Of a stretch of DNA of 64,000 bases, positions 1-64,000 are shown one piece after another. The DNA comes from Paeniglutamicibacter sulfureus (lineage in GTDB: Bacteria; Actinomycetota; Actinomycetes; Actinomycetales; Micrococcaceae): assembly GCF_039535115.1 (NCBI RefSeq), contig NZ_BAAAWO010000001.1, positions 1,302,001 through 1,366,000 on the forward strand. The letters run 5' to 3'. Position numbers and translations under genes: made by a program. Under the pieces are notes generated by a model that was given only the letters and a program-made list of their open reading frames with translations, was not told where the DNA came from and searched no databases. Position 1 is the stretch's first letter; each line of letters starts with the position of its first letter.

Positions 1-591
1 CTCGCCCCAGCCAAGCTCGGCGTAACATTCGTCCGAGGCCACGACAGCGCCCAGCGAGCGGGCGTCATCCACCAGCGCCTTGAGTTCGGCAGCGCCGCGG
101 ACGATGCCGGTGGGGTTGCCCGGGGAATTCACCCACACGAGCTTCACGCGCGCACGGTCGTCCTCAGAGAGCCCCGCCAGCGAATCGGCCGCGATGGAGT
201 CGGCGCCGGCCAATTGCGCACCGATGTCGTACGTCGGGTAGGCAACCAGCGGGCGGACCACCAGGTCGCCCGCCCCCAGGCCCAGGAGCAGCGGCAGCCA
301 GGCCACCAGTTCCTTGGAGCCGACGGTGGGCATGACGTCGTCCGTGGCCAGGCCACGCACGTCGCGGCGGCGCCCGAACCAATTCACGATGGCCTCGCGC
401 AGCTCCGGCGTGCCGTGGGTGGTGGGGTATCCCGGGGCGTTCGCGCTCTCGCGCAGTGCCCGGATGATGATTTCGGGTGTGGGGTCCACGGGGGTGCCGA
501 TGGAAAGGTTCACGGCACCGCCCTCGTGCTCGGCGGCGCGGGCCGCGTAGGGGGCAAGGGCGTTCCACGGGTAGTCAGGGAGCGTCAGCAT
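1..591 (-). CDS. dapC: succinyldiaminopimelate transaminase (DapC), 3'-truncated by window edge
   Basis: The first 197 codons of a class I/II PLP aminotransferase are present; the rest lies outside the window. The N-terminus begins MLTLPDYPWNALAPYA and the last visible residues include SDECYAELGWGE, the Asp/Tyr region that contacts the PLP ring in fold-type I aminotransferases. The PLP lysine would be beyond the edge. Actinobacteria commonly place dapC directly after the 7Fe ferredoxin gene, as here (11-nt gap), which is the main reason for choosing DapC over other aminotransferases. DapC converts N-succinyl-2-amino-6-ketopimelate to N-succinyl-LL-diaminopimelate in lysine and peptidoglycan synthesis. 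The specific substrate is inferred from context. Confidence 0.82.
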   Translation of the reverse strand, partial: MLTLPDYPWNALAPYAARAAEHEGGAVNLSIGTPVDPTPEIIIRALRESANAPGYPTTHGTPELREAIVNWFGRRRDVRGLATDDVMPTVGSKELVAWLPLLLGLGAGDLVVRPLVAYPTYDIGAQLAGADSIAADSLAGLSEDDRARVKLVWVNSPGNPTGIVRGAAELKALVDDARSLGAVVASDECYAELGWGE

Positions 592-602
592 GGTGGTGGC
601 GT

Positions 603-926
603 TCAGTCCTGGGCCTGGGGCGGAAGGACGGAAATGATGGGGTGGTCGATGCCCATGTTGCCCAGCTTGGCCGCGCCGCCCGGGGAACCGACCTCGTCGA
701 AGAACTCCACGTTGGCCTTGTAGTACTCGGCCCACTGGTCGGGGACATCGTCCTCGTAGTAAATGGCCTCCACCGGGCATACCGGTTCGCAGGCGCCGCA
801 GTCAACGCATTCATCGGGGTGGATGTACAGCGAGCGTTCGCCTTCGTAGATGCAATCCACGGGGCATTCCTCGATGCACGCCTTGTCTTTGACGTCGACG
901 CACGGCTGGGCGATGATGTAGGTCAC
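603..926 (-). CDS. fdxA: 7Fe-8S ferredoxin FdxA
   Basis: This 107-residue ferredoxin carries one [3Fe-4S] and one [4Fe-4S] cluster and serves as a soluble cytosolic electron carrier. The N-terminal half shows C-x7-C-x3-CP (residues 9-22) and then [12 protein letters not shown], the standard 4Fe motif. The C-terminal extension is typical of actinobacterial FdxA. The start is GTG at 926, preceded by AAGGAAGG about 10 nt upstream. It is followed by dapC and probably co-transcribed with it. Confidence 0.95.
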
Positions 927-1110
927 GGTACCCGGGGCCTTCCTTTACAACGGATCATGAACTGTCTGGTCATGCGGCACGCGGCTATGCATGCTCTCCA
1001 ATAGCTTAGTCCCGTTGGGGCCGCTTTGCCCGGTCGAACGGCACCCCCGCCATGAATGTGGCCTCGCACACATCCATCCCTGACTCACGGTGTCATGTTA
1101 CGCCCCGGCC

Positions 1111-1116
1111 TAGACT
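1111..1116 (+). promoter_or_regulatory. -10 box TAGACT, leaderless promoter for 1123 gene
   Basis: TAGACT ends 6 nt before the ATG at 1123, so transcription should begin at or next to the start codon. No Shine-Dalgarno sequence is present. No convincing -35 box is seen. Confidence 0.55.
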
Positions 1117-1122
1117 CAAGAC

Positions 1123-1365
1123 ATGGATCCGGATCTCTTCGCCACGATTCCCTCGGGCACCCGCGTGGTCATTCGCTATCGCCTGGCACCCGACGAGCAG
1201 GGAAGCGCCGGCGAGCGGCTGTCCGATGCCCTGGGAAACGTGCAGTCGGTGACCGAGACCCATGTGGTCCTCGAGACCCGCGGCGGTCCGGTGTCCATCG
1301 AACGCGCCCGGATTACCCACGCCAAGACGGTTCCTCCCCCGCCTGACCGGCGGCAGCGCCGTTGA
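1123..1365 (+). CDS. small SH3-like domain protein (Rv0428c N-domain-like)
   Basis: This 80-residue protein consists of a single predicted beta-barrel. The pattern GTRVVIRYRL, then SDALGNVQSVTETHVVLETRGGPVSIERARITHAKTVPPP (split here as separate motifs: a hydrophobic strand pair, a GGP turn and a final ITHAKxVPP strand), resembles the N-terminal SH3-like domain found fused to GNAT acetyltransferases of the Rv0428c type. Here no acetyltransferase domain follows; the protein stops after a short basic tail. The start is the leaderless ATG at 1123. The function is unknown and the family resemblance is from memory of the motif, so it is moderate evidence only. Confidence 0.7.
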   Translation: MDPDLFATIPSGTRVVIRYRLAPDEQGSAGERLSDALGNVQSVTETHVVLETRGGPVSIERARITHAKTVPPPPDRRQRR

Positions 1366-1429
1366 CAGCGCCCCCCGAAACACACACGCCGAGCGATTTG
1401 AAACATTCAATCAGTGGCGTGATTTCCCG

Positions 1430-1435
1430 TATGCT
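1430..1435 (+). promoter_or_regulatory. -10 box TATGCT, leaderless promoter for 1442 gene
   Basis: TATGCT ends 6 nt before the ATG at 1442, and there is no ribosome binding site in between. Confidence 0.55.
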
Positions 1436-1441
1436 TAAACC

Positions 1442-1957
1442 ATGGCCACAGATGAAGAAGTACAGGCCCGTGCCAGGGCGTTGAGCTCCCCGCTCCGCCT
1501 TCGCATCCTGCGACTTTGCTTGCACGAATCGCGCACCAACAAGGAAATAGCCGACATGCTGGACATCAATCCGGCGACGTCGCTGCACCATGTGCGCACG
1601 CTGCTCTCCAACGGATTCCTCGCCGCCGAGGAGACGCGCCGCGGCAACCGCGGCGCCAAGGAAGTGCCGTACCGAAGCACCAAGCTGTCGTGGGGCACCA
1701 AGCTGCCGGATGCCGCTCCGCTGCTCGTCGACACGTTCCTGCAGGAAATCGACGGACTGGCTCCGCAGGAAATCCAGGTCCTGCGCGTGGGCCTGAAGCT
1801 CAGCGAAAGCACCCAGAAGGAAATGATGTCACGCATCCATGCAGTGATCGAGGACTACGCCATGCGCGACTCGGATACCGACGGTGTGGCCACCTCGTTG
1901 TTCCTGGCACACCACCTGGATGTGAAGTCCGCCAAGAAGACCACCGGCGCGGCCTAA
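1442..1957 (+). CDS. ArsR-type winged-helix transcriptional regulator
   Basis: This 171-residue protein has an N-terminal winged helix-turn-helix (about residues 10-80): ALSSPLRLRILRLC, then TNKEIADMLDINPATSLHHVRTL as the HTH (two segments), followed by a wing with GNRGAKEVPYRST. The C-terminal half is helical and probably dimerises. It is a cytosolic DNA-binding repressor or activator. No cysteine pair or other metal-binding motif is visible, so the effector cannot be named. It stands alone, is leaderless, and is followed by a strong terminator. Confidence 0.85.
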   Translation: MATDEEVQARARALSSPLRLRILRLCLHESRTNKEIADMLDINPATSLHHVRTLLSNGFLAAEETRRGNRGAKEVPYRSTKLSWGTKLPDAAPLLVDTFLQEIDGLAPQEIQVLRVGLKLSESTQKEMMSRIHAVIEDYAMRDSDTDGVATSLFLAHHLDVKSAKKTTGAA

Positions 1958-1973
1958 CCCCCGCGCCAACCAA

Positions 1974-2013
1974 TGACAGGACCCCGCAGAGCGTGCTCTG
2001 CGGGGTCCTGTCA
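1974..2013. terminator. bidirectional hairpin terminator
   Basis: This is a perfect 19-bp inverted repeat (arms 1974-1992 and 1995-2013, TGACAGGACCCCGCAGAGC and its complement) with a 2-nt centre. It lies between the convergent regulator gene (ends 1957) and the membrane protein gene (ends 2066). Confidence 0.85.
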
Positions 2014-2065
2014 TATATGGCTTGGTGTTGCGTTGGGTGACGGCCTTATCGGCCAGCACCCGGGA

Positions 2066-2506
2066 TCAGCCGCGGGTACGTGTTGCGGCGCGCAATTGCC
2101 GGGAGACCAGCAGGATCGCCACGATGACCGGGACGATGATGCCGTACACCCACATGCCGCCGGCCAATGCCGGGCCCGGAAGCATCTTGAAGAACTGGGT
2201 CGAGACGATCATCTGGTTGTTCGTGTCGGTCGAGATCAATGCCACGAACACGTAGGTCGCCAGCCCGGCCAGCGCACTGACCCACAGCTTGCCGCGCAGC
2301 AGGCCCACCCAGTAGACCAGGGCGCCCGTCAGCAGCAGGGCCAATGCGGCGCCCCAGGGAATCGGCACGTCTCCCGCATAGCCCAACGAGGCATGAAGGA
2401 TGGTTCCCACCACGGCGGCAAGCGCCCCGGCCGCCAAAGCGGCCAGGACGCTGCCCAAGGTGGAGGCGGTTAGCCCTGGTGCCTTGTTAGGACTTTGCCC
2501 GGGCAC
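2066..2506 (-). CDS. four-helix integral membrane protein, unknown function
   Basis: This 146-residue protein has four predicted membrane segments, roughly residues 17-40, 50-70, 75-92 and 118-136, and a short basic C-terminus. The region between helices 3 and 4 carries the only polar loop (STDTNNQ). No catalytic motif is recognised. Its start overlaps the 3' end of typA by 20 nt, so it is probably translated from the typA transcript. Confidence 0.8.
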   Translation of the reverse strand: MPGQSPNKAPGLTASTLGSVLAALAAGALAAVVGTILHASLGYAGDVPIPWGAALALLLTGALVYWVGLLRGKLWVSALAGLATYVFVALISTDTNNQMIVSTQFFKMLPGPALAGGMWVYGIIVPVIVAILLVSRQLRAATRTRG

Positions 2507-4397
2507 GGTTAGACTTCGCGCGGTCGCCGGCGTTCAGGATGAGCTTGCGGATACGGATCGCATCCGGGGTAACCTCAACGCATTCGTCCTCACGGGCGAA
2601 TTCGAGGGACTCTTCCAGAGTCAGGTTGCGCGGCGGGGTCATGTTCTCGAAGGTATCCGAGGAAGCTGCACGCATGTTGGTGAGCTGCTTTTCCTTGGTG
2701 ATGTTCACGTCCATGTCATCGGCGCGTGAGTTCTCGCCAACGATCATGCCCTCGTAGACCTCGGAGGTCGGCTGCACGAAGAAGGACATGCGTTCCTGCA
2801 GCTTGATCATCGCGAACGGGGTGACGACGCCGGAACGGTCAGCCACGATCGAACCGTTGATGCGGTATTCGATCGGACCGGCCCACGGCTCGTAGCCCTC
2901 GGCCAACGAAGCGGCAATGCCTGCACCGCGGGTGTCGGTGAGGAAGCGGGTGCGGAAGCCAATCAGGCCACGTGCCGGAACCATGAACTCCATGCGGCAC
3001 CAGCCGGTACCGTGGTTGGCCATGTTGGTCATGCGGCCCTTGCGGGCTGCCATCAGCTGGGTCACGGCGCCGAGGTATTCCTCGGGTACGTCGATGGTCA
3101 TGTGCTCCATCGGCTCGTGCAGCTTGCCGTCGATCATCTTGGTAACAACCTGCGGCTTGCCGACGGTCAGCTCGAAGCCTTCACGACGCATCTGCTCAAC
3201 GAGAATGGCCAGTGCCAATTCGCCACGGCCCTGGACTTCCCAGGCATCCGGGCGCTCGGTCGGAAGGATGTTCAGCGAAACGTTGCCGATCAGTTCCTTG
3301 TCAAGACGGTCCTTGACCTGGCGCGCGGTGACCTTGGCACCCTTGACCTTGCCGGCCAGCGGCGAGGTGTTGATACCGATGGTCATCGAGATTGCCGGCG
3401 GGTCCACGGTGATCAGCGGCAGCGGCTTCGGGTTTTCGATGTCGGTGAGGGTCTCGCCGATCATGATGTCTTCGATGCCGGCAACTGCGACGATCTCGCC
3501 CGGTCCAGCGGACTCCGCCGGGACGCGGGTCAGGCCCTTGGTGGCCAGCAGTTCGGTGATCTTCACGGTCTTGAGCTCGCCGTCCTGGCGGGCCCAGGCA
3601 ACCTGCTGGCCCTTGCGCAGGGTGCCGTTGAAGATGCGCATCAGCGCCAGGCGACCCAGGAACGGGGAGGCGTCAAGGTTGGTGACGTGTGCCTGAAGGA
3701 CTTCGCCCTCGGTGTAGGTCGGGGCCGGAACGTGCTTGATGATGGTCTCGAACAGCGGCTCGAGGTCCTCGTTGTCCGGCATGGTGCCGTCGGCGGGCTG
3801 GTTCACCGAGGCGAAACCGGCCTTGCCCGAGGCGAAGACGACCGGGACGTTGAGGATCTTGTCCAGGTCCAGGTCCGGAGCTTCGTCTGCCAGGTCGGAG
3901 GCCAGGCCCAGGAGCAGGTCCATGGAATCGGAGACGACGCCGTCGATGCGTGCATCGGGACGGTCGGTCTTGTTGACCACGATGATGACGGGCAGGTTGG
4001 CAACGAGTGCCTTACGCAGCACGAAGCGGGTCTGCGGCAGCGGACCCTCGGAAGCATCGACCAAAAGGACGACGCCGTCAACCATCGACAGGCCGCGCTC
4101 GACCTCGCCACCGAAGTCGGCGTGGCCGGGGGTGTCGATGATGTTCATGGTCATCTTGTGGCCGTTGGCGGCCGGACCGTCGTAGAACACGGTGGTGTTC
4201 TTGGCCAGGATGGTGATGCCCTTTTCGCGTTCCAGCTCGCCAGAGTCCATCACGCGGTCTTCGGTTTCACCGTGGCTGTCGAATGCACCGGTCTGCTGGA
4301 GCATTGCGTTGACCAAGGTGGTCTTGCCGTGGTCAACGTGCGCAACGATGGCTACGTTGCGCAGGTCTTCACGAGCGATGATGGTGGTATCTGACAT
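2487..4397 (-). CDS. typA: ribosome-associated GTPase TypA/BipA
   Basis: This 636-residue translational GTPase is of normal family length. The G domain shows VAHVDHGKTTLV (G1), GITI (G2), DTPGHADFGGEV (G3), NKTD (G4) and a G5 region, followed by EF-G-like domains III/V and the BipA-specific C-terminal domain with HGTGWCRMEF and PARGLIGFRTRF. TypA acts in 50S assembly and stress or cold adaptation. The start at 4397 (MSDTTIIARED) is chosen over an in-frame upstream start because homologues begin here and because AGAAGAAGTGAG precedes it. Confidence 0.95.
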   Translation of the reverse strand: MSDTTIIAREDLRNVAIVAHVDHGKTTLVNAMLQQTGAFDSHGETEDRVMDSGELEREKGITILAKNTTVFYDGPAANGHKMTMNIIDTPGHADFGGEVERGLSMVDGVVLLVDASEGPLPQTRFVLRKALVANLPVIIVVNKTDRPDARIDGVVSDSMDLLLGLASDLADEAPDLDLDKILNVPVVFASGKAGFASVNQPADGTMPDNEDLEPLFETIIKHVPAPTYTEGEVLQAHVTNLDASPFLGRLALMRIFNGTLRKGQQVAWARQDGELKTVKITELLATKGLTRVPAESAGPGEIVAVAGIEDIMIGETLTDIENPKPLPLITVDPPAISMTIGINTSPLAGKVKGAKVTARQVKDRLDKELIGNVSLNILPTERPDAWEVQGRGELALAILVEQMRREGFELTVGKPQVVTKMIDGKLHEPMEHMTIDVPEEYLGAVTQLMAARKGRMTNMANHGTGWCRMEFMVPARGLIGFRTRFLTDTRGAGIAASLAEGYEPWAGPIEYRINGSIVADRSGVVTPFAMIKLQERMSFFVQPTSEVYEGMIVGENSRADDMDVNITKEKQLTNMRAASSDTFENMTPPRNLTLEESLEFAREDECVEVTPDAIRIRKLILNAGDRAKSNRARAKS

Positions 4398-4647
4398 GCG
4401 AAAAGGCTCACTTCTTCTAGAGAATTTGGGTCTCGGGGGTCGGGGCCACGACTGACCCAATTAACCATTCTAGTCCTAATGGGAAACCTGGTGTTAAACG
4501 TGCCTTATCTCACGCATGAACACTTGCTGGCGGGGCGCCGGGAGCTCCCCGCCCACAGCGTCCACGCAGCAAAGATTCACGCCTGATCCCACCGGAATAT
4601 CGGTCCTGCGGCAACGCGCGATGCGGGGGTGTCCCCCGGCAACAAGA

Positions 4648-4679
4648 AGGGCGGTCCCGTGGATACCCAGGACCGCCCT
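4648..4679 (-). terminator. hairpin terminator of the channel gene
   Basis: The arms AGGGCGGTCC (4648-4657) and GGACCGCCCT (4670-4679) lie 50 nt past the stop codon of the mechanosensitive-channel gene, in the gap before typA's promoter. Confidence 0.75.
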
Positions 4680-4728
4680 GCCGTTCGCAACACCGCGTAC
4701 CGGCGTCGCTGTTAGTAGTTGTCGGCGC

Positions 4729-5937
4729 CTAACCCAGCGGGTTCACCGGCCCGGCATGTGCCGGCGGTGCCGGAGGCGGCTGCTTGTGTTCCAACTTCTC
4801 CAGTGCCTTAGCTGCCGCATTGCGTCCACCCAGGCCGAATGCGAGGGCCGCGGCCAGTGCGCCGCCGATCACCACTGCGCCAAAGGCCATGTTGATGATG
4901 GAATCCGCAATGCCCATGTACTTCAGGCCCATGGCGATGAAGAGCGCAATCGTTGCCCACCGGATCACTGTCGCCGCCGTTCCCGGACCGACGATCGAGA
5001 CGACGATGTTGGCGATCAGGAATCCTGCGGCGATGATCAGAGCGCCGAAGAGCACGTTGCCGCCAAGTGCCAAAATGTCGTTGAGGATGTTGGTGACTTC
5101 GGGGAAGTTCAGCTGACGTGCCGCCATGATGCCGAAGAACAGCATGATGGCGATCTTCACCAGTAGCGCGATGATGCCCGAGGCGCTCTTGTCGGCGGGA
5201 ACGATCCCCCACTTGTGCACAACCGAATCGGTGCCGATTCCCTGCAACGTGCTTTCCAGGATCGTGCCGACAAACTTTGCGATGACGTAACCAATGGCCA
5301 GCAGGATCAGCGCGGCGATGATTTGCGGGATCGCGCTCATGATCATGGTCAGCATCTGCTGGGCCGGATCGGAGATTGCGGCGATGCCCAGCACCTGCAG
5401 CGCGCTGATGCCCACCACAATGATGATGATCGCGAAAAGCAGGTTTCCGATGATGGAAATGATCTTGGCGTTCTGTTGATGAGTGGCAACGGGATCGACT
5501 TCAGGCTGTCCCTTCTTGAACCTGGCAGTCAGCCTGCTGAAATCAACAGCGCCCAAAGCCGTGGTCACCAGCTGCCGCACAATCTTGGCGATCATGTAGC
5601 CGATGAAGAAGATGATGCCCGCACCGATGAGGTTCGGGATGAAGGCCATGACCTTGCCCAGCAGATCTTGAACCGGCGACAGGACCTCGGTAAGGGCGAA
5701 GACCTGCAAGATGGCGACCAGTCCAAAGAGCCAGATGATCAGTCCCGCAACCTTGCCCAGTGATTCCCCAAGTTGTTGCCCGTCATTCCCCTGACGTTGC
5801 AACCCCTTTACCCGCCCCACGAGTTTTCCAATGACCCACTTGACCAACTTGGCCAATAGCCAAGTCACCAGCAGGATTATTACGGCGATGGCGACCTTCT
5901 GCGCCATACCCGCCCAATCGAAACTTTCCATGTTCAT
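4729..5937 (-). CDS. CmpX-like mechanosensitive channel family membrane protein
   Basis: This 402-residue membrane protein has repeated amphipathic helix pairs of the kind SPVQDLLGKVMAFIPNLIGA followed by GIIFFIGYMIAKIVRQLV, seen again at SDPAQQMLTMIMSAIPQIIA with IGYVIAKFVG and at NILNDILALGGNVLFGALII. This internally repeated TM-helix arrangement defines the CmpX/conserved TM-helix proteins related to MscS. The C-terminus is a Gly/Ala-rich helix, a GGRNAAAKALEKL segment and a Pro-rich tail. It probably acts at the cytoplasmic membrane in osmotic or stress adaptation. No canonical MscS beta-domain is present, so gating function is inferred. Confidence 0.8.
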   Translation of the reverse strand: MNMESFDWAGMAQKVAIAVIILLVTWLLAKLVKWVIGKLVGRVKGLQRQGNDGQQLGESLGKVAGLIIWLFGLVAILQVFALTEVLSPVQDLLGKVMAFIPNLIGAGIIFFIGYMIAKIVRQLVTTALGAVDFSRLTARFKKGQPEVDPVATHQQNAKIISIIGNLLFAIIIIVVGISALQVLGIAAISDPAQQMLTMIMSAIPQIIAALILLAIGYVIAKFVGTILESTLQGIGTDSVVHKWGIVPADKSASGIIALLVKIAIMLFFGIMAARQLNFPEVTNILNDILALGGNVLFGALIIAAGFLIANIVVSIVGPGTAATVIRWATIALFIAMGLKYMGIADSIINMAFGAVVIGGALAAALAFGLGGRNAAAKALEKLEHKQPPPAPPAHAGPVNPLG

Positions 5938-6592
5938 GAGAAATCCTTCACTTGGTGGAAATGTACCTGAGAACCGCTGTCCTTTCCGATTAGTGTTCTG
6001 ACTATAGGAAACATGCTTGGTGGCACTAAAACAACCAATGATTGCACCGGGGTCGCTGCGGTTTTAGCGGGTCCAAGCGATCAGTGATGCGGAATCGCCA
6101 TAATTGGAGGCACCGCACGCAGCAGATGCTGCTTGCGGTATCCAGACCGTGACGAATCGAGTGTTTTTTGAATCGGAATTTGCCATCCGCCGGCCACCCG
6201 ACAAGTTCTCTTGATCCAAGGACCCCACGCCCGCAATAAACCTGCTCCGTTCCGTGGAAAGCTCCACATGGACCGAGGCACTCAATGCACGGGCAGGTCA
6301 ATTGCCACGCCCGCGTGCGGCCTCACTGCAATGGAGCAGTATCCCCGAAATTGTTGAAGTTCCGAATGCTGGGCCCCCTCCCCGCAGTGTTACCCACCGG
6401 CCGAAAAACTGATCAACGTTTTCGGAGCTCGACTCGGATCCCGAGGTCGCGAGATACCTTGGCGCAGGACGCGCGAAAACGTGACGACATCAAGGGCCTA
6501 CATCTGAACGGAATAGCTGCAGCTGGCCACCAAGTTGGTGACACTCTGCTTCTGGGCTGGGTTCGTCGACGGCGGGTGGATAGGCTGGGTAA
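5938..6592. other. 655-nt region without a convincing gene
   Basis: The first about 60 nt hold the promoter and leader of the channel gene. The remainder is less GC-rich than its neighbours. Only short frames with poor starts occur, on both strands. A hairpin with CCGCA/TGCGG and GCAGCA/TGCTGC arms lies near 6113-6138. It may be degraded coding sequence or an undetected RNA; I see no proof for either. Confidence 0.5.
6581..6586 (+). promoter_or_regulatory. -10 box TAGGCT, leaderless promoter for 6593 gene
   Basis: TAGGCT ends 6 nt before the ATG at 6593, with no ribosome binding site between. It probably drives the three-gene operon 6593-8638. Confidence 0.55.
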
Positions 6593-7285
6593 ATGGCGAC
6601 AGTTATTCTCGTGCGGCACGGCCGCTCCACCGCCAACGCGACCGGACTGCTGGCAGGTCGGGCAGTCGGCGTCGGCTTGGACCAGATCGGGCGGGACCAG
6701 GCGACCCTGACCGGAGAACGGCTCGCACCCGTGCCATTGGTTGGGGTGGTGTCGAGCCCTCTTGAGCGTTGTCGGCAGACCGCCCAGTTCATCCTTGATC
6801 GCCAGACCGGCGAGCCGTACGCGCCAGTCGACCTCGATCTCACAGAGTGCGACTACGGCCAGTGGCAGGGCCGTATGCTCAGTGATCTCGAGACCGAGGA
6901 TTTGTGGCCGGCTGTCCAGTCGCAGCCGTCCTCCGTCGTCTTTCCGGGCGGTGAATCCCTGGCCGCGATGCAGGCCAGGTCAGTGGCAGCGATTCGACGC
7001 CACGATGCAGCATTCGAAGCCGAGCACGGGCCAGGGGCCGTGTGGGCGGCAGTGAGTCACGGTGACATCATCAAGTCGATCCTTGCTGACGCGCTCGGCA
7101 TGCACCTTGACCTGTTTCAGCGTATCAACGTGGGTCCCGCCTCCATATCGATCGTGCGCTACGGCGCTAGTCGGCCGAGTGTCTACGCGACAAACACCGA
7201 TGCGGGTGATCTGTCATGGTTGTCGAACGGCATCCGCTCTGGCGATGCGCCGGTGGGCGGCGGCGCAGGGCACAAGGCGCCATGA
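6593..7285 (+). CDS. histidine phosphatase family protein (MSMEG_4193 type)
   Basis: This 230-residue phosphoglycerate-mutase-fold phosphatase shows the catalytic LVRHGRSTAN at residues 6-15 (phospho-accepting His), SSPLERCRQT, LTECDYGQWQG with the acid/base Glu, and VSHGDIIKS with the second His. It belongs to the actinobacterial subfamily encoded beside DUF3090 and SCO1664-type proteins. The substrate is unknown. It is the first gene of a three-gene operon, 25 nt before the next start. Confidence 0.9.
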   Translation: MATVILVRHGRSTANATGLLAGRAVGVGLDQIGRDQATLTGERLAPVPLVGVVSSPLERCRQTAQFILDRQTGEPYAPVDLDLTECDYGQWQGRMLSDLETEDLWPAVQSQPSSVVFPGGESLAAMQARSVAAIRRHDAAFEAEHGPGAVWAAVSHGDIIKSILADALGMHLDLFQRINVGPASISIVRYGASRPSVYATNTDAGDLSWLSNGIRSGDAPVGGGAGHKAP

Positions 7286-7297
7286 GGCTCATGGGCC

Positions 7298-7303
7298 TAG
7301 AAT
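7298..7303 (+). promoter_or_regulatory. -10 box TAGAAT, possible internal leaderless promoter
   Basis: TAGAAT ends 7 nt before the ATG at 7311. An internal promoter here would let the DUF3090 and SCO1664 genes be expressed without the phosphatase gene. Confidence 0.45.
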
Positions 7304-7310
7304 GACTGAT

Positions 7311-7871
7311 ATGCCCACAAGTGTTCACGATTTTTTCTGGCCTGATCGGGTCGTCGTTGGCGCCATTGGCGTGCCGGGGGCGCGTACGTTCTACCTGCAG
7401 GTGCGCGCACGGAAGCAGGTCGTGAGTATTGCCATGGAGAAACAGCAGTCCGCATTGCTCGCGGAGAAGATCGACGAAATTCTCGACCAGCTCATCACCG
7501 TCGAGGGCAACCGCTTCAGCGTTCCCACGGGTACTCCCGTTGAACTTGTCGACAACGACCCGCTCGAGGCCGTTGCGGAGCAGTTTCGCACCGGGGCCAT
7601 GAGCTTGGGATGGGACCCAACCACGGCCCAGATCGTCATTGAGGCCCACCCCATCACCGATGACGGTCCCGATGCCGATGACAACGACGAAGCGCTTCAG
7701 GAGGACGGGGGCAACGAGACCGAAATGCTGCGCGTGCGAATGCCGGTCGGCACCGCCCGCGCATTCGCCAAGCGCACCCGCGAGATCGTGGGTGCTGGGC
7801 GTCCCATGTGCCCGCTCTGCGGATATCCCGTGGACGCTGATGGACACACCTGCACCCTTCCCGAAGTCTGA
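7311..7871 (+). CDS. DUF3090 family protein
   Basis: This 186-residue protein starts MPTSVHDFFWPDRVVVGAIG, followed by GARTFYLQVRARKQVVSIAMEKQQ (broken here into two segments of a beta sheet), the pattern of DUF3090. The C-terminus holds a zinc-ribbon-like RPMCPLCGYPVDADGHTC. ATG 7302 is an alternative start, but ATG 7311 fits both the conserved N-terminus and the leaderless promoter. The biochemical role is unknown. Its stop overlaps the next start (TGATG), so translation is coupled. Confidence 0.88.
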   Translation: MPTSVHDFFWPDRVVVGAIGVPGARTFYLQVRARKQVVSIAMEKQQSALLAEKIDEILDQLITVEGNRFSVPTGTPVELVDNDPLEAVAEQFRTGAMSLGWDPTTAQIVIEAHPITDDGPDADDNDEALQEDGGNETEMLRVRMPVGTARAFAKRTREIVGAGRPMCPLCGYPVDADGHTCTLPEV

Positions 7872-8638
7872 TGCCAACACCTGACCTAGTGGCCGCCGAG
7901 CTGACGCTCACCGGCCGTATCACGACGGCTTCAAACGCCACGTTTCTCGGCAGCATCGGCGACGTGGCGGTCGTCTATAAGCCGATGGCAGGCGAAAGTC
8001 CGCTGTGGGATTTTCCCCGGGGAACGCTTGCCCACCGGGAGGTGGCCGCCTACCTGGTCTCTCAGGCCTTCGGCTGGGGCGTCGTGCCCCACACCTGGCT
8101 GCGCGATGGTCCGCTGGGCGAAGGAATGGTGCAGCTCTGGCAGGAGCAGGATCCCGCCCAAAACGCCGTGAACCTGATCGCGGCGGACCACATGCCGGAG
8201 ACTGGTTGGAAACACGTTCTCCAGGGACGAGATGAGGACGGACGGATGGTCGCCCTCGTTCACGAAGACTCGCCGGCGCTCAGACGCATGGCGGTGTTCG
8301 ACGTCATCGTCAACAACGCCGACCGCAAAGGCGACCACATCCTTGCCATGACTGACGGACACCGGCACGGCGTGGACCACGGGCTCACCTTTCACCGTGA
8401 CCACAAGCTGCGCACGGTGCTGTGGGGATGGCTGGGAGACGCCCTGACCGCCGACGAAGTAGACGGCATAGATCGCGTCAGCGAAGGACTGCACGGGGAT
8501 CTGGGCCGAAACCTGGCGGACTTGCTCAGCGCCGAAGAAATCGCATCGCTCGCCGCGCGCTGCGACCGGTTGCGCTCGGCAGGTCGGTTTCCGGCTCCGA
8601 GTGGTGAGATGTCGGCGGTACCCTGGCCGCTGTTCTAA
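7871..8638 (+). CDS. SCO1664 family protein (PI3/4-kinase-like fold)
   Basis: This 255-residue protein belongs to the family always found beside the phosphatase and DUF3090 genes. Motifs are VAVVYKPMAGE (a nucleotide-binding-like lysine), WDFPRGTLAHREVAAYL, MAVFDVIVNNADRKGDHIL and HGVDHGLTFH, which resemble the Lys, catalytic Asp/Asn and metal-binding Asp of PI3/4-kinase-like and HipA-like kinases. The kinase assignment is inference. In many actinobacteria the trio precedes mshC (mycothiol synthesis); here the next chromosomal gene past the inserted element is ychF. Confidence 0.88.
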   Translation: MPTPDLVAAELTLTGRITTASNATFLGSIGDVAVVYKPMAGESPLWDFPRGTLAHREVAAYLVSQAFGWGVVPHTWLRDGPLGEGMVQLWQEQDPAQNAVNLIAADHMPETGWKHVLQGRDEDGRMVALVHEDSPALRRMAVFDVIVNNADRKGDHILAMTDGHRHGVDHGLTFHRDHKLRTVLWGWLGDALTADEVDGIDRVSEGLHGDLGRNLADLLSAEEIASLAARCDRLRSAGRFPAPSGEMSAVPWPLF

Positions 8639-8778
8639 GAGACGGCTACTGGCCGGCGAGCGGCGAAGCCGATCAAGTTGCCGAACTGCCTCCATACCAA
8701 TGCTTCCAACGGGCGCGGTTCCCCCGGCGGAATGTGAAGAGCCACCGGGCATCCGTTGTTCTCGGGCAAACGCAGAAA

Positions 8779-8808
8779 CGGCCCCGCTTGTCGAAACAAG
8801 TGGGGCCG
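8779..8808 (-). terminator. original ychF terminator, now stranded from ychF
   Basis: The arms CGGCCCCGCTTGT (8779-8791) and ACAAGTGGGGCCG (8796-8808) form a 13-bp stem with a CGAA loop. On the minus strand it follows the displaced native ychF stop codon (8827-8829) by about 20 nt and is followed by a T-rich stretch. Before integration it would have ended the ychF transcript. Confidence 0.75.
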
Positions 8809-8826
8809 CATCAGAAACACGAGCTC

Positions 8827-8850
8827 CTAGACGTTGAAGCGGAATTCCAC
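8827..8850 (-). pseudogene. ychF: displaced native 3' end of ychF
   Basis: The minus strand reads GTG GAA TTC CGC TTC AAC GTC TAG, that is VEFRFNV-stop. This is the normal C-terminus of YchF. The intact-looking ychF 8 kb away reads VEFRFN in the same frame but then continues ATGSGNK. The element was therefore inserted within the last codons of ychF and this is the left-behind end. Confidence 0.85.
8834..8850. other. attL core
   Basis: The 17-mer TTGAAGCGGAATTCCAC matches the attR 17-mer TTGAATCGGAACTCCAC at 15 of 17 positions. The element begins just after it. ATGCAACA (8865-8872) lies on the element side and is the inverted partner of TGTTGCAT next to attR. Confidence 0.75.
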
Positions 8851-8881
8851 CGGATGCGTCAATCATGCAACAATAGAAGGC

Positions 8882-10252
8882 ATGAGTGCAACTCCAAATT
8901 ATCGAGCGGCCCTGTATATGCGAGTTTCCCGCGATTTTACGGGCGAAGGATTAGCCGTTGAGCGGCAGCGCGAGGACTGCCTGCGCATTGCTGAGTCTCG
9001 CGGCTGGCGGGTCGTTGGTGAATACGTAGACAACTCGATTAGTGCCTATAACGTGAGCCGAAAACGCCCCGAGTATGAGCGGCTGGTCGCTGATTTCAAC
9101 GCGGGCGCGTTCGATGCCCTGATCTGCTACGACTTGGACCGGCTAACGCGGCAGCCTCGGCAGCTGGAGGACTGGATCGACGCGGCCGAAGGTCAAGGGC
9201 TGGCCTTGGTCACTGCTAATGGTGAGGCTGATTTGCTGACTGATGCCGGCCGCATGTTTGCGCGTATCAAGGCGGCCGTGGCTCGGCAGGAGATGGACCG
9301 GAAAAGCGCTAGGCAGGCCCGGGCCGCCCGGCAGCGCTCGGAGAAGGGCCGCCCGCCCTTGGGAGTCCGTCTGATGGGCTATACGTCGCGTGGCGAACTT
9401 GTGGAGGATGAAGCGGCCGTGGTGCGGCGGATCTTTGAGCAGTTCGCCCATGGTGACTCACTGCGGGGAATTACCGCGGCGCTTGCAGCCGATAACGTGC
9501 CAACACGTCACGGCAACCCATGGCACCCCCGAACTGTCCGGGGCATCCTCACTAATCCGCGCTACGCCGGCCATGCGATTTATCGAGGTGAACGGACCGG
9601 GCAGCGCGGTAGCTGGGAGCCGTTAGTTTCTGAGGATGCTTTCGAGGCGATACAGGCGCGATTGTCGGATCCCCGCCGCCGATTGCAGCAGGGCACGGAC
9701 AGGCAGCACCTCGGATCCGGTTTGTTCTTGTGCAGCAAGTGCGGCGGCTTCATGCAGTCATTCAGCCAAGCCCGGTATCGATGCCGTGTCTGCGGCTTCT
9801 CGCGGACTATGCCGGCCATTGATGAAGTGGTGGTGGAGCTGGTTCGGAGGGTGCTGGCACGGGCAGACTTTGGGGACCGGTTGGTCAAGAATGACCCTGA
9901 AGGCGAAAGGCTGGCTGCGGAAATTTTGGAGGTCCGCGCACGTCTTGCAACGTTCGAGGCTGATTACGATAACGGACTCATTGATGGGCAGCGATTCAAA
10001 ACGGCAGCAGATAAGGCCCGGGCTGAGCTGGACCAACTGAATGGCCGGCTGGCGCGCCGTAGTTCTAGCGTATCTCTGAGCCATATTCTGCGGGCTGAGG
10101 ATCCGGTGGCAGCCTATGACGCGGCCCCTCTGATGGTCCGGCGTGGAGTTATCGCCGCACTAATGACTGTTACCGTCTGCCCGGGCGTTAGGGGCCGTAA
10201 GGGCTTTGACCCCGACTCCCTGAAGATTGAGTGGAAGGACGGCGCGGTATGA
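8882..10252 (+). CDS. int: large serine recombinase (integrase)
   Basis: This 456-residue protein has the resolvase catalytic domain (residues 5-150) with YMRVSRD carrying the nucleophilic serine, followed by ICYDLDRLTRQPRQLEDWID, the typical large-serine-integrase R/D motif region. A recombinase domain (about 170-270) contains TRHGNPWHPRTVRGILTNPR. The zinc ribbon has CSKCGGF and CRVCGF, and a coiled-coil segment follows. It catalyses attP x attB recombination with a 2-nt stagger. The start ATG 8882 (MSATPNYRAALYMRVSRD) is preferred to an in-frame start at 8834 that would lie inside attL. Its position right beside attL is normal for such integrases. Confidence 0.95.
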   Translation: MSATPNYRAALYMRVSRDFTGEGLAVERQREDCLRIAESRGWRVVGEYVDNSISAYNVSRKRPEYERLVADFNAGAFDALICYDLDRLTRQPRQLEDWIDAAEGQGLALVTANGEADLLTDAGRMFARIKAAVARQEMDRKSARQARAARQRSEKGRPPLGVRLMGYTSRGELVEDEAAVVRRIFEQFAHGDSLRGITAALAADNVPTRHGNPWHPRTVRGILTNPRYAGHAIYRGERTGQRGSWEPLVSEDAFEAIQARLSDPRRRLQQGTDRQHLGSGLFLCSKCGGFMQSFSQARYRCRVCGFSRTMPAIDEVVVELVRRVLARADFGDRLVKNDPEGERLAAEILEVRARLATFEADYDNGLIDGQRFKTAADKARAELDQLNGRLARRSSSVSLSHILRAEDPVAAYDAAPLMVRRGVIAALMTVTVCPGVRGRKGFDPDSLKIEWKDGAV

Positions 10253-10665
10253 GCTGGGACGGTGCGGAATGGGCCGGCCCCTTAGCCACTGAGATTCAGG
10301 TACTTGTGAGCGCTACTGCTCGGCCGGCCGGTGGCCGTCGCACAGTCCCGGTGCATGTGCAGTGTTCTGGTGGCCACGACACTAGAGCCCGCGTCCGTCT
10401 GGCGCTGGCAGGTGAGGGACTGAAGCTGGAGCCGCGCGGCGGGGAGATATTCACAGCTGTTGATGACGATGTAGCTGAAGAACTTTCTGAGATTGACCCG
10501 GAGACCCCGCCGCCGCTGCGCGTTCTGTGTCTGGATTGTGGTGCCGAAGGGCAGGGACTAGCGGTTCATAGGCTCTTAGAAATGACGCTGGAGGCTCTGG
10601 GCCGTTGGCTGGATCCGAATAAATCGCCCGGTCCGTTCCCGCGCTTCGTTTGGCCTAAAGCCTAA
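10249..10665 (+). CDS. hypothetical element protein overlapping integrase stop
   Basis: This 138-residue protein starts at an ATG that overlaps the integrase stop codon (ATGA), so its translation is coupled. The central part is beta-rich (VPVHVQCSGGHDTRARVRLALAG) and a second Cys pair lies at VLCLDCGAEG, giving CSGG-H and CLDC, a possible zinc-binding knuckle. No family is recognised. A regulator of the integrase, for example a directionality factor, is possible from position only. Confidence 0.65.
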   Translation: MSWDGAEWAGPLATEIQVLVSATARPAGGRRTVPVHVQCSGGHDTRARVRLALAGEGLKLEPRGGEIFTAVDDDVAEELSEIDPETPPPLRVLCLDCGAEGQGLAVHRLLEMTLEALGRWLDPNKSPGPFPRFVWPKA

Positions 10666-10754
10666 ACGCTTAGGGTTAAGGTAATCTGTTTGCAGGTCCC
10701 CGGGCACCTTAGATCCGGACAGTACAGGGCTCCAATCGGAGAAGTAGCGCGATA

Positions 10755-10804
10755 GCTCCCGGTGAAGTAGGCACATTTGTTGTGCCCTCACCCGGGAGTT
10801 TTTT
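10755..10804 (+). terminator. hairpin with T6 tract overlapping a ribosome binding site
   Basis: The outer arms CTCCCGGTGA and TCACCCGGGAG and the inner arms GGCACA and TGTGCC form a long stem ended by TTTTTT (10799-10804). It is a textbook intrinsic terminator for the integrase transcript. The 3' arm also contains GGGAG, the only ribosome-binding-like sequence for the ATG at 10806, so the same hairpin could hide that site. Confidence 0.75.
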
Positions 10805-10805
10805 C

Positions 10806-11018
10806 ATGTCCGAAGTACTGCAAGCTCGAGCGGCCCTTGGCAATGCAACGCGTCAAGGCGACCCCGAGAACATCGGCAACGCACGCCGGAACCTATCCGC
10901 GGCCAATATCGCGGCCTGTATCGAGAAGAACCTCGCGGCCGCTCCCCCGCTAACTGCTGAGCAGCTGGACAGACTGGCCGGTATGCTGCGCCCATTCGCT
11001 GGCGGCGCGTCCAAATGA
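10806..11018 (+). CDS. small helical phage-type protein
   Basis: This 70-residue all-helical protein contains ARRNLSAANIAACIEKNLA and APPLTAEQLDRLAGMLRPF, a pattern I associate with a short protein conserved in actinobacterial prophages and phiRv-like elements (a helix pair ending in PPLTxEQxDRLAxLLR). The function is unknown. The start is ATG 10806, directly behind the terminator hairpin and T tract. An in-frame GTG at 10782 would put the hairpin in the coding region and is less likely. Confidence 0.7.
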   Translation: MSEVLQARAALGNATRQGDPENIGNARRNLSAANIAACIEKNLAAAPPLTAEQLDRLAGMLRPFAGGASK

Positions 11019-11026
11019 CCCCGCGC

Positions 11027-11194
11027 ATGGAAACGGCCCCCACCGGGAAGGGCAGGGGCCGCAATCAACTAATAAATCATGTCTTGGCGACGCTTTCCAC
11101 GATACCTGAGCGGGCCCCCGAGTTCATCCCCGAGCCCCCGGTATTCGGCAGCAGCGCGCAAATAGCAGCGCTCGCCGGTGGTGGTCTGTCGTGA
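11027..11194 (+). CDS. 55-residue coupled small protein
   Basis: This short frame begins METAPTGKGRGRNQLINH, with a middle rich in PERAPEFIPEPP. It stops at TGA 11192-11194, and the next gene starts at GTG 11191, so the two overlap as GTGA. Such overlaps are used throughout this element, which supports translation. No family is recognised, and no clear ribosome binding site is visible. Confidence 0.5.
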   Translation: METAPTGKGRGRNQLINHVLATLSTIPERAPEFIPEPPVFGSSAQIAALAGGGLS

Positions 11195-11985
11195 CGTGGC
11201 TAAAGCTCGGTGAAGAGTTCACCAAAGAGGCGGCTCGAGCGCGCTTGTCTGATGCTGCGTTTCGTACCCACGTTGAAGGGTTGGCCTATGCAGTTGACCG
11301 GGAAACGGACGGCACATTGGACCGGCGCGACGTTCGGCGGTTCGCTGAGACTGCGGATCCGGGCGCGGCCGTGGCTGAGTTGCTGGCGGCCGGCCTATGG
11401 CTGCGGACCGGACCGGATGATCTGCGGATCGTTCACCATATGCAGGAGCAGCCTTCGGCGGCCTATCTGACCAACAAACGGGCCAATGATGCACGCCGGC
11501 AGCGTCGAGCTCGTGAGCGGCAGGCATTGAAGGCCCAAGGGCTCACAGATGACGCGATCGAGGCGGAGCTGGCCGCCCGTGGGCTTGGCAAGGACATGCC
11601 GCCGGCGTTGTCTGAAGCGTCACGCGGTGAGTCACTGAGTGAGTCACGGCGTGACACCGTGGCTGTGTCACGCCGTGACAATACGCGTGACCCGGAACGG
11701 AACGGAACGGAGCGGAACGGACCGGTCCGGAACAGTAATTCTTTTGATGACAACCAACCAAAAAAACACGGAAACACTTGCAGCAGCTGCGTAGGCCGGG
11801 GCACGTCCAACGGCTGCACTGCCTGCGGGACCGTTGGCAGCTCGGATCCATGGCGGGACACAATGGCCGCGGAGATGCGCTGCACCGTGTTCGGCTGCGC
11901 GTCGCCGGTGACCCCATACACGCGGCGCACCTATGGCCAGTACTGCGAGCCGCACGGGCAAGAGCTCGGAGGCCGTGATGCGTGA
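11191..11985 (+). CDS. replication-initiator-like protein with N-terminal winged helix and C-terminal Cys-rich region
   Basis: In this 264-residue protein, residues 1-95 start MTWLKLGEEFTKEAARARLSD and read AAFRTHVEGLAYAVDRETDG, a pattern shared with phage replisome-organiser N-domains (winged helix of the DnaD/phage O type). Residues about 98-135 form a basic helix, and a Ser/Arg-rich 8-residue repeat follows (SRGESLSE, SRRDTVAV, SRRDNTRD). The C-terminus has CSSCVGRGTSNGCTACG and CTVFGC...YCEPH, two probable zinc sites. The DNA coding the repeat looks like an origin (see 11,619-11,770). The replication role is inferred from N-terminal similarity and this layout, as in the lambda O gene. Confidence 0.6.
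   Translation: MTWLKLGEEFTKEAARARLSDAAFRTHVEGLAYAVDRETDGTLDRRDVRRFAETADPGAAVAELLAAGLWLRTGPDDLRIVHHMQEQPSAAYLTNKRANDARRQRRARERQALKAQGLTDDAIEAELAARGLGKDMPPALSEASRGESLSESRRDTVAVSRRDNTRDPERNGTERNGPVRNSNSFDDNQPKKHGNTCSSCVGRGTSNGCTACGTVGSSDPWRDTMAAEMRCTVFGCASPVTPYTRRTYGQYCEPHGQELGGRDA
11619..11770 (+). other. candidate replication origin: iterons, CGGAA tract and AT-rich segment inside a gene
   Basis: Three units start exactly 24 nt apart: GTCACGCGGTGAGTCAC at 11619, GTCACGGCGTGAC at 11643 and GTCACGCCGTGAC at 11667; a half site CGTGAC follows at 11686. Next comes a 5-nt CGGAA tandem array (11693-11717) running into the palindrome CGGACCGGTCCG (11718-11729), and then the most AT-rich stretch of the gene (11733-11770, with ATTCTTTTGATGA and an A7 run). 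Iterons followed by an AT-rich unwinding element inside the initiator gene is the lambda-type arrangement. Confidence 0.55.
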
Positions 11986-12157
11986 GGAACGGGACCCTAC
12001 GGACCTCGGCCTGTCGCCGGCCCCGGCTGAGCCCCCGAGTTCCCCCGGCCCAGTGCCGCATATCTGCGATAACGGCTGGCGCGGTGAAAACGAGCGCGGC
12101 GACGTGATCCCCTGCTACATCTGCAGGCCCTATCTGAAACGAGGTTACAAACGATGA
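11978..12157 (+). CDS. 59-residue Cys-containing small protein
   Basis: The start ATG 11978 has a good ribosome binding site (GGAGG, ending 5 nt upstream) and overlaps the end of the replication-type gene. The protein begins MREERDPTDLGL, is Pro-rich in the middle, and ends with HICDNGWRGENERGD and CYICRPYLKRG, a likely single zinc knuckle (C/H ... C-x2-C). Its stop overlaps the next start (ATGA). Function unknown. Confidence 0.65.
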   Translation: MREERDPTDLGLSPAPAEPPSSPGPVPHICDNGWRGENERGDVIPCYICRPYLKRGYKR

Positions 12158-12444
12158 CTGGTACAACCGGCGAGCGCCAATTCTTCGAGGCTGGCGCGTG
12201 GAAGTTCTGTAGTGGCTGCGGTGAGGATAAGCCGCTCGAGGGGTATCAGCGGCAGGGCGGAACGCGGGACGGCCGGAAAAGTCGGTGCCGGGTGTGTGTT
12301 GCTGAGGTTAGCGCGATTTGGCGGGCGCGTAATCGGGCAGATATTCGGGTCAAGGCGGCGGAGTATCGGGCGCGGCCTGAGAACAAGGTGCGGGCGCGGG
12401 CTAACTCGGCCGCTTGGCGTAAACGGCAGGAGGCAAGCAAGTGA
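12154..12444 (+). CDS. zinc-ribbon protein resembling an HNH-associated N-domain
   Basis: This 96-residue protein has FCSGCGEDKPLEGYQRQGG followed by KSRCRVCVAEVSAIW, a C-x2-C ... C-x2-C ribbon of the type found before HNH nuclease domains in phages. A long basic helix rich in Arg/Ala follows (WRARNRADIRVKAAEYRARP). No HNH motif is present, so it is probably a stand-alone DNA-binding protein. It is coupled to both neighbours by ATGA and GTGA overlaps. Confidence 0.7.
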   Translation: MTGTTGERQFFEAGAWKFCSGCGEDKPLEGYQRQGGTRDGRKSRCRVCVAEVSAIWRARNRADIRVKAAEYRARPENKVRARANSAAWRKRQEASK

Positions 12445-12701
12445 AGGATCCGGATTTTCACGGCCGTGCTAGGCAGCGCCGGCGAGCGCAGGCCGCTTTA
12501 TGGATGCAGGAGCAGGCAGACACGGGGCGCACATACGGGGTGCGGCTGAGCATCGAGGAAATGCAAGCGGTGCTGAGCCCGGACAAGGCGCTGCAGCTGG
12601 CGGCCCGGCTGGTCACAGTGGCGGAGCGGGCCAAGGCCGCACAAGAGCAGGACACCTACGCGGAGAACGCACAACGAGAACGGCAGGTAGGCAGCAAGTG
12701 A
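12441..12701 (+). CDS. small protein, first of a tandem paralogue pair
   Basis: This 86-residue protein starts at GTG 12441, overlapping the previous stop (GTGA). The core reads TYGVRLSIEEMQAVLSPDKA and LQLAARLVTVAERAKAAQEQ. The next gene encodes the same plan (GVRLRIEDKHAWLSPEKAYALANMLVDAAERAETAQ), so the two arose by duplication and then diverged. Both look like a strand followed by two helices. Function unknown. Confidence 0.6.
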   Translation: MKDPDFHGRARQRRRAQAALWMQEQADTGRTYGVRLSIEEMQAVLSPDKALQLAARLVTVAERAKAAQEQDTYAENAQRERQVGSK

Positions 12702-12931
12702 GCGAAAAACGTTATGAAGCGAAGCCGGCGAGCAGCCGGCGGGCGCGTGCCGGCGTGTGGACGCTGCACAACGGCAGCGAGGTCGTCCCCGGTGTCCGAT
12801 TACGTATCGAGGACAAACACGCTTGGCTAAGCCCGGAAAAAGCCTATGCGCTGGCGAACATGCTGGTGGACGCTGCGGAGCGCGCCGAAACTGCGCAACG
12901 AGACGGGGCGTGGCACAAGGACACGGATTAG
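12698..12931 (+). CDS. small protein, second of a tandem paralogue pair
   Basis: This 77-residue protein starts at GTG 12698 and overlaps the previous stop. Residues about 30-70 align with the upstream protein: GVRLRIED / GVRLSIEE, LSPEKAYALA / LSPDKALQLA and DAAERAETAQ / TVAERAKAAQ. An N-terminal segment with LHNGSEVVPG is unique to this copy. Function unknown. Confidence 0.6.
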   Translation: MSEKRYEAKPASSRRARAGVWTLHNGSEVVPGVRLRIEDKHAWLSPEKAYALANMLVDAAERAETAQRDGAWHKDTD

Positions 12932-13015
12932 CAGGCCCCCGGCCGGATGACTGGCCACAAAAACGGAATGAGGCCCGGAGACGGGCGCACAGCGATTAGA
13001 CAAGGAAAACAAAAG

Positions 13016-13354
13016 ATGAGCAACACAAACGAGAACGCGCTCGAGCTGCGTGTGGCAGCCGGCGACGCGGCCGGGCTAGTGCGCGCCATGCAGTCCAACG
13101 ACGGGGCCGGCGTGGCCGGGCTACTGTCTGCCATGGATCCCAAAGAGCTACAAGCGCTAACACTGGCGCTCGCCGGTATGGTGCCAATGGCTTGGCGTGC
13201 TGCATATCGGGCCGGAGTGCGGTTCGGATCCCTGAACGTCCCGGATCACGAGCTGGACGAGTTCGGGGCCTCGGAAGATTTGGCCGGCCTGTCCGCTGCG
13301 GAGCTGACCGGGTACCTGTCGGCCATGGCTAAAGAATCGCGACGTTCGAGCTAG
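13016..13354 (+). CDS. hypothetical element protein, helical
   Basis: This 112-residue acidic protein starts at ATG 13016 behind AAGGAAAACAAAAG. It is predicted mostly helical, with ALELRVAAGDAAGLVRAMQS, GLLSAMDPKELQALTLALAG and LSAAELTGYLSAMAKE. It lies two genes before the capsid gene, where head-assembly or maturation genes usually sit, but no protease or scaffold motif is visible. Function unknown. Confidence 0.6.
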   Translation: MSNTNENALELRVAAGDAAGLVRAMQSNDGAGVAGLLSAMDPKELQALTLALAGMVPMAWRAAYRAGVRFGSLNVPDHELDEFGASEDLAGLSAAELTGYLSAMAKESRRSS

Positions 13355-13652
13355 TCTTGGTCCTAGCGCGACTAGTTCAGCAGCTGGCCAAGGCCAAGAA
13401 CGAGGATCCCGGGCACGGGACAAGTTCAAGGAGCCCCCGCCGTTGGCTGAAGGCGACGCGCTAGGACTTTCCAGCCGCCGGTATTCAATCCGCGCCGCTA
13501 GGTACCGACGTTTTAGGCCCTGCTATAGGTCCGCCGCCCTGTCTTGCACCGGGGCCGCTATTCCATACCGGGCCGTATTCACATTCATTTTTTGCCGTTC
13601 CCATGGGTGAGCTATCCCCATTTGTGGACGGCGCTAATCGTTAGGAAAAACG
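13355..13652 (+). other. 298-nt gap before the capsid gene
   Basis: One frame stays open for more than 80 codons but has no start codon with a ribosome binding site, and the product shows no family pattern. The start GCTAATCGTTAGGAAAAACG just before the capsid ATG supplies a ribosome binding site (TTAGGAAAAA). In tailed phages a prohead protease gene would be expected here; this space is too short for one. It may be a remnant. Confidence 0.4.
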
Positions 13653-14930
13653 ATGCACAAGGAAAAGCTAGAGAAGCTGAAGGCAGCAGCGTTGAAGAGC
13701 GCGCAGGAGGCTAAGGGCATTGCAACCAAGGCCGGCGACGAAAAGCGGGATCTGACCGCCTCGGAGCGGTTCGCCTATGATGCGGCCATGAAGTCCGCGG
13801 AGGACGGGCTGAAGCAGTACAAGGAGCTCGAGCGTGATGCTGATATTCATGCGCAGGCCAAGGCACTGGCGGATGAAATCGGCGGTGCCCCGGGCAAGAA
13901 GGCCGCCGGCCCGGTAGGCCGCAAGGCTTGGGGCCGCGCCGGCGTAAAGTCGGTGCGTGCCGCTATGGGCCGCGCTGACGGCTCCAAGGCCCTTGTGTCT
14001 GGATCCGTGACAATGTCTAACCCTGTCTCTGATGGTGTGGCCCCGCTGGGTGCCGTGCCAACCTCGGTGCTGGACCTGCTGCGCGGTGAGCCGGCCGGGG
14101 GTCTGTCTGATGAGGACTACGGCCGCGAACTGTCAGGCTACAAGCCACGGCAGGAATCTACGGAGCAGGCCGAAAACGGAATCATGAACGGCGACGGTGG
14201 CAGCGGTAACGCGTACACCTACCTGCGCCAGACTGTTCGTGATTCCAAGGCGGCCCCGGTTGCTGACGGTGTGCTGAAGCCGACCTCGGTTTACACCATT
14301 GAGGAAATCGAGGACCGTTACCGCGTTATCGCTCACCTGTCGGAGCCTATCCCGCAGCGCTACTTCCACGATGACAAGAACCTAGGCGACTTCCTAGCCA
14401 ATGAAATGGGCTACGGTTTGCAGCGGGCCGTGGAATTGCAGGCGCTGAGCGGTGACGGTACCGGGGAAAACATGACCGGTATTCTGTCCACTTCGGGGCA
14501 CCTGTCGCAGGCGTGGACCTCTGACCTGCTGACCACGCTGCGTAAGGCTATGACCGCCTTGCAGGTTACCGGTGTGGATCCTACCGCGCTGGTACTGCAT
14601 CCTACGGACGCTGAGCGTCTGGACTTGCTGCGTGAAGGTGTGGCCACCGGTAAGTACCTACTGGGGGATCCGGCAGCGGAGGCCGTGCGCACGCTGTGGA
14701 CTATCCCGCGCGTGACCTCGGTGGCCGTGGCCGCTGGTACTGCGGTACTCGGTGACTGGGCAGCTGCGCAGGTAGTCACTCGTCAGGAGGCCGTGCTGAA
14801 CGTAGACACCGGCGGCGCACTGTTCGATAAGAACCAAGTTAAGCTGCGCGTTGAGACTCGCGCCGGCCTAGCTATCAAGCAGCCGGGCGCGTTCGTGGAG
14901 ATCGATATTGCGGAGCCTGTCGTTCCGTAG
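13653..14930 (+). CDS. HK97-fold phage major capsid protein
   Basis: This 425-residue protein has an N-terminal coiled-coil delta domain (residues 1-85: KLEKLKAAALKSAQEAKGIA, EDGLKQYKELERD) that would scaffold assembly and normally be cut off by a protease. The rest shows the HK97-fold pattern: TIEEIEDRYRVIAHLSEPIP, FLANEMGYGLQRAVELQALS, GDGTGENMTGIL, a TALVLHPTDAERLDLLR strand-helix, GTAVLGDWAAAQVVTRQ, and KNQVKLRVETRAGLAIKQPGAF at the C-terminus. It is the only certain structural gene of the element. No protease gene adjoins it, so maturation would need helper enzymes. Confidence 0.9.
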   Translation: MHKEKLEKLKAAALKSAQEAKGIATKAGDEKRDLTASERFAYDAAMKSAEDGLKQYKELERDADIHAQAKALADEIGGAPGKKAAGPVGRKAWGRAGVKSVRAAMGRADGSKALVSGSVTMSNPVSDGVAPLGAVPTSVLDLLRGEPAGGLSDEDYGRELSGYKPRQESTEQAENGIMNGDGGSGNAYTYLRQTVRDSKAAPVADGVLKPTSVYTIEEIEDRYRVIAHLSEPIPQRYFHDDKNLGDFLANEMGYGLQRAVELQALSGDGTGENMTGILSTSGHLSQAWTSDLLTTLRKAMTALQVTGVDPTALVLHPTDAERLDLLREGVATGKYLLGDPAAEAVRTLWTIPRVTSVAVAAGTAVLGDWAAAQVVTRQEAVLNVDTGGALFDKNQVKLRVETRAGLAIKQPGAFVEIDIAEPVVP

Positions 14931-14950
14931 CGCTTCGGGCATCTGACACC

Positions 14951-14984
14951 ACGGCCGGCCGCCCTTCCACGGGTTGCCGGCCGT
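14951..14984 (+). terminator. hairpin terminator after capsid gene
   Basis: The arms ACGGCCGGC (14951-14959) and GCCGGCCGT (14976-14984) are followed by TGCTTTCTCC, 21 nt after the capsid stop codon. Confidence 0.65.
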
Positions 14985-14991
14985 TGCTTTC

Positions 14992-15062
14992 TCCCCCCGG
15001 GGGTATGGGGGTCGAAATCTCTACCACCGGCCCCAGCCCGAGTTAGGTTCCGGCAAGAGATT
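14992..15062 (+). other. candidate packaging (cos/pac) region
   Basis: A G/C-box TCCCCCCGGGGGTATGGGGG is followed by the inverted pair AATCTCT (15016-15022) and AGAGATT (15056-15062). The block is non-coding in all frames of neighbouring genes and lies between the capsid gene and a small-terminase-like gene, where cos/pac sites often lie. The assignment is a hypothesis. Confidence 0.3.
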
Positions 15063-15150
15063 CTCCCCCTCCGCGACTTTTTGCCCACCTCGCGCGCGTG
15101 CGCGGGAGGGCTGATGCTGTCAAACACTCATAGACAAGGACGGTTTCACG

Positions 15151-15444
15151 ATGGACGAATTGCAGCGAGACGCGCTCGAGCGGACAATCTTGGCCGGCGT
15201 TCGTCGTGGCGTGCTGAAGCTGGAGGAAGACGCGGCCCTGCTGGCGCTCTGCCGGATGCTTGCGGACCAAATGGACAACGAGGCCGCCGACAACGACGAG
15301 GGCCCAAGTACTCGGCTATCTGCGGCGTACCTGTCCGCGCTGAAGGACCTACAACGGGCGCTGGGCCGGGAGAAAGAGAAAAGCCAGAAGGGCAGCAAGC
15401 TCGCACACCTGCGGGCCGTGCATAGCGTAAAGGATGCAGGATGA
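15151..15444 (+). CDS. possible phage small terminase-like protein
   Basis: This 97-residue helical protein begins MDELQRDALERTILAGVRRG and continues LEEDAALLALCRMLADQMD, STRLSAAYLSALKDLQRALG and a basic tail LAHLRAVHS. This three-helix plan with RLxAxYLxALKDL resembles short actinophage proteins annotated as small terminase subunits or terminase-associated factors. A satellite could use such a protein to redirect a helper's packaging motor. The assignment is tentative and rests on general pattern and position. Confidence 0.45.
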   Translation: MDELQRDALERTILAGVRRGVLKLEEDAALLALCRMLADQMDNEAADNDEGPSTRLSAAYLSALKDLQRALGREKEKSQKGSKLAHLRAVHSVKDAG

Positions 15445-15572
15445 ACGAGAACGAAAACGAGGCCGGCCCCGAGTCCACCGCGCAGACGCTGGCCCGGCTT
15501 GAAAGAAAAATTGACGAGCTGGCCCTCACCCTCGGCGGTGTGGTGGCCCTGCTGAACATGATGGACAATTAG
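15441..15572 (+). CDS. 43-residue coiled-coil small protein
   Basis: It starts at ATG 15441, overlapping the preceding stop (ATGA). The product is MNENENEAGPESTAQTL followed by ARLERKIDELALTLGGVVAL, a heptad-like amphipathic helix, and ends LLNMMDN. Translational coupling suggests it works with the upstream protein. No family is known. Confidence 0.55.
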   Translation: MNENENEAGPESTAQTLARLERKIDELALTLGGVVALLNMMDN

Positions 15573-15583
15573 ACAGACTGAAA

Positions 15584-15611
15584 GCCCCGGCGAAAAATAT
15601 CCCGCCGGGGC
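15584..15611. terminator. hairpin between the element's convergent modules
   Basis: The arms GCCCCGGCG (15584-15592) and CGCCGGGGC (15603-15611) lie between the last plus-strand gene (15572) and the first minus-strand stop (15652). Confidence 0.7.
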
Positions 15612-15651
15612 CTTCGTCATGAGTGCCCCGAGTCCATCCCGGGGCCGCTGC

Positions 15652-15822
15652 CTAGTTGCTGCGGGCCTTAGCCACGGCCGCCTGTAGTGCTTCGATGAGT
15701 TCGTCTGCTTCGTCCGGTGTGAGCATGTCCGCTGAAACGGTGATGATCGTTTCATCTTCGGTGGTCGATAGTCCCACGGTGAAAGATTCGGCGCTCGCCG
15801 TGGTCGTGGTGGTGGTGTTCAT
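15652..15822 (-). CDS. 56-residue acidic small protein
   Basis: The start ATG 15822 has GAGAGG about 8 nt upstream. The product begins MNTTTTTTASAESFTVGLST, then TEDETIITVSADMLTPDEAD and ELIEALQAAVAKARSN, a strand-helix plan with a clear amphipathic C-terminal helix. Function unknown. The same frame is open upstream as far as 16,230; the sequence in between is Gly/Pro/Thr-rich and probably not translated as one protein. Confidence 0.6.
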   Translation of the reverse strand: MNTTTTTTASAESFTVGLSTTEDETIITVSADMLTPDEADELIEALQAAVAKARSN

Positions 15823-16230
15823 TGTTGGATCCTCTCGTTGGTGTTTCATTTGGTGGCCGGTGCCCCGAGTGCCCCCGGGTGTGTGGTGTCTAGTAGTGGG
15901 GCCCTGCGGGCCTAGCGGAGCCCTGAAGGGCGCAGGGTTAGTTGCTGTCCCTCTCCCCATAGCTCCACGTTCGCCCCAAACCCCGTCAACCGTCATTTGG
16001 AGTAGCACCGATGGCCCGCCCTCCAAATGAGAGCGAGCGAAGGTGGAACCGGTGCCATTGGCCATTGGCATCGGTGCCCCGGCGGTTCGAGGCTTAACGT
16101 TGATATATTTACCGCGCCGACTCTGGTTATGCGCTAGATCAGCAGGAACGCGCTGGGAAGATACCCAATAGCGGGCCACGGTGGCAGGACTGCCTAGGAG
16201 GGCTGAGAATTGCCCCGCCGCCGTGACCAC
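15823..16230 (-). other. 408-nt stretch with a possible HTH frame
   Basis: From GTG 16230 the minus strand reads MVTAAGQFSALLGSPATVAR and YWVSSQRVPADL, a plausible helix-turn-helix of the MerR/excisionase kind, then RRGKYINVKPRT, after which composition becomes Gly/Pro-rich. It could be the element's excisionase or repressor, or chance. An AT-rich TTGATATATTTACC segment near 16,100 could be a promoter. No other gene is seen. Confidence 0.35.
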
Positions 16231-16240
16231 TATTCGGCAG

Positions 16241-16258
16241 CTTCACCTATGGGTGAAG
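16241..16258. promoter_or_regulatory. palindrome, possible operator
   Basis: CTTCACC-TATG-GGTGAAG is a perfect 7-bp inverted repeat with a 4-nt spacer. It lies immediately upstream of the possible HTH frame at 16230 and downstream of the 41-residue membrane protein gene, a suitable place for an operator. Confidence 0.4.
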
Positions 16259-16269
16259 TGCCGGGCCGG

Positions 16270-16395
16270 CTAAGTCATGGCCGGGACTAGTAGAGCGGCT
16301 GGCAGGTGCAGCAGGACGAGGGCAAGGCCGGTGGCCGTGGTGCCTAGGATGAGGCGGACGGCTGCGCGGGTGACGTAGTAAGCGCGGTTATACAT
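16270..16395 (-). CDS. 41-residue single-pass membrane protein
   Basis: The product MYNRAYYVTRAAVRLILGTT continues ATGLALVLLHLPAALLVPAMT: a short basic N-terminus and one hydrophobic helix of about 25 residues. The start at 16395 overlaps the stop of the upstream gene (16388) by 8 nt, suggesting coupled translation. It has the general look of small phage membrane proteins. Function unknown. Confidence 0.5.
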   Translation of the reverse strand: MYNRAYYVTRAAVRLILGTTATGLALVLLHLPAALLVPAMT

Positions 16396-16669
16396 TGGAT
16401 CCGCCCCCGAGAATGTACTCGAACGCCGGCGCGTATTCGCGGACGTAGTCTGCGGGGCCGTTTGGATCCGCGTCGACCCATGCGTATAGGTTGACGGCTT
16501 GTGCCCCGGGGATGCTGGCGACAAGTACCCGCGTATGCTGCGGAAGGCTGGCCGGCTTAGAATTTGTGGCAATGCCCTCGATGGGCTGGAAGGTGGCGCG
16601 GAGCGCTGTGAGCGCGTACCGGGCGTTGCTGCTTTCCATTGAGTCGGTGCAGCTGTTAAGGTTAGACAT
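16388..16669 (-). CDS. hypothetical element protein
   Basis: This 93-residue protein starts at ATG 16669 behind GAAGAGG. It reads MSNLNSCTDSMESSNARYAL, then a mixed alpha/beta region with VLVASIPGAQAVNLYAWVDA and a Gly-rich end ILGGGSNV. No family is recognised. It is the first gene of the element's right-end minus-strand module. Confidence 0.6.
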   Translation of the reverse strand: MSNLNSCTDSMESSNARYALTALRATFQPIEGIATNSKPASLPQHTRVLVASIPGAQAVNLYAWVDADPNGPADYVREYAPAFEYILGGGSNV

Positions 16670-16706
16670 GCGTGGCCTCTTCTTAGTCGTGGGCCGATAC
16701 GCCAAA

Positions 16707-16737
16707 GCCCCGGCGACGCGCTAACGTCGGCCGGGGC
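16707..16737. terminator. hairpin at right end of the element
   Basis: The arms GCCCCGGCGAC (16707-16717) and GTCGGCCGGGGC (16726-16737), with a one-base bulge, are followed by CTTTTCT on the plus strand. It may now also serve ychF read on the minus strand. Confidence 0.6.
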
Positions 16738-16752
16738 CTTTTCTAAAGTGTT

Positions 16753-16771
16753 CGGCCCCTTGTTTGGGCCG
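16753..16771 (-). terminator. short hairpin just past the ychF stop
   Basis: CGGCCC (16753-16758) and GGGCCG (16766-16771) flank a 7-nt loop, 11 nt past the modified ychF stop codon. With the next hairpin (16707-16737) it would replace the ychF terminator stranded at 8779-8808. Confidence 0.5.
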
Positions 16772-16782
16772 GTGGATCTTTC

Positions 16783-17886
16783 TTACTTGTTGCCTGATCC
16801 TGTTGCATTGAATCGGAACTCCACGACGTCGCCGTCCTTCATGATGTATTCCTTGCCTTCGATGCGTGCCTTGCCGGCGGACTTGGCCGCAGCGACGGAT
16901 CCGGCCTCGACCAATTCCTCGAAACCGAAGACCTCGGCCTTGATGAAGCCGCGCTGGAAGTCGGTGTGGATCACGCCGGCTGCCTCCGGTGCGGTGGCAC
17001 CCTTGGCGATGGTCCAGGCACGGGTTTCCTTCGGACCTGCGGTCAGGTAGGTCTGCAGTCCCAGGGTGTCGAAGCCCACCCGGGCGAGTTTGTCCAGGCC
17101 GGACTCGGTGTAGCCGGCGTCCTCCAGCATTTCCTCGGCCTCTTCCTCGGTCAGCTCGGCCAGTTCGGACTCAAACTGCGCATCAAGGAAGATGGCCTCG
17201 GCCGGGGCGACCAGGGCGGACAGCTCGGCCTGCATTTCGGTGTTGGCCAGGCCCTCTTCGTCGGTGTTGAACACGTAGATGAACGGCTTGGTGGTCATCA
17301 GCTGCAGCGGGGCCAGCTCGTCGATGTCGATTCCGGCGGCCTTGCCGGCGGAGTAAAGCGTCTTGCCCTCTTCAAGGACCTTCTGCGCGGCCTTGACCGT
17401 CTCGATGAAGGAGGCCTCGATCTTCTTGGCGCGCAGTTCCTTCTCGAGGCGCGGCATTTGGTTCTCGATGGTCTGCATGTCGGCGAGGATCAGCTCGGTG
17501 GCGATCGTCTCGATGTCCGAGGCCGGATCGACCTTGCCGTCGACGTGGATCACGTCGGGGTCCGAGAACGCGCGCGTCACCTGGCAGATGGCCTCGGCTT
17601 CGCGGATGTTGGCCAGGAACTTGTTGCCCAGGCCTTCACCCTCGGAGGCACCCTTGACGATGCCGGCGATGTCCACGAAGGACACGGTTGCCGGAAGGAT
17701 GCGCTCGGAGCCAAAGATCCCGGCGAGCACCTTCAGGCGCGCATCGGGCAACGGCACGACACCCACATTGGGTTCGATGGTCGCGAACGGGTAGTTGGCC
17801 GCGAGGACCTGCGCGCGGGTAAGAGCATTGAACATTGTTGACTTGCCGACATTGGGCAGTCCGACGATTCCGATTGTAAGAGCCAC
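16783..17886 (-). CDS. ychF: ribosome-binding ATPase/GTPase YchF with element-altered C-terminus
   Basis: This 367-residue Obg-family P-loop NTPase has GLPNVGKSTMFNALT (G1), DIAGIVKGASEGEGLG (G3) and a NTDEEG-type loop in place of the NKxD specificity motif, typical of the ATP-preferring YchF. The C-terminal TGS-like domain contains GPKETRAWTIAKGATAPEAA and VIHTDFQRGFIKAEV. The usual end VEFRFNV is here VEFRFNATGSGNK, because the serine-integrase element entered the last codons. Six extra residues at a solvent-exposed end would probably be tolerated. The start is leaderless GTG 17886. Confidence 0.95.
   Translation of the reverse strand: MALTIGIVGLPNVGKSTMFNALTRAQVLAANYPFATIEPNVGVVPLPDARLKVLAGIFGSERILPATVSFVDIAGIVKGASEGEGLGNKFLANIREAEAICQVTRAFSDPDVIHVDGKVDPASDIETIATELILADMQTIENQMPRLEKELRAKKIEASFIETVKAAQKVLEEGKTLYSAGKAAGIDIDELAPLQLMTTKPFIYVFNTDEEGLANTEMQAELSALVAPAEAIFLDAQFESELAELTEEEAEEMLEDAGYTESGLDKLARVGFDTLGLQTYLTAGPKETRAWTIAKGATAPEAAGVIHTDFQRGFIKAEVFGFEELVEAGSVAAAKSAGKARIEGKEYIMKDGDVVEFRFNATGSGNK
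16808..16824. other. attR core
   Basis: TTGAATCGGAACTCCAC matches the attL core at 15 of 17 positions, in the same ychF reading frame. TGTTGCAT (16801-16808) overlaps it and is inverted relative to ATGCAACA near attL. In the rejoined circle the two arms would flank the crossover region 30 nt apart. Confidence 0.75.
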
Positions 17887-17894
17887 GGGAATAG

Positions 17895-17900
17895 AGTCTA
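17895..17900 (-). promoter_or_regulatory. -10 box TAGACT, leaderless promoter of ychF
   Basis: On the minus strand TAGACT ends 8 nt before the GTG start at 17886, with no ribosome binding site between. Confidence 0.5.
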
Positions 17901-17940
17901 CCGTCCAAAATCGTGGGTGGGTGCTGGCATGGTTTGTGTC

Positions 17941-19215
17941 ATGGATGCTTTGGTGTGGGTTGCGGCCCTTTGCTCGCTGGTCGTGGGATTCATTTTGGGT
18001 GTCGGCGCGTGGTGGTTCGTGAACCGCGCACCGCTCGCTGCCGCACGTGCGCAGGCCGTGGTTGAGCGCGATGAGCTGGCACAGACCGCGCAACTGTTGG
18101 CAGGGGCCCAGGCCCAGGTGGCGGAATTGCGCGAGCGGGTCACCGAGGACCGTGTGCGCGGTAGCCAGGACCAGGCGGTGCTCCAGGCCCTGGCGCCGGT
18201 CGCCGAACAACTGCGCCGGGTAGGCGCGCAGGTCTCGACGCTGGAGCGGGACCGGGTGGAGCAATTCGGCCAGCTCAGCGAGCAGCTGGTGCAGGCCGCC
18301 CACAACGACTCCGAGCTCTTGCGCACCACCGGTTCGCTGGCCGCCGCGCTGGGCAACAATGCCGCACGCGGCACCTGGGGCGAGCTGCAATTGCGCCGCG
18401 TCGTCGAAGCCGCCGGCATGTTGGCCCACGTCGACTTCAGCGAACAACTGCGCACTTCCGAGGGACTGCGTCCCGACATGGTGGTTCGGCTGCCGGGAAA
18501 CGAGATGATCGTGCTGGACTCCAAGGTCCCGCTGGCTGCCTACCTGAAGGCCCAGGAGCTCTCGGCGGCCTCGGATGCCGCCTCGCGCGCCAGGGCCAGG
18601 GAGCAGATGCAGGAGCATTCCAAGGCGCTGCGCCGGCACGTCGACGCCCTGGCCGCCAAGTCCTACTGGAATGCCGTGGACGGCAGCCCCGAGCTGGTGG
18701 TGTGTTTCCTGCCGGCCGAATCCTTCCTTGCCGACGCGCTGGACGCGGATCCGGCGCTGCTGGACCATGCCTTCGGCAAGAACGTCGCCTTGGCGTCCCC
18801 CGCGACGTTGCTGGCCATGCTCAAGGGGCTGGCGTTCGCGTGGCGGCAGGAGCTATTGACCCAGAACGCGCGCGAACTGTTTGTGCAGTCCCGTGAGCTG
18901 TACGAACGGCTCGGGACCATGGGCGGGCACGTGTCGAAGCTGGGTGCTTCGCTGCGCGGCAGCGTGGAGAAGTACAACGCGTTCGTCGGCGCCCTGGAAT
19001 CCCGGGTCTTGCCCAGCGCCCGGCGCATCAGGGACCTGGATCCGGGGCTCGGTTCCGAACACGATCCGGCCGCGGCGCTGCACGGCCTCCCGGTCATCGA
19101 GGCGACACCGCGGGCGCTCGGAGCCGGTGAGCTGCTCGATGCGGCCGACGCCGATGCGCTCGGGACTGCTGCATCCGGTGTGCTGCCGTTGACCCGGCGA
19201 GACGCGCGGGACTGA
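17941..19215 (+). CDS. rmuC: DNA recombination protein RmuC
   Basis: This 424-residue protein has an N-terminal membrane anchor (residues 3-25, LVWVAALCSLVVGFILGVGA), a coiled-coil (about 35-120), and a C-terminal RmuC nuclease-like domain with ARGTWGELQLRRVVEAAGM, LDSKVPLAAY, LVVCFLPAESFLADAL and SPATLLAMLKGLAFAWRQE. RmuC proteins limit DNA inversions at short inverted repeats and resemble PD-(D/E)xK nucleases. It diverges from ychF. ATG 17941 is used; ATG 17929 is an in-frame alternative. Confidence 0.92.
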   Translation: MDALVWVAALCSLVVGFILGVGAWWFVNRAPLAAARAQAVVERDELAQTAQLLAGAQAQVAELRERVTEDRVRGSQDQAVLQALAPVAEQLRRVGAQVSTLERDRVEQFGQLSEQLVQAAHNDSELLRTTGSLAAALGNNAARGTWGELQLRRVVEAAGMLAHVDFSEQLRTSEGLRPDMVVRLPGNEMIVLDSKVPLAAYLKAQELSAASDAASRARAREQMQEHSKALRRHVDALAAKSYWNAVDGSPELVVCFLPAESFLADALDADPALLDHAFGKNVALASPATLLAMLKGLAFAWRQELLTQNARELFVQSRELYERLGTMGGHVSKLGASLRGSVEKYNAFVGALESRVLPSARRIRDLDPGLGSEHDPAAALHGLPVIEATPRALGAGELLDAADADALGTAASGVLPLTRRDARD

Positions 19216-19282
19216 GCGCGCCGGGCCGGCGGGGATCCGCAACTGCCTGCGCGCGTGGGGACACGTCGGAAGGCGCGGAGGC

Positions 19283-19329
19283 GACCGTGCTGGTTGACGA
19301 CCGTGCTGGTTGACGGCCGTGCTGGTGAG
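19283..19329. repeat. 16-bp tandem repeat, about 2.9 copies
   Basis: GACCGTGCTGGTTGAC occurs at 19283 and 19299, followed by a diverged partial copy from 19315. It lies in the gap between convergent rmuC and ispH. Confidence 0.85.
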
Positions 19330-19350
19330 GCAGCTGTGATGGTTAAAGCC

Positions 19351-19394
19351 GTGGCGCGGAACCCCCGCCACTGGAGGTGGGGGTTCCGCGCCAC
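19351..19394. terminator. bidirectional terminator between rmuC and ispH
   Basis: The perfect 16-bp arms GTGGCGCGGAACCCCC (19351-19366) and its complement (19379-19394) flank a 12-nt loop between two convergent genes. Confidence 0.85.
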
Positions 19395-19434
19395 GAGTCC
19401 GGGTACGGCCCTCTTGCGGGAGCCGTGCGGGAAG

Positions 19435-20535
19435 CTAGCTGCTGATGTCCGACTTGGTGATGCGGCCGCCCGGGCCGCGGGAGTCGTCGCCGGCCTCCTT
19501 GAGCTTGGCGCGGATCTCCTTGGGCAGCGAGAAGAGGATGTCTTCCTGCGCCGTGGTGACTTCCTCGACGGTGCCATAGCCGTACTCGGCCAACAGGGCC
19601 AGCACATCGCGCACCAGGACCTCGGGCACCGAGGCGCCGGAGGTCACCCCGACGGTCGCCACGCCCTCGAACCAGGTCTCGTCGACCTCCGAGGCATAGT
19701 CCACGCGGTAGGCGGCCTTCGCCCCGTATTCCAGGGCCACCTCGACCAGGCGCACCGAGTTCGACGAGTTCGAGGAACCTACGACGATGACCAGTTCGCT
19801 CTGCGGGGCCACTGCCTTGATCGCTGCCTGGCGGTTGGTCGTCGCGTAGCAGATGTCGTCGCTGGGCGGATCCTGCAGGTTGGGGAAGCGGGCGCGCAGG
19901 CGTCGCACAGTCTCCATGGTTTCGTCCACGCTCAGGGTGGTCTGCGAGAGCCAGATGAGCTTGTCGGGGTTCTTGACCTCGATGGTGTCGGCCTCGTCGG
20001 GGTTGTTCACGATCTGCGTGTGCTCCGGCGCCTCGCCGTAGGTGCCCTCGACCTCTTCGTGGCCTTCGTGCCCGATCAGCAGGATCTCGTAGTCGTCCTT
20101 GGCGAAGCGGACGGCCTCCTTGTGCACCTTGGTGACCAGCGGGCAGGTGGCGTCGATGGTGCGCAGGTTGCGGTCCGCGGCGGACTGCACCACTGCCGGG
20201 GAAACGCCGTGGGCGGAGAAGACGACCAGTGCGCCCTCGGGCACCTCCTCGTTTTCCTCCACGAAGATGGCGCCGCGCGCCTCAAGGGTGGAGACCACGT
20301 GCAGGTTGTGCACGATCTGCTTGCGCACGTAGACCGGCGCGCCGTAGTGCTCCAACGCCTTTTCCACCGCGATGACGGCTCGGTCGACGCCGGCGCAGTA
20401 GCCGCGCGGGGCAGCCAGGAGCACATTGCGCTGTCCCGCCACCGGTGCTGCGGCGGCGATGTCGGCCGGTGTGCGACGGGTTCGCGGGATCTTGGGCATC
20501 GGAAGGGAGACCTGAACGGTGGAACTGGTAGCCAT
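19435..20535 (-). CDS. ispH: 4-hydroxy-3-methylbut-2-enyl diphosphate reductase
   Basis: This 366-residue iron-sulfur enzyme catalyses the last step of the MEP isoprenoid pathway, making IPP and DMAPP. The three cluster cysteines lie in [22 protein letters not shown] and [13 protein letters not shown]. Other conserved segments are [29 protein letters not shown] and [16 protein letters not shown]. Length is normal for actinobacterial IspH. It is leaderless and stands alone. Confidence 0.97.
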
Positions 20536-20542
20536 GGGTCCA

Positions 20543-20548
20543 AGTCTA
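20543..20548 (-). promoter_or_regulatory. -10 box TAGACT, leaderless promoter of ispH
   Basis: TAGACT ends 7 nt before the ispH ATG (20535) on the minus strand. No Shine-Dalgarno sequence is present. Confidence 0.55.
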
Positions 20549-20589
20549 CTGGGGCGGGCAAATTCGGGGGTGTGGATTCAGCCACCGGC

Positions 20590-21516
20590 CTAGCCGCGGC
20601 GCGGGGCCCGATGCGCGGCCAGGCCGGCCACGGTGGCCCACCCGATTCCCGCGATCACCAGCACGATGCCGCCGCCGCCAAGGATCGCGGCGAATCTCCC
20701 GACCTCTTCCTCCAGTGCGCCCAGCAGCCTGCCGGTGACCAAGCTCTCCACGCCGGCTCCCTGTGCCGGGGCGATGACCGGTCCGAGGACGGCGAACCAC
20801 AGGCGCGCCGCGCCGCCCAGTGCCAGGGCCGTGCACCCGGCGGCGAACACCGCCCATGGCCGCCCGCCCCGGGTGGCCAGCAGCAACCCGGCCGCCGCCG
20901 CAACCACTGCCCCGGCCAACAGCCAGGGCCAGCCGCGCGCCACGGCCAGCCAGGTGTTCAGGGTTGGGGTTGGCAGCTGTTGGGCGTCGGGCCAGCCGGT
21001 CTCCAGGACCGCCGGCGGCATCGAGACCTCGGTGGGCAGCAGGGCGCCGAGCACCGAGCCCTCGAGGGATGTTTGCAGCGTGTCCCATCCGCTGCCCAGC
21101 AGCGGGGCCAGGTCAAGGCGCAGCGTGACCTGCTCGGCGCCCTTCGCTTCGGCCATGCGGGCGGTGAAGTCGGCCCTGGCCTCTTCGATGGTCTGTTCCC
21201 ACGCGCCGGGGAATCCAGGGTCGTCGAGCATCGCTGCACCGGCGGCGGCGATGGCGTTTTGCAGCGCGCCGGCCAGCTGCGGGGGCACCGCGGCGCCCCC
21301 GGTGATCCGCTCTTCCAACGCGGCGCCGAGTTCATCGGGCAGCACCTGGCGCAGCTGGGGGTCGGTGGCCAGCGGGCTCAGGATGCGCTGGAGCGGTTCC
21401 GGGGTGTGAACCACGGTGGTGGCCGCGGACCCGAGCAGCGACCCGGCGCCCAGCAGCACGGCGAGCATCAGCAGGACGATGGCGAGGATGTTGCGGGCGG
21501 CTGTTGCGATTCTCAC
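20590..21516 (-). CDS. conserved membrane protein with large exported domain
   Basis: This 308-residue protein has an N-terminal helix (about 9-32, NILAIVLLMLAVLLGAGSLL), an exported helical domain of some 150 residues (about 40-190), then three hydrophobic helices (about 197-215, 222-245, 278-300). The exported part has no cysteines and no enzyme motif. The start is GTG 21516 after CAGGAGCAAC. It diverges from xseA. I do not recognise the family. Confidence 0.75.
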   Translation of the reverse strand: MRIATAARNILAIVLLMLAVLLGAGSLLGSAATTVVHTPEPLQRILSPLATDPQLRQVLPDELGAALEERITGGAAVPPQLAGALQNAIAAAGAAMLDDPGFPGAWEQTIEEARADFTARMAEAKGAEQVTLRLDLAPLLGSGWDTLQTSLEGSVLGALLPTEVSMPPAVLETGWPDAQQLPTPTLNTWLAVARGWPWLLAGAVVAAAAGLLLATRGGRPWAVFAAGCTALALGGAARLWFAVLGPVIAPAQGAGVESLVTGRLLGALEEEVGRFAAILGGGGIVLVIAGIGWATVAGLAAHRAPRRG

Positions 21517-21646
21517 GTTGCTCCTGCTGGTTCGGCGCCGGGGCGGGGGCGCGTGTGCCCGGCGGCAGCGTTTTGTCCCACGTTACTGGTATCAATGGGA
21601 GTTGGTGTAGTTTCGAAATCCAGCACCAAGGAAGGCGCGCACCCAC

Positions 21647-22918
21647 GTGGAGCAAGCACAAGAAGCACAAGGTTCGCTGCCGCGCACCGCCGCGGCGACC
21701 ACCCCGCAGAACCCCTGGCCGCTGCGGGTGCTGAGCGAAAAGCTCAAGCAGCACATCGAGAACTCCCCCGAGTCCTGGGTGGAGGGCCAGCTGCTGGAGG
21801 CGAATGTCCGCAACGGCCACGCCTACCTGACGCTGCGCGACGTGGATGTCGACTACTCGTTCTCGGTGACCGTGTGGGCCTCGGTGATGCGCTCGCTGGA
21901 CACGCCCCCGGAGGTCGGCTCCCGCGTGGTGGCGCGGGTGAAGCCCAGCTTCTACGCCAAGACCGGCCGGCTCTCGCTCAACGCCTCGGATCTGCGCCCC
22001 GTGGGGCTCGGCGACCTGCTGGCCCGCCTGGAGCGCCTGCGCCGCGCGCTCTTCGACGAGGGCCTCTTCGACCCCGCCCGCAAGCGGCCATTGCCGCTGC
22101 TGCCCGGCCGCATCGGGCTGGTCACCGGGCGCGACTCGGACGCGGAGAAGGACGTGGTGCGCAATGCCACGCTGCGCTGGCCCGCCGTCCAATTCGACAT
22201 CCGCAACACCGCTGTCCAGGGTGTCAACGCTGTCGCGGAGGTCACCGCCGCGCTGCGCGAGCTGGACGCCAACCCCGACGTCGAGGTGATCATCATCGCC
22301 CGCGGCGGCGGCGCGTTGGAGGACCTGCTGCCCTTCAGCTCCGAGGACCTGGTGCGCGCGGTCGCCGCCTGCACGACCCCCGTGATCTCCGCCATCGGGC
22401 ACGAGGCCGACCGTCCGATCCTTGACGACGTGGCCGACGTGCGCGCCTCCACCCCCACCGACGCCGCCAAGCGCGTGGTGCCCGACCTCGCCGAGGAGCT
22501 GGCCAACCTGGCCCAGGCCCGGAACCGGCTGGACCGCGCGGTGCGCGCCAACGTGGAGCGCGAGACCCAGCGCATCGCCTCGCTGCGGGCACGCCCGGTG
22601 CTGTCCAACCCGGAATCCATGGTGCAGGGACGGCGCGAGGACCTCGTGCGGCTGGGCCAACGCAGCACCCTGGCCATGCGCGCCTCGCTGGCCCGCGGCC
22701 ACGATTCCATTGCGCACCTGCGCGCCCAGGTCCGCGCCCTGTCCCCGCAGCAGACCCTTGACCGCGGCTATGCGGTCATCCAGCTGGAATCCGGGGACAT
22801 TGTCCGCTCCGCCGAGCAGGCCCCGACCGGCAGCGAGGTCCAGGTGCGCCTGGCCCGCGGGCGGCTCGCCGCCACCGTCACCCACAGCCACACCCCGGAA
22901 GAAGGAAACACCCCATGA
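21647..22918 (+). CDS. xseA: exodeoxyribonuclease VII large subunit
   Basis: This 423-residue protein has an N-terminal OB fold (about 25-120: [33 protein letters not shown]), the XseA catalytic core with [40 protein letters not shown] and [20 protein letters not shown], then a coiled-coil and a C-terminal [16 protein letters not shown]. With XseB it degrades single-stranded DNA. The start is GTG 21647, preceded by AAGGAAGG. It overlaps xseB (ATGA). Confidence 0.96.
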
Positions 22919-23148
22919 ACCCCGAAGCAGCAACCAACGACATCGCCGCGCTGAGCTACGAGCAGGCGCGCGAGGAACTCGTGGCCGTCGTCGCGCAGCT
23001 CGAGGCCGGTGCCGCCACACTGGAGCAGTCCCTGGCCCTGTGGGAACGCGGCGAGGCGCTGGCCGCCCGGTGCGAAGCCTGGCTGCAGGGTGCCACCGCG
23101 CGCCTGGACGCCGCGCGCAAGGACAACGGGGCGTCCTCCCCCGAATGA
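22915..23148 (+). CDS. xseB: exodeoxyribonuclease VII small subunit
   Basis: This 77-residue three-helix protein has the XseB signature [20 protein letters not shown] and [19 protein letters not shown]. It starts at an ATG overlapping the xseA stop, ensuring balanced synthesis of the two subunits. Confidence 0.95.
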
Positions 23149-23230
23149 GGTCGCCGGGGTGCGCCCAGTAGGTTTTGCTGCACTTCCCCGGTCGGCAGGT
23201 CCCGACGCGGCAGGGTCCCGACGCGGCAGC

Positions 23231-24106
23231 CTAGGAAGCGGCCAGCCGGCGGCGCTGCTCGTCGACGTCGAAGTCTGCTGCCGGCCACTGCGGGTCGATG
23301 GCCTCCAGTGCCTCGCGCAACAGCGTGGCCACCGCCAGCCGGGCGTACCATTTCCTGTCCGCCGGGACGACGAACCACGGCGCCGCGGCGGTGTCGGTGC
23401 GCTGGATGGCGGCCTCGTAGGCGCCCATGTAGTCATCCCAGTACGCGCGCTCGTCGATGTCCCCGGGGTTGAACTTCCAGTGCTTGTCTTCGCGCTCCAG
23501 GCGTTCGGACAGGCGCGCGCGCTGCTCGTCCTTGGAGATGTGCAGCATGACCTTGATGATCGTGGTGTTCTTGTCCGCCAGGTTCTGCTCGAAATCGTTG
23601 ATGGCGCCGTAGCGGCGCTCGATCTCCTCCGCCGGCGAAAGCTCCCTGACCTTGTGGATCAGCACGTCCTCGTAGTGCGAGCGGTCAAAGACCCCGATAT
23701 ACCCACTCTTGGGCAGCTGGCGCGCGATGCGCCAGAGGAAATCGCGCTTGGCCTCGGCGGCGGTGGGTGCCTTGAAGGCGTGGTGGCTGACGCCCTGCGG
23801 ATCGACGGTCCCCACGACGTGGCGCACGATCCCGCCCTTGCCCGAGGTGTCCATCCCCTGGAGCACCAGCAGGATCTTGTGCGGGGCACCTGCCCGCGAG
23901 GCGGCGAAGAACCGCTCCTGCAAGTCGCCCAGCGCCGCGCCGACGCCCGCCAGGTCGACGGCGCCGGTCTTCTTGTCGCCGAGGTAGCCCGGCTTCGCGG
24001 TCGGGTCGACATCGGCCAGCCGGAAATCCGCACCGGCCGCGAACAACCGGTGCGCGGGTTCGTCGAAGGGAACGGAGGGAACCGCGATCTTGGTCTTCTT
24101 GCTCAT
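23231..24106 (-). CDS. ppk2: polyphosphate kinase 2 family protein
   Basis: This 291-residue PPK2-fold phosphotransferase has Walker A LQGMDTSGKGGIVRHVVG (near residue 85), a lid region with KAPTAAEAKRDFLWR, Walker B-like VFDRSHYEDVLI, and MLHISKDEQRARLSERL. PPK2 proteins use polyphosphate to phosphorylate nucleotides (or the reverse). The single PPK2 domain of about 290 residues fits the one-domain ADP/AMP-phosphorylating groups; which nucleotide is used cannot be read from sequence here. It is convergent with xseB. Confidence 0.93.
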   Translation of the reverse strand: MSKKTKIAVPSVPFDEPAHRLFAAGADFRLADVDPTAKPGYLGDKKTGAVDLAGVGAALGDLQERFFAASRAGAPHKILLVLQGMDTSGKGGIVRHVVGTVDPQGVSHHAFKAPTAAEAKRDFLWRIARQLPKSGYIGVFDRSHYEDVLIHKVRELSPAEEIERRYGAINDFEQNLADKNTTIIKVMLHISKDEQRARLSERLEREDKHWKFNPGDIDERAYWDDYMGAYEAAIQRTDTAAAPWFVVPADRKWYARLAVATLLREALEAIDPQWPAADFDVDEQRRRLAAS

Positions 24107-24282
24107 GCGTGCCGCTTTCGGGATGGGGGGCCGGGCTTTCAGCGTACGACACCGGGTGGCGCCATCCCGTCAATGACCTGCGCCAATGACCTGCTTCGCC
24201 ACCCGCGCGGCAGCAGGTGCCGTGCCGGGAACCGGCCGGTGCCGGGGTCCTGGCCCGGTCACCGGCGCGGCAAGGGGGGCCA

Positions 24283-24350
24283 GCACCGGCCGGGGGGACG
24301 GCACCGGCCGGGGGGACGGCGCAGGCCGGGGGGACGGCGCAGGCAGGGGG
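24283..24350. repeat. 18-bp tandem repeat, about 3.8 copies
   Basis: GCACCGGCCGGGGGGACG starts at 24283 and 24301, a variant (GCGCAGGCC...) at 24319 and a partial copy at 24337. It lies within the 270-nt gap between ppk2 and the aminotransferase gene, which holds nothing else recognisable. Confidence 0.85.
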
Positions 24351-24377
24351 CCAGCGCAGGCGGGGGTCGGTGCCTCC

Positions 24378-25607
24378 CTAGACGCCGACCTTGCCCTCGC
24401 GCAGGTCCTCGAGGAACTCGCCGATGCGGCCGATGGCGTCCTGCAGGTCGCGCACCGAGGGCAGGGTGACCAGCCGGAAGTGGTCCGGGGCCACCCAGTT
24501 GAACGCGGTGCCGTGGGAGACCAGCAGCTTCTGCTGCTTGAGCAGTTCCAGCGCAAAGGCCTCGTCGTTGTGGATGGGGTACATTTCCCGGTCCAGCTTC
24601 GGGAAGAGGTACAGCGCGCCCTTGGCCTGCTGGCAGCTGACTCCGGGCAGCGCGTTGAGCATGTCGAATGCGACGTCGCGCTGTTCCTTCAGCCGCCCGC
24701 CGGGCAGGATCAGGTCGTTGATGGACTGGTACCCGCCCAGCGCCGTCTGGATCGCGTGCTGCGCCGGGACGTTGGCGCACAGGCGCATGTTGGTGAGCAG
24801 GTTGATGCCCTCGATGTAGTCGCTGGCCAGGTGCTTGGGGCCGGAGATGGCCATCCAGCCGGCGCGGAAGCCGCAGACCCGGTAGGCCTTGGACAGCCCG
24901 GAGAAGGTCAGGATGAGCACGTCGTCGGCCAACGCGGCGGTATTGATGTGCACCGCGTCGTCGTACAGGATCTTCTCGTAGATCTCGTCGGAGAACACGA
25001 TGAGCCCGTGCCGTCGCGCCAGCTCCAGGACCCCCTCGAGGGTTTCCTTCGGGTACACCGCCCCGGTGGGGTTGTTGGGGTTGATCAGCACGATGCCCTT
25101 GGTGCGCGGGGTGATCTTCGCGGCCATGTCCTCCAGGTCCGGCAGCCAGCCCTCCTCCTCGACGTTGAGGTAGTGCACCGGGGTGCCGCCGGCGAGCGAG
25201 ACCGAAGCGGTCCACAGCGGGTAGTCGGGGGCGGGGATCAGCACCTCGTCGCCGTTGTTCAGCAGCGCGTTCAGGCTCAGCGTGATCAGCTCGGAGACGC
25301 CGTTGCCCAGGTAGATGTCGTCCACGCCGATGGTCTGGATGCCGCGGGTCTGGTAGTACTGCGAGACGGCGGTGCGGGCCGAGAAGATGCCGCGGGAGTC
25401 CGAGTAGCCCTGCGCGTTGGGCAGGTTGCGCATCATGTCCACCAGGATCGCGTCCGGGGCCTCGAAGCCGAAGGGCGCCGGGTTGCCGATGTTCAGCTTG
25501 AGGATGCGCTGGCCCTCGGCCTCCATCCGCTGGGCGTGTTCCAGCAGCGGCCCGCGAATGTCGTACAGGACGTTGTGGAGTTTCGTGGACTGCTTGAATT
25601 CTGGCAT
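24378..25607 (-). CDS. alaA: pyridoxal-phosphate aminotransferase, AlaA/AlaC alanine type
   Basis: This 409-residue fold-type I aminotransferase has GNGVSELITLSLNALLNNGD, IPAPDYPLW, the NPNNPTGA motif, FSDEIYEKILYD, and FSGLSKAYRVCGFRAGW with the PLP-binding lysine. The N-terminus FKQSTKLHNVLYDIRGPLLE is characteristic of E. coli AlaA-type glutamate-pyruvate aminotransferases. It probably makes alanine from pyruvate with glutamate. It starts at ATG 25607 with AAGTAAGAG just upstream. Confidence 0.92.
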   Translation of the reverse strand: MPEFKQSTKLHNVLYDIRGPLLEHAQRMEAEGQRILKLNIGNPAPFGFEAPDAILVDMMRNLPNAQGYSDSRGIFSARTAVSQYYQTRGIQTIGVDDIYLGNGVSELITLSLNALLNNGDEVLIPAPDYPLWTASVSLAGGTPVHYLNVEEEGWLPDLEDMAAKITPRTKGIVLINPNNPTGAVYPKETLEGVLELARRHGLIVFSDEIYEKILYDDAVHINTAALADDVLILTFSGLSKAYRVCGFRAGWMAISGPKHLASDYIEGINLLTNMRLCANVPAQHAIQTALGGYQSINDLILPGGRLKEQRDVAFDMLNALPGVSCQQAKGALYLFPKLDREMYPIHNDEAFALELLKQQKLLVSHGTAFNWVAPDHFRLVTLPSVRDLQDAIGRIGEFLEDLREGKVGV

Positions 25608-25697
25608 GCTCTTACTTTCTCATTGTGGGCCGGGAGCGGGCGTGGACTGTGAGCAAGGCAACCTCGCGGGGCGGCCGAGTGTGAAGCCCGCGCGTCA

Positions 25698-26708
25698 TCA
25701 TGGGGCGCTGACCAGCGATTCGTCGGCCAGCCAGTCGGCGGCGGCCTTCTTGGGGTGCAGCGCGTCGCGGCCGGAGACCATGCGGTTGATGTCCTGCAGG
25801 TCCTCCTGCTTCAGCGCGGCGGAGAGCTTGTTGATGGCCTTGATCGCATCCTGGCCCACCCCGTCGGTGGTGATCACCGGGGTCAGGGCTTCCGGGGCGA
25901 AGAGCGAGGCGGAACCCTGCAGCACCACCAGAGCGTTGTCCTGGATCCCGGAATTCGCGAGCGTCGTCGCCTGCACCTGGACCGCATCGCTGATCACCGG
26001 CAGGACGCCGCGCGCCTGGTCATCGGTGAGCTCGACGATCGCCCGGGGGGTGCACGATGCCTTCAGGCCAAGCGCCGGCAGGAGTGTGGCCCGCACCGTG
26101 CGGGTCATGCCGAAGTCCAGCTCGGGGCAGAGCGGGCCGAGCTGGTCGACGGTCGCCAGCTTTTCGCCCGCGCCGGTGGCGGCGGTGACGACCAGGGTCC
26201 CTGTGCGCTCGGCCTCGGCGGTGTCCAGCACGGCGAAGCCCTCGGGAGTCAGCGCGTGCAATCGGGTGTTGACGGCAGCCGCGTCCAGGTCGCCGGGTGC
26301 AGCCGGGGACTCCGGGGACTCCGGGGCCCCGGATGCGTCGCCATCGTCCTTGGCACCCGGGACCTCGCCCAGGGCCGCGAGCAGCTCGCTGGATCCGGCC
26401 ACGGCGACGTCGGCACGGCCGGCCAGGACCTCCGCGACCGGATCCTCAGCGGGTTCCGCCAGGCGCGCCGACACCCCGGCGTCGACCAACATGTCCTTGT
26501 AGGCGTGGCCCAGGGCCTGTGAAGTGGCATCGGGCCGCTGCACGAGCACCAGTTCACGCTCCGTCTGCTCCTGCGCGATGGGTACCTGGGCGTTCGGGGT
26601 GCACCCGGCCAGGGCCAGCAGCGCGGCGCCGAGCCCGAGTGCGCGAAGCCCCGGGGCTTCAAACCCCCGGGCGCGGCGGAGGCGGTGCGGGTGGTTCGTT
26701 TCGCTCAT
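25698..26708 (-). CDS. betaine/choline-type substrate-binding lipoprotein (OpuAC-like), orphan
   Basis: This 336-residue secreted lipoprotein has the signal LGLGAALLALAGC (lipobox LAGC). The mature part shows the OpuAC/ProX-like plan ending with FAPEALTPVITTDGVGQDAI and INKLSAALKQEDLQDINRMV. An Ala/Pro/Glu-rich insert with DASGAPESPESPAAPGD lies mid-protein and is unusual. No permease or ATPase gene accompanies it. Its ATG overlaps the NUDIX stop (ATGA). It could be a sensor, a binding protein shared with a remote transporter, or a diverged protein with another ligand. Confidence 0.75.
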   Translation of the reverse strand: MSETNHPHRLRRARGFEAPGLRALGLGAALLALAGCTPNAQVPIAQEQTERELVLVQRPDATSQALGHAYKDMLVDAGVSARLAEPAEDPVAEVLAGRADVAVAGSSELLAALGEVPGAKDDGDASGAPESPESPAAPGDLDAAAVNTRLHALTPEGFAVLDTAEAERTGTLVVTAATGAGEKLATVDQLGPLCPELDFGMTRTVRATLLPALGLKASCTPRAIVELTDDQARGVLPVISDAVQVQATTLANSGIQDNALVVLQGSASLFAPEALTPVITTDGVGQDAIKAINKLSAALKQEDLQDINRMVSGRDALHPKKAAADWLADESLVSAP

Positions 26709-27193
26709 CTGGTGCTTTCCTTGCGCAGGTGTTCGCTGTATAGCTCGATGGCGGCGTCCACGCGGTCCACGCGGTTCAGCCCGGGGACGTCTTCGAGCCG
26801 GAACCAGGCCGCCTGGCTGGTGGTGCCGTTGGCCTCGTGCCGTAGCTCCCCGCCGATCACCGTGGCCGCATAGATGACCGCGACCGTCTGCATGGGGTAC
26901 TCGGTGCCGCTGTAGCGCCGGTGCGCCGGGATCAGGCCCGAGTCCACGGAGAGCAGCGCATCGATGCGCACCGTGTAGCCGGTCTCTTCCTCGACCTCGC
27001 GCACGGCCCCGGCATCGATGTCCTCGCCGAGTTCCACGCCGCCGCCGGGCAGGGTCCAGCGCGGCACGAATCCGGCATCGCGCTCGCGCATGTCCCACAG
27101 CGCCAGCAGGATCTCTCCCTCGCGGATCACCACGCAGTAGGCGGCAAGCCGGGTGTCAAAGCCGCGGTGGACCTGGGGTTCGGGGGTAGTCAT
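26705..27193 (-). CDS. NUDIX hydrolase
   Basis: This 162-residue protein has a complete NUDIX box GGGVELGEDIDAGAVREVEE followed by ETG (residues about 50-72), which binds Mg2+ and hydrolyses a nucleoside-diphosphate-linked substrate. The N-terminal strand AAYCVVIREGEILLALW is typical. The substrate is unknown. It is the first gene of a two-gene operon with the binding lipoprotein and is leaderless. Confidence 0.92.
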   Translation of the reverse strand: MTTPEPQVHRGFDTRLAAYCVVIREGEILLALWDMRERDAGFVPRWTLPGGGVELGEDIDAGAVREVEEETGYTVRIDALLSVDSGLIPAHRRYSGTEYPMQTVAVIYAATVIGGELRHEANGTTSQAAWFRLEDVPGLNRVDRVDAAIELYSEHLRKESTR

Positions 27194-27199
27194 GAGTCC

Positions 27200-27205
27200 A
27201 TTTTA
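27200..27205 (-). promoter_or_regulatory. -10 box TAAAAT, leaderless promoter of NUDIX operon
   Basis: TAAAAT ends 6 nt before the ATG at 27193 on the minus strand. There is no ribosome binding site. Confidence 0.55.
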
Positions 27206-27272
27206 GGGTGTGCAGGGGTTTTCCCCGGGGTCCAAATCTCCCGATCGACCACAACTGTGATGGAATATCAGC

Positions 27273-27776
27273 ATGGCACCTTCAACTTTTCCGCAACAAC
27301 CGGTTGAACTTGACGCCGTTGACCGTCGGATTATTCAGGAACTGGTCAATGACGCACGCATCAGCAACGCGTTGCTGGCGCAGCGCACGGGCATCGCGCC
27401 GTCCACGGCGCTGTTGCGGACCCGCGCCCTAGTGGAGCGCGGGGTGCTCACCGGCTACCACGCGGAGGTCAGCCTGCCGGCGGTGGGGCGCAGCGTGCAG
27501 GCGCTGATCTCGGTGAAGCTGCGCGTGCACGACCGCGTGCAGATCGACAGGTTCACCGACAAGATGCCGCGGCTGCCCGAGGTCCTTTCCATGTTCCATG
27601 TCTCCGGGGCCACCGACTACCTGCTGCACATCGCCGTGAGTTCCACCGAGGCGCTGCGCGACTGGGTGCTGGACAACCTGGCCACCGACGAGTCCGTGGG
27701 TCACACCGAAACGACGCTGGTCTTCGGCCACCACAAGGGACTGGGCGGGCCGATCCCCGAGGACCTTCCGAACTAG
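27273..27776 (+). CDS. Lrp/AsnC family transcriptional regulator
   Basis: This 167-residue protein has an N-terminal HTH (about residues 9-60: ELDAVDRRIIQELVNDARIS, LLAQRTGIAPSTALLRTRAL) and a C-terminal RAM/AsnC ligand-binding domain with ALISVKLRVHDRVQIDRFTD, VLSMFHVSGATDYLLHIAVS and ETTLVFGHHKG. Such proteins sense amino acids and regulate amino-acid metabolism genes. It diverges from the NUDIX gene with an 80-nt intergenic region. Confidence 0.93.
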   Translation: MAPSTFPQQPVELDAVDRRIIQELVNDARISNALLAQRTGIAPSTALLRTRALVERGVLTGYHAEVSLPAVGRSVQALISVKLRVHDRVQIDRFTDKMPRLPEVLSMFHVSGATDYLLHIAVSSTEALRDWVLDNLATDESVGHTETTLVFGHHKGLGGPIPEDLPN

Positions 27777-27795
27777 GAGGACCTTCCGAACTAGG
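27760..27795. repeat. 18-bp perfect tandem duplication across a stop codon
   Basis: AGGACCTTCCGAACTAGG is present at 27760-27777 and again at 27778-27795. The first copy encodes the last residues and stop of the Lrp-type regulator; the second is a non-coding copy. This looks like recent slippage. Confidence 0.9.
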
Positions 27796-27914
27796 GCGGT
27801 GCCCTGCCGGCGGTTCCGGCGCGCGGGTTGCGGAGTGCGGGTCCCGGGCGCTTGTGGACCTGGATTTGGACCCAGACGTAGACCCAAACGTGGACCCAGA
27901 TGGTGCGGATCCTC

Positions 27915-29150
27915 TCAGGCGAACGCGTCGGCGCGTCGCACCAGCTCCTCCACCGTCCCCAGCCGGGCCTCGGCCACCTGCTCCCACGTGTCGGCACCGA
28001 GCCCACGGGATCCGGCAATCAGCGTCAGCGCCACCCCGGCCGACCTCGCCCACAGCGCGCGGGGATCGACGTGGCGTTCAAAGACTGCGCCGAAGCGCTC
28101 CAGCGCCGGGCCGGCCTCCCGGTTCTTCTCCCCCAGCGACGGCAGGATCGCCAAGTGCCCCAGCAGGCAGGCTAGGTCATCGACCCGGTACCCGGGCCCC
28201 AGCGAGTCGAGGTCAAGCAGCGCACTGATCGATCCGGCTTCCAGCAGGATGTTCGCGTCGTAGTAGTCCCCGTGCGCCGGCACCAATTCGCCGCGATCCG
28301 AGGCGGCAAGGTGCGCAGCGATCCGCGCCGCGAGCGTCTCCAGCTCCGCGGCCCGGTGCGGGAGGGCCAGCGTGGCCGCCTGGCGGTAGCGCTGGATCGA
28401 ATCGCTCCAGGCAGACCTGGCCTCCAGCTGCATCAAGCCGGCCGGCAGCGCATCGAGCAGGCCGATGAAGTCGTTGGGGTCAAGGTCCGCTCCCGAGTGC
28501 CGGCGGATGGCGGCCCCGAGCGATTCGCCGCGGCCGGCCTCCAGTGCCAGGATCCCGGAGGTGCGCGGGCCCAGCATGGCAGGGACCGGGATGCCGGTGC
28601 CTGCGAGCAGTTCGTGGCGCAGGCGCAGCCCGGTGATTGCGCGGGCGCGTCCCACCTTCAGGAAGACGGTGCGTGGAATGCGCAGCGGTCCCAGCGTGGT
28701 GAACGTCGCGCGCAGCACCGCGCGACGCAGCGGCCGGTAGGCGACGGTCTTCAGCCCCGTGAGCCGTTCTCCCTCGCCCCAGGTCCGCTGCACGTGCGCG
28801 CGGTCGGCGGCGCAGGCCAGGTCGGGCAGCATGGGGTCGCGGGGGTGGATCCAACCGCTGACCGTGATCCCGGGGGTGTGCGGGCCCGCGCCGATGGTGG
28901 TGGCTGCGACGCCGGGGACGGCGATCTTCTCGGTGGTGGCGCCCAGCTCGTTGAATCCGGTGCCCGCGGGCATGCGGTACATCGCGCTGATCCCGGCGCC
29001 GGGCCGATGCTGGATGCGCAACCGGTTGGCCTCAAGGTCCCAGGTGCCGATGGGTACGCTGCCGCCGAGTTGGCGGACCAGCTCGGGGACGGCCGCGGCC
29101 AACGCGGCAAGTTGCGCCGCGTCGGCCGGGCCCGGTGCGCTGGCGCTCAT
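27915..29150 (-). CDS. APH-fold phosphotransferase family protein
   Basis: This 411-residue protein has a C-terminal kinase-like lobe (about 180-400) showing the APH/choline-kinase catalytic loop VPAHGDYYDANILLE and the metal motif SALLDLDSLGPGYRVDDLAC. The N-terminal lobe has RTVFLKVGRARAITGLRLRHE with a candidate ATP-binding lysine. Residues 1-110 contain a beta-rich region not seen in aminoglycoside kinases. The substrate may be a sugar or small metabolite; resistance is not implied. Confidence 0.8.
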   Translation of the reverse strand: MSASAPGPADAAQLAALAAAVPELVRQLGGSVPIGTWDLEANRLRIQHRPGAGISAMYRMPAGTGFNELGATTEKIAVPGVAATTIGAGPHTPGITVSGWIHPRDPMLPDLACAADRAHVQRTWGEGERLTGLKTVAYRPLRRAVLRATFTTLGPLRIPRTVFLKVGRARAITGLRLRHELLAGTGIPVPAMLGPRTSGILALEAGRGESLGAAIRRHSGADLDPNDFIGLLDALPAGLMQLEARSAWSDSIQRYRQAATLALPHRAAELETLAARIAAHLAASDRGELVPAHGDYYDANILLEAGSISALLDLDSLGPGYRVDDLACLLGHLAILPSLGEKNREAGPALERFGAVFERHVDPRALWARSAGVALTLIAGSRGLGADTWEQVAEARLGTVEELVRRADAFA

Positions 29151-29175
29151 CGGTGCAAAGGGGGTGTGTGGCGGC

Positions 29176-29991
29176 TCAGGCCCGGCGACGCTGCATGACG
29201 TCGTCGAGGTTGATGCGGTCGGTGGCCTCGGCGCGCGGTGCGCGGACGGCAGTGGTTTCCGCAGCCGGCTTCCCGACGGGATCGGAGGTGCCGGTGGGCC
29301 GGGCAGGCTGGACCGGCTCGGTCAGCGGGGCAGCCGGGATGGCGGGAATCTTCTGCACGTCTTCGGCGCCGTCGCCTTCGGTCCCGGCGGCTTCGGCCAG
29401 GCGGGCGGCGGCCTCCTGGGCACGCAGCGTCGCGGTGCTGGAGGCCTTCAGCTCGGCAGCTGCCTGCAGCGGGGCAGGGGCAGGACGCTGGACGGTTTTG
29501 GCCACGACGTATTGCGGCAACGGGACCTCGGTGGGCTCCCAGCCCTCGGGGCGCTGGAGCGCAGCACCCTTGTGGGCGATGCGCAGTGCCTCGGCACGCA
29601 ATTCCTCAACTGTCAGGCGCGGGGCACGCTTGTTGGAGTTCGGCTGGGCGTCGAAGACGACGGCGGTCTTGCGGGCCGGTTCGGGGCTCGGGGCGCGGCC
29701 GGTTTCCATGGCGCGGGTCCGCGTGGTTTCCATCCGGGCGAGCAGCTTGGCGCGCCTGTCCCGCACGGCCAGGCCGCGCAGCGCTGAGAAGCTTGCAAAG
29801 GCCAGGAGCAGGGCAACCAACGGCACCCATCCGGAGAACACGCCCGCCAGGGCCAGCACGCCGCCGATGGGCAGGGCCAGCACGGAGAGGCAGCCGAGCA
29901 GGGCGATGGCCACCCGGTCGTAAAAAATCCGCAGGGGTCGCTGCCCAGTCGATGGTGACGCGACTGAAGCGTTGGATGCTACCGGTGCCAT
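29176..29991 (-). CDS. conserved actinobacterial membrane protein with long cytoplasmic tail
   Basis: This 271-residue protein starts at ATG 29991 (MAPVASNASVASP) behind GGAGG. Two closely spaced membrane helices (about residues 28-48 and 52-70) are followed by a charged region (LAVRDRRAKLLARMETT) and a long Ala/Pro-rich disordered tail ending in RINLDDVMQRRRA. The conserved C-terminal peptide after a disordered linker suggests a docking motif. Function unknown. Confidence 0.75.
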   Translation of the reverse strand: MAPVASNASVASPSTGQRPLRIFYDRVAIALLGCLSVLALPIGGVLALAGVFSGWVPLVALLLAFASFSALRGLAVRDRRAKLLARMETTRTRAMETGRAPSPEPARKTAVVFDAQPNSNKRAPRLTVEELRAEALRIAHKGAALQRPEGWEPTEVPLPQYVVAKTVQRPAPAPLQAAAELKASSTATLRAQEAAARLAEAAGTEGDGAEDVQKIPAIPAAPLTEPVQPARPTGTSDPVGKPAAETTAVRAPRAEATDRINLDDVMQRRRA

Positions 29992-30277
29992 GTTGCTCCT
30001 CCGTCGGCTGGCGACTGATTTCTCCTGCGGATTGCCACGGCGTCGCTTTACAGCCGCCGATTTACTCCATTGTGGTGCTTCCATTCACTGCAACTGCCCC
30101 CGGCGTCCTGCTTCGTCGCCCAAAAATGTTGTCAATGTGAAACGTCCACGTCAACCACATTAAGCATGCTTCGGCGGATGGTGCCGCATTCAACCCGGTG
30201 TGTCCGGCAATACTCTGGACTAATTTGTGATTTCTCCACATTTTGACATTGCCGGCGTCGTCGCTAGGGCGCCCTCG
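29992..30277. other. 286-nt intergenic region
   Basis: It holds the promoter and leader of the 29991 gene (GGAGG site) and the 3' flank of the acetyltransferase gene. I see no gene or strong hairpin here. Confidence 0.5.
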
Positions 30278-30898
30278 CTACGGCGTCCTGGCCAGCCATT
30301 GGTTGAGCATGCCCTCCGGCACTTCCGCTGCGGTCAACGCGAAGCTGCGGTGGTCGGCCCAATGCCCGTTGATGTGCAGGTAGTCCTTGCGCACGCCCTC
30401 GTCGCGGAAGCCCAGCTTCTCGACCACGCGCAGGCTGGCGCCGTTTTCCGGGCGGATGTTGATTTCGATGCGGTGCAGCCCCATGGCCGTGAAGCAATGG
30501 TCCACCGCCATGGCGACGGCTTCGGGCGCAATCCCGGCCCCGGCGTGCTGCGCGTCGACCCAGTATCCGATCGAACCGCTGCGCGCCGCGCCCCACACGA
30601 TCGAGGAGACCGACAGTTGCCCGACGATCGGGGCGCGCCTGGTGTGGATGGAGGGCAGGGCGATGACCCAGGGCAGGCACTGGCCTTGGCGCGCCGAGCG
30701 GTTCTGCGTGGCGACCATCTGTCCGAAGTCCGCCGGGTACCCGGTGCCCTCGGGCAGGGTCGCATCCCAGGGGGCAAGCCAGCGGTCGTTGCTGCGGCGC
30801 AAATGCATCCATTCGGCCTTGTCACGGCGGCGCAGCGGGCGCAGCAGCAATCGCGGCCCCTGAACGGTGACGGGCCAGTGGCGATCAAATTCGGACAT
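30278..30898 (-). CDS. GNAT acetyltransferase, RimJ/RimL type
   Basis: This 206-residue protein has the RimJ-like GNAT plan: N-terminal GPRLLLRPLRRRDKAEW, beta4 GQLSVSSIVWGAARSGSIGYWVD (two strands), the acetyl-CoA loop AGAGIAPEAVAMAVDHCF and HRIEINIRPENGASLRVVEK with LGF. RimJ family members acetylate protein N-termini. It is leaderless and diverges from the 5-FCL gene. Confidence 0.9.
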   Translation of the reverse strand: MSEFDRHWPVTVQGPRLLLRPLRRRDKAEWMHLRRSNDRWLAPWDATLPEGTGYPADFGQMVATQNRSARQGQCLPWVIALPSIHTRRAPIVGQLSVSSIVWGAARSGSIGYWVDAQHAGAGIAPEAVAMAVDHCFTAMGLHRIEINIRPENGASLRVVEKLGFRDEGVRKDYLHINGHWADHRSFALTAAEVPEGMLNQWLARTP

Positions 30899-30904
30899 GC
30901 ACCA

Positions 30905-30910
30905 ATCTTA
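30905..30910 (-). promoter_or_regulatory. -10 box TAAGAT, leaderless promoter of acetyltransferase gene
   Basis: TAAGAT ends 6 nt before the ATG at 30898 on the minus strand. Confidence 0.55.
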
Positions 30911-31170
30911 GCTATTCCACCCGTGCCGATCGTGCCGACCGTGCCGATCGACGGCGTGCTGCCGGGATCTTGCCCTTGGCGACCCGCCGGGGCCGCCGCG
31001 GGTTGCCTGGGGGGTGTGGCTCGGGTTGTTCCGGCCTCGCCGGGTGCTGCCCCGGGTGCTCCCGCACTCCCCCCCCAGTTTCCGCGTCGCCCGGTTTCTG
31101 CGTCGCCGGGTTTCCGGATCAAGCGGTTTCCCCGCCGTGCGGTTTCAGCCTCGCGTATCGCACGGCTCGC

Positions 31171-31176
31171 TAGACT
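31171..31176 (+). promoter_or_regulatory. -10 box TAGACT, leaderless promoter of 5-FCL gene
   Basis: TAGACT ends 7 nt before the GTG at 31184. This decides the start: an ATG at 31193 has no ribosome binding site either. Confidence 0.6.
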
Positions 31177-31183
31177 GTGGAAT

Positions 31184-31786
31184 GTGAGCGAGATGAACCC
31201 CAAGGACGAAGTCCGAAACCTGTTGCGCGCCCGCCGCCGTGCCATGGGACCTGCCCTGCGCGAATCGGAGATGGCGTCGCTGGCCGGCCACCTGATCCCG
31301 TGGCTGGTGCACAACGCGCCGCGGCGGACGCTGACCTTCTTCCTGTCCTACGGCTCCGAACCGCCCACCGCCTCCCTGTTGGTGGAACTGCACGCCGCCG
31401 GCTACACCATCTACGTCCCGATCTGCGAGCCTATGCGGCGCCTGTCGTGGTCCCGCTGGTACCCCGGGGTCCCGATGGCCCGCAGTGCCGTCGGGCCCAT
31501 CGATGAACCGGTGGGCGAACGCCACGGCCCCGAGCTGATGGCGGAGGTCGACGTCATCCTGGTCCCGGCGCAGGCAGTGGATGAAAACGGAGACCGGCTG
31601 GGGCAGGGTGGCGGCTACTACGACCGGTTCATCCAGTCCCTGCCGGACACCGCGCGCCGCCCGAAGCTGTTGAGCATCGCCTTCGAGCACGAGTTCGTAC
31701 CGGCCGGCCATTTCCCCGTCGAACCCTTCGACCAGCGCGTCGATGCCGTCGCGCTGCCCTCCGGAGTGCGTAATCTCACCAAGTAG
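31184..31786 (+). CDS. 5-formyltetrahydrofolate cyclo-ligase
   Basis: This 200-residue protein converts 5-formyl-THF to 5,10-methenyl-THF with ATP. It shows LRARRRAMG at the N-terminus, TLTFFLSYGSEPPTASLLVE, VPICEP, and the signature VILVPAQAVDENGDRLGQGG followed by GYYDRFI. In this last motif the usual PGxAFD is VPAQAVDENG. Length is normal. Start GTG 31184 is supported by the leaderless promoter. Confidence 0.94.
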   Translation: MSEMNPKDEVRNLLRARRRAMGPALRESEMASLAGHLIPWLVHNAPRRTLTFFLSYGSEPPTASLLVELHAAGYTIYVPICEPMRRLSWSRWYPGVPMARSAVGPIDEPVGERHGPELMAEVDVILVPAQAVDENGDRLGQGGGYYDRFIQSLPDTARRPKLLSIAFEHEFVPAGHFPVEPFDQRVDAVALPSGVRNLTK

Positions 31787-31936
31787 CCGCCGGGACGTGC
31801 GATAGAATTGGTGTAGGCGGGCGCCCCCGGTGCCCGCATTTCCCTCTTCAACAGTCGCTTGTCCGGGTGACCGGCCGCGCCGCCAGGTGCTTCGGCCCCG
31901 CGGCCAGGCACGCATCGCCCGTGCGAAAGGATCAAT

Positions 31937-32200
31937 ATGCCTACCTATGTTTATGCCTGCAAGGACTGTGGCCATGCCATGGAGGTTGTCCAGTCCTTCA
32001 GCGACGAGGCACTGACCATCTGCCCCGAATGCCAGGGCGCGTTGCGCAAGAAGTTCAACAGCGTCGGCGTGGTGTTCAAGGGTTCCGGGTTCTACCGAAA
32101 CGACTCGCGCTCGACGACGAGCTCCAGCACCCCGGCCGCCAGCCCGGCAGCCAGCAGCAGCCCGAGCAAGGTTTCCGCCTCGGCGTCGACTTCCGCTTAG
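31937..32200 (+). CDS. FmdB-family zinc-ribbon protein
   Basis: In this 87-residue protein the first 55 residues form the FmdB regulatory domain: MPTYVYACKDCGHAMEVVQS, then CPECQGALRKKFNSVGVVFK and GSGFYRND, with paired C-x2-C zinc ligands. The tail is Ser/Ala/Pro-rich and disordered. It starts at ATG 31937 after GAAAGGATCAAT. Such genes are regularly found beside 5-FCL in actinobacteria. Molecular role unknown. Confidence 0.92.
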   Translation: MPTYVYACKDCGHAMEVVQSFSDEALTICPECQGALRKKFNSVGVVFKGSGFYRNDSRSTTSSSTPAASPAASSSPSKVSASASTSA

Positions 32201-32323
32201 GCGCCGCCCTTCTGGGTGCCGAATGCCGCCCGAGCCGTATTTTCCCGGGTCCCGGGGAACCGTGGAACCGTGATGCACTTCCTCGCACAGGATTGTCGCG
32301 ACCCGGCGGCATAACAACCTCGT

Positions 32324-32355
32324 CATGGGCCTCATCCGTTTGGATGGGGCCCATG
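32324..32355. other. hairpin ahead of the SAF-domain gene
   Basis: CATGGGCCTCATCC and GGATGGGGCCCATG form a near-perfect stem with a GTTT loop, ending 13 nt before the ATG at 32369. It could end the FmdB transcript (124 nt downstream of its stop) or act in the leader of the SAF gene. Confidence 0.5.
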
Positions 32356-32368
32356 CGTTGCTTAATGC

Positions 32369-33073
32369 ATGTCACTTTTTCGCCGTACCGAAGTACCGCG
32401 CCGGTTTCCGTCTGCCCGGGCTCCCCGCCGCTCGGGCAGGGAATTGTTCGCCAAGTACCGCAGGCACCTTGCCGCGGCGCTCGCCATGCTCTCGCTGGCG
32501 GTGTCCTTGGCGGTACTCGCCCCCGCAACGGAGGAACGCATCGATGTGCTGGTGGCGGGCCGGGACCTGCCCGTCGGCTCCCTGTTGCGGCCAGAGGACC
32601 TGAGCCGCGAATCGGTTCCGCGCTCGTTGGTTCCCGAGGGCACCTACGGAAACCAGCCACCGGCCGCCGGCTCCCGGCTGGCGATTCCGCTGTTGGCCGG
32701 CACGCCGGTGATTCCCACGATGGTCATCGGGCCCGGGCTCCTGGCCGGACTCGCACCCGGATCCGTCGCGGTGCCGCTGCGCCTGGATGACGAGCAAACA
32801 GCGTCCCTGGTGCGCGCGGGGCAGCGCGTCGACGTGGTGCTGACCGAGGGCAATGGATTTGAGACGAAGCTGGAGTCGCGGGTGCTGGCGCGGGCCGTGC
32901 CGATCCTGTGGACCGAGGCGCAGGTCCAGCCCGACGGCCAGGAACCGTGGAGCGTTTCCACCGCGTCCGGGCAGGGCGGCTTGATCGTGGTGGGAGCCGG
33001 GGCCGGCAGTGCCGAGCAGCTCTCCACGGCGGCGCAACGGGGCAAGGTGTCGGTGGTGCTGGTCAACCCGTAG
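32369..33073 (+). CDS. SAF-domain (CpaB/RcpC-like) membrane-anchored protein
   Basis: This 234-residue protein has one N-terminal membrane helix (about 33-51, LAAALAMLSLAVSLAVLAPA) and an exported SAF domain beginning ERIDVLVAGRDLPVGSLLRP, then SRLAIPLLAGTPVIPTMVIG and SVAVPLRLDDEQTASLVRAG. SAF/CpaB proteins take part in pilus or Flp secretion assembly, but no other pilus genes adjoin, so the role is uncertain. No ribosome binding site is apparent upstream of ATG 32369. Confidence 0.85.
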   Translation: MSLFRRTEVPRRFPSARAPRRSGRELFAKYRRHLAAALAMLSLAVSLAVLAPATEERIDVLVAGRDLPVGSLLRPEDLSRESVPRSLVPEGTYGNQPPAAGSRLAIPLLAGTPVIPTMVIGPGLLAGLAPGSVAVPLRLDDEQTASLVRAGQRVDVVLTEGNGFETKLESRVLARAVPILWTEAQVQPDGQEPWSVSTASGQGGLIVVGAGAGSAEQLSTAAQRGKVSVVLVNP

Positions 33074-33136
33074 GCCGCTTGGATGGCGGGCGGCCGTCGG
33101 CGGGAAGGTCGTGAGGCCGGCGGGACGTGCGGGTGA

Positions 33137-33529
33137 TCAGTCCCAGTGTGGCGGACGCTGGGACTTTAGCCAGTCGCCGAGATCGTCGTCCCCATCTCCC
33201 CAGCGCCGCGGATCGTCCTCCGCAGCCTGTTGGTCAAGGACCGGCCGCTTGTCGCCGGGTTTCGCCGGTGTCGGGGCGGTGGCAGGCGCTGCATCGGCGG
33301 TGGCAGGCGCTGCATCGGCGGTGCCCCCTGCATCTGCCGCTGCTTCCGTCCCAGCTTCTGTCCCTGCTTCCACCCCTGTGCCGGCATCCGTGGACGGGAG
33401 CGTCGCCGGGCGTCCGGCTCCGTGCGGCAGCTGAAAGACGCCGACCAGTGCCGACTCGCTGACCTGTTGCGGGGGTGCGGTGAAGCGCCGCGGTTTCTTT
33501 CGCCGCGGCGCTTCGGGCTCATCGGACAT
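33137..33529 (-). CDS. conserved hypothetical protein, Ala/Thr-rich repeats
   Basis: This 130-residue cytosolic, mostly disordered protein begins MSDEPEAPRRKKPRRFTAPP, has a repeat of ATADAAP type in the middle and ends DDLGDWLKSQRPPHWD, an aromatic tail that looks conserved. It starts 2 nt after the stop of the large helicase-like gene and is probably co-translated with it. It may be a partner, but no function is recognised. Confidence 0.7.
   Translation of the reverse strand: MSDEPEAPRRKKPRRFTAPPQQVSESALVGVFQLPHGAGRPATLPSTDAGTGVEAGTEAGTEAAADAGGTADAAPATADAAPATAPTPAKPGDKRPVLDQQAAEDDPRRWGDGDDDLGDWLKSQRPPHWD
33278..33319. repeat. 21-bp tandem repeat in coding sequence
   Basis: GGTGGCAGGCGCTGCATCGGC is found at 33278-33298 and 33299-33319, with a partial third copy. 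It encodes ADAAPAT repeats in the 33137 gene. Confidence 0.85.
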
Positions 33530-33531
33530 GG

Positions 33532-36500
33532 CTACGCATCGGCCAGGTCGGACTCCCGGCGTCCGGCATTACGCGAACCTGCGGTCGATGGGCCGGTGGA
33601 GCCCCCGGGGGCTGCGTCGTCGCCCGTGGCTGCGTCAAGCGCCAGGAACCCGGCGAGCTCGTTGGCGACCTTGTCGGGGTCGGAGAACACGTCGATGGTC
33701 CACAGCGGCACATAGCGCCAGCCCAGGGCCTCGAAAAGCTGCGGGCGCAGGCGGCTGCGCTCGCGCACCGAGAGTTCCCGGTAGCCCTGGGTGCCGTCGT
33801 ACACCACGGCCAGCGGCACGGCCGCGCCGTTGCCGGTGACATCCAGCGCGTGTGCGGCGATGTCCAGCACGCCGCGGTAGTGCTGGGTGACGATGGCCCC
33901 GCGCTCGGCCAGCCGGGACATCAGGTCGGTGACCAGCGGGTCCTGCAGCGGCGTGGCGGTCGAGGACATGCCCGAATCCCCGCCAAGCACCCGGCCGAAG
34001 AGCTCCAGGAAGCGGTAGGCGCCGAAGCGCATGCGCGCCAGGTCCATGTCCTGCGGACGCAGCGCCGAGACCAGCACCATCGACTCGCGGGCGCGGGTAA
34101 CGGCGTTGACGAACAGCTCGTCGCCGCCGGGCTGCGACAGGGCGCCGAAGTCGTGCACCGTCTTGCCGTGGGTGGTGCGGCCGTAGCCGGCCGAGAGGAT
34201 GATGGCGTCGCGCTGCAGCCCGGCCAGGCGGTCGACGCTGGTGACCAGGAAGCGTTCCTTGGCGGCGCGGAAGTACTTCGTCGCCCAGGGGTGGTTGGGC
34301 AGCTGCACGCGGATGCCCTCGGCGATGGCTGCGGCGTGCCGCCGGTTGCCGGCGATGACGGCCAGGGTGGTGTCGCCGCGGCGGGCCAGGTGCGTGAAGA
34401 CCAGGTCGACGACGCGTTGCACCTCCGCCACGGTGGTCTCGACGGATTCGCCGTCGGCACCCAGGGACCCGGTGCCGTCCGGCACGTACTCGGCCTTCAG
34501 CGCCGGGGTGCCGGCCCCCAGCGAGCGGGCGGCGGGCAGTCGGGAGAGCGAACCGGCGTAGAAGTCGTGCGAGAGGGACTCGGTGAGCCCTTCGTCGATG
34601 CCGCGGTAGGCGGTGGAGAGCCGGATGAGCGGCAGCACCTCCTGGAGGGATTCCATCGCGGAAATCGGGGCCGACTCGACGCGGGTGTGCGCCGTGGGGT
34701 CCACCGAGACCTCGAACGGGTTCGGGGCGCCCATCATGGTGTCGCCGAACGCGATGACCTGCCCGGAGCGCGAAATGGAGCCCAGCACCGAGCGCAGCGA
34801 GAGCGAATCGGCATCCAGCAGGATGACCGCGTCGAATTCCATTCCTGCAGGCACGGTGGCGGGGATCAGCAGCGGGGAACCAACCCAGACCGGGCACAGC
34901 GAGTTCAGCAGGGAGTCCCCGAGTGCGGCGAGGTCGGCGACGGAGGGCTCGCCGTCCTTGAGCATGGCCCGCAGCTCGCGCGATGCCGCCCGGTGGTCGG
35001 CCAGTGCGGCCTTCCACGCCTTGGCCAGGGCCCAGCGCAGGCGCGAGGAGCCGGAGGAAACGTGCGCGGAGTCGGCCAGCCGGTAGTCGGCCTCCAGGCG
35101 GCGCAGCTTGTCCCCGTCGTTCATCGCCAGGAAGTCGTCGCCGGAGATCATGGCCTCCAGCGCCGACTGCCACCAGGCCAGGTCCAGCTCCGCGGCGACG
35201 GCATCGGGGGCGACGTTGCGCGACCGGAAGTCGTCCATCAGCTCACCCAGGCCGTGTTCGGCCAGCTGCTCGGTGATGAGCGTGCGTTCGGGCAGCTGGT
35301 CCAGTTCGCCCTTGTGCTCCAGCAGCTCGTCCATGCGTTCCTGCAAGGTGGTGACTGGCTCGTCGCGCAGGGAGCGGCCGACGGGCTCGGGCAGCAGCGT
35401 CGCCAACTTGTCGAGGCGCGAACCGGCGTCCTGGTAGCCGGCGTTGACGTCCAGCAGCCCGGCGGGAACCATCGGGTGGCGCTGGGAGGTGGCGTGGTGG
35501 CGCCAGGCCAAGTGCTGTTCCTGGACGGCCTCGAGCGCGGACTGCAGGTCCGAGACGTGCACGCCGGGGCGCACGTAGTCCTTGGCGACCTTGCGCAGCC
35601 GCGAGCGGGTCATCGAGCTCATCTCGATGCCGCGCTCCCGGCGCCAGGAGGAGGAGGCGGTGGCGGAGATCAGGTCCTCCACCGACTTGTCGAAGATGTC
35701 GGACTCGAACTTGTCCAGCGACGAGCGCACGGCAACCAGCAGGTCCAGTTGCTCGCCCCACTTGTTGTAGGAGTCGGCCAGGCGGATCTCGGAGTGCGCG
35801 GCGACCTTGAGCATGTGCTCGCGCAGGATCGGCAGGTCCCGCTGCAGCCCGGTGACCAGGTCAAGGGCGGTGTCGGTGTCGCGCTTGTTGCGCAGCCGCG
35901 CCCCGTACCAGGGGCTGGAGGCCGAGGCCCGGACGAAGGCACCGAGCTCCGCGGCGCGCTTGAGCTGCTCGGCGGTGGCGGTGCGGCTGGTGATCGAGTC
36001 GAGCACCGAGCGCTTCAGCCGCACCATGGTGGCGGGCGCGGGGTCCAGCGACGTGAGCCGGGCCAGTTCCTGCATGGCCCGGTAGGGCGAGCAGCCCCAG
36101 CGGGCGCGGGTGGAATGCAGCGAACGCACGTGGTCAAGCAGGGCGTGGCGGTGTTCGCGCAGCGAGGCGTGCAGCTTGCCCAGCTGTGGTTCGATGGCGC
36201 GCTCGTTGCGCAGGATCGCCCGGGTCAGCAGGTCGCGCAGCGCGTCGGGGTCCTCCTCGGGGCTCAGCAGCAGCGCGGTTCCGGCCAGGTCCAGCCCGGC
36301 GAAGCGGGCCACGAATTCCTCGGCGCTGGAGCGCCTTTCGGCCACCACCAGCACGCGCTTGCCCGCGGAAGCCAGCACGCCGGCGGCGTTCAGGGCCGTC
36401 TGGGTCTGTCCGCTGCCGGCCGGGGCGCTGACGGCCACCGACTCCCCCGCCTCGACGAGGTCCAGCACCGCCTGCTGGGACTCGTCGGCATCCAGCAACA

Positions 36501-37311
36501 GCAGCTCGTCGGCGGGGTTGCGCTCGTCGCTGCTGCGGGCGGGGCGGGTGTGGCCCGTCTTGGCCGTGGAGCTGGAGGAGGTGCCGGGGGCGCGTTCGCC
36601 GCGGCTCAGCTCCGCCTCGAAAAGCTTTTCCAGCACGGGGTGCCGCATGTCGATGCTGCCCGGGTCCGCCGGGTCCGCGAGGTCGGCGAAGGTGGAGATC
36701 AACAAGCGGTGGGCGATGACCATGCCGGAGACGTCGGCGACCTGGGTGCGCAGCGCGTCCATCGCGCGGGTCGGGTCGAAGCGGGCGATGGAGTAGGCGG
36801 CGGCGTTGATCGCCTCGACGTCGATGTCCAGGCGGTGCTGGCGTCGCAGGTAGCGCAGCAGCGCGGGTGAGAACTCGGCCCGGCCCATGAGCTGGATCTC
36901 GAAGTCGTCCTGGTCATCGCGCACCGAGAGCACGATGCGCCCGAGCATGATGGGGGCGTTGAACTGCTCGCTGCGGCCCTCGTGCACGGCGCGCCAGTTG
37001 GCCTGGCCGGCGGAGAGATAGCCGACGTCGATGCCGCGCTCGTCCCAGAGCTCGCGGATCTTGCCGCGCAGTGCGTCGGCGGTGCGTCGGGCGGAATCGT
37101 ATTGGTCCGAGTCGCGCAGCAGCGTGGAGAGCCGGGTGCGTCGTCCTGCCAGGAACTGGGCAAGCCCCGAAGGATGCGCGTGGGTGATGTCGATGCTGTT
37201 GGACACCGAGGGGGCAAACCGCAGCAACGTGTCGGTTCCCACCCCTGGGCCCAGGGAGTCAACCCACGTGGAGACCAATTCATCTGTGTGCTGCTGGTGC
37301 TCTGCCACCAT
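33532..37311 (-). CDS. very large degenerate SF1 helicase with C-terminal endonuclease-like domain
   Basis: In this 1259-residue protein, residues about 280-1100 follow the Upf1/Dna2-like SF1 helicase plan: ADESQQAVLDLVEAGESVAV, SAPAGSGQTQTALNAAGVLA in the Walker A position, FDAVILLDADSLSLRS, AFGDTMMGAPNPF (motif III region), LIRLSTAYRG, ERFLVTSVDRLAGLQRDAII and NAVTRARESMVLVS (motif VI). In Walker A the lysine is Gln302, so normal ATP hydrolysis is doubtful. The C-terminus (about 1150-1250: GAIVTQHYRGVLDIAAHALD, RERSRLRPQLFEALGWRYVP) matches the Vsr-like REase domain type found at the end of such proteins. It could act in defence or DNA repair. Start ATG 37311 has AAGGGACGG upstream. Confidence 0.75.
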   Translation of the reverse strand: MVAEHQQHTDELVSTWVDSLGPGVGTDTLLRFAPSVSNSIDITHAHPSGLAQFLAGRRTRLSTLLRDSDQYDSARRTADALRGKIRELWDERGIDVGYLSAGQANWRAVHEGRSEQFNAPIMLGRIVLSVRDDQDDFEIQLMGRAEFSPALLRYLRRQHRLDIDVEAINAAAYSIARFDPTRAMDALRTQVADVSGMVIAHRLLISTFADLADPADPGSIDMRHPVLEKLFEAELSRGERAPGTSSSSTAKTGHTRPARSSDERNPADELLLLDADESQQAVLDLVEAGESVAVSAPAGSGQTQTALNAAGVLASAGKRVLVVAERRSSAEEFVARFAGLDLAGTALLLSPEEDPDALRDLLTRAILRNERAIEPQLGKLHASLREHRHALLDHVRSLHSTRARWGCSPYRAMQELARLTSLDPAPATMVRLKRSVLDSITSRTATAEQLKRAAELGAFVRASASSPWYGARLRNKRDTDTALDLVTGLQRDLPILREHMLKVAAHSEIRLADSYNKWGEQLDLLVAVRSSLDKFESDIFDKSVEDLISATASSSWRRERGIEMSSMTRSRLRKVAKDYVRPGVHVSDLQSALEAVQEQHLAWRHHATSQRHPMVPAGLLDVNAGYQDAGSRLDKLATLLPEPVGRSLRDEPVTTLQERMDELLEHKGELDQLPERTLITEQLAEHGLGELMDDFRSRNVAPDAVAAELDLAWWQSALEAMISGDDFLAMNDGDKLRRLEADYRLADSAHVSSGSSRLRWALAKAWKAALADHRAASRELRAMLKDGEPSVADLAALGDSLLNSLCPVWVGSPLLIPATVPAGMEFDAVILLDADSLSLRSVLGSISRSGQVIAFGDTMMGAPNPFEVSVDPTAHTRVESAPISAMESLQEVLPLIRLSTAYRGIDEGLTESLSHDFYAGSLSRLPAARSLGAGTPALKAEYVPDGTGSLGADGESVETTVAEVQRVVDLVFTHLARRGDTTLAVIAGNRRHAAAIAEGIRVQLPNHPWATKYFRAAKERFLVTSVDRLAGLQRDAIILSAGYGRTTHGKTVHDFGALSQPGGDELFVNAVTRARESMVLVSALRPQDMDLARMRFGAYRFLELFGRVLGGDSGMSSTATPLQDPLVTDLMSRLAERGAIVTQHYRGVLDIAAHALDVTGNGAAVPLAVVYDGTQGYRELSVRERSRLRPQLFEALGWRYVPLWTIDVFSDPDKVANELAGFLALDAATGDDAAPGGSTGPSTAGSRNAGRRESDLADA

Positions 37312-37598
37312 TCCGTCCCTTCACCTCTTGCCTGAATGCTGCCGCACCCGCGCGGCGAGTTGCCACGTGGATACATTCAGCCCTTACCAACCTAGTCCAA
37401 AACGGGCGCGCGATGACGAACCAAAACACGTTCGGCGCCGGTCTATTCGGCCGCGGGGCCACATTGCGCCGCGCCGGGCCACCGGCTGGGTTAACCCCGC
37501 GCGTCCGAAGGTTGAACAGCCGGTGCGCGGCGCCCGCGGCGGCAGCGCCCTGCGCCGACGGAATCCCGGGGGCCGCGGACGGCATACCCCCCTTGGAA
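37312..37598. other. 287-nt non-coding region
   Basis: It contains the promoter region of the helicase-like gene. No convincing coding frame or RNA is visible. Confidence 0.5.
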
Positions 37599-37652
37599 AA
37601 CAGTTCCGCGTGAACAGTTCCGCGTGAAAACAGTTCCGCGTGTAAACAGTTC
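37599..37652. repeat. 14-bp tandem repeat, 3.5 copies
   Basis: AACAGTTCCGCGTG occurs at 37599, 37613 and 37629, and a partial copy runs into the guaA terminator hairpin. Confidence 0.85.
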
Positions 37653-37684
37653 AGGGGGAAGCCCGCGTAGGCTCCCCCCTGAAC
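37649..37684 (-). terminator. guaA terminator
   Basis: GTTCAGGGGGAAGCC and GGCTCCCCCCTGAAC form a stem of about 14 bp, 31 nt past the guaA stop codon. Confidence 0.8.
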
Positions 37685-37714
37685 TTTGCCGCCGGCGCGT
37701 CTACGCCGTCGGGC

Positions 37715-39301
37715 TTACTCCCATTCGATGGTTCCCGGCGGCTTGGACGTCACGTCCAGCACCACGCGGTTGACCCCGTCGACCTCGTTGGTGATCCGGT
37801 TGGAGATCCGGGCCAGCAGGTCGTAGGGCAAGCGCGACCAGTCTGCGGTCATGGCGTCCTCGGAGGACACCGGGCGCAGCACGATCGGGTGGCCGTAGGT
37901 GCGGCCGTCGCCCTGCACGCCCACGGAGCGCACGTCGGCCAGCAGGACGACGGGCATCTGCCAGACTTCCTCGTCCAGGCCGGCGGCGGTGAGCTCCGCG
38001 CGGGCAATCGCGTCGGCCTTGCGCAGCAGTTCCAGGCGCTCCTCGTTGACCGCACCGATGATGCGGATGCCCAGGCCCGGGCCGGGGAACGGCTGGCGCA
38101 TGACGATCTCGGCCGGCAGGCCAAGCTGCTTGCCCACGGCACGGACCTCGTCCTTGAAGAGCGCGCGCAGCGGCTCGACCAGCTCGAAGTCCAGGTCCTC
38201 GGGAAGCCCGCCCACGTTGTGGTGGCTCTTGATGTTGGAGGCACCTTCGCCGCCGCCTGATTCCACGACGTCCGGGTACAGGGTTCCCTGCACCAGGAAC
38301 TTCACCGGCTGGCCGGAGTCGGCAGCCTCGGCGAGGATCGCGGTTTCCGCTGCCTCGAACGCGCGGATGAATTCGCGGCCGATGATCTTGCGCTTGGTTT
38401 CCGGATCCGTCACGCCGTCCAGGGCGGTCAGGAAGCGTTCGCGCTCGTCGGCGATGTAGAGCTTCGCGCCGGTGGCGGCGACGAAGTCCATTTCGACCTG
38501 TTCGGCTTCGCCTTCGCGCAGCAGTCCGTGGTTCACGAACACGCAGGTGAGCTGGTCGCCGATGGCGCGCTGCACCAGTGCGGCCGCCACGGCGGAGTCA
38601 ACGCCGCCGGACAGGCCGCAGATGGCCCGGCCGTCGCCGACCTGGGCGCGGATCTTTTCGACCTGCTCGTCCAGGATGTTGGCAGCGGTCCACGAGCCGT
38701 CAAGGCCGGCACCGTGGTACAGGAAGTTCTCCAGCACCTGCTGGCCGTGGGCCGAGTGCTTGACCTCCGGGTGCCACTGCACGCCGTAGAGGCGCTTGGC
38801 CTCGTTGGCGAAGGCGGCAACGGGGGCGCCGGCCGTGGTGGCCAGGACCTCGAAGCCCTCGGGGGCCTTGGAGACAGAGTCGCCGTGGCTCATCCAGACG
38901 TTCTGGTTTTCCGGGATGCCGGCCAGGATGGAGCGTGCGGCTCCGCTGGAGCTGGCGTCGGTTGCACCGTATTCGCGCAAGCCGGTCTCGGCGACAACGC
39001 CGCCGAGGGCGTTGGCCATGGCCTGGAAGCCGTAGCAGATGCCCAGGACCGGCACACCTGCCTCAAAAAGGTCGGCACCGACACTCGGGGCACCGTCGGC
39101 GTATACGCTCGAGGGGCCTCCGGAGAGGATGATTGCCGCCGGGTTCTTGGCGAGAATCTGTTCGGTGGTGAAGGTATGCGGGACGATCTCCGAATACACG
39201 TTGGCTTCGCGTACACGCCGAGCAATCAGCTGTGCGTACTGGGCCCCGTAATCGACGACCAGAACCGGCTGGTGCTCTGGGGTGCTGGGTGTGTTGGTCA
39301 C
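37715..39301 (-). CDS. guaA: GMP synthase (glutamine-hydrolysing)
   Basis: This 528-residue enzyme converts XMP to GMP. The class I glutaminase domain (1-200) has [10 protein letters not shown] with the nucleophilic Cys and [11 protein letters not shown] with the catalytic His. The ATP-pyrophosphatase domain has [18 protein letters not shown], and the C-terminal dimerisation domain ends [17 protein letters not shown]. The start GTG 39301 ([19 protein letters not shown]) is leaderless. Confidence 0.98.
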
Positions 39302-39308
39302 GCGCCTA

Positions 39309-39314
39309 AGCTTA
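39309..39314 (-). promoter_or_regulatory. -10 box TAAGCT, leaderless promoter of guaA
   Basis: TAAGCT ends 7 nt before the GTG at 39301 on the minus strand. Confidence 0.55.
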
Positions 39315-39549
39315 GCCGCCCGGGGAGCCCGCTTGCATCTTGAAGTGGCCGAGGGTGACGCAAACTACTTTGGGCGTGGCCCCGGCCGCGTCATGTTGGC
39401 ACTTTGGAGCCTTCCCGCGGCCCATCGGCCCGTGGGCCGATGGGCTTGCCGCGGAGGTTGCGACGGAGGTTGCGACGCGGATTTGCGACAGGGATTTGCG
39501 GCAGGCGTTGCCGCGGGGATTTGCCGCGGGTGGATCCGTCGGGAAGAAC

Positions 39550-41352
39550 TCAGTCGGAGAACAGCGGCGGGGTGTAGCCGGCGGTGCGCAATTCCGGGTG
39601 CCAGAAGAGGTTTCGTTCCGGGTCGCCGCGGGGTTGGCCGGCGTGGGCGATGACGTAGGGAATCCCGTTGATCATCTTCAGGGTGATGAGTCCGGCATGC
39701 ACCATGAGGTGGTGGTGTTGGCACAGGCTTGCGCCGTTGTCGACGCTGGTCGGGCCGCCTTCCATCCAGGGCACCACGTGGTGGACCTCGGAGGTGGAGG
39801 CCGGGCGGTGGCAGCCGGGGATGACGCAGCCGCGGTCGCGGAGGGCGATGGCCTTGCGCTGCGCCGGGGAGAAGCTGCGCGCCTCCCGTCCCAGGTCCAG
39901 GATCTCCCCGTCGGTGCCGAGCACTGCGGGGAGAATGTCGCCGTTGCAGGCGAGGCGGCGGATGTTGGCGGCGGAAATCGGGCGGCCGTGGGCGGTGATC
40001 CCTGCGTCCTCGCACTGGCCCAGCAAGGCGCGGTAGCCGATCAGCACGCCGATCTTCACCGGCATCCCGCCGCTTTGCAGGGGCGCGGAGCCTGAGAGGG
40101 CACCGGAGACCGCGGCGAGGACGGCGTCGAGCAGCAGCTGCGGGGAGGTGCGGCGTGCCGCCTCCGAAGACGGGGCCCCGGGGGTGATTGAAGCAGGCGC
40201 GCCGCAGGCCAGTTCGCTCAGGGGTGCCAGGGCCGGGTCGATGCCCGGGGCCAGGGCCCATTCCGGGGCCGGGAGGCCCGCGGTTCCGGCGGCTCCGGTG
40301 ACCGAGGTGGCCTTGCTGTTGCCGGAGGCCGGTGAGCCCAGTCCGTTTTCCGGGGCCGGAGCGGGGACCGAAGGGGCCAAGGACGCTGTGCCCGGACCCG
40401 AAGGGGGCCCGGCCGTGGAAGCTGAGGCGGGCGGGACCCTGTCGGAGCGCGGGTTGCTCCAGGCCTCGGCGAAGGCGAGGAGGGTTTCGGAGTCGATGGG
40501 GTCGCAGCGCAACAGGTACTCGTCGCAGCCCTCGCGAAAACCGCGATAGACCATGCCGCGCTTGGCGCGGATCTCCTCGTCGGTGATCGGCGCGCCGTTC
40601 TCCTGGAGGTAGGCCGTCCAGTCCGACAGCGCCTTGTGGCAGCTGCGCGGCGGTGCGGTGCGTGCCTCGTGGGCCAGGGATTCCTCGATGGCGGTGCTCA
40701 GGTTCGCCGCGTCGGGTCGGGCGGCAATGCGCGGCCGCAGTGACTCGAGGCGGCCGGCCAGCTGGGCTATGGTCCCCACGTCCGCGCTGCCGTCGGCCGC
40801 GGTGCCGGCCAGCAACGGGAAGCTCGGTGCCGCGCCCGCGGTGCCGGTGCCGGACTGCCCGGGTTGCGCGGCTTCGTCCCCGTCGGCGGGAATCGGCGAT
40901 GCCGGGGCAGGGGCGATGAGCAGCCGGGCGCCGGTCAGCCGACTGCGGGCCTCGGTCGCGGAGATGTGCAGGTGCGCCTGCAGGTACTCGGCGGTGTTGC
41001 GGTGCACGGCCATGCCGGGGACGAAGCGCTCCGGCGGGGCCGCTGCGCTGCCGTCGGCCAGGGTCCGGGGATCGGCGGCCAGGTCGTCGATGGCCGTGGC
41101 GGTTTCCGGGTCCAGCCGGTGGATGCCGGTCGCGTCGGCCTGGAACGTCGCCTGAAGCTGGGCGTAGCCGATGGTGCGCCGGCCGTGCTCGAGAAGGCCC
41201 AGCACCATGGCGCTGGAGGCCGCGTCGAGCCCCATCCCGCCGGCCCTTTGCGCGGCGGCCCGAAGCGCCAGCACCGCGGTGGCCAGGTCGCTGACCGCGA
41301 TGTTGGTGCCCTCGTGCCCTCTCGGGGGGATCGGTGCGGCGGAAGTCCTCAT
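39550..41352 (-). CDS. DUF222 and HNH endonuclease domain protein
   Basis: This 600-residue protein has the DUF222 region over about residues 20-430, interrupted by long Ala/Pro/Gly-rich linkers. The C-terminal HNH domain (about 490-560) has RDRGCVIPGCHRPASTSEVH and HVVPWMEGGPTSVDNGASLC followed by QHHHLMVH. All metal and catalytic histidines appear present. Such proteins are numerous in actinobacteria (the 13E12 group) and behave like mobile or domesticated elements. No partner gene is seen. Confidence 0.9.
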   Translation of the reverse strand: MRTSAAPIPPRGHEGTNIAVSDLATAVLALRAAAQRAGGMGLDAASSAMVLGLLEHGRRTIGYAQLQATFQADATGIHRLDPETATAIDDLAADPRTLADGSAAAPPERFVPGMAVHRNTAEYLQAHLHISATEARSRLTGARLLIAPAPASPIPADGDEAAQPGQSGTGTAGAAPSFPLLAGTAADGSADVGTIAQLAGRLESLRPRIAARPDAANLSTAIEESLAHEARTAPPRSCHKALSDWTAYLQENGAPITDEEIRAKRGMVYRGFREGCDEYLLRCDPIDSETLLAFAEAWSNPRSDRVPPASASTAGPPSGPGTASLAPSVPAPAPENGLGSPASGNSKATSVTGAAGTAGLPAPEWALAPGIDPALAPLSELACGAPASITPGAPSSEAARRTSPQLLLDAVLAAVSGALSGSAPLQSGGMPVKIGVLIGYRALLGQCEDAGITAHGRPISAANIRRLACNGDILPAVLGTDGEILDLGREARSFSPAQRKAIALRDRGCVIPGCHRPASTSEVHHVVPWMEGGPTSVDNGASLCQHHHLMVHAGLITLKMINGIPYVIAHAGQPRGDPERNLFWHPELRTAGYTPPLFSD

Positions 41353-41514
41353 GCCCTAGAGTGTGCGCCACCCACGACCCGGACCGCTGCCGGCACCGAC
41401 AAATGTGCGGGGAAGTGGATCACGGCGACGTGGGCGGGCCTGCTGGCGCCGAGGTTGATGGATGTCGGCGACGAGGACGGGCGGGGAATGCGTGGGATCG
41501 GCGGGGAATGCGCG

Positions 41515-41561
41515 AGGGGCGGCCTTGCGGACGCGCTGCTGCGCATGCGAAGACCGCCCCT
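41515..41561 (-). terminator. terminator of the SURF1/DUF3817 operon
   Basis: AGGGGCGG (41515-41522) and CCGCCCCT (41554-41561), extended by CTT/AAG pairs, form a stem downstream of the DUF3817 stop. The rest of the gap 41,353-41,623 holds no gene. Confidence 0.65.
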
Positions 41562-41623
41562 GGCGGTGGCGTGGCGGCGGGTTGGCGCCGGCGGGGGTGC
41601 TGCTGGGCGCAGCGCCGCGTGGT

Positions 41624-42088
41624 TTAGTAGCGCTTGGCGGCCTGCGGGTGGGAGGCCAGCTCGGTCTCCACCTCGCCGTGGACCTTCTTCTCCATGAAGA
41701 AGGAGAGCAACGGCACGACGCCGCCCAGGGCGATGGTGATGAAGCGGCTGAAGGGCCAGCGCATCAGCGACCACAGGCGGAAGTCGGCCAGCAGGTAGAC
41801 GACGTACATCCAGCCGTGGATGATGAGGATGGCCAGCGAGACATTGACGCCGCCGGCGATGTCGGCCCGGTTGACCAGGCCCACGGCGTTGGAGCCGCCG
41901 TCGAGCAGGGTGCCGCCGATGAACAGCTCCAGGTGCCAGAAGTACTTCACGATCATTTCGGCGCAGAGCAGCAGCAGCATCACGCCGGTGGCGTAGGCCA
42001 GCACCTTGTAGAAGGTGGCGGCGCCGCGGATCTGGGAGGGGGTGCCGGCAAAGCGGCGCACCTTGGGGGCGGAGTTTTCTTCGGTCAC
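41624..42088 (-). CDS. DUF3817 membrane protein
   Basis: This 154-residue protein has the DUF3817 plan: an N-terminal AATFYKVLAYATGVMLLLLC helix, then LAILIIHGWMYVVYLLADF, a basic loop RLWSLMRWPFSRF and TIALGGVVPLLSFFMEKKV. It is overlapped by the SURF1 gene stop (4 nt) and probably shares its transcript. The family often lies near guaA and the SURF1 gene in actinobacteria. Function unknown. Confidence 0.9.
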   Translation of the reverse strand: MTEENSAPKVRRFAGTPSQIRGAATFYKVLAYATGVMLLLLCAEMIVKYFWHLELFIGGTLLDGGSNAVGLVNRADIAGGVNVSLAILIIHGWMYVVYLLADFRLWSLMRWPFSRFITIALGGVVPLLSFFMEKKVHGEVETELASHPQAAKRY

Positions 42089-43068
42089 GACTGGTCCTTG
42101 TGTTGGGAAGCGCTGGTTGGGGATTCGCGGTTCTGGGGGGCGGGGTTTGATGACGCGGGGTTCTCGGACGTGGAGCCCGGGGAGACGTGTGCCGGTAAGT
42201 CAGAGTCCGGGGCGACATGTTCCGGGGAGACGTGGTCCGGGGAGACCGCCGGGTTCTCGTGGTCGAGCTGGCGCTGGTAGACGATCGCCGGGTCCAGGCC
42301 CGCGGCAAGCGCGGCGGCATCGGCGATGTCCTCGCGCTGGCGGCGGTAGTCGTCGGCCACCAGCCGGTACCAGAGGAACACCGCGAAGCCGGCGAAGACC
42401 ACCCACTCGATGCCGTAGAAGATGTTCAGCCAGTTGATCTGACGCTCCTGGGGCTGCGGGCCCACGTCGACCTGGACCAAGCCGGTCGCGGCGGCGGAGA
42501 GGTCGGTGCCGTCGGGCCCGGCCACCGTCGAGGCGACGACGAAGCCGCTGTAGGAGGGCACGTCCCAGACGTTGATCAGCTGGGCCACCGACAGCGAGGG
42601 GAAGATGCCGCCGCGCGCGTCCTCGGCGATGGGCGCCTCGGTGGGCAGCAGCCGGCCGGTGATCTCCAGCGTCCCTGTCGGGGCGGCGGCGGGGGTTGCG
42701 TCGTCGGGCTGCCAACCGCGCACCACCGGGATGGTGTTGCCCGCCGGCGCACCGTCGACCTTGAAGGCCGCGACGACCCAGTAACCGGTGCGCGAATCCT
42801 CGATGCGGTTCTTCACCAGGACCTGCGTGCCGGGCAGGAAGCTGCCGGAGGCGGAGACCATCTGGTCTGCCTCGCGGGCCATCAGGTCGGTGGCGGGCTT
42901 CAGGTGGCCGGTGAGCGGAACGACGCGTTCGGTGGTGGTCACCGGGGGCGGGGCTTCGGTCTGCGAGCGGTTGAACTGCCACTGACTCAGCAGGACAAAG
43001 CCGGTGGCAACAACGAGGGCGCCAACCAAGGCCAGGATCCAACGGGGTTTAAGGGCAGTTTTCAGCAC
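42085..43068 (-). CDS. SURF1-family cytochrome oxidase assembly protein
   Basis: In this 327-residue protein, an N-terminal helix (about 9-27, RWILALVGALVVATGFVLL) and a C-terminal helix (about 208-226, WLNIFYGIEWVVFAGFAVFL) flank an exported SURF1 domain with LSQWQFNRSQTEAP, TQVLVKNRIEDSRTGYWVVA, TIPVVRGWQPDD and NVWDVPSYSGF. The C-terminal about 80 residues are a disordered Pro/Ser/His tail. SURF1 assists cytochrome c oxidase assembly. The start is leaderless GTG 43068. Confidence 0.93.
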   Translation of the reverse strand: MLKTALKPRWILALVGALVVATGFVLLSQWQFNRSQTEAPPPVTTTERVVPLTGHLKPATDLMAREADQMVSASGSFLPGTQVLVKNRIEDSRTGYWVVAAFKVDGAPAGNTIPVVRGWQPDDATPAAAPTGTLEITGRLLPTEAPIAEDARGGIFPSLSVAQLINVWDVPSYSGFVVASTVAGPDGTDLSAAATGLVQVDVGPQPQERQINWLNIFYGIEWVVFAGFAVFLWYRLVADDYRRQREDIADAAALAAGLDPAIVYQRQLDHENPAVSPDHVSPEHVAPDSDLPAHVSPGSTSENPASSNPAPQNRESPTSASQHKDQS

Positions 43069-43074
43069 AGTACA

Positions 43075-43080
43075 ACCGTA
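43075..43080 (-). promoter_or_regulatory. -10 box TACGGT, leaderless promoter of SURF1 gene
   Basis: TACGGT ends 6 nt before the GTG at 43068 on the minus strand. Confidence 0.5.
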
Positions 43081-43265
43081 CTTCGATTCGACGCGGAAGA
43101 GCCAATGGAACCCTTGGCGCGCACCGGTCGTTCCCGGCCGCGCCGACCGGCCCGCGGGATGTGCCCGGCGGCGCGTTTCCGCTGGCGACCGGGGGTTCGG
43201 TGGTGCCCGGCCAAGGAGGGATCGCGGGATGCCGACGTGGCGCGGATTACATCGCGGGTGACATA

Positions 43266-43766
43266 TCAGACGGTGGAGAAGTCGACGGTGGAGTTGATCA
43301 GCTCGGCGATGACCCCGGGGTCGTTGGCGCGGCGCAGGGATTCGCGGAACGACTCCTTGGCCAGCGAGCGGGCCAGCGCGGCGAGCATCGACAGGTGCCC
43401 GGAATAGCTGGACGCGGGGGTGGCCAGCAGCAGCACCACGTGCGCTGCTCCGTCCTTGGCACCGAAGTCCAGGCCGTGGCCGTAGGCCATGACGCCCACG
43501 CAGATGCTGGGCGCCGCCACGAAGGAACTGCGGGCGTGGGCCAGGCCGATGCCGCCGGGAAGGCCGGTGGCCAGCTGGTGCTCGTGGCGGTGGACATCGG
43601 AGAGGAAGCCGGGCAGGTCCGCGATCCGGCGGGCCGCAAGGAGCCGCTCGGCCAGGACCGCAACCGCCTCGTCGCGGGTGGGGGTGGCCAGTTCAAGGAC
43701 CACCATGGCGCCGGTGGTCAGCTCGGGGGTTGTCTCGTCTTCCGGCGTCGGCTGGATTGAAGTCAT
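43266..43766 (-). CDS. PTS EIIA-like (fructose/nitrogen type) protein, orphan
   Basis: This 166-residue protein has the EIIA-Fru/Ntr plan with RDEAVAVLAERLLAARRIAD, LPGFLSDVHRHEHQLATGLP, and GGIGLAHARS in place of the GIAIPHAR active site (His77), then VVLLLATPASSYSGHLSMLA and LARSLAKESFRESLRRAND. No EIIB or EIIC genes adjoin. It may be a regulator fed by the general PTS phosphorelay. The start is uncertain: ATG 43766 lacks a good ribosome binding site. Confidence 0.85.
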   Translation of the reverse strand: MTSIQPTPEDETTPELTTGAMVVLELATPTRDEAVAVLAERLLAARRIADLPGFLSDVHRHEHQLATGLPGGIGLAHARSSFVAAPSICVGVMAYGHGLDFGAKDGAAHVVLLLATPASSYSGHLSMLAALARSLAKESFRESLRRANDPGVIAELINSTVDFSTV

Positions 43767-43876
43767 GGGGATCGATTCGAAGGTGGCGGTCAACGGGCGG
43801 GAAGGGGGGCTGCGCAACCGGCGCTGTGCCCTGGCCTTGTAGCGTACACGGGGGCAGCCGTCAGGCATGCCCGGCG

Positions 43877-43936
43877 GGGATTGCGGCAGGGGTTGCGGCA
43901 GGACGCGGGCAGGGGTTGCGGCAGGGATTGCGGCAG
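43877..43936. repeat. degenerate GGGATTGCGGCAG tandem array
   Basis: About four degenerate copies of a 13-18-nt G-rich unit (GGGGATTGCGGCAG and variants) lie beside the GuaB3 terminator in an otherwise empty gap. Confidence 0.7.
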
Positions 43937-43943
43937 ATGCGAA

Positions 43944-44001
43944 ACGGCCGGGCGCGGATCGCCCGCTTTCCTGGTGGAAGCGGCGGATCGTGCCCGGCCG
44001 T
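43944..44001 (-). terminator. terminator of guaB3
   Basis: ACGGCCGGGC (43944-43953) and GCCCGGCCGT (43992-44001), with a mostly paired interior, form a long hairpin 40 nt past the guaB3 stop. Confidence 0.8.
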
Positions 44002-44041
44002 CGTTGGCGCGGTTGGCGCCTGTGGCGGCTCGCCGGTGTCG

Positions 44042-45187
44042 CTAGTCGGCCTCGTAGGGGGAAACCACCATGTCGACGCGCTGGAATTCCTTGAGGTCCG
44101 AATACCCGGTGGTGGCCATCGAGCGGCGCAGCGCTCCGACGATGTTCGAGGTGCCGTTGGTGTGGCTGGAGGGGCCGAAGAGCACCGTCTCCATGGGTCC
44201 AACGGTGCCGACCTTGACCCGGTCCCCGCGCGGGCTGTCCTCGTGCGCGGCCTCCATTCCCCAGTGCCAGCCGGCTCCCGGGGCTTCCTGCGCGCGGGCC
44301 AGGGCGGTGCCGAGCATCACGGCGTCGGCGCCCATGGCGATGGCCTTGACGATGTCGCCGCTGGTGCCCAGGCCGCCGTCGGCGATCACGTGCACGTAGC
44401 GTCCGCCGGACTCGTCCAGGTAGTCGCGGCGGGCCTCGGCGACGTCGGAGATGGCGGTGGCCATCGGCGCGTGGATGCCCAGTGCGCGGCGGGTGGTGCC
44501 CGAGGCGCCTCCGCCAAAGCCCACCAGCACGCCGGCGGCGCCGGTGCGCATCAGGTGCAGTGCCGGGGTGTAGCCGGCGGCTCCGCCCACGATGACCGGG
44601 ACGTCGAGCTCGTAGATGAACTGCTTGAGGTTCAGCGGTTCCTGGTTCTTGGACACGTGCTCGGCCGAGACGGTGGTGCCGCGGATGACGAACACGTCAA
44701 CGCCGGCGGCCACGACGGTCTTGTAGTGTTCCTGGGTGCGCTGCGGGGTCAGCGAACCGGCCACCGTCACCCCGGCGTCGCGGATTTCCGCCAGGCGCGC
44801 GGTGATCAGCTCGGGCTGGATGGGGGCTGCGTACAGCTCCTGCAGGCGTGCGGTGATGGCCGGGTCGAAGTGCCCGCCGTTGGCGGACTGAAGGGCGGCG
44901 ATCTCCTCGAGCACCTTGGCCGGATCCTCGTAGCGGGTCCACAGCCCCTCGAGGTTCAGCACGCCCAGGCCGCCGAGCTTGCCCAGCGCGATGGCGGTGG
45001 CGGGGCTCATCACCGAGTCCATGGGCGCACCCAGGATCGGGGTCTCGAATTTGTAGGCGTCGATCTGCCAGGTCACCGAGACATCCTGCGGGTCGCGGGT
45101 GCGGCGGTTGGGAACAATCGCCACATCGTCAAGGGAGTACGCCTGGGCTGCGCGCTTGGAGCGCCCGATTTCAATCTCGTAAGTCAC
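44042..45187 (-). CDS. guaB3: GuaB3 family IMP dehydrogenase-related protein
   Basis: This 381-residue TIM-barrel protein is related to IMP dehydrogenase but has no CBS domains. It shows AYSLDDVAIVPNRRTRDPQD, LGAPMDSVMSPATAIALGKL, VGGAAGYTPALHLMRTGAAG, VHVIADGGLGTSGDIVKAIA and GADAVMLGTALARAQEAPG. GuaB3 proteins act in purine interconversion; GMP reductase activity has been reported for relatives. Start GTG 45187 is leaderless. The true guaB lies at 56,250-57,755. Confidence 0.94.
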   Translation of the reverse strand: MTYEIEIGRSKRAAQAYSLDDVAIVPNRRTRDPQDVSVTWQIDAYKFETPILGAPMDSVMSPATAIALGKLGGLGVLNLEGLWTRYEDPAKVLEEIAALQSANGGHFDPAITARLQELYAAPIQPELITARLAEIRDAGVTVAGSLTPQRTQEHYKTVVAAGVDVFVIRGTTVSAEHVSKNQEPLNLKQFIYELDVPVIVGGAAGYTPALHLMRTGAAGVLVGFGGGASGTTRRALGIHAPMATAISDVAEARRDYLDESGGRYVHVIADGGLGTSGDIVKAIAMGADAVMLGTALARAQEAPGAGWHWGMEAAHEDSPRGDRVKVGTVGPMETVLFGPSSHTNGTSNIVGALRRSMATTGYSDLKEFQRVDMVVSPYEAD

Positions 45188-45193
45188 CGCACC

Positions 45194-45199
45194 ACCCTA
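45194..45199 (-). promoter_or_regulatory. -10 box TAGGGT, leaderless promoter of guaB3
   Basis: TAGGGT ends 6 nt before the GTG at 45187 on the minus strand. Confidence 0.5.
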
Positions 45200-45293
45200 T
45201 CAGCCCGCCGGCGGGGGCCGGCTCCCGCCTCACCCGGACCCCGCCCGCGTGACGTGCCCCGATGGGGGGGCGACGCCGCCCTGGGAGTGCGCC

Positions 45294-46538
45294 TCAGTGG
45301 CCCAGGGTGCCCAGCGTGGTGGCCAGCGCGGTGGCCGCGCGTTCCTCTGCCGCGGCAATGACCTCGAGCTGGTCGGCCAGGGTCGCGAAGTGCCCCGAGC
45401 GCTCCGCGGGATCGATGGACGGGTCGATGAGGTCGGTGAACACGATCCAGTCCTGGGCCAGGTGCGCGTAGTCGGCGGCGTGGGCGGCCAGCGGCGCGAG
45501 CCCGGGCAGCGTGGCGGCCTCGGTGAGGAAGTCCGCGTACTGGCCGCGCAGCGCGCCGAGTCCGCCAAAGCGGGTGTCGGTGAGGAAGCCCAGGACCTGG
45601 GACAGCCCGGATTCCAGGCGGACGGGCTCCTCGAAGATCCGCGTCCAGCCCTTGGCGGTGGTGGTGTCGCGCAGCTTCTGCGCCCAGTTGTTCATCCCGG
45701 CCACGCCGAAGTTCTTGGCGAAGTGCGCGGGGATTCCCTCCAGCTCGCTGGTGCCCAGCAGACGCCCGGTGGTTTGGGCGATGGCCTCGCGCACATTGGC
45801 GGCCAGGGTGGCGGCATCCGGGCCGGTGCTCTCTGGCACCCAGGCCTGCCAGTGCTTGTCCTTCTTGCGACGGGAGCGGGCCACGGCCAGGTCTTCGGGG
45901 CTGATGGGGGTCAGCGAGCCGGAGCCGTCGTCGATGAGCAGGTCATCGCCGTGTTCGCCGACGACCACCAGGTCGATGGAGTCGGAGTCCTCCACCACGT
46001 CGGCGTCGATCCACGGCAGGGCGGCAACGGAGGCGCGCACCACCACGGCGCGCCCGGCATCCAGCCCGGCGTCCAGGTAGTCGGCGGCCAGGCGCGCGCT
46101 GCCGGTGGTTCGCTCGCTGAGCACGGCCCCGCAGCGGGCCAGCAGATTGGCGGTGTACGGCTCCGGATGCGCGCGGGTGACCACGGTGGCCGTGGTGACT
46201 TCCTCGTAGACGAAGGTGAAGGCCATGAAGCCGATGCCGCCGGCAAGTCCGGCCAGCAGCGCCTCGCTCATCGGCTCGCCGGTGAGCGGGTGGGTGACCC
46301 CGGCCTGGGTGAGCACGCGGTGCCAGAGCCCCGCATCGTACTGGACGACGTTTTCCGGGGCAGGGTACTCGGGCAGCTCCGCTTCCTCGGCTGCAGCGGC
46401 CGCGGCGGCGGCGTCCTGGGCGCTGGCCGGGCGGGTGGGCTTGGCGGCGAGGATCGCCTTGCGGGCGGTGGTGTAGCTTTCACCGGTGCGGTCCATGCGG
46501 GTGCGGACAAGCTTCTTCAGGTTCTTCGGTTGGGCCAC
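45294..46538 (-). CDS. BtrH N-domain / DUF4872-like protein
   Basis: This 414-residue cytosolic protein has an N-terminal basic motif MAQPKNLKKLVRTRMDRTGE followed by SYTTARKAIL, a short segment also found on other actinobacterial proteins, then an Ala-rich linker and a domain with LTGEPMSEALLAGLAGGIGF like the BtrH N-domain (a cysteine-protease-like fold). The C-terminal half (WAQKLRDTTTAKGWTRIFEE onwards) resembles DUF4872. Catalytic residues cannot be assigned with certainty. Start GTG 46538 has AAGGAGC upstream. Confidence 0.65.
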   Translation of the reverse strand: MAQPKNLKKLVRTRMDRTGESYTTARKAILAAKPTRPASAQDAAAAAAAAEEAELPEYPAPENVVQYDAGLWHRVLTQAGVTHPLTGEPMSEALLAGLAGGIGFMAFTFVYEEVTTATVVTRAHPEPYTANLLARCGAVLSERTTGSARLAADYLDAGLDAGRAVVVRASVAALPWIDADVVEDSDSIDLVVVGEHGDDLLIDDGSGSLTPISPEDLAVARSRRKKDKHWQAWVPESTGPDAATLAANVREAIAQTTGRLLGTSELEGIPAHFAKNFGVAGMNNWAQKLRDTTTAKGWTRIFEEPVRLESGLSQVLGFLTDTRFGGLGALRGQYADFLTEAATLPGLAPLAAHAADYAHLAQDWIVFTDLIDPSIDPAERSGHFATLADQLEVIAAAEERAATALATTLGTLGH

Positions 46539-46691
46539 GGTGTGCTCCTTATGTGTTGCGTGTGCGTGCAGGCGCGGGTTTCTCCCGCACGCCGCAGTGG
46601 GCAGCGCCAGTGAAACATTCTACGTGGGGTGGACAGGACCCCGGCACCGCGGCCCGCGCGGAAAGCAGCACCTCCGCTGCGGATTCGGCAC

Positions 46692-47510
46692 CTAGACGTG
46701 GCGCACGGCAACCATCAACCGGGGCACCAGGGCGCCGGACTTTACTGCCGCCACCAGGTTTCCCATCCTGTCCGCCGGGTCCGCGCCCAGCAGGATGGGG
46801 GCGGCCAGGGGCGAGGGGGAGCGCCGGGAGGCTGCGTCGGCATCGGCCATGTGCTTGAGCACCGCGGCGCCGCGGTCGGTGTTTTCGGTGATGATGAACC
46901 CGGCCGCGCGCAGCTGGTCGAGGTAGCCCTCCTCGGTTTCAACATAGGACGCCGATGCGGCGTCGGCCCACGGCATGGGGTAGCCAACGGTGTTGGTGCC
47001 CATCAGGTCGTAGACCGCGAACACTCCCCCGGGACGCAGCAAGCGGTGCACCTCGGCGAACACCGCCGGCTTGTCGGCCACGTTCATGCCCACGTGCAGT
47101 ATGGTTGCCGCGTCGAAGGAGCCGGCGGGCAGGCCCGTCTTGTGTCCCGGGGCAACCAGCATGGTGATGGAGCCGGCCATGGCGCAGGCGGCGTCAAGCT
47201 CCCTGGCCAGGACGACGAACTCCTCGGTGACGTCCACGCCGGTGACCACTGCACCCAGGTGCGCAAAGTAGCGCGCGGGGCCGCCGATGCCGCTGCCCAC
47301 ATCCAGCACCCGGGTTCCCAGCCCGATGCCCGCCGCCTGTGCCACCGCCGCGGTGGCGGCCCTGCCGCCGGTGTGCAGGTGGTCGGCTTCGCCGAGCTCC
47401 TCCGGTTGCAGGACCTCCGGTTCCAGCCCCGAGTCCCGCAGTGCGGCATGCAGCCGCTCGCGCAGGTTCCCCGTGGTGTAGCGGCTGATGGACTGCTCGG
47501 TGTCGCTCAT
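46692..47510 (-). CDS. class I SAM-dependent methyltransferase
   Basis: This 272-residue protein has the SAM-binding motif I VLDVGSGIGGPARYFAHLGA, motif II GVDVTEEFVVLARELD, DAATILHVGMNVADKPAVFA and a post-motif RLLRPGGVFAVYDLMG. The lid region has YVETEEGYLDQLRAAGFIIT. The general fold is that of the UbiE/sarcosine-dimethylglycine methyltransferase group; the substrate is unknown. Start ATG 47510 has AAGGAGT upstream. Confidence 0.9.
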   Translation of the reverse strand: MSDTEQSISRYTTGNLRERLHAALRDSGLEPEVLQPEELGEADHLHTGGRAATAAVAQAAGIGLGTRVLDVGSGIGGPARYFAHLGAVVTGVDVTEEFVVLARELDAACAMAGSITMLVAPGHKTGLPAGSFDAATILHVGMNVADKPAVFAEVHRLLRPGGVFAVYDLMGTNTVGYPMPWADAASASYVETEEGYLDQLRAAGFIITENTDRGAAVLKHMADADAASRRSPSPLAAPILLGADPADRMGNLVAAVKSGALVPRLMVAVRHV

Positions 47511-47672
47511 CGCTGACTCCTTGCGACGTATGGGGGCGCACACCGCCCGCTTCTTCGCGGCCTGGCGTACCCATGGGGGGGTCTTTCCCATGATAGGCCC
47601 GGGGCACCGCCGCGTCACCGGTGGGCTCTACCCCAATTGGCGCTGTGCCCGGCGGGCCGGGAGCCGGCGCGG

Positions 47673-49127
47673 CTACGGGAGCAGGCGTTCGCCCCTGCCG
47701 ATGCCAAGCACCAGGGCCGAGAGGGCCTGCCGGTCAACGACGTTCGGCTCCCCGGCGGCCAGCCAGTCCCCCACTTCCCGCAGGGCCATCTGGGCGGTGG
47801 CCAGCCGCGGGAGCTGGCCGGCGGCCTGGTTGTTGGTGAGCATGGCCGCCCCGTCGCTGGCGTGGAACACCGTCCAGCCGCGCACTTGGAGTTCGGGAAA
47901 CAGCCTGCGGTATCCCGCCACGGCCAGCGGGAACCGGTTCCCGATGTCCGCCGGGTCTCGGCCAGGGCGTTGTGCCAGCAGCCTGCCCTGCCACCAAAAG
48001 TACTGGCCTCCGGGGCAGTGGATGGATTCGAGAAGGGCCAGGCGGTTGCCACAGAGCACGCCGTGGCCCACCTGCCGGTTCGGGTCCCCGGGGAATGCCA
48101 GCGGGTGGATCGTGCGGCTCCCGGGCAGCCGGTCCAGGTGCGCCAGCAACTGGCCGGTGAGAAGTTCCGCGGTGTCCGGGGACGGGCCGAACTCCCAGCC
48201 CGTGCGCTGGCGCACCTGTTCCGGATCCAACAGCCTCTTGGCCCGGGGGCGCCGTGGCGGGGCGGTCGTCGACCGGAAGGTTTCGACGCCCACCAGGTAG
48301 GCGCACAACCAGCCCAGCGGAACGGGGTTGACATTGGGTCCTCCGGCGAGCGCGGGAACCAGCAGTCCGCCGGCGTAGGCGAGGAACAGGACGTAGGGAA
48401 CGCTCGACCAGGGTCCTGCGCGGCCGCCGGCCCGTGCCCAGGCACCCAGCAGCGCCGGCACCGGAACCAGGAGCACCAGCAGCAGGACGGTTGCCGCCGG
48501 TGCCCGGTTCCCCCGCGCGACGATCGCCGCCGGCACGCAGGCCAGCAGCATCACGATGGCCAGCAGCAGCCACGCACCGATCCGCCCCCATCCCGGCCCC
48601 CGCCGCCCGGGCTCGCGGATCCGCAGTGGCGGGTAGTCCCGCTGGTGCCAGCGCATGGAGGAGAGCCTGATCTCGCTGCGCGCGAAGACATCCAGGCCCG
48701 CCAGGTGCGCGGGATCCTGGTGGGCAAACCAGCGGGCGTTGGCCCGGGCGCAGGCTTCGCGGCGGGCCCTGGCCTTGTCGCGTTCGCGCTCCCGCCGGAT
48801 CGCCTCGGCCGCGGCGGAACGCGCCCCGTTCTGCGCCCCGGCATCCCGGACTCGCTGCCCGTCCTGCCCGGGCTCGGCTTCCGCCCGGTCCCCGCGGATC
48901 CCGCCGGCGGTTCCCACGCCCAGGCCGAGGGTCGCGTCGTAGGCGGCACGCAGCTTCTCGTCCTGCAAGACCCGCAGCGCCTCGTTCAGGGCCTTGGCCA
49001 GTTCCTCGTTGCCGGTGGAAGCGTCGGGATGGTGTTCGCGCATTTGGGCGCGGTGGGCTGCCTTGATCACCGCAAGCGGTGCCGAGGAGAGAACCCCCAG
49101 AAGCGCATAGTGGCTGGCCCCGTTCAT
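47673..49127 (-). CDS. J-domain membrane protein with NERD-like C-terminal domain
   Basis: This 484-residue protein has an N-terminal DnaJ domain (about residues 6-70) with HPD at 33-35 (AHRAQMREHHPDAST), then a long charged helix (EAIRRERERDKARARREACA). Three or more hydrophobic helices (about 180-290) are followed by a cytosolic C-terminal domain with RTIHPLAFPGDPNRQVGHGV and LCGNRLALLESIHCPGGQYF, which resembles a NERD nuclease-like domain but lacks clear catalytic acids. The J-domain should recruit Hsp70 to the membrane. An upstream start at 49229 is possible. The combination is unusual. Confidence 0.7.
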   Translation of the reverse strand: MNGASHYALLGVLSSAPLAVIKAAHRAQMREHHPDASTGNEELAKALNEALRVLQDEKLRAAYDATLGLGVGTAGGIRGDRAEAEPGQDGQRVRDAGAQNGARSAAAEAIRRERERDKARARREACARANARWFAHQDPAHLAGLDVFARSEIRLSSMRWHQRDYPPLRIREPGRRGPGWGRIGAWLLLAIVMLLACVPAAIVARGNRAPAATVLLLVLLVPVPALLGAWARAGGRAGPWSSVPYVLFLAYAGGLLVPALAGGPNVNPVPLGWLCAYLVGVETFRSTTAPPRRPRAKRLLDPEQVRQRTGWEFGPSPDTAELLTGQLLAHLDRLPGSRTIHPLAFPGDPNRQVGHGVLCGNRLALLESIHCPGGQYFWWQGRLLAQRPGRDPADIGNRFPLAVAGYRRLFPELQVRGWTVFHASDGAAMLTNNQAAGQLPRLATAQMALREVGDWLAAGEPNVVDRQALSALVLGIGRGERLLP

Positions 49128-49501
49128 GTTCCCGCACCCCATTGGCCACTGCATCCCCAACAGACCATGCTGCCCCAAGCCCTCCGTTCGCGGTCCCCAA
49201 GACCGGAGTGTTGCATCCGTGATGTTCACCTGAACCTACCAACATGCGGCGCGTTTGTTTAGGGTTGCCGGCCATTGTCATTTTCGGCGGGCGATCCGGC
49301 CCGACTGCGCCGTGCAGGCACCGGCAGAACAGGCCGCCGGAGCGCCTGCCCGAGTGGATGCCGGAGACCGGGTGGATTACTGCACCATTGGCCGCCGGAC
49401 GCGCAAGGCCATGTCGCGGGAATGGTGCGGCGTGGCCACCGATCCAGCTTTTGACTAGGTGCTCAAGGTTTTCCCAAGGTTACTTTGGAAAATGTGTGGA
49501 C
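49128..49501. other. 374-nt divergent promoter region
   Basis: It lies between the J-domain gene and the multicopper-oxidase operon. TACTTT at 49481-49486 is a possible -10 for the plus-strand operon. I see no gene and no recognisable copper-operator palindrome. Confidence 0.45.
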
Positions 49502-50035
49502 ATGGGTACTGTTGCGGTTCGAACGCTGAGGCCGGCAACGGCCACACGTCGCTACCTCATGGTCCTCCCCCTCGGGTTGTTGTGCTTGCTCGCCATCGGA
49601 CTTGGCTACTCGCTCAGCACGGCCAAGACCGCTCCCAGTGTGCAATTGGGTGCACCGGCGGAGATTCCAGGTGGCATCGCCATGATCACGGGCATTGTCC
49701 CGTTGGAGGTGGACGGATGGCAACCGCCCTCCCCCGTGACGGCCCTGCAGCACGATGCACAGGACGGCTCCCACCGGGTGCGCATCGAAATGCAGTTCAC
49801 GGCCCTGGACCCTGCCGGTACCCGGCTGGATCCGGCAAGATTCATCGTCGACGGACTCGGATCGGGCCAACCGGTCCCGCTGTGGTCCTCTCCGGATGCA
49901 GCCTTTGTCCAAGAAGGTGAATCCGTGCGGGCCACCATGGTCTTCGAACTGCCGGACAAGGCGGTTGCCTTGGTGCTCGAAGGCCCTGACGGTGGCCGCC
50001 TTTCACTGGGGAAGGAACACCATTCAGGCGGTTGA
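49502..50035 (+). CDS. membrane-anchored exported protein of the multicopper oxidase operon
   Basis: This 177-residue protein has one N-terminal membrane helix (about 18-37, YLMVLPLGLLCLLAIGLGYS) and an exported beta-rich domain (VRIEMQFTALDPAGTRLDPA, FIVDGLGSGQPVPLW, SVRATMVFELPDKAVALVLE) of the DUF4352-like immunoglobulin kind. It precedes the multicopper oxidase by 47 nt and probably assists or tethers it. An in-frame GTG at 49496 is an alternative start. Confidence 0.7.
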   Translation: MGTVAVRTLRPATATRRYLMVLPLGLLCLLAIGLGYSLSTAKTAPSVQLGAPAEIPGGIAMITGIVPLEVDGWQPPSPVTALQHDAQDGSHRVRIEMQFTALDPAGTRLDPARFIVDGLGSGQPVPLWSSPDAAFVQEGESVRATMVFELPDKAVALVLEGPDGGRLSLGKEHHSGG

Positions 50036-50082
50036 CCGCCTGACTTTCACGAAACACCAGTAAGAAACTTGGGGTAATTTCA

Positions 50083-51714
50083 ATGTCCATTTCCAGAAGG
50101 GAATTGATCCAACTAGGCGGCCTTGGGGGCCTGGGGATCATCGGTGCGGGTCTGGTGACGGTGCCGATTTCCACCGTCTCCGCCAAGTCCGCGAGCCAGC
50201 TGCGCGCCGGTGACATGCCCAAACCGTACGCGGCCGCGTTCGCCAGGCCTCCGGTCCTGCATCCATCATCCGTCTCCACCGGAGTCGACGGCGCCAAGGT
50301 GAACCATTACCGGATCAGCATGCGCCAGGCTGTCGCGCAGATCCTCCCGCGCCAGACCACCAATATCCTCGGCTACAACGGCATCTTTCCCGGCCCCACC
50401 ATCGAGCTGGACCAGGGCACCCGTGCGGTGGTGCATATGCGCAACCACATGCCGAAGAACCACCCGACGTTCGGCCACCTGCTGGCGACCTCCACGCACC
50501 TGCACGGTTCGGCGTCATTGCCACAATTTGACGGCTACGCCAGCGACGTGACGCTGCCGGGGTTCTACAAGGATTACTACTATCCCAATACCCAGGCCGC
50601 GCGCTCGCTCTGGTACCACGACCACGGTGTCCACTTCACGGCGCAGAACGTCTATTCGGGCCTCGCCGCGCTGTACATCATGCACGACGCGACGGAGCGG
50701 GAGCTGTTGCCGCAAGGCGCCTTCGACGTGCCGTTGATCATCAGCGACGCCATGTTCGCCGCCAACGGCGCCCTGGCCTACGACGACCGGGACCATTCCG
50801 GTCTGTGGGGCGACGTGATCCTGGTCAACGGCAGGCCCTGGCCGGTGATGAAGGTCCAGCCGCGGGTGTATCGCTTCCGCGTGCTCAACGCATCCATCTC
50901 ACGCTCCTATCGGCCGACGCTGAGCACCGGGGACCCCATGTACGTGGTGGCCACCGACGGCGGGTTGATGCCGCGCAGCCAGGCAGTCAAGTACTGGCGC
51001 CACGGGATGGCCGAACGGTACGAGGTGCTGATCGACTTCAGCAAGTACAAGCCGGGGCAGCGCATTCAATTGCGGAACCTGTCCAATGCGAACAACCGGG
51101 ACTATGACAACACGAACAAGATCATGGCCTTTGATGTCGTCGCACCCCCGAGCGAATCGGAGATGAAGCTCGACCCGAAGTGGAACTTCATTCCCACCAC
51201 CCTGGCGGACAGCCACGTGATGGGACTGACCAAGGATGATGCGGAGGAAAAGCGCTACTTCCGGGTGCAGCGCGACGACGGGGTCGAACCCTGGACCATC
51301 AACGGAGTGACCTGGGAGGACGTCATCGCCAGCAACTTCAAGCTTGCCAGCGCGGATCCCAAACTGGGCTCCGTGGAGATCTGGGAAATCGAGAACAAGT
51401 CCGGCGGCTGGTTCCATCCGGTCCACATCCACCTCATCGATTTCCAGATCCTTAGCCGCAACGGCAAGCCGCCCGCGGCCTGGGAACGGGGCCCGAAGGA
51501 CGTGGTGTACATCGGAGAAAACGAGAAGGTCAAGGTCATCATGAAATTCGGACCGCACATGGGCCGATACATGGTGCATTGCCACAACCTCCCGCACGAG
51601 GACCATTCCATGATGTTCCAATTCCGGGTGGGCCTGGGCGAAATGGATGAGGATGTCAATGACCCGATCCTTGCCGCACCGTGCCAGTTCGACACCGAAA
51701 CCGGAGATGACTGA
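50083..51714 (+). CDS. Tat-exported multicopper oxidase (bilirubin oxidase / phenoxazinone-synthase-like)
   Basis: This 543-residue protein has the twin-arginine signal SISRRELIQLGGLGGLGIIG. Copper ligands are in STHLHGS, LWYHDHGVHFTAQNVYSG, HPVHIHLIDFQIL and HCHNLPHEDHSMMF, so all type 1, 2 and 3 sites appear intact; the axial ligand Met lies in the last motif. The three-cupredoxin layout fits the CotA/bilirubin oxidase branch. It would oxidise phenolics, pigments or metal ions outside the membrane with O2. It lies between an anchored partner gene and a signal peptidase gene. Confidence 0.93.
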   Translation: MSISRRELIQLGGLGGLGIIGAGLVTVPISTVSAKSASQLRAGDMPKPYAAAFARPPVLHPSSVSTGVDGAKVNHYRISMRQAVAQILPRQTTNILGYNGIFPGPTIELDQGTRAVVHMRNHMPKNHPTFGHLLATSTHLHGSASLPQFDGYASDVTLPGFYKDYYYPNTQAARSLWYHDHGVHFTAQNVYSGLAALYIMHDATERELLPQGAFDVPLIISDAMFAANGALAYDDRDHSGLWGDVILVNGRPWPVMKVQPRVYRFRVLNASISRSYRPTLSTGDPMYVVATDGGLMPRSQAVKYWRHGMAERYEVLIDFSKYKPGQRIQLRNLSNANNRDYDNTNKIMAFDVVAPPSESEMKLDPKWNFIPTTLADSHVMGLTKDDAEEKRYFRVQRDDGVEPWTINGVTWEDVIASNFKLASADPKLGSVEIWEIENKSGGWFHPVHIHLIDFQILSRNGKPPAAWERGPKDVVYIGENEKVKVIMKFGPHMGRYMVHCHNLPHEDHSMMFQFRVGLGEMDEDVNDPILAAPCQFDTETGDD

Positions 51715-51716
51715 GC

Positions 51717-52238
51717 GTGGCCATCACGGACCGCCCCGGCGCGCCCGCCGCCCGCCGGCGCCGCCGGGTCAGGTTCACCGCCATCGCCGCCGCAGTGTTT
51801 GTGTTGGTGGCCCTGGCCTGCCGGCTCTGGATCCTGGAGCCGGTGGCGGTCCGGTCGGACAGCATGGAACCCACGGTGAAGGCCGGCAGCCTGGTGTTTG
51901 TCTTCAAGCCGGGGCCGGAGCTCTCGGGCGTGCATCCGGGTGATCTGGTGGTCTTCGCCTCCCCGGTGGACGGAACTCCCCTGATCAAGCGGGTCGTTGC
52001 CGTCGGGGGGCAACAGATCGAGGTCCAGGACGCGGTGCTGTATGTCGATTCGTCCCCGGTGGACGAGCCGTTCGTGGACCTGGCCACCATCGACGGGACC
52101 TACTACCCACGCACCGACGTTCCCGACGGGACCGTTTTCGTCATGGGCGACAACCGGGAGCGATCGATCGACTCACGGGACTATGGACCCGTTTCGCTCG
52201 AGGACATCGACGGGCTGGTCCTCGGAGCCAGGCACTGA
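51717..52238 (+). CDS. lepB: signal peptidase I
   Basis: This 173-residue membrane-anchored Ser-Lys peptidase has SDSMEPT with catalytic Ser49, PLIKRVVAVGG with general base Lys91, and the VFVMGDNRERSIDSRDYGP box. One N-terminal helix (about 21-40) follows a basic segment. It starts 2 nt after the multicopper oxidase stop, so both are made together; this copy may be dedicated to that operon rather than being the housekeeping enzyme. Confidence 0.93.
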   Translation: MAITDRPGAPAARRRRRVRFTAIAAAVFVLVALACRLWILEPVAVRSDSMEPTVKAGSLVFVFKPGPELSGVHPGDLVVFASPVDGTPLIKRVVAVGGQQIEVQDAVLYVDSSPVDEPFVDLATIDGTYYPRTDVPDGTVFVMGDNRERSIDSRDYGPVSLEDIDGLVLGARH

Positions 52239-52348
52239 GCCGCAATTCCCCCAGGTCCGCCTGTTCCCTGTCCGTGGCGGACCTGGCGGAGGCGATGTCA
52301 CCCGAACATCCCTCTGCCATGGCCTTGGCCTGCCAACGCATCCGTTCA

Positions 52349-52377
52349 TTGACCGCGCCCCGGACCGGGCGCATACT
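52349..52377 (+). promoter_or_regulatory. promoter TTGACC-17-CATACT of the DUF427 gene
   Basis: TTGACC (52349-52354) and CATACT (52372-52377) are 17 nt apart, and CATACT ends 6 nt before the GTG start at 52384. This is the best -35/-10 pair seen in the window, and the transcript should be leaderless. Confidence 0.65.
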
Positions 52378-52383
52378 GGCGCC

Positions 52384-53184
52384 GTGGCCACTCGAATTTC
52401 ACACCTGTTCAAACAGTCGTTCTCCGCCTTGCGGTACGAACCGTCAGCCAAGAGGGTCCGTGCGACGCTCGGTGGCCAACCCGTCGTGGACACCACGCAC
52501 GCACTGCTCGTCTGGGAACCCCGGCGCATTGTGCCGATCTACGCCGTACCCGAATCCGACGTCCTGGCCGAGCTCACCGAATCCGCTGCCGAGGTCTCCC
52601 GCGTTCCGGAGGATGCGAAGGTACTAACCCCCGATGACGCCTTTGCCCTGCACACCGCGGAGGGCACCGCACTGGATGTCCGGGTGTCCGGGCATGCAGC
52701 GGATGCCGCAGCCTTTCGCCTTGCGGATCCCGACTTGGACGGCGCCGTGCTCCTGGACTTTTGGGCCTTCGACTGGCGCGAGGAAGACCAGGAGATCCAT
52801 GCCCATCCGCGCGACCCGTTCCACCGGGTCGACATCGTTCCCTCCAGCAGGCATGTGCGGGTGGAACTCGATGGCATGGTGCTGGCCGAATCCGCCCACC
52901 CGGTCATGCTCTTTGAGGGATCCCTTCCGCCTCGCTACTACGTGAAGCCCGAGGAGGTGAGGTGGGACGCGCTGGTGGCCACCAAGACCATGAGCATGTG
53001 CCCGTACAAGGGAACCGCCAACTACTGGGCACCTGCAAGCGGGGGAAAGAACGTGGCATGGAGCTACGCTAAGCCGTTGCCCGAGTCCGCCGCACTGGCC
53101 GGGCTGGTCTGTTTCTACAACGAGCGCACCGATTTCCTGGTCGACGGAAAACGCCTCGGACGACCAAAGACACTCTTCGACTAG
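52384..53184 (+). CDS. tandem DUF427 domain protein
   Basis: This 266-residue protein has two DUF427 units. The first is partial (about 13-95, VRATLGGQPVVDTTHALLVW). The second is complete (about 150-255), with HVRVELDGMVLAESAHPVML, FEGSLPPRYYVKPEEVRW, SMCPYKGTANYWAPA and VCFYNERTDFLVDGKRL. DUF427 proteins form small beta-barrels with unknown function. Start GTG 52384 is set by the leaderless promoter. Confidence 0.92.
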   Translation: MATRISHLFKQSFSALRYEPSAKRVRATLGGQPVVDTTHALLVWEPRRIVPIYAVPESDVLAELTESAAEVSRVPEDAKVLTPDDAFALHTAEGTALDVRVSGHAADAAAFRLADPDLDGAVLLDFWAFDWREEDQEIHAHPRDPFHRVDIVPSSRHVRVELDGMVLAESAHPVMLFEGSLPPRYYVKPEEVRWDALVATKTMSMCPYKGTANYWAPASGGKNVAWSYAKPLPESAALAGLVCFYNERTDFLVDGKRLGRPKTLFD

Positions 53185-53217
53185 GCTCGTCCCCCGGAAT
53201 CCGTGACGGAGAAGGAC

Positions 53218-53757
53218 TCAATCGAAGCCGATGCGGAAGCGGCGCTCGATCAGGGGCGGGGTGAAGCGCGGGTCTTCCTTGGTGATCCCCGTCTCCCGCC
53301 ACCCGTGGCGCAGGTACAGGTCCATGGCCCGCTGGTTTCCCTCGGCGACCCACAGATAGGCCTCGGAGTATCCCCGCTCCCGCAGCCGGCCGGCCGCCTC
53401 ACGCAGGAGCACGGTTCCCAAACCCCGGCCCCAGCACTCCGGAAGCAGGTTCAGCGCGTAGAGTTCTGCGGCGTTCGCTGCAGCTTCGTCCCGCGGCTCC
53501 CCGAACTGGCAAAACCCCACCACGTCCCCGCCAACCACAGCGACGATCGGGCGGGAAACCGTTCCCCGGGCCAGGGTCCGCCCCCAGCTCCGGGCGATGA
53601 GGTCCACGTCCATGCTCTCCAGGAATGCGGCATCGATGATGCCTGCGTAGGCTGCGCGCCAGGCCGCAACCAGGGCCCGGGCGATGGCCGGGGCGTCGTC
53701 CTGGACCGCATCGCGCACCTCGACGAGAGGCGTATTCGGTTTCGCGACTGATTCCAT
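53218..53757 (-). CDS. GNAT family N-acetyltransferase
   Basis: This 179-residue protein has the GNAT fold with VVGGDVVGFCQFGEPRDEAA, ELYALNLLPECWGRGLGTVL and LREAAGRLRERGYSEAYLWV, GNQRAMDLYLRHGWRETG. Motif A is ECWGRGLGTVLL (acetyl-CoA pyrophosphate loop). The substrate is unknown. Start ATG 53757 is set by the leaderless promoter. Confidence 0.92.
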   Translation of the reverse strand: MESVAKPNTPLVEVRDAVQDDAPAIARALVAAWRAAYAGIIDAAFLESMDVDLIARSWGRTLARGTVSRPIVAVVGGDVVGFCQFGEPRDEAAANAAELYALNLLPECWGRGLGTVLLREAAGRLRERGYSEAYLWVAEGNQRAMDLYLRHGWRETGITKEDPRFTPPLIERRFRIGFD

Positions 53758-53764
53758 GCCCGTC

Positions 53765-53770
53765 ATCTTA
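53765..53770 (-). promoter_or_regulatory. -10 box TAAGAT, leaderless promoter of GNAT gene
   Basis: TAAGAT ends 7 nt before the ATG at 53757 on the minus strand. It faces away from the vanZ promoter 68 nt further on. Confidence 0.55.
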
Positions 53771-53838
53771 GTGGGTGACTTTCCCGGTCCATGCGTCCGG
53801 CCAATCCCCCGCAAAATCCCCGGCGCACGGCCCTGCCG

Positions 53839-53844
53839 TAGAAT
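53839..53844 (+). promoter_or_regulatory. -10 box TAGAAT, leaderless promoter of vanZ-like gene
   Basis: TAGAAT ends 7 nt before the ATG at 53852, favouring this start over a later ATG at 53915. Confidence 0.55.
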
Positions 53845-53851
53845 TGCCGGG

Positions 53852-54415
53852 ATGCCTTCCCGCAATCCGTACGGACGTCCTCACGCCCGCAACCACCCCA
53901 TCCGACTGAGCCACATGACCAAGCCACATTTCCATTTCACTGTGTTCCTCGCCGCCGCATATCTGCTGGCTTTGGCAATGATCGCCTTTTGGCCGACGCC
54001 GGTGGATCGTCCTGTCAGCGGAAGCCTGAGCAGTATCATCGGGTGGCTGCACGCCCATGGTATGCCCTCGTTCTTCGGATACAACAAGTTCGAATTCGGC
54101 GCGAACATCCTGCTTTTCATTCCATTCGGTTATATCGCTGCGGCATGGACCAGGAAATGGTGGCACCCGGTGGCCGCGGGCTTCGCCGCGTCCTGCCTCA
54201 TCGAGCTCGGCCAGGCACTGCTGCTGCCCAACCGCTTCGCCTCGCTCCTGGACATTGTGGCCAACACCGTGGGTGCCGCAGTGGGCACCTTCATCCTTGT
54301 CTTCCTGCACGCACGGCATGCGGAACCGCGACGCGATTCCCCGCCGGCCACCGAGCATGGACTGGGCACCCATCCCGATGACGAGATGGCCGGGAACCCG
54401 CCGGTCGGCCGGTGA
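53852..54415 (+). CDS. VanZ-like membrane protein
   Basis: This 187-residue protein starts at the leaderless ATG 53852. Its VanZ-like part has a first helix FTVFLAAAYLLALAMIAFWP, KFEFGANILLFIPFGYIAAA, then AGFAASCLIELGQALLLPNR with FASLLDIVANTVGAAVGTFI. The conserved ExGQ and D-x2-N-T-x-G are present. The role of VanZ-like proteins outside glycopeptide resistance is unclear; no van cluster is nearby. Confidence 0.9.
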   Translation: MPSRNPYGRPHARNHPIRLSHMTKPHFHFTVFLAAAYLLALAMIAFWPTPVDRPVSGSLSSIIGWLHAHGMPSFFGYNKFEFGANILLFIPFGYIAAAWTRKWWHPVAAGFAASCLIELGQALLLPNRFASLLDIVANTVGAAVGTFILVFLHARHAEPRRDSPPATEHGLGTHPDDEMAGNPPVGR

Positions 54416-54452
54416 TTCCGGCCGCACACCAAGGCCCTGGCCCAAAAAGGAA

Positions 54453-54490
54453 GGGCAGGGTTTCACCGACTTGTCAGCGAAACCCTGCCC
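54453..54490. terminator. terminator of vanZ-like gene
   Basis: GGGCAGGGTTTC (54453-54464) and GAAACCCTGCCC (54479-54490) form a perfect 12-bp stem with a 14-nt loop, 37 nt past the stop codon. Confidence 0.85.
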
Positions 54491-54739
54491 GGAGTGCCTG
54501 CAGCTTGGGGTCTGCGGCGTATCTCCCTTGGAAGGAACTGGAACTTGGGGGTAACCAGATCCTTCCGAAACGGTCCCGCACTTGGGGGAGGCAGGACCGG
54601 TAGTCAAGTGTACCCATGCCATATAGCGATGCGCCAATGCTTTGCAGTGTCACGTAGCCCACTGTTTGGGAACGCCTGCGCGAAACGCGGGATGGGGGTT
54701 TTCCCCCCGCCGTTGGCGCAACCGTGCGCGAGCACGAAG
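54491..54739. other. 249-nt region without gene
   Basis: Two weak hairpins occur, including GGAAGGA/TCCTTCC near 54,530-54,570, but there is no coding frame or RNA that I recognise. Confidence 0.45.
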
Positions 54740-54766
54740 AAGGCCCCGGCACTGTCTTGCGATGAG

Positions 54767-54791
54767 TGAACTGCTCCCCGAAAGTTGGACT
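54767..54791 (+). repeat. left terminal inverted repeat of the IS
   Basis: TGAACTGCTCCCCGAAAGTT plus GGACT. It matches the right end except at position 8 (C versus G). Confidence 0.9.
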
Positions 54792-54826
54792 GAATAATTC
54801 AGATCCTTACTTTCGGGGAGTTTTTC

Positions 54827-55318
54827 ATGCGTCAAAATAGTTCATTGACCGCCGAGCAGCGGCTGGCTGCCGTCGATCTTTTCGAGCAGGGAATCGGGCA
54901 TAAGGCGGTATCCTCAAGACTGAACGCCGGTGAACACGCCGTTCGTGGGCTCGAGAAACGGTTCAGGATTTGGGGTAGGGCAGCGTTGGAAAGCAAACCG
55001 ACCAATCAGGTGTATTCCTTCGAGTTCAAGCTCGCGGTCGTCCGCCAGTTCCTCGACGGCGAGGCGACGCTGATGGAGCTTGCCCAACGACACCGGCTCA
55101 GCTCCCCGAACCTTCTCAGGACCTGGGTCAGGACCTACCGGGAACAGGGCGAGGACGGGCTGCGTCCCAAGGCCAAGGGCCGTCCCAAGACCGCTTCCGG
55201 CGCCGAAGCGGGTGGACCCACCGAACTCGAGAAGCTGCGCCGCGAGAACCAGCGGCTGCAGGCGGAGAATGCATACCTAAAAAAAGTTCGGGCCTTGAGG
55301 AACCAACCACCGCGCTGA
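54827..55318 (+). CDS. IS3-family transposase OrfA (HTH protein)
   Basis: This 163-residue protein has two helix-turn-helix units, LTAEQRLAAVDLFEQGIGHK and FKLAVVRQFLDGEATLMELA followed by QRHRLSSPNLLRTWVRTYRE, and a C-terminal leucine-zipper-like coiled coil (LEKLRRENQRLQAENAYLKK) that mediates multimerisation. OrfA binds the IS ends. It ends just after the frameshift site. Confidence 0.95.
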   Translation: MRQNSSLTAEQRLAAVDLFEQGIGHKAVSSRLNAGEHAVRGLEKRFRIWGRAALESKPTNQVYSFEFKLAVVRQFLDGEATLMELAQRHRLSSPNLLRTWVRTYREQGEDGLRPKAKGRPKTASGAEAGGPTELEKLRRENQRLQAENAYLKKVRALRNQPPR

Positions 55319-55332
55319 AAATCAGCGCGGTG
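55279..55332 (+). promoter_or_regulatory. programmed -1 frameshift site (A7 and stem-loop)
   Basis: CTAAAAAAAG (A7 at 55279-55285) in the OrfA frame is followed 22 nt later by the stem CACCGCGCTGA / TCAGCGCGGTG (55308-55318 / 55322-55332). A -1 shift on A7 continues as SSGLEEPTTALKISAVIALK straight into OrfB, giving the active OrfAB transposase. Confidence 0.85.
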
Positions 55333-56169
55333 ATCGCCCTCAAGGCCTCCCACCCCTTGCCCCTGCTCCTGGCCGCTGCCGGGCTTCCCCGCTCCACGTT
55401 CTTCCACCGCCAGGCCGCGCTCAAGGCACCGGACCGGCACGCGGAGCTCCGCGCACGGATCCACGAGATCTTCACCAAGGCCATGGGCCGGTACGGGCAC
55501 CGCCGCATCCACGCCGAATTGCTCGGCGGCGGGTGGCAGGTGGCGAAGAAGACCGTGCTGAAGCTGATGCGCGCCGAGGGCCTGGTCTGCAAGGTCCGCA
55601 GCAAGCGAAGGTATGCCTCCTACAAGGGCACTGTCGGCAAGGTCGCCGAAAACCTGCTGAAGCGCCAGTTCGACACCGAGGCACCGAACCTGAAGTGGGT
55701 GACCGACGTGACCGAATTCAAGATTGCCGACAGGAAGGTCTATCTTTCGCCGGTGCTGGACCTGTTCGACCGCTCGATCGTTTCCTACTCGGTGTCGCAG
55801 TCCCCGACCGTGGCCTTCGCCAACCAATCGCTTAGCGAGGCCATCGGGACCCTGGCCGCGGGCGAGGCGCCGATGGTGCACTCGGACCAGGGATTCCAGT
55901 ACCAGCACGCCAGCTGGCAGAGGCTGCTGGCCGACGCCGGCATGACCCAATCCATGTCGCGCAAGGGCAACTGCCTGGACAACGCCGTGATGGAAAACTT
56001 CTTCGGGCACCTGAAGGAAGAGATGTTCCACCACCACGAACACACCAGCGTCGAGGCGTTCACCGCCGAGCTCGACGACTACATCCACTGGTACAACTAT
56101 GACCGCATCTCGTTAACGCTCGAGTGCCTGAGCCCGATGAAATACCGGGCCCAGGCACTGGCTGCGTAG
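55330..56169 (+). CDS. IS3-family transposase OrfB (DDE domain)
   Basis: This 279-residue integrase-like domain has an HTH_21 segment (RHAELRARIHEIFTKAMGRY, GHRRIHAELL) followed by the rve core with WVTDVTEF (first Asp), PMVHSDQGFQYQHASW (second Asp) and NAVMENFFGHLKEEMFHHH (Glu). All three catalytic acids are present. It is normally expressed as an OrfAB fusion by frameshifting; the GTG at 55330 is inside the stimulatory stem-loop. Confidence 0.95.
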   Translation: MIALKASHPLPLLLAAAGLPRSTFFHRQAALKAPDRHAELRARIHEIFTKAMGRYGHRRIHAELLGGGWQVAKKTVLKLMRAEGLVCKVRSKRRYASYKGTVGKVAENLLKRQFDTEAPNLKWVTDVTEFKIADRKVYLSPVLDLFDRSIVSYSVSQSPTVAFANQSLSEAIGTLAAGEAPMVHSDQGFQYQHASWQRLLADAGMTQSMSRKGNCLDNAVMENFFGHLKEEMFHHHEHTSVEAFTAELDDYIHWYNYDRISLTLECLSPMKYRAQALAA

Positions 56170-56183
56170 ACTTTTACTTACCG

Positions 56184-56208
56184 AGTCCAACTTTCGGGGA
56201 CCAGTTCA
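56184..56208 (-). repeat. right terminal inverted repeat of the IS
   Basis: Read on the minus strand: TGAACTGGTCCCCGAAAGTT plus GGACT, 24 of 25 identical to the left end. Confidence 0.9.
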
Positions 56209-56249
56209 TGAGCGAGACAGCGGCCGGGGCCTTCAAATCAGAGTGTGCC

Positions 56250-58070
<1,821 letters not shown>

Positions 58071-58619
58071 TCAAGGCCAGTTCAGGACGACGACGTCACG
58101 CTCGTCGTTGGCGGGAAGCGCCGCTGCGGCGGCGTATCCCGCCAACGGGGCCTGCAACTCGCACACCGAACCGCCGGCGGCGGGCCCACCGGAACGCGCC
58201 TTGAACAGCGCCTCCCGCCGAACCCACCCTGCCGCGGCTGCCGGGTCCTTCAGATCTGCGATCCGCTGCACGTCCACTCCGACCGGTCCCATGGTGCTGA
58301 GCGCCACGACGACGAGCACCCCGGAATGCGACACGGACACCCACGGCGCGGCCATCCCCGGGTTCATGACGCGGGGCGCGCCGTGAGGTGCGCCACATTC
58401 ATTGCAGGTTCGGTCGATGGAGACGTCGGTCGGGGCAATGCCGGCATGGGAGGCGACGGCTACGCGGAGCAGCACTGCCCCCACCAGAAATCGGCCGCGG
58501 TCAGCAGGCCTTTCCAACGACTCCAGCCGGGCGCGTTCGGTGGGGTCGAGCATGTCCAATCCCCCGTGCCCGGCCGCAGTGAGCGAGGACCACCATACCT
58601 CCGCCATAAATTGCCTCAT
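58071..58619 (-). CDS. 4'-phosphopantetheinyl transferase (Sfp/EntD type)
   Basis: This 182-residue protein has the PPTase signatures VSVSHSGVLVVVALSTMGPV with GVDVQRI (Mg-binding Asp pair) and WVRREALFKARSGGP (the WxxKEAxxK-like motif). It transfers phosphopantetheine from CoA to the serine of a carrier protein. The carrier domain of the divergent ligase fusion (Ser524) is the obvious substrate. The two genes share the iron box between them. Start ATG 58619 is preceded by AGAGAAGC; ATG 58607 is an alternative. Confidence 0.92.
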   Translation of the reverse strand: MRQFMAEVWWSSLTAAGHGGLDMLDPTERARLESLERPADRGRFLVGAVLLRVAVASHAGIAPTDVSIDRTCNECGAPHGAPRVMNPGMAAPWVSVSHSGVLVVVALSTMGPVGVDVQRIADLKDPAAAAGWVRREALFKARSGGPAAGGSVCELQAPLAGYAAAAALPANDERDVVVLNWP

Positions 58620-58634
58620 GCTTCTCTTGTCTAC

Positions 58635-58653
58635 TTGCCTTAGGCTAACCTTA
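58635..58653. promoter_or_regulatory. DtxR/IdeR-type iron box
   Basis: TTGCCTTAGGCTAACCTTA matches the 19-bp mycobacterial IdeR consensus TTAGGTTAGGCTAACCTAA at 15 positions, with 13 of the last 14 identical. It lies between the divergent PPTase and ligase genes and overlaps the ligase -10 region. Fe(II)-loaded repressor bound here would block both genes when iron is plentiful. Confidence 0.75.
58646..58651 (+). promoter_or_regulatory. possible -10 box TAACCT of the iron operon
   Basis: TAACCT ends 8 nt before the GTG at 58660 and lies inside the iron box. TTAGCT (58651-58656), 18 nt from TTGTCT (58627-58632), is an alternative that would put the transcript start after this GTG. Confidence 0.4.
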
Positions 58654-58659
58654 GCTTTC

Positions 58660-61320
58660 GTGACGCAAACTCCCGTGCAAGACCTCACGGCCCCGACCCC
58701 CGGCCAGGATTCACTGCTGGACCGCGCCTTCGGCTCCCCCCGGGCGGCACGGACCGCGCTGCTGACCGCTGCCGGAAAAGCCATATCGTACGGTGAGCTG
58801 CGCGCCGCCGTGGACCGGCTCGTCCTCCATCTCCCGGACGCCGCGACCGGGAAGCGCCTGGTGCACCTGCCGTTGCGCGCCGAGGTGCACAGTGTCGCCG
58901 CCTATCTCGCGACGCTTGAGGCCGGCCACGTCGCGCTCGTGACCTCGGACGAGCCCCGGACCGCTGCCATGCTCGAGCGTTACCGGCCGGATGTGACCGC
59001 CACCGGCGACCCGGAGCACCCGTTCGAGTTCGCCTCGGGCGCCCCGCTGCATGTGCTGCACCCCGATCTGGCGCTGCTGCTGAGCACCTCCGGCAGCACC
59101 GGATCCCCCAAGCTCGTCAGGCTCTCCCATCGAAACCTGGCCGCCAATGCCTCCGCCATCGCCAAGGCACTGCGCCTCACCGAGACCGACCGGGCCATCA
59201 CCAGTCTCCCCCTGCACTACTGCTTTGGGCTCTCGGTCCTCCACTCGCACCTGGTCGCCGGAGCATCCGTCGTCCTGCACGAGGGTTCGGTCCTCGACGG
59301 CTCCCTCTGGGACGCCATCGACGGCCTCGGCGTCACCAACCTGGCCGCGGTCCCCCACATGGTCGAGCTCATGGAATCCACCGGCGTACTCGAAGCGAGC
59401 CACCCTTCGCTGCGACTGATAGCCCAGGCCGGTGGCCGCATGCACCCTGACCGTGTCCGGCGCACCGCCGACCTCGGCCGCGCGCAAGGGTGGGGACTGT
59501 CGGTGATGTACGGGCAGACGGAAGCCACCGCCCGCATCTGCGTCCTGGATCCGGCCCTGGCCGCAGTGAACCCCGACGCCGTGGGCAAGCCCGTCTCCGG
59601 AACCTCCCTGCATTTGGACACGACCGTGCCCGAGGCCGTCGACGGAGCCGGCGAAGTCGTCGTGCGCGGCCCCGGCGTCATGATGGGATACGCCGAACAC
59701 CCCGACGACCTGGCGCTTGGCCCGATGCTGACCGAGCTGCGCACCGGGGACCTCGGGCGCGTCGGGCCCGACGGGCTGCTGAGGATAGTCGGGCGGCGCT
59801 CCGGATTCGTCAAGGTCATGGGCGTGCGCATTGACGTGGGCGCCGTCGAGCATGCCCTGGATGCGGCAGGTCACACGGCGTGCGTGGGCGGGGACGGAAC
59901 CCGGCTGCTGGTCGCCGTCGAGCCCAGGACCTCAGGAGCCCCCGATGCCACCGCGGCCGAAGCCCGACGGATCGCCGGGCAGGCCTCGGGCCTGGGCGCC
60001 GCAGCAGTCGCCGTCGCGGTCACCGAGCTGCAGCGCCTGGCCAACGGGAAGCTGGACCGGCCCGGCTGCGCGGCACTGGTGCTCGCCGGCGCCGCCGGCC
60101 ATGCCACCGAGACAACGGCCCCTGCCGGGGCCAAGAGCGCGGCCGCCGAGGTCGCGAAGGTTGTCTCGGAGGTGTTGGGCACCGACTCCGTCGACCTTGG
60201 CCGCAGCTTCGTCCAGCACGGCGGGGATTCGCTCAGTCACGTCCAAGCCTCCCTCCGTCTCGAGGGCATCGTCGGGCCGCTGCCCCGCGGCTGGCACCAT
60301 CGAACCCTGTCCGAGTTGGCGGACCTGGCCGCCCACCGGCGCAACGCGCCCGCCGATCCGGGAGCCGCCGGCCTTGCCGGAACGCGCGCCCGCCCGCCCC
60401 GGATCTGGCGCACCGTGGAGACCTCCGTCGTGATGCGCGCGCTGGCCGTCGTGGCCATCTGCGGCTCCCACGCGGACCTGTTCGACGTCATGGGCGGGGC
60501 ACACCTGCTGCTGGCCATTGCCGGCTACAACACCGTCCGCTTCGGACTCTCCGCGCCCGGGGTGGCCGACAGGTGGCGGGCCACCGCACGGATCCTGATC
60601 GGCGTGGCCGTCCCGACGATGCTCATCGCGCTGTTCGCCATGCTCACCACCGGACGCTACGGATGGTCCAACATCCTGCTCAGTCACTGGCTTCTCGGCG
60701 ACACCACCGAAGGATCCACGCGCAACGAGTACTGGTTCATCGACGCCCTCGTCGCCAGCCTCCTGGTGCTCACCGCGGTGATCTCCGTTCCGGCCCTTGC
60801 CCGTGCGTGGAAGGCCGACCCCTGGCGCGTGGCCGCCTGGTTCACCGCCGCGGCCCTGGTGCCCCGGTTCGTTGTCCTGGCGCTGACGGAGGACTCGATG
60901 GCGCAATCGATCATGCCCACGACCCTGTGGCTGGTGGGCGTGGGCGCGGCCGCGGCCCATGCCGACACCCGCCGGCGCCGCTGGCTGACCCTGGCCCTGG
61001 GCGTAATCGGCGGCGCAACGTTTTTCGCCGACCAGCCCCTGCGCAATGCCGTCGTCGTCGCCGGCCTCGCCGCCCTGATCCTGGTACCACGGATGCGGGT
61101 ACCCGCGTTCCTGCTGCCCCTGCTCGGCCTGCTGGCCGCCGCCTCCCTGTACATTTACCTGGTCCAGTTCCTGGTGCTCTCCGCCTTCGAGAACGACGTT
61201 GTCGAGACGGTGGCCGCACTGGGGGTCGGATGCCTGCTCTGGCGCCTGGCCGACCGCCCCATGCGGCGCCTGCAGGACCTGGTCCCCGCACCCAACCGAT
61301 GGAATGAAAGAACGCCATGA
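58660..61320 (+). CDS. fusion of AMP-forming acyl ligase, acyl/peptidyl carrier protein and membrane acyltransferase-3
   Basis: In this 886-residue protein, residues 1 to about 470 form an adenylate-forming domain: LLLSTSGSTGSPKLVRLSHR near 143, SVMYGQTEATARICVLD near 283, ELRTGDLGRVGPDGLLRIVG near 362, and QRLANGKLDRPG with the A10 lysine near 464. Residues about 490-560 are a carrier domain with FVQHGGDSLSHVQASL (Ser524 takes phosphopantetheine). Residues about 580-880 form a 10-helix acyltransferase-3 domain. The chain should activate an acid, tether it to its own carrier and transfer it to an acceptor at the membrane. It overlaps the Fe-binding lipoprotein gene (ATGA). Substrate and acceptor are unknown. 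Confidence 0.85.
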   Translation: MTQTPVQDLTAPTPGQDSLLDRAFGSPRAARTALLTAAGKAISYGELRAAVDRLVLHLPDAATGKRLVHLPLRAEVHSVAAYLATLEAGHVALVTSDEPRTAAMLERYRPDVTATGDPEHPFEFASGAPLHVLHPDLALLLSTSGSTGSPKLVRLSHRNLAANASAIAKALRLTETDRAITSLPLHYCFGLSVLHSHLVAGASVVLHEGSVLDGSLWDAIDGLGVTNLAAVPHMVELMESTGVLEASHPSLRLIAQAGGRMHPDRVRRTADLGRAQGWGLSVMYGQTEATARICVLDPALAAVNPDAVGKPVSGTSLHLDTTVPEAVDGAGEVVVRGPGVMMGYAEHPDDLALGPMLTELRTGDLGRVGPDGLLRIVGRRSGFVKVMGVRIDVGAVEHALDAAGHTACVGGDGTRLLVAVEPRTSGAPDATAAEARRIAGQASGLGAAAVAVAVTELQRLANGKLDRPGCAALVLAGAAGHATETTAPAGAKSAAAEVAKVVSEVLGTDSVDLGRSFVQHGGDSLSHVQASLRLEGIVGPLPRGWHHRTLSELADLAAHRRNAPADPGAAGLAGTRARPPRIWRTVETSVVMRALAVVAICGSHADLFDVMGGAHLLLAIAGYNTVRFGLSAPGVADRWRATARILIGVAVPTMLIALFAMLTTGRYGWSNILLSHWLLGDTTEGSTRNEYWFIDALVASLLVLTAVISVPALARAWKADPWRVAAWFTAAALVPRFVVLALTEDSMAQSIMPTTLWLVGVGAAAAHADTRRRRWLTLALGVIGGATFFADQPLRNAVVVAGLAALILVPRMRVPAFLLPLLGLLAAASLYIYLVQFLVLSAFENDVVETVAALGVGCLLWRLADRPMRRLQDLVPAPNRWNERTP

Positions 61321-62351
61321 CCCACACACGCCGTCCCTTGCTCGCCATTGCACTCGCACTGCCGCTGGCCCTGGCCGCCTGCTCCGGCGGCCAGGCCGGC
61401 GAGGAGGCCTACGCCCCGCAGCCCGACACGCTGCAGATCTACTCCGCCCAGCACATCGAGGTCACCAAGGCCGTTGCCGCGGAGTTCACCGAGGAGACCG
61501 GCATCCCGACCCAGGTCCGCGACGGCCAGGACTCCTCCATGGGCCACATGATCGTGAAAGAGGGCAGCTCCTCTCCGGCTGACGTGTTCCTCACCGAGAA
61601 TTCCCCGGCCATGACCCTCGTCGAACGCGAGGGGCTTCTCGCGCCGGTTGACGCAACCGCCCTGGACCAGGTCCGCGACGGCCTCGCTCCGTCCTCCCGG
61701 CTCTGGGCGCCGATCGCTGCCCGGTCCACCGTGCTGGTCTACAACAAGGACCTCATCAGCGAACAGGACCTGCCGTCCTCGATGATGGAGCTCGCCGACC
61801 CGAAGTGGTCGGGCAAGTGGGGCGCCGCCCCCGGCGGCGCCGACTTCCAGGCCATCGCCGCGGGCATGCTCGCCGAACGCGGCGAGTCCGAGACCCGCGC
61901 CTGGCTTCAGGCACTGGCGGATAACGCCGAGGTGTACCAGAACAACATCGCCACGATGAAGGCGGTCAATGCCGGGGAGGTCCCGGTCGGGATCATGTAC
62001 CACTACTACTGGTACCGCGACCAGGCCGGGGACCGGCAGGGCAGCGCGAACACGGCGTTGCACTACTTCGGCGGAGAGGACCCGGGCGCGTTCGTCAGCT
62101 TGTCGGCCGGCGGGGTACTTGCCTCAAGCGACATGCCCGAGGAGGCCCAGAGGTTCCTCGAGTACGCCACCGGCCCCAAGGGACAGCGGGCCCTCGTCGA
62201 CAGCGGGTCCATGGAGTACGCGGTGGGCACCGGGACGAATTCGGACCCGGCCCTCCCGTCGCTGGAGGAATTGGAAGCCCCAGCCGTTGAGGTCTCCTCC
62301 CTCAATTCCGACCAAGTGATCGCCTTGATGACGGATGTCGGGATCCTCTAG
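61317..62351 (+). CDS. ferric iron ABC transporter substrate-binding lipoprotein
   Basis: This 344-residue protein has lipobox signal AIALALPLALAACSGG and a mature domain of the FbpA/FutA class: TLQIYSAQHIEVTKAVAAEF, TEETGIPTQVRDGQDSSMGH, SPADVFLTENSPAMTLVERE, WAPIAARSTVLVYNKDLI and VGIMYHYYWYRDQA with the tyrosine cluster that binds Fe(III). It is coupled to the ligase fusion gene (ATGA) and overlaps the permease gene by 17 nt. Confidence 0.93.
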   Translation: MTHTRRPLLAIALALPLALAACSGGQAGEEAYAPQPDTLQIYSAQHIEVTKAVAAEFTEETGIPTQVRDGQDSSMGHMIVKEGSSSPADVFLTENSPAMTLVEREGLLAPVDATALDQVRDGLAPSSRLWAPIAARSTVLVYNKDLISEQDLPSSMMELADPKWSGKWGAAPGGADFQAIAAGMLAERGESETRAWLQALADNAEVYQNNIATMKAVNAGEVPVGIMYHYYWYRDQAGDRQGSANTALHYFGGEDPGAFVSLSAGGVLASSDMPEEAQRFLEYATGPKGQRALVDSGSMEYAVGTGTNSDPALPSLEELEAPAVEVSSLNSDQVIALMTDVGIL

Positions 62352-63858
62352 CACGCGCGGCGTGGTGGCCGCCGCGACCCTCGTCGCGGCCCTCACCCTG
62401 CTGCCGGTGCTCATCGCCCTTCCCGCCGCACTCGCGGAGGGACCGGCCCGCGCGGCGGAATACCTGTTCCGGCCCCGCATCGGGAACCTGCTGGCAAACA
62501 CCGGATTGCTGGTGGCCGTCACGGTGCCGGCAGCCGTCGTGCTCGGGGCAGCCGCGGCCTGGCTCGTGGAGCGCACGGCCCTGCCCGGCGCCGCCTGGTG
62601 GCGGACCCTGCTGCTGGCGCCGTTGGCCGTCCCCTCGTTCGTCAGTGCCTACGCCTGGGTGACCGTCGCGCCGGGCCTGACCGGTTTCGCCGGGTCGGCC
62701 CTGGTGACCACCCTGGCCTACTATCCATTCGTCTTCCTGCCCGTCGCGGCGCAGTTGCGCGCCCTGGATCCGGCCGACGAGGATGCCGCCCGCTCGCTCG
62801 GGCTCTCCCCGGCCGCCGCCGTCATGCGCACCGTGCTGCCCCGGCTGCGTCCCTCGCTCAGCGGCGGCGCCCTGCTGGTGGCGCTGCACCTGCTGGCGGA
62901 GTATGGCGTCCTGGAGATGATGAGGTTCCCGACATTCACCACGGCGATCATGCAGCAATACGCGGTGGGCTTCAGCGATACCTCCGGGAGCCTGCTGGCC
63001 TCCGTGCTGGTCGGGCTGTGCCTGCTGGCGCTGTTGCTGGAGCTTCTCGCCCGGGGCAGGCGCCGCGTTGCGCGCCTGGGATCGGGGACACAGAGTCGTC
63101 CCGTGCCCCACGCCCTGGGTGCCTGGACCGCACCGGCCATGGTGTTGCTCGCGGCGCTCGTCGCCGGGGCCTTGGTGGTCCCGGTCGCCAGCGTGGGTCG
63201 ATGGCTCGCCGCCTCCGAGGGATGGGCCGGCCTGCTCGATACAGGCCTGCTGGGCGCCACCCTTGGCACGGTGGGCCTGGCAACCCTGGGCGCCGTGGCA
63301 GCGACCGCTGCCGCGCTGCCGGGTGCCTGGCTGCTGAACCGGCACCACTCCGGCCTGACCGTGGCCCTGGAGCGCGTCACCTTCGTCGCCAGCTCGCTGC
63401 CCGGCATCGTCGTCGGACTGGGGCTGGTGACCTTGGCCGTGACATGGGCGGGCCCGCTGTACCAGACCGTCACCCTGACGGTTCTGGCGTACGCCATCCT
63501 CTTCGTCCCCCGGGCCATGGTCTCACTGCGCTCCGGGCTGGCTGCGGCTCCGCCCGAGCTCTCCGAGGCCGCGCGCTCCCTTGGAACGGGCGGCACGGGC
63601 ACCCTGGTCCGGGTCGTCCTGCCGTTGATGGCGCCCTCCGTGATGACGGGCCTTGTCCTGGTGGCGCTGGCCGTCAGCACCGAACTGACGGCCACGCTGC
63701 TGCTCGCCCCCACCGGGACCGAGACCTTGGCCCTGGCCTTCTGGCGCGAGGCCAGCCAACTCGACTACGCCGCCGCGGCCCCGTATGCCGCCGTGATGAT
63801 TGCCCTGTCCGTGCCCCTGACCCTGCTGCTGCGGCGGCAGATCCTGGAGGAGAAATGA
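62335..63858 (+). CDS. ferric iron ABC transporter permease (fused, FbpB type)
   Basis: This 507-residue membrane protein is built from two similar halves of about six helices. Each half ends in an EAA loop: LDPADEDAARSLGLSPAAAV in the first, LSEAARSLGTGGTGTLVRVV in the second. The single-chain permease is typical of FbpB/FutB Fe(III) transporters. It overlaps the binding-protein gene upstream and the ATPase gene downstream (ATGA). Confidence 0.93.
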   Translation: MSGSSSTRGVVAAATLVAALTLLPVLIALPAALAEGPARAAEYLFRPRIGNLLANTGLLVAVTVPAAVVLGAAAAWLVERTALPGAAWWRTLLLAPLAVPSFVSAYAWVTVAPGLTGFAGSALVTTLAYYPFVFLPVAAQLRALDPADEDAARSLGLSPAAAVMRTVLPRLRPSLSGGALLVALHLLAEYGVLEMMRFPTFTTAIMQQYAVGFSDTSGSLLASVLVGLCLLALLLELLARGRRRVARLGSGTQSRPVPHALGAWTAPAMVLLAALVAGALVVPVASVGRWLAASEGWAGLLDTGLLGATLGTVGLATLGAVAATAAALPGAWLLNRHHSGLTVALERVTFVASSLPGIVVGLGLVTLAVTWAGPLYQTVTLTVLAYAILFVPRAMVSLRSGLAAAPPELSEAARSLGTGGTGTLVRVVLPLMAPSVMTGLVLVALAVSTELTATLLLAPTGTETLALAFWREASQLDYAAAAPYAAVMIALSVPLTLLLRRQILEEK

Positions 63859-64000
63859 CCGAACTCAAGGTCCGTGCCGTCTCGGCCGACTACGGCCTCG
63901 ACGCGGTGCTCAAGTCCGTCGACCTCACCGTGGCGGAGGGCACGACGATGGCCGTGCTGGGTGGGTCCGGCAGCGGCAAGACAACGCTGCTGCGCATCAT
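63855..64000 (+). CDS. ferric iron ABC transporter ATPase, truncated by window edge
   Basis: The first 48 codons are visible: MTELKVRAVSADYGLDAVLK, then the Walker A VLGGSGSGKTTLLRII. The rest lies outside the window. It starts at an ATG overlapping the permease stop and completes the FbpABC-type transporter. Confidence 0.93.
   Translation, partial: MTELKVRAVSADYGLDAVLKSVDLTVAEGTTMAVLGGSGSGKTTLLRI

Follow-up and report, generated by a model that had tools for sequence, protein, structure and literature searches.

What has an enzyme that appears built to activate an acid and to pass it on at a membrane to do with the import of ferric iron? The question is posed by the end of the window (the whole 64-kb stretch of DNA analysed here), where one long chain joining adenylation, carrier and transmembrane acyltransferase domains (A-T-TmAT) is followed by genes of an FbpABC-type importer and faces a divergent PPTase gene. 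On balance we lean towards the answer that the whole is an iron-starvation module, in which the ligase would load an acyl group, the TmAT domain would transfer it and the product would deliver Fe(III) to FbpABC.

Domain structure of the fusion enzyme

The fusion is encoded by a single open reading frame of the plus strand (58660..61320; GTG start at 58660, stop codon at 61318-61320), 886 aa in length. The first-pass annotation had described it as an adenylating domain, a carrier domain and a 10-helix acyltransferase domain, and the domain scans, the catalytic residues and an AlphaFold2 model agree on this build; in the fold search with the whole model the matches were taken up by the ligase domain. 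Residue conservation is given below for an alignment of 71 rows, which includes the window and leaves out L028 and L058, near copies of it.

The adenylation (ligase) domain covers residues about 16-476 (58705..60087, plus strand), as delimited by PF00501, the ANL fold and an alignment to LgrA. AMP-binding (PF00501) scored 138.7 bits against a cut-off of 29.9, and the fold search with the fusion model identified the ANL acyl/aryl acid ligase type. The A10 lysine (Lys464) is present in all 71 rows. As to position 235, set by alignment to LgrA, it is occupied by Cys188 in the window, and by Cys in 61, Thr in four, Val in four and Ser in two of the aligned rows; Asp, the mark of amino-acid-activating NRPS adenylation domains at this position, is absent from 71/71. 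The substrate is probably one particular small carboxylic acid and probably not an ordinary alpha-amino acid.

The carrier (thiolation) domain lies at 60130..60354 of the plus strand. PF00550 is missing from the whole-chain profile scan of the fusion and reaches 24.2 bits (cut-off 20.8) when the carrier segment is scanned alone. The GGDSL serine, said earlier to be intact, is residue 524 (codon 60229-60231) and is kept in 71 of 71 rows, the window included.

The third domain (60391..61317, plus strand) is AT3/TmAT-like by its motifs and by the AlphaFold2 model, the family features used for this call being those given in the available parts of PMC9833829 and PMC12423673. Acyl_transf_3 scored 22.2 bits in the whole chain and 25.4 bits for the segment by itself, neither of which reaches the Pfam cut-off of 31, and precomputed PF01757 is found on many of the 120 relatives listed. 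The model has 10 TM helices (counted by hand from the listed elements), the ninth of which is kinked and carries S829 and Y833, and the R-x10-H motif of TMH1, formed by R593 and H604, is present in 71/71 rows. The 10-TM fold, the TMH1 motif and the Ser/Tyr of the kinked TMH9 are common to the AT3/TmAT proteins OafB, OatA and HGSNAT, and by analogy with them transfer across the membrane would be expected for the fusion, which differs in having its own ligase and carrier at the N-terminus. It also differs in lacking the Asp of DxxR in TMH1 (V, I, A or S at 590) and the Phe of FxxxxG in TMH2 (L or M at 617), each in 71/71 rows, and the window lacks the RxxR of TMH3, R638, R640 and R644 standing there instead. 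The first Arg column of RxxR is kept in 68/71 rows, and the motif occurs in some register in 41/71; a family-wide loss of this acyl-CoA-site signature was rejected on these grounds, which makes the argument for a carrier-bound donor weaker. Foldseek with the TmAT domain alone gave no match at E 0.001 or better, and the match to HGSNAT comes from the VIA-align second look only. The membrane domain probably works like a TmAT, divergent at the DxxR Asp and the TMH2 Phe.

Ferric transporter, PPTase and iron box

Downstream of the fusion, as first described, stand three transporter genes on the plus strand. The first encodes an FbpA/SfuA-type ferric-binding lipoprotein (SBP, 61317..62351), which phmmer matched to structures of YfuA, SfuA, HitA and FbpA with E down to 8e-98; its H46, E94, Y230 and Y231 fall at the metal-site positions of the ligand columns. 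The SBP set of 54 rows holds the window twice (the second time as L058), along with the near copy L028. The second gene encodes an FbpB-type two-fold permease of 507 aa (62335..63858; PF00528 in two stretches). The third, an FbpC-type ABC ATPase, is represented by its 5' part (63855..64000) and is cut by the window end; the complete gene codes for 366 aa and ends at G000:C1:1366955 (L058:6955), the full protein showing PF00005 and TOBE_2. With the metal-site His, Glu and Tyr-Tyr of the SBP, the permease and the ATPase, the set is complete by its features and constitutes a putative Fe(III) transporter. An operon running on through ATGA overlaps had been proposed; this is right for the fusion-SBP and permease-ATPase junctions, and the SBP-permease junction is instead an overlap of 17 bp (62335-62351).

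The pairing of fusion and transporter is not peculiar to the window. In 63 of 394 actinomycete genomes the match to the fusion extends into the membrane domain; in seven of the 70 matching genomes the match ends before that domain, and these were not taken as full fusions and were counted among the 331 others. An FbpA-type binding protein is encoded in 63/63 fusion genomes versus 58/331 others, which is more than chance would give, and in 48 of all 63 it lies at most 10 kb from the fusion. The linkage recurs across genera and takes at least five gene orders, as counted in 40 of the 70 matching genomes, with flanks, and the SBPs linked to the fusion fall in two subfamilies. The ligase-only matches L054-L057 were left out of these synteny counts, and a nearly identical Kocuria pair (P0144 and P0145), perhaps an assembly double, was not used.

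The divergent gene (58071..58619, minus strand) encodes an AASDHPPT/Sfp-like PPTase, with AASDHPPT_N (PF22624) at 27.7 bits against a cut-off of 27. Its motifs VSVSHSG, VGVDVQR and W..REA..KA are kept, with small variations, over 23 aligned rows, which take in the window and its copies, and the residue after GVDV is Q or E. The PPTase was thought to be dedicated to the fusion; this holds for the close clade, where it adjoins the fusion in 21 of 26 loci, and not for 40 distant loci, in none of which a PPTase was recognised within 6.5 kb (BLASTP, E 1e-8, window PPTase as query).

Between these two genes, as had been noted, lies a predicted DtxR/IdeR-type box (58635..58653, no strand assigned), agreeing at 15 of 19 positions with the consensus. 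It scores best in the 64-kb window, where 13/19 or more is otherwise reached only in an overlapping register at 58640. Boxes are similarly placed in relatives: of 40 distant loci, 35 have a predicted site of at least 13/19 at the start of the fusion or of the transporter, and of 20 loci with no transporter on the retrieved stretch, 16 have one at the fusion. A DtxR/IdeR-type repressor domain is present in the genome, within a domain family that also covers other metal regulators. Comparison of sequences gives good support both to the predicted iron regulation of the fusion and to a working link with the import of Fe(III), because of the boxes at the fusion, the transporter or both, the linkage in several gene orders, the 63/63 co-occurrence and the ferric-site residues of the SBP.

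Proposed mechanism and its alternatives

Building on the domains, the invariant catalytic residues, the box positions, the conserved linkage and the co-occurrence, we suppose that under scarce iron a DtxR/IdeR-type repressor would leave the box, and the fusion, the PPTase and the FbpABC Fe(III) importer would be made. The PPTase would arm the carrier at Ser524, the ligase domain would adenylate a small carboxylic acid and load the carrier, and the TmAT domain would use as its acyl-phosphopantetheine donor the joined carrier rather than CoA; the available part of a review of AT3 proteins favours acyl-CoA over ACP-bound donors (PMC9558356). The acyl group could then travel through the pore of the TmAT domain to an external acceptor, and what results, an acylated ligand that is small or membrane-associated, might give Fe(III) to the FbpA-type lipoprotein. 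The iron-starvation acylation system of the first-pass annotation is supported in part, by comparative evidence as regards iron control and the Fe(III) link, and, since the domain is TmAT-like, as regards acylation at the membrane; the acylated substrate, the acyl group and the binding of iron we infer. In a bolder form, which we put forward tentatively, the fusion would be the only enzyme of a siderophore-like pathway that is spread across actinomycetes and belongs to neither the NRPS nor the NIS type. Its ligase-carrier-TmAT chain would both produce and export, in one transmembrane step, the Fe(III) ligand for the FbpABC importer that goes with it, the acyl group coming from the joined carrier and not from CoA.

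A rather doubtful alternative is that the fusion remodels the envelope, acylating a cell-wall polymer, glycolipid or lipoprotein under iron stress and altering the surface near the transporter, with no soluble ligand. The AT3 proteins treated in the available part of PMC9558356 mostly modify extracytoplasmic glycans. Further gene clusters around the fusion were found in no more than five of 37 and seven of 40 loci, which also fits remodelling and implies that the acceptor should occur in very different cells. However, remodelling alone leaves unexplained both the FbpA-type protein in every one of the fusion genomes and the persistence of its linkage through several rearrangements.

It is unlikely that the fusion tailors a hydroxamate or NRPS siderophore from another locus, for example holding it at the membrane. 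Other siderophore synthesis genes had been reported as lacking, which is true of the operon and not of the genome: its sole IucA/IucC match belongs to a separate desferrioxamine-type locus (IucA/IucC with a decarboxylase and a monooxygenase) about 360 kb from the fusion and not linked to it, and NRPS condensation domains (PF00668) were not found in this genome. Tailoring would also agree with IucA/IucC (PF04183) in 13 of 33 fusion genomes, not all of them distinct (G060 looks the same as G004, and G077 as G044), and with condensation domains in seven of 30, this set being the 33 less three near-copies or doubles. Yet 15 of the 30 genomes, some of them incomplete, have neither of these two families, and the importer linked to the fusion is FbpA-type and not of the siderophore-binding type, with the exception of L063, which has a Peripla_BP_2 protein. 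Cellulomonas aerilata (L036) and Georgenia thermotolerans (L043) are examples of genomes with the full operon in which no match to either family was found.

That the fusion is a bystander, an acyl-lipid or storage enzyme merely sharing iron regulation and hitch-hiking in the neighbourhood, is very improbable in view of the five gene orders, the two SBP subfamilies and the full co-occurrence, in spite of the general acid-ligase fold of its first domain and of mycobacterial copies (L051, L052) that keep the place and lack the transporter and the box.

Relation to known systems

A literature search, with subscription papers and preprints outside its scope, found no recognisable description of the fusion enzyme or of the operon, and the pairing of fusion and importer, recurrent in many actinobacteria, suggests a route of iron acquisition that has yet to be described. 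Should this hold, NRPS/NIS searches would miss an iron route in roughly every sixth actinomycete genome sampled (63/394), the FbpABC-type importers found there would have a partner dedicated to them, and there would be a demonstrated case of a transmembrane acyltransferase that receives its acyl group from a carrier domain in its own chain.

Classical FbpABC-type operons are known with the three transporter genes only. The transporter of the window shares with FbpABC, SfuABC and YfuABC an SBP close to YfuA/SfuA, a fused two-fold permease and an ATPase with a TOBE domain, and differs in being linked to a membrane enzyme of acyl-activating type. Aryl-acid siderophore starters (EntE/DhbE with a carrier) likewise combine an acid ligase and a carrier under iron control, which for the fusion is predicted; their aryl-acid code has Asn at position 235, whereas the fusion has Cys, Thr, Val or Ser there, and no condensation domain is linked to it. 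In D-alanylation, DltA, DltC and DltB form a relay of ligase, carrier and membrane acyltransferase across the membrane. A similar relay may operate in the fusion, which however is one chain, is TmAT-like and not MBOAT, lacks the amino-acid Asp in its ligase and is linked to iron. Membrane NRPS-like poly-amino-acid synthetases, such as epsilon-poly-lysine synthetase and PosA, have adenylation, carrier and membrane parts in a single chain, as does the fusion; in contrast to them, it has a TmAT-like domain, no tandem condensation-like domains and no Asp235. For PosA, see PMC10522769. Other AT3/TmAT fusions, named in the available parts of PMC9833829, PMC9558356 and PMC12423673, are those with SGNH, alanine racemase and NRF domains.

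Layout of the operon and its products

From position 58071 to the end of the window, in a genome of one 4.57-Mb contig, five genes are found: a PPTase gene on the reverse strand and, divergent from it, the genes of the 886-aa fusion enzyme (58660-61320, forward strand, GTG start at 58660), an FbpA/SfuA-type ferric-binding lipoprotein, a permease and an ATPase (incomplete at the window end, 366 aa in the genome). The operon had been described in the first-pass annotation as joined by ATGA overlaps, which is correct for two junctions but not for the other, a 17-bp overlap. A two-ORF transposase, IS3-like by layout and with PHROGs transposase hits (54827-56169), adjoins an IMP dehydrogenase-like gene, named by eye (56250-57755, reverse strand). 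Some 1.8 kb beyond the operon, L058 (the operon's own retrieved locus) contains a transposase paired with an ATPase, both identified by eye (8765-11094), so that mobile elements flank the module on both sides within a few kb. L058 also encodes a second acyltransferase-like membrane protein (13966-16134), whose C-terminal part is SGNH-like by eye.

In the fusion enzyme we observe the domain order ligase, carrier, membrane acyltransferase, together with the fold and the invariant catalytic residues. The ligase is an AMP-binding domain (Pfam), the carrier passes the Pfam cut-off when its segment is scanned alone, and the membrane domain has a weak Acyl_transf_3 likeness, scoring below the cut-off. 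The binding protein matches the YfuA, SfuA, HitA and FbpA structures (E down to 8e-98) and possesses the metal-site His, Glu and Tyr-Tyr. All 54 binding-protein sequences from fusion loci have the Tyr pair, 45 have the His and 44 the Glu; those lacking His/Glu belong mostly to a second subfamily, which has Asn/Gln instead. Enzyme domains and transporter each belong to known families. Passages of the AT3 literature name other fusions (PMC9833829, PMC9558356, PMC12423673); in the open-licence literature we recognised no description of this chain and its tie to FbpABC.

Linkage of the fusion enzyme and the transporter

With the fusion enzyme as a query, 30 loci were retrieved, 4 of them ligase-only; among these loci, Paeniglutamicibacter sulfureus is the closest relative with a name, at 98% identity. 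The other 26 have the window's gene order (17 loci), the order binding protein-permease-ATPase-fusion (2, both Nocardioides), PPTase and fusion only (4, one on a 4-kb contig) or the fusion alone (3). No further gene cluster is common to more than 5 of the 37 compared loci. Among 14 genomes of the genus, 3 contain a close fusion and one more a distant one. Two loci with a PPTase-fusion pair have other neighbours: a serine-recombinase-like gene, so read by eye, adjoins the transporter-less pair of L029 (7126-7740), and a siderophore-type binding protein (Peripla_BP_2, 59.2 bits) lies at 10074-10868 beside the distant pair of L063, on whose 10.9-kb contig no FbpA-type protein was found.

At E 1e-60 or better, the enzyme has matches in 70 of 394 genomes of the class (28 of 138 genera), and in 63 these extend into the membrane domain. 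The association with FbpABC, for which the first-pass annotation proposed a neighbourhood search, is borne out: a binding-protein match (E 1e-12 or better) is present in 121 genomes of the same sample, namely in all 63 fusion genomes versus 58 of the 331 others, and in 48 of the 63 the two genes are within 10 kb. Among 40 fetched distant loci the transporter is nearby in 33 (fusion first in 6, binding protein first in 12, divergent in 7, convergent in 6, binding protein-permease-fusion in 2), while 7 have none close to the fusion. On a tree of 71 fusions, built by a quick method with some open forks, the arrangement labels ('none' included) require at least 17 changes and the subfamily label of the binding protein 4. 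As the linkage was kept or rebuilt through so many changes, it is best read as a sign that enzyme and transporter probably have a shared task.

Mycobacterial-type fusions have one common gene neighbourhood, seen in L100, L103, L104, L106, L108 and L116 as against L051, L052 and L113, which are without the transporter. The latter three also lack the predicted iron box, which suggests lineage loss.

Predicted iron control and known siderophore routes

Sites were scored out of 19 against letters that we take to be the DtxR/IdeR consensus. The window's box scores 15/19 and is the top site in the 64 kb. The IdeR target is given as a 19-bp palindrome in a passage of PMC8464063, which is not the source of the scoring letters. 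In close relatives with the fusion first, a box of 14-16/19 is observed in 17 of 17 loci, no more than 43 bases upstream of where the fusion is estimated to start, while in the two Nocardioides loci a 15/19 site precedes the binding-protein gene, which is the first there. Sites of at least 13/19 occur at the start of the fusion or binding-protein gene in 35 of 40 distant loci versus 9 of 483 other upstream regions, 8 of these 9 representing the same site in a common intergenic region. Fusion loci without a transporter on the examined stretch have such a site in 16 of 20 cases, so that the enzyme by itself appears to be under iron control. Where the binding protein is encoded elsewhere (15 fusion genomes), its operon has a site of at least 13/19 in 14. 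The Fe_dep_repr_C domain of the DtxR family is matched three times in the window's genome.

The first-pass annotation saw no NRPS condensation or other siderophore synthesis genes. Condensation domains are absent from the whole genome, but one IucA/IucC match lies about 360 kb from the module, beside a decarboxylase and a lysine/ornithine monooxygenase. This locus (L066:5544-10824, G000:C1:1720544-1725824), with a PLP decarboxylase, a Lys/Orn monooxygenase and a GNAT-IucA/IucC-FhuF chain, is desferrioxamine-type by composition and has its own box (14/19, L066:5483). IucA/IucC and condensation domains, the only two families examined, are both absent from 15 of 30 fusion genomes, some of which are incomplete. 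Judged by these two families, the module is not tied to a known siderophore.

Possible mechanism and acyl donor

We propose that the carrier, once armed by the PPTase, would be loaded with one conserved small carboxylic acid, that the TmAT domain would move this acid through the membrane, and that the product would help Fe(III) to the FbpA-type lipoprotein. This general mechanism seems to us somewhat more probable than its negation. The acceptor must be present in very different actinomycetes without an additional linked gene, which fits a common metabolite as well as a common envelope component. A small ligand as the product, with a carrier-bound donor, is a tentative version contained within the general mechanism; should the product turn out to be a ligand for iron, the pathway as such would represent a new type. 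As a rival reading, acylation of the envelope appears rather unlikely.

As to the donor, passages of PMC9833829 and PMC12423673 tie further TmAT residues to acyl-CoA binding. None of the 71 aligned fusions has the Asp of TMH1 or the Phe of TMH2, the TMH1 Arg is retained, and RxxR, absent from the window's enzyme, is present in some register in 41 of the 71; the donor can thus not be decided from the residues by themselves. A carrier-bound acyl group is suggested mainly by the carrier within the same chain. The four ligase-only hits (L054-L057) are 39-43% identical to the ligase domain of the fusion, three share the R292 position, and three of the four loci also have genes that by eye look ACP-, LuxE- and LuxC-like; clusters of this type may reveal which acid the clade uses.
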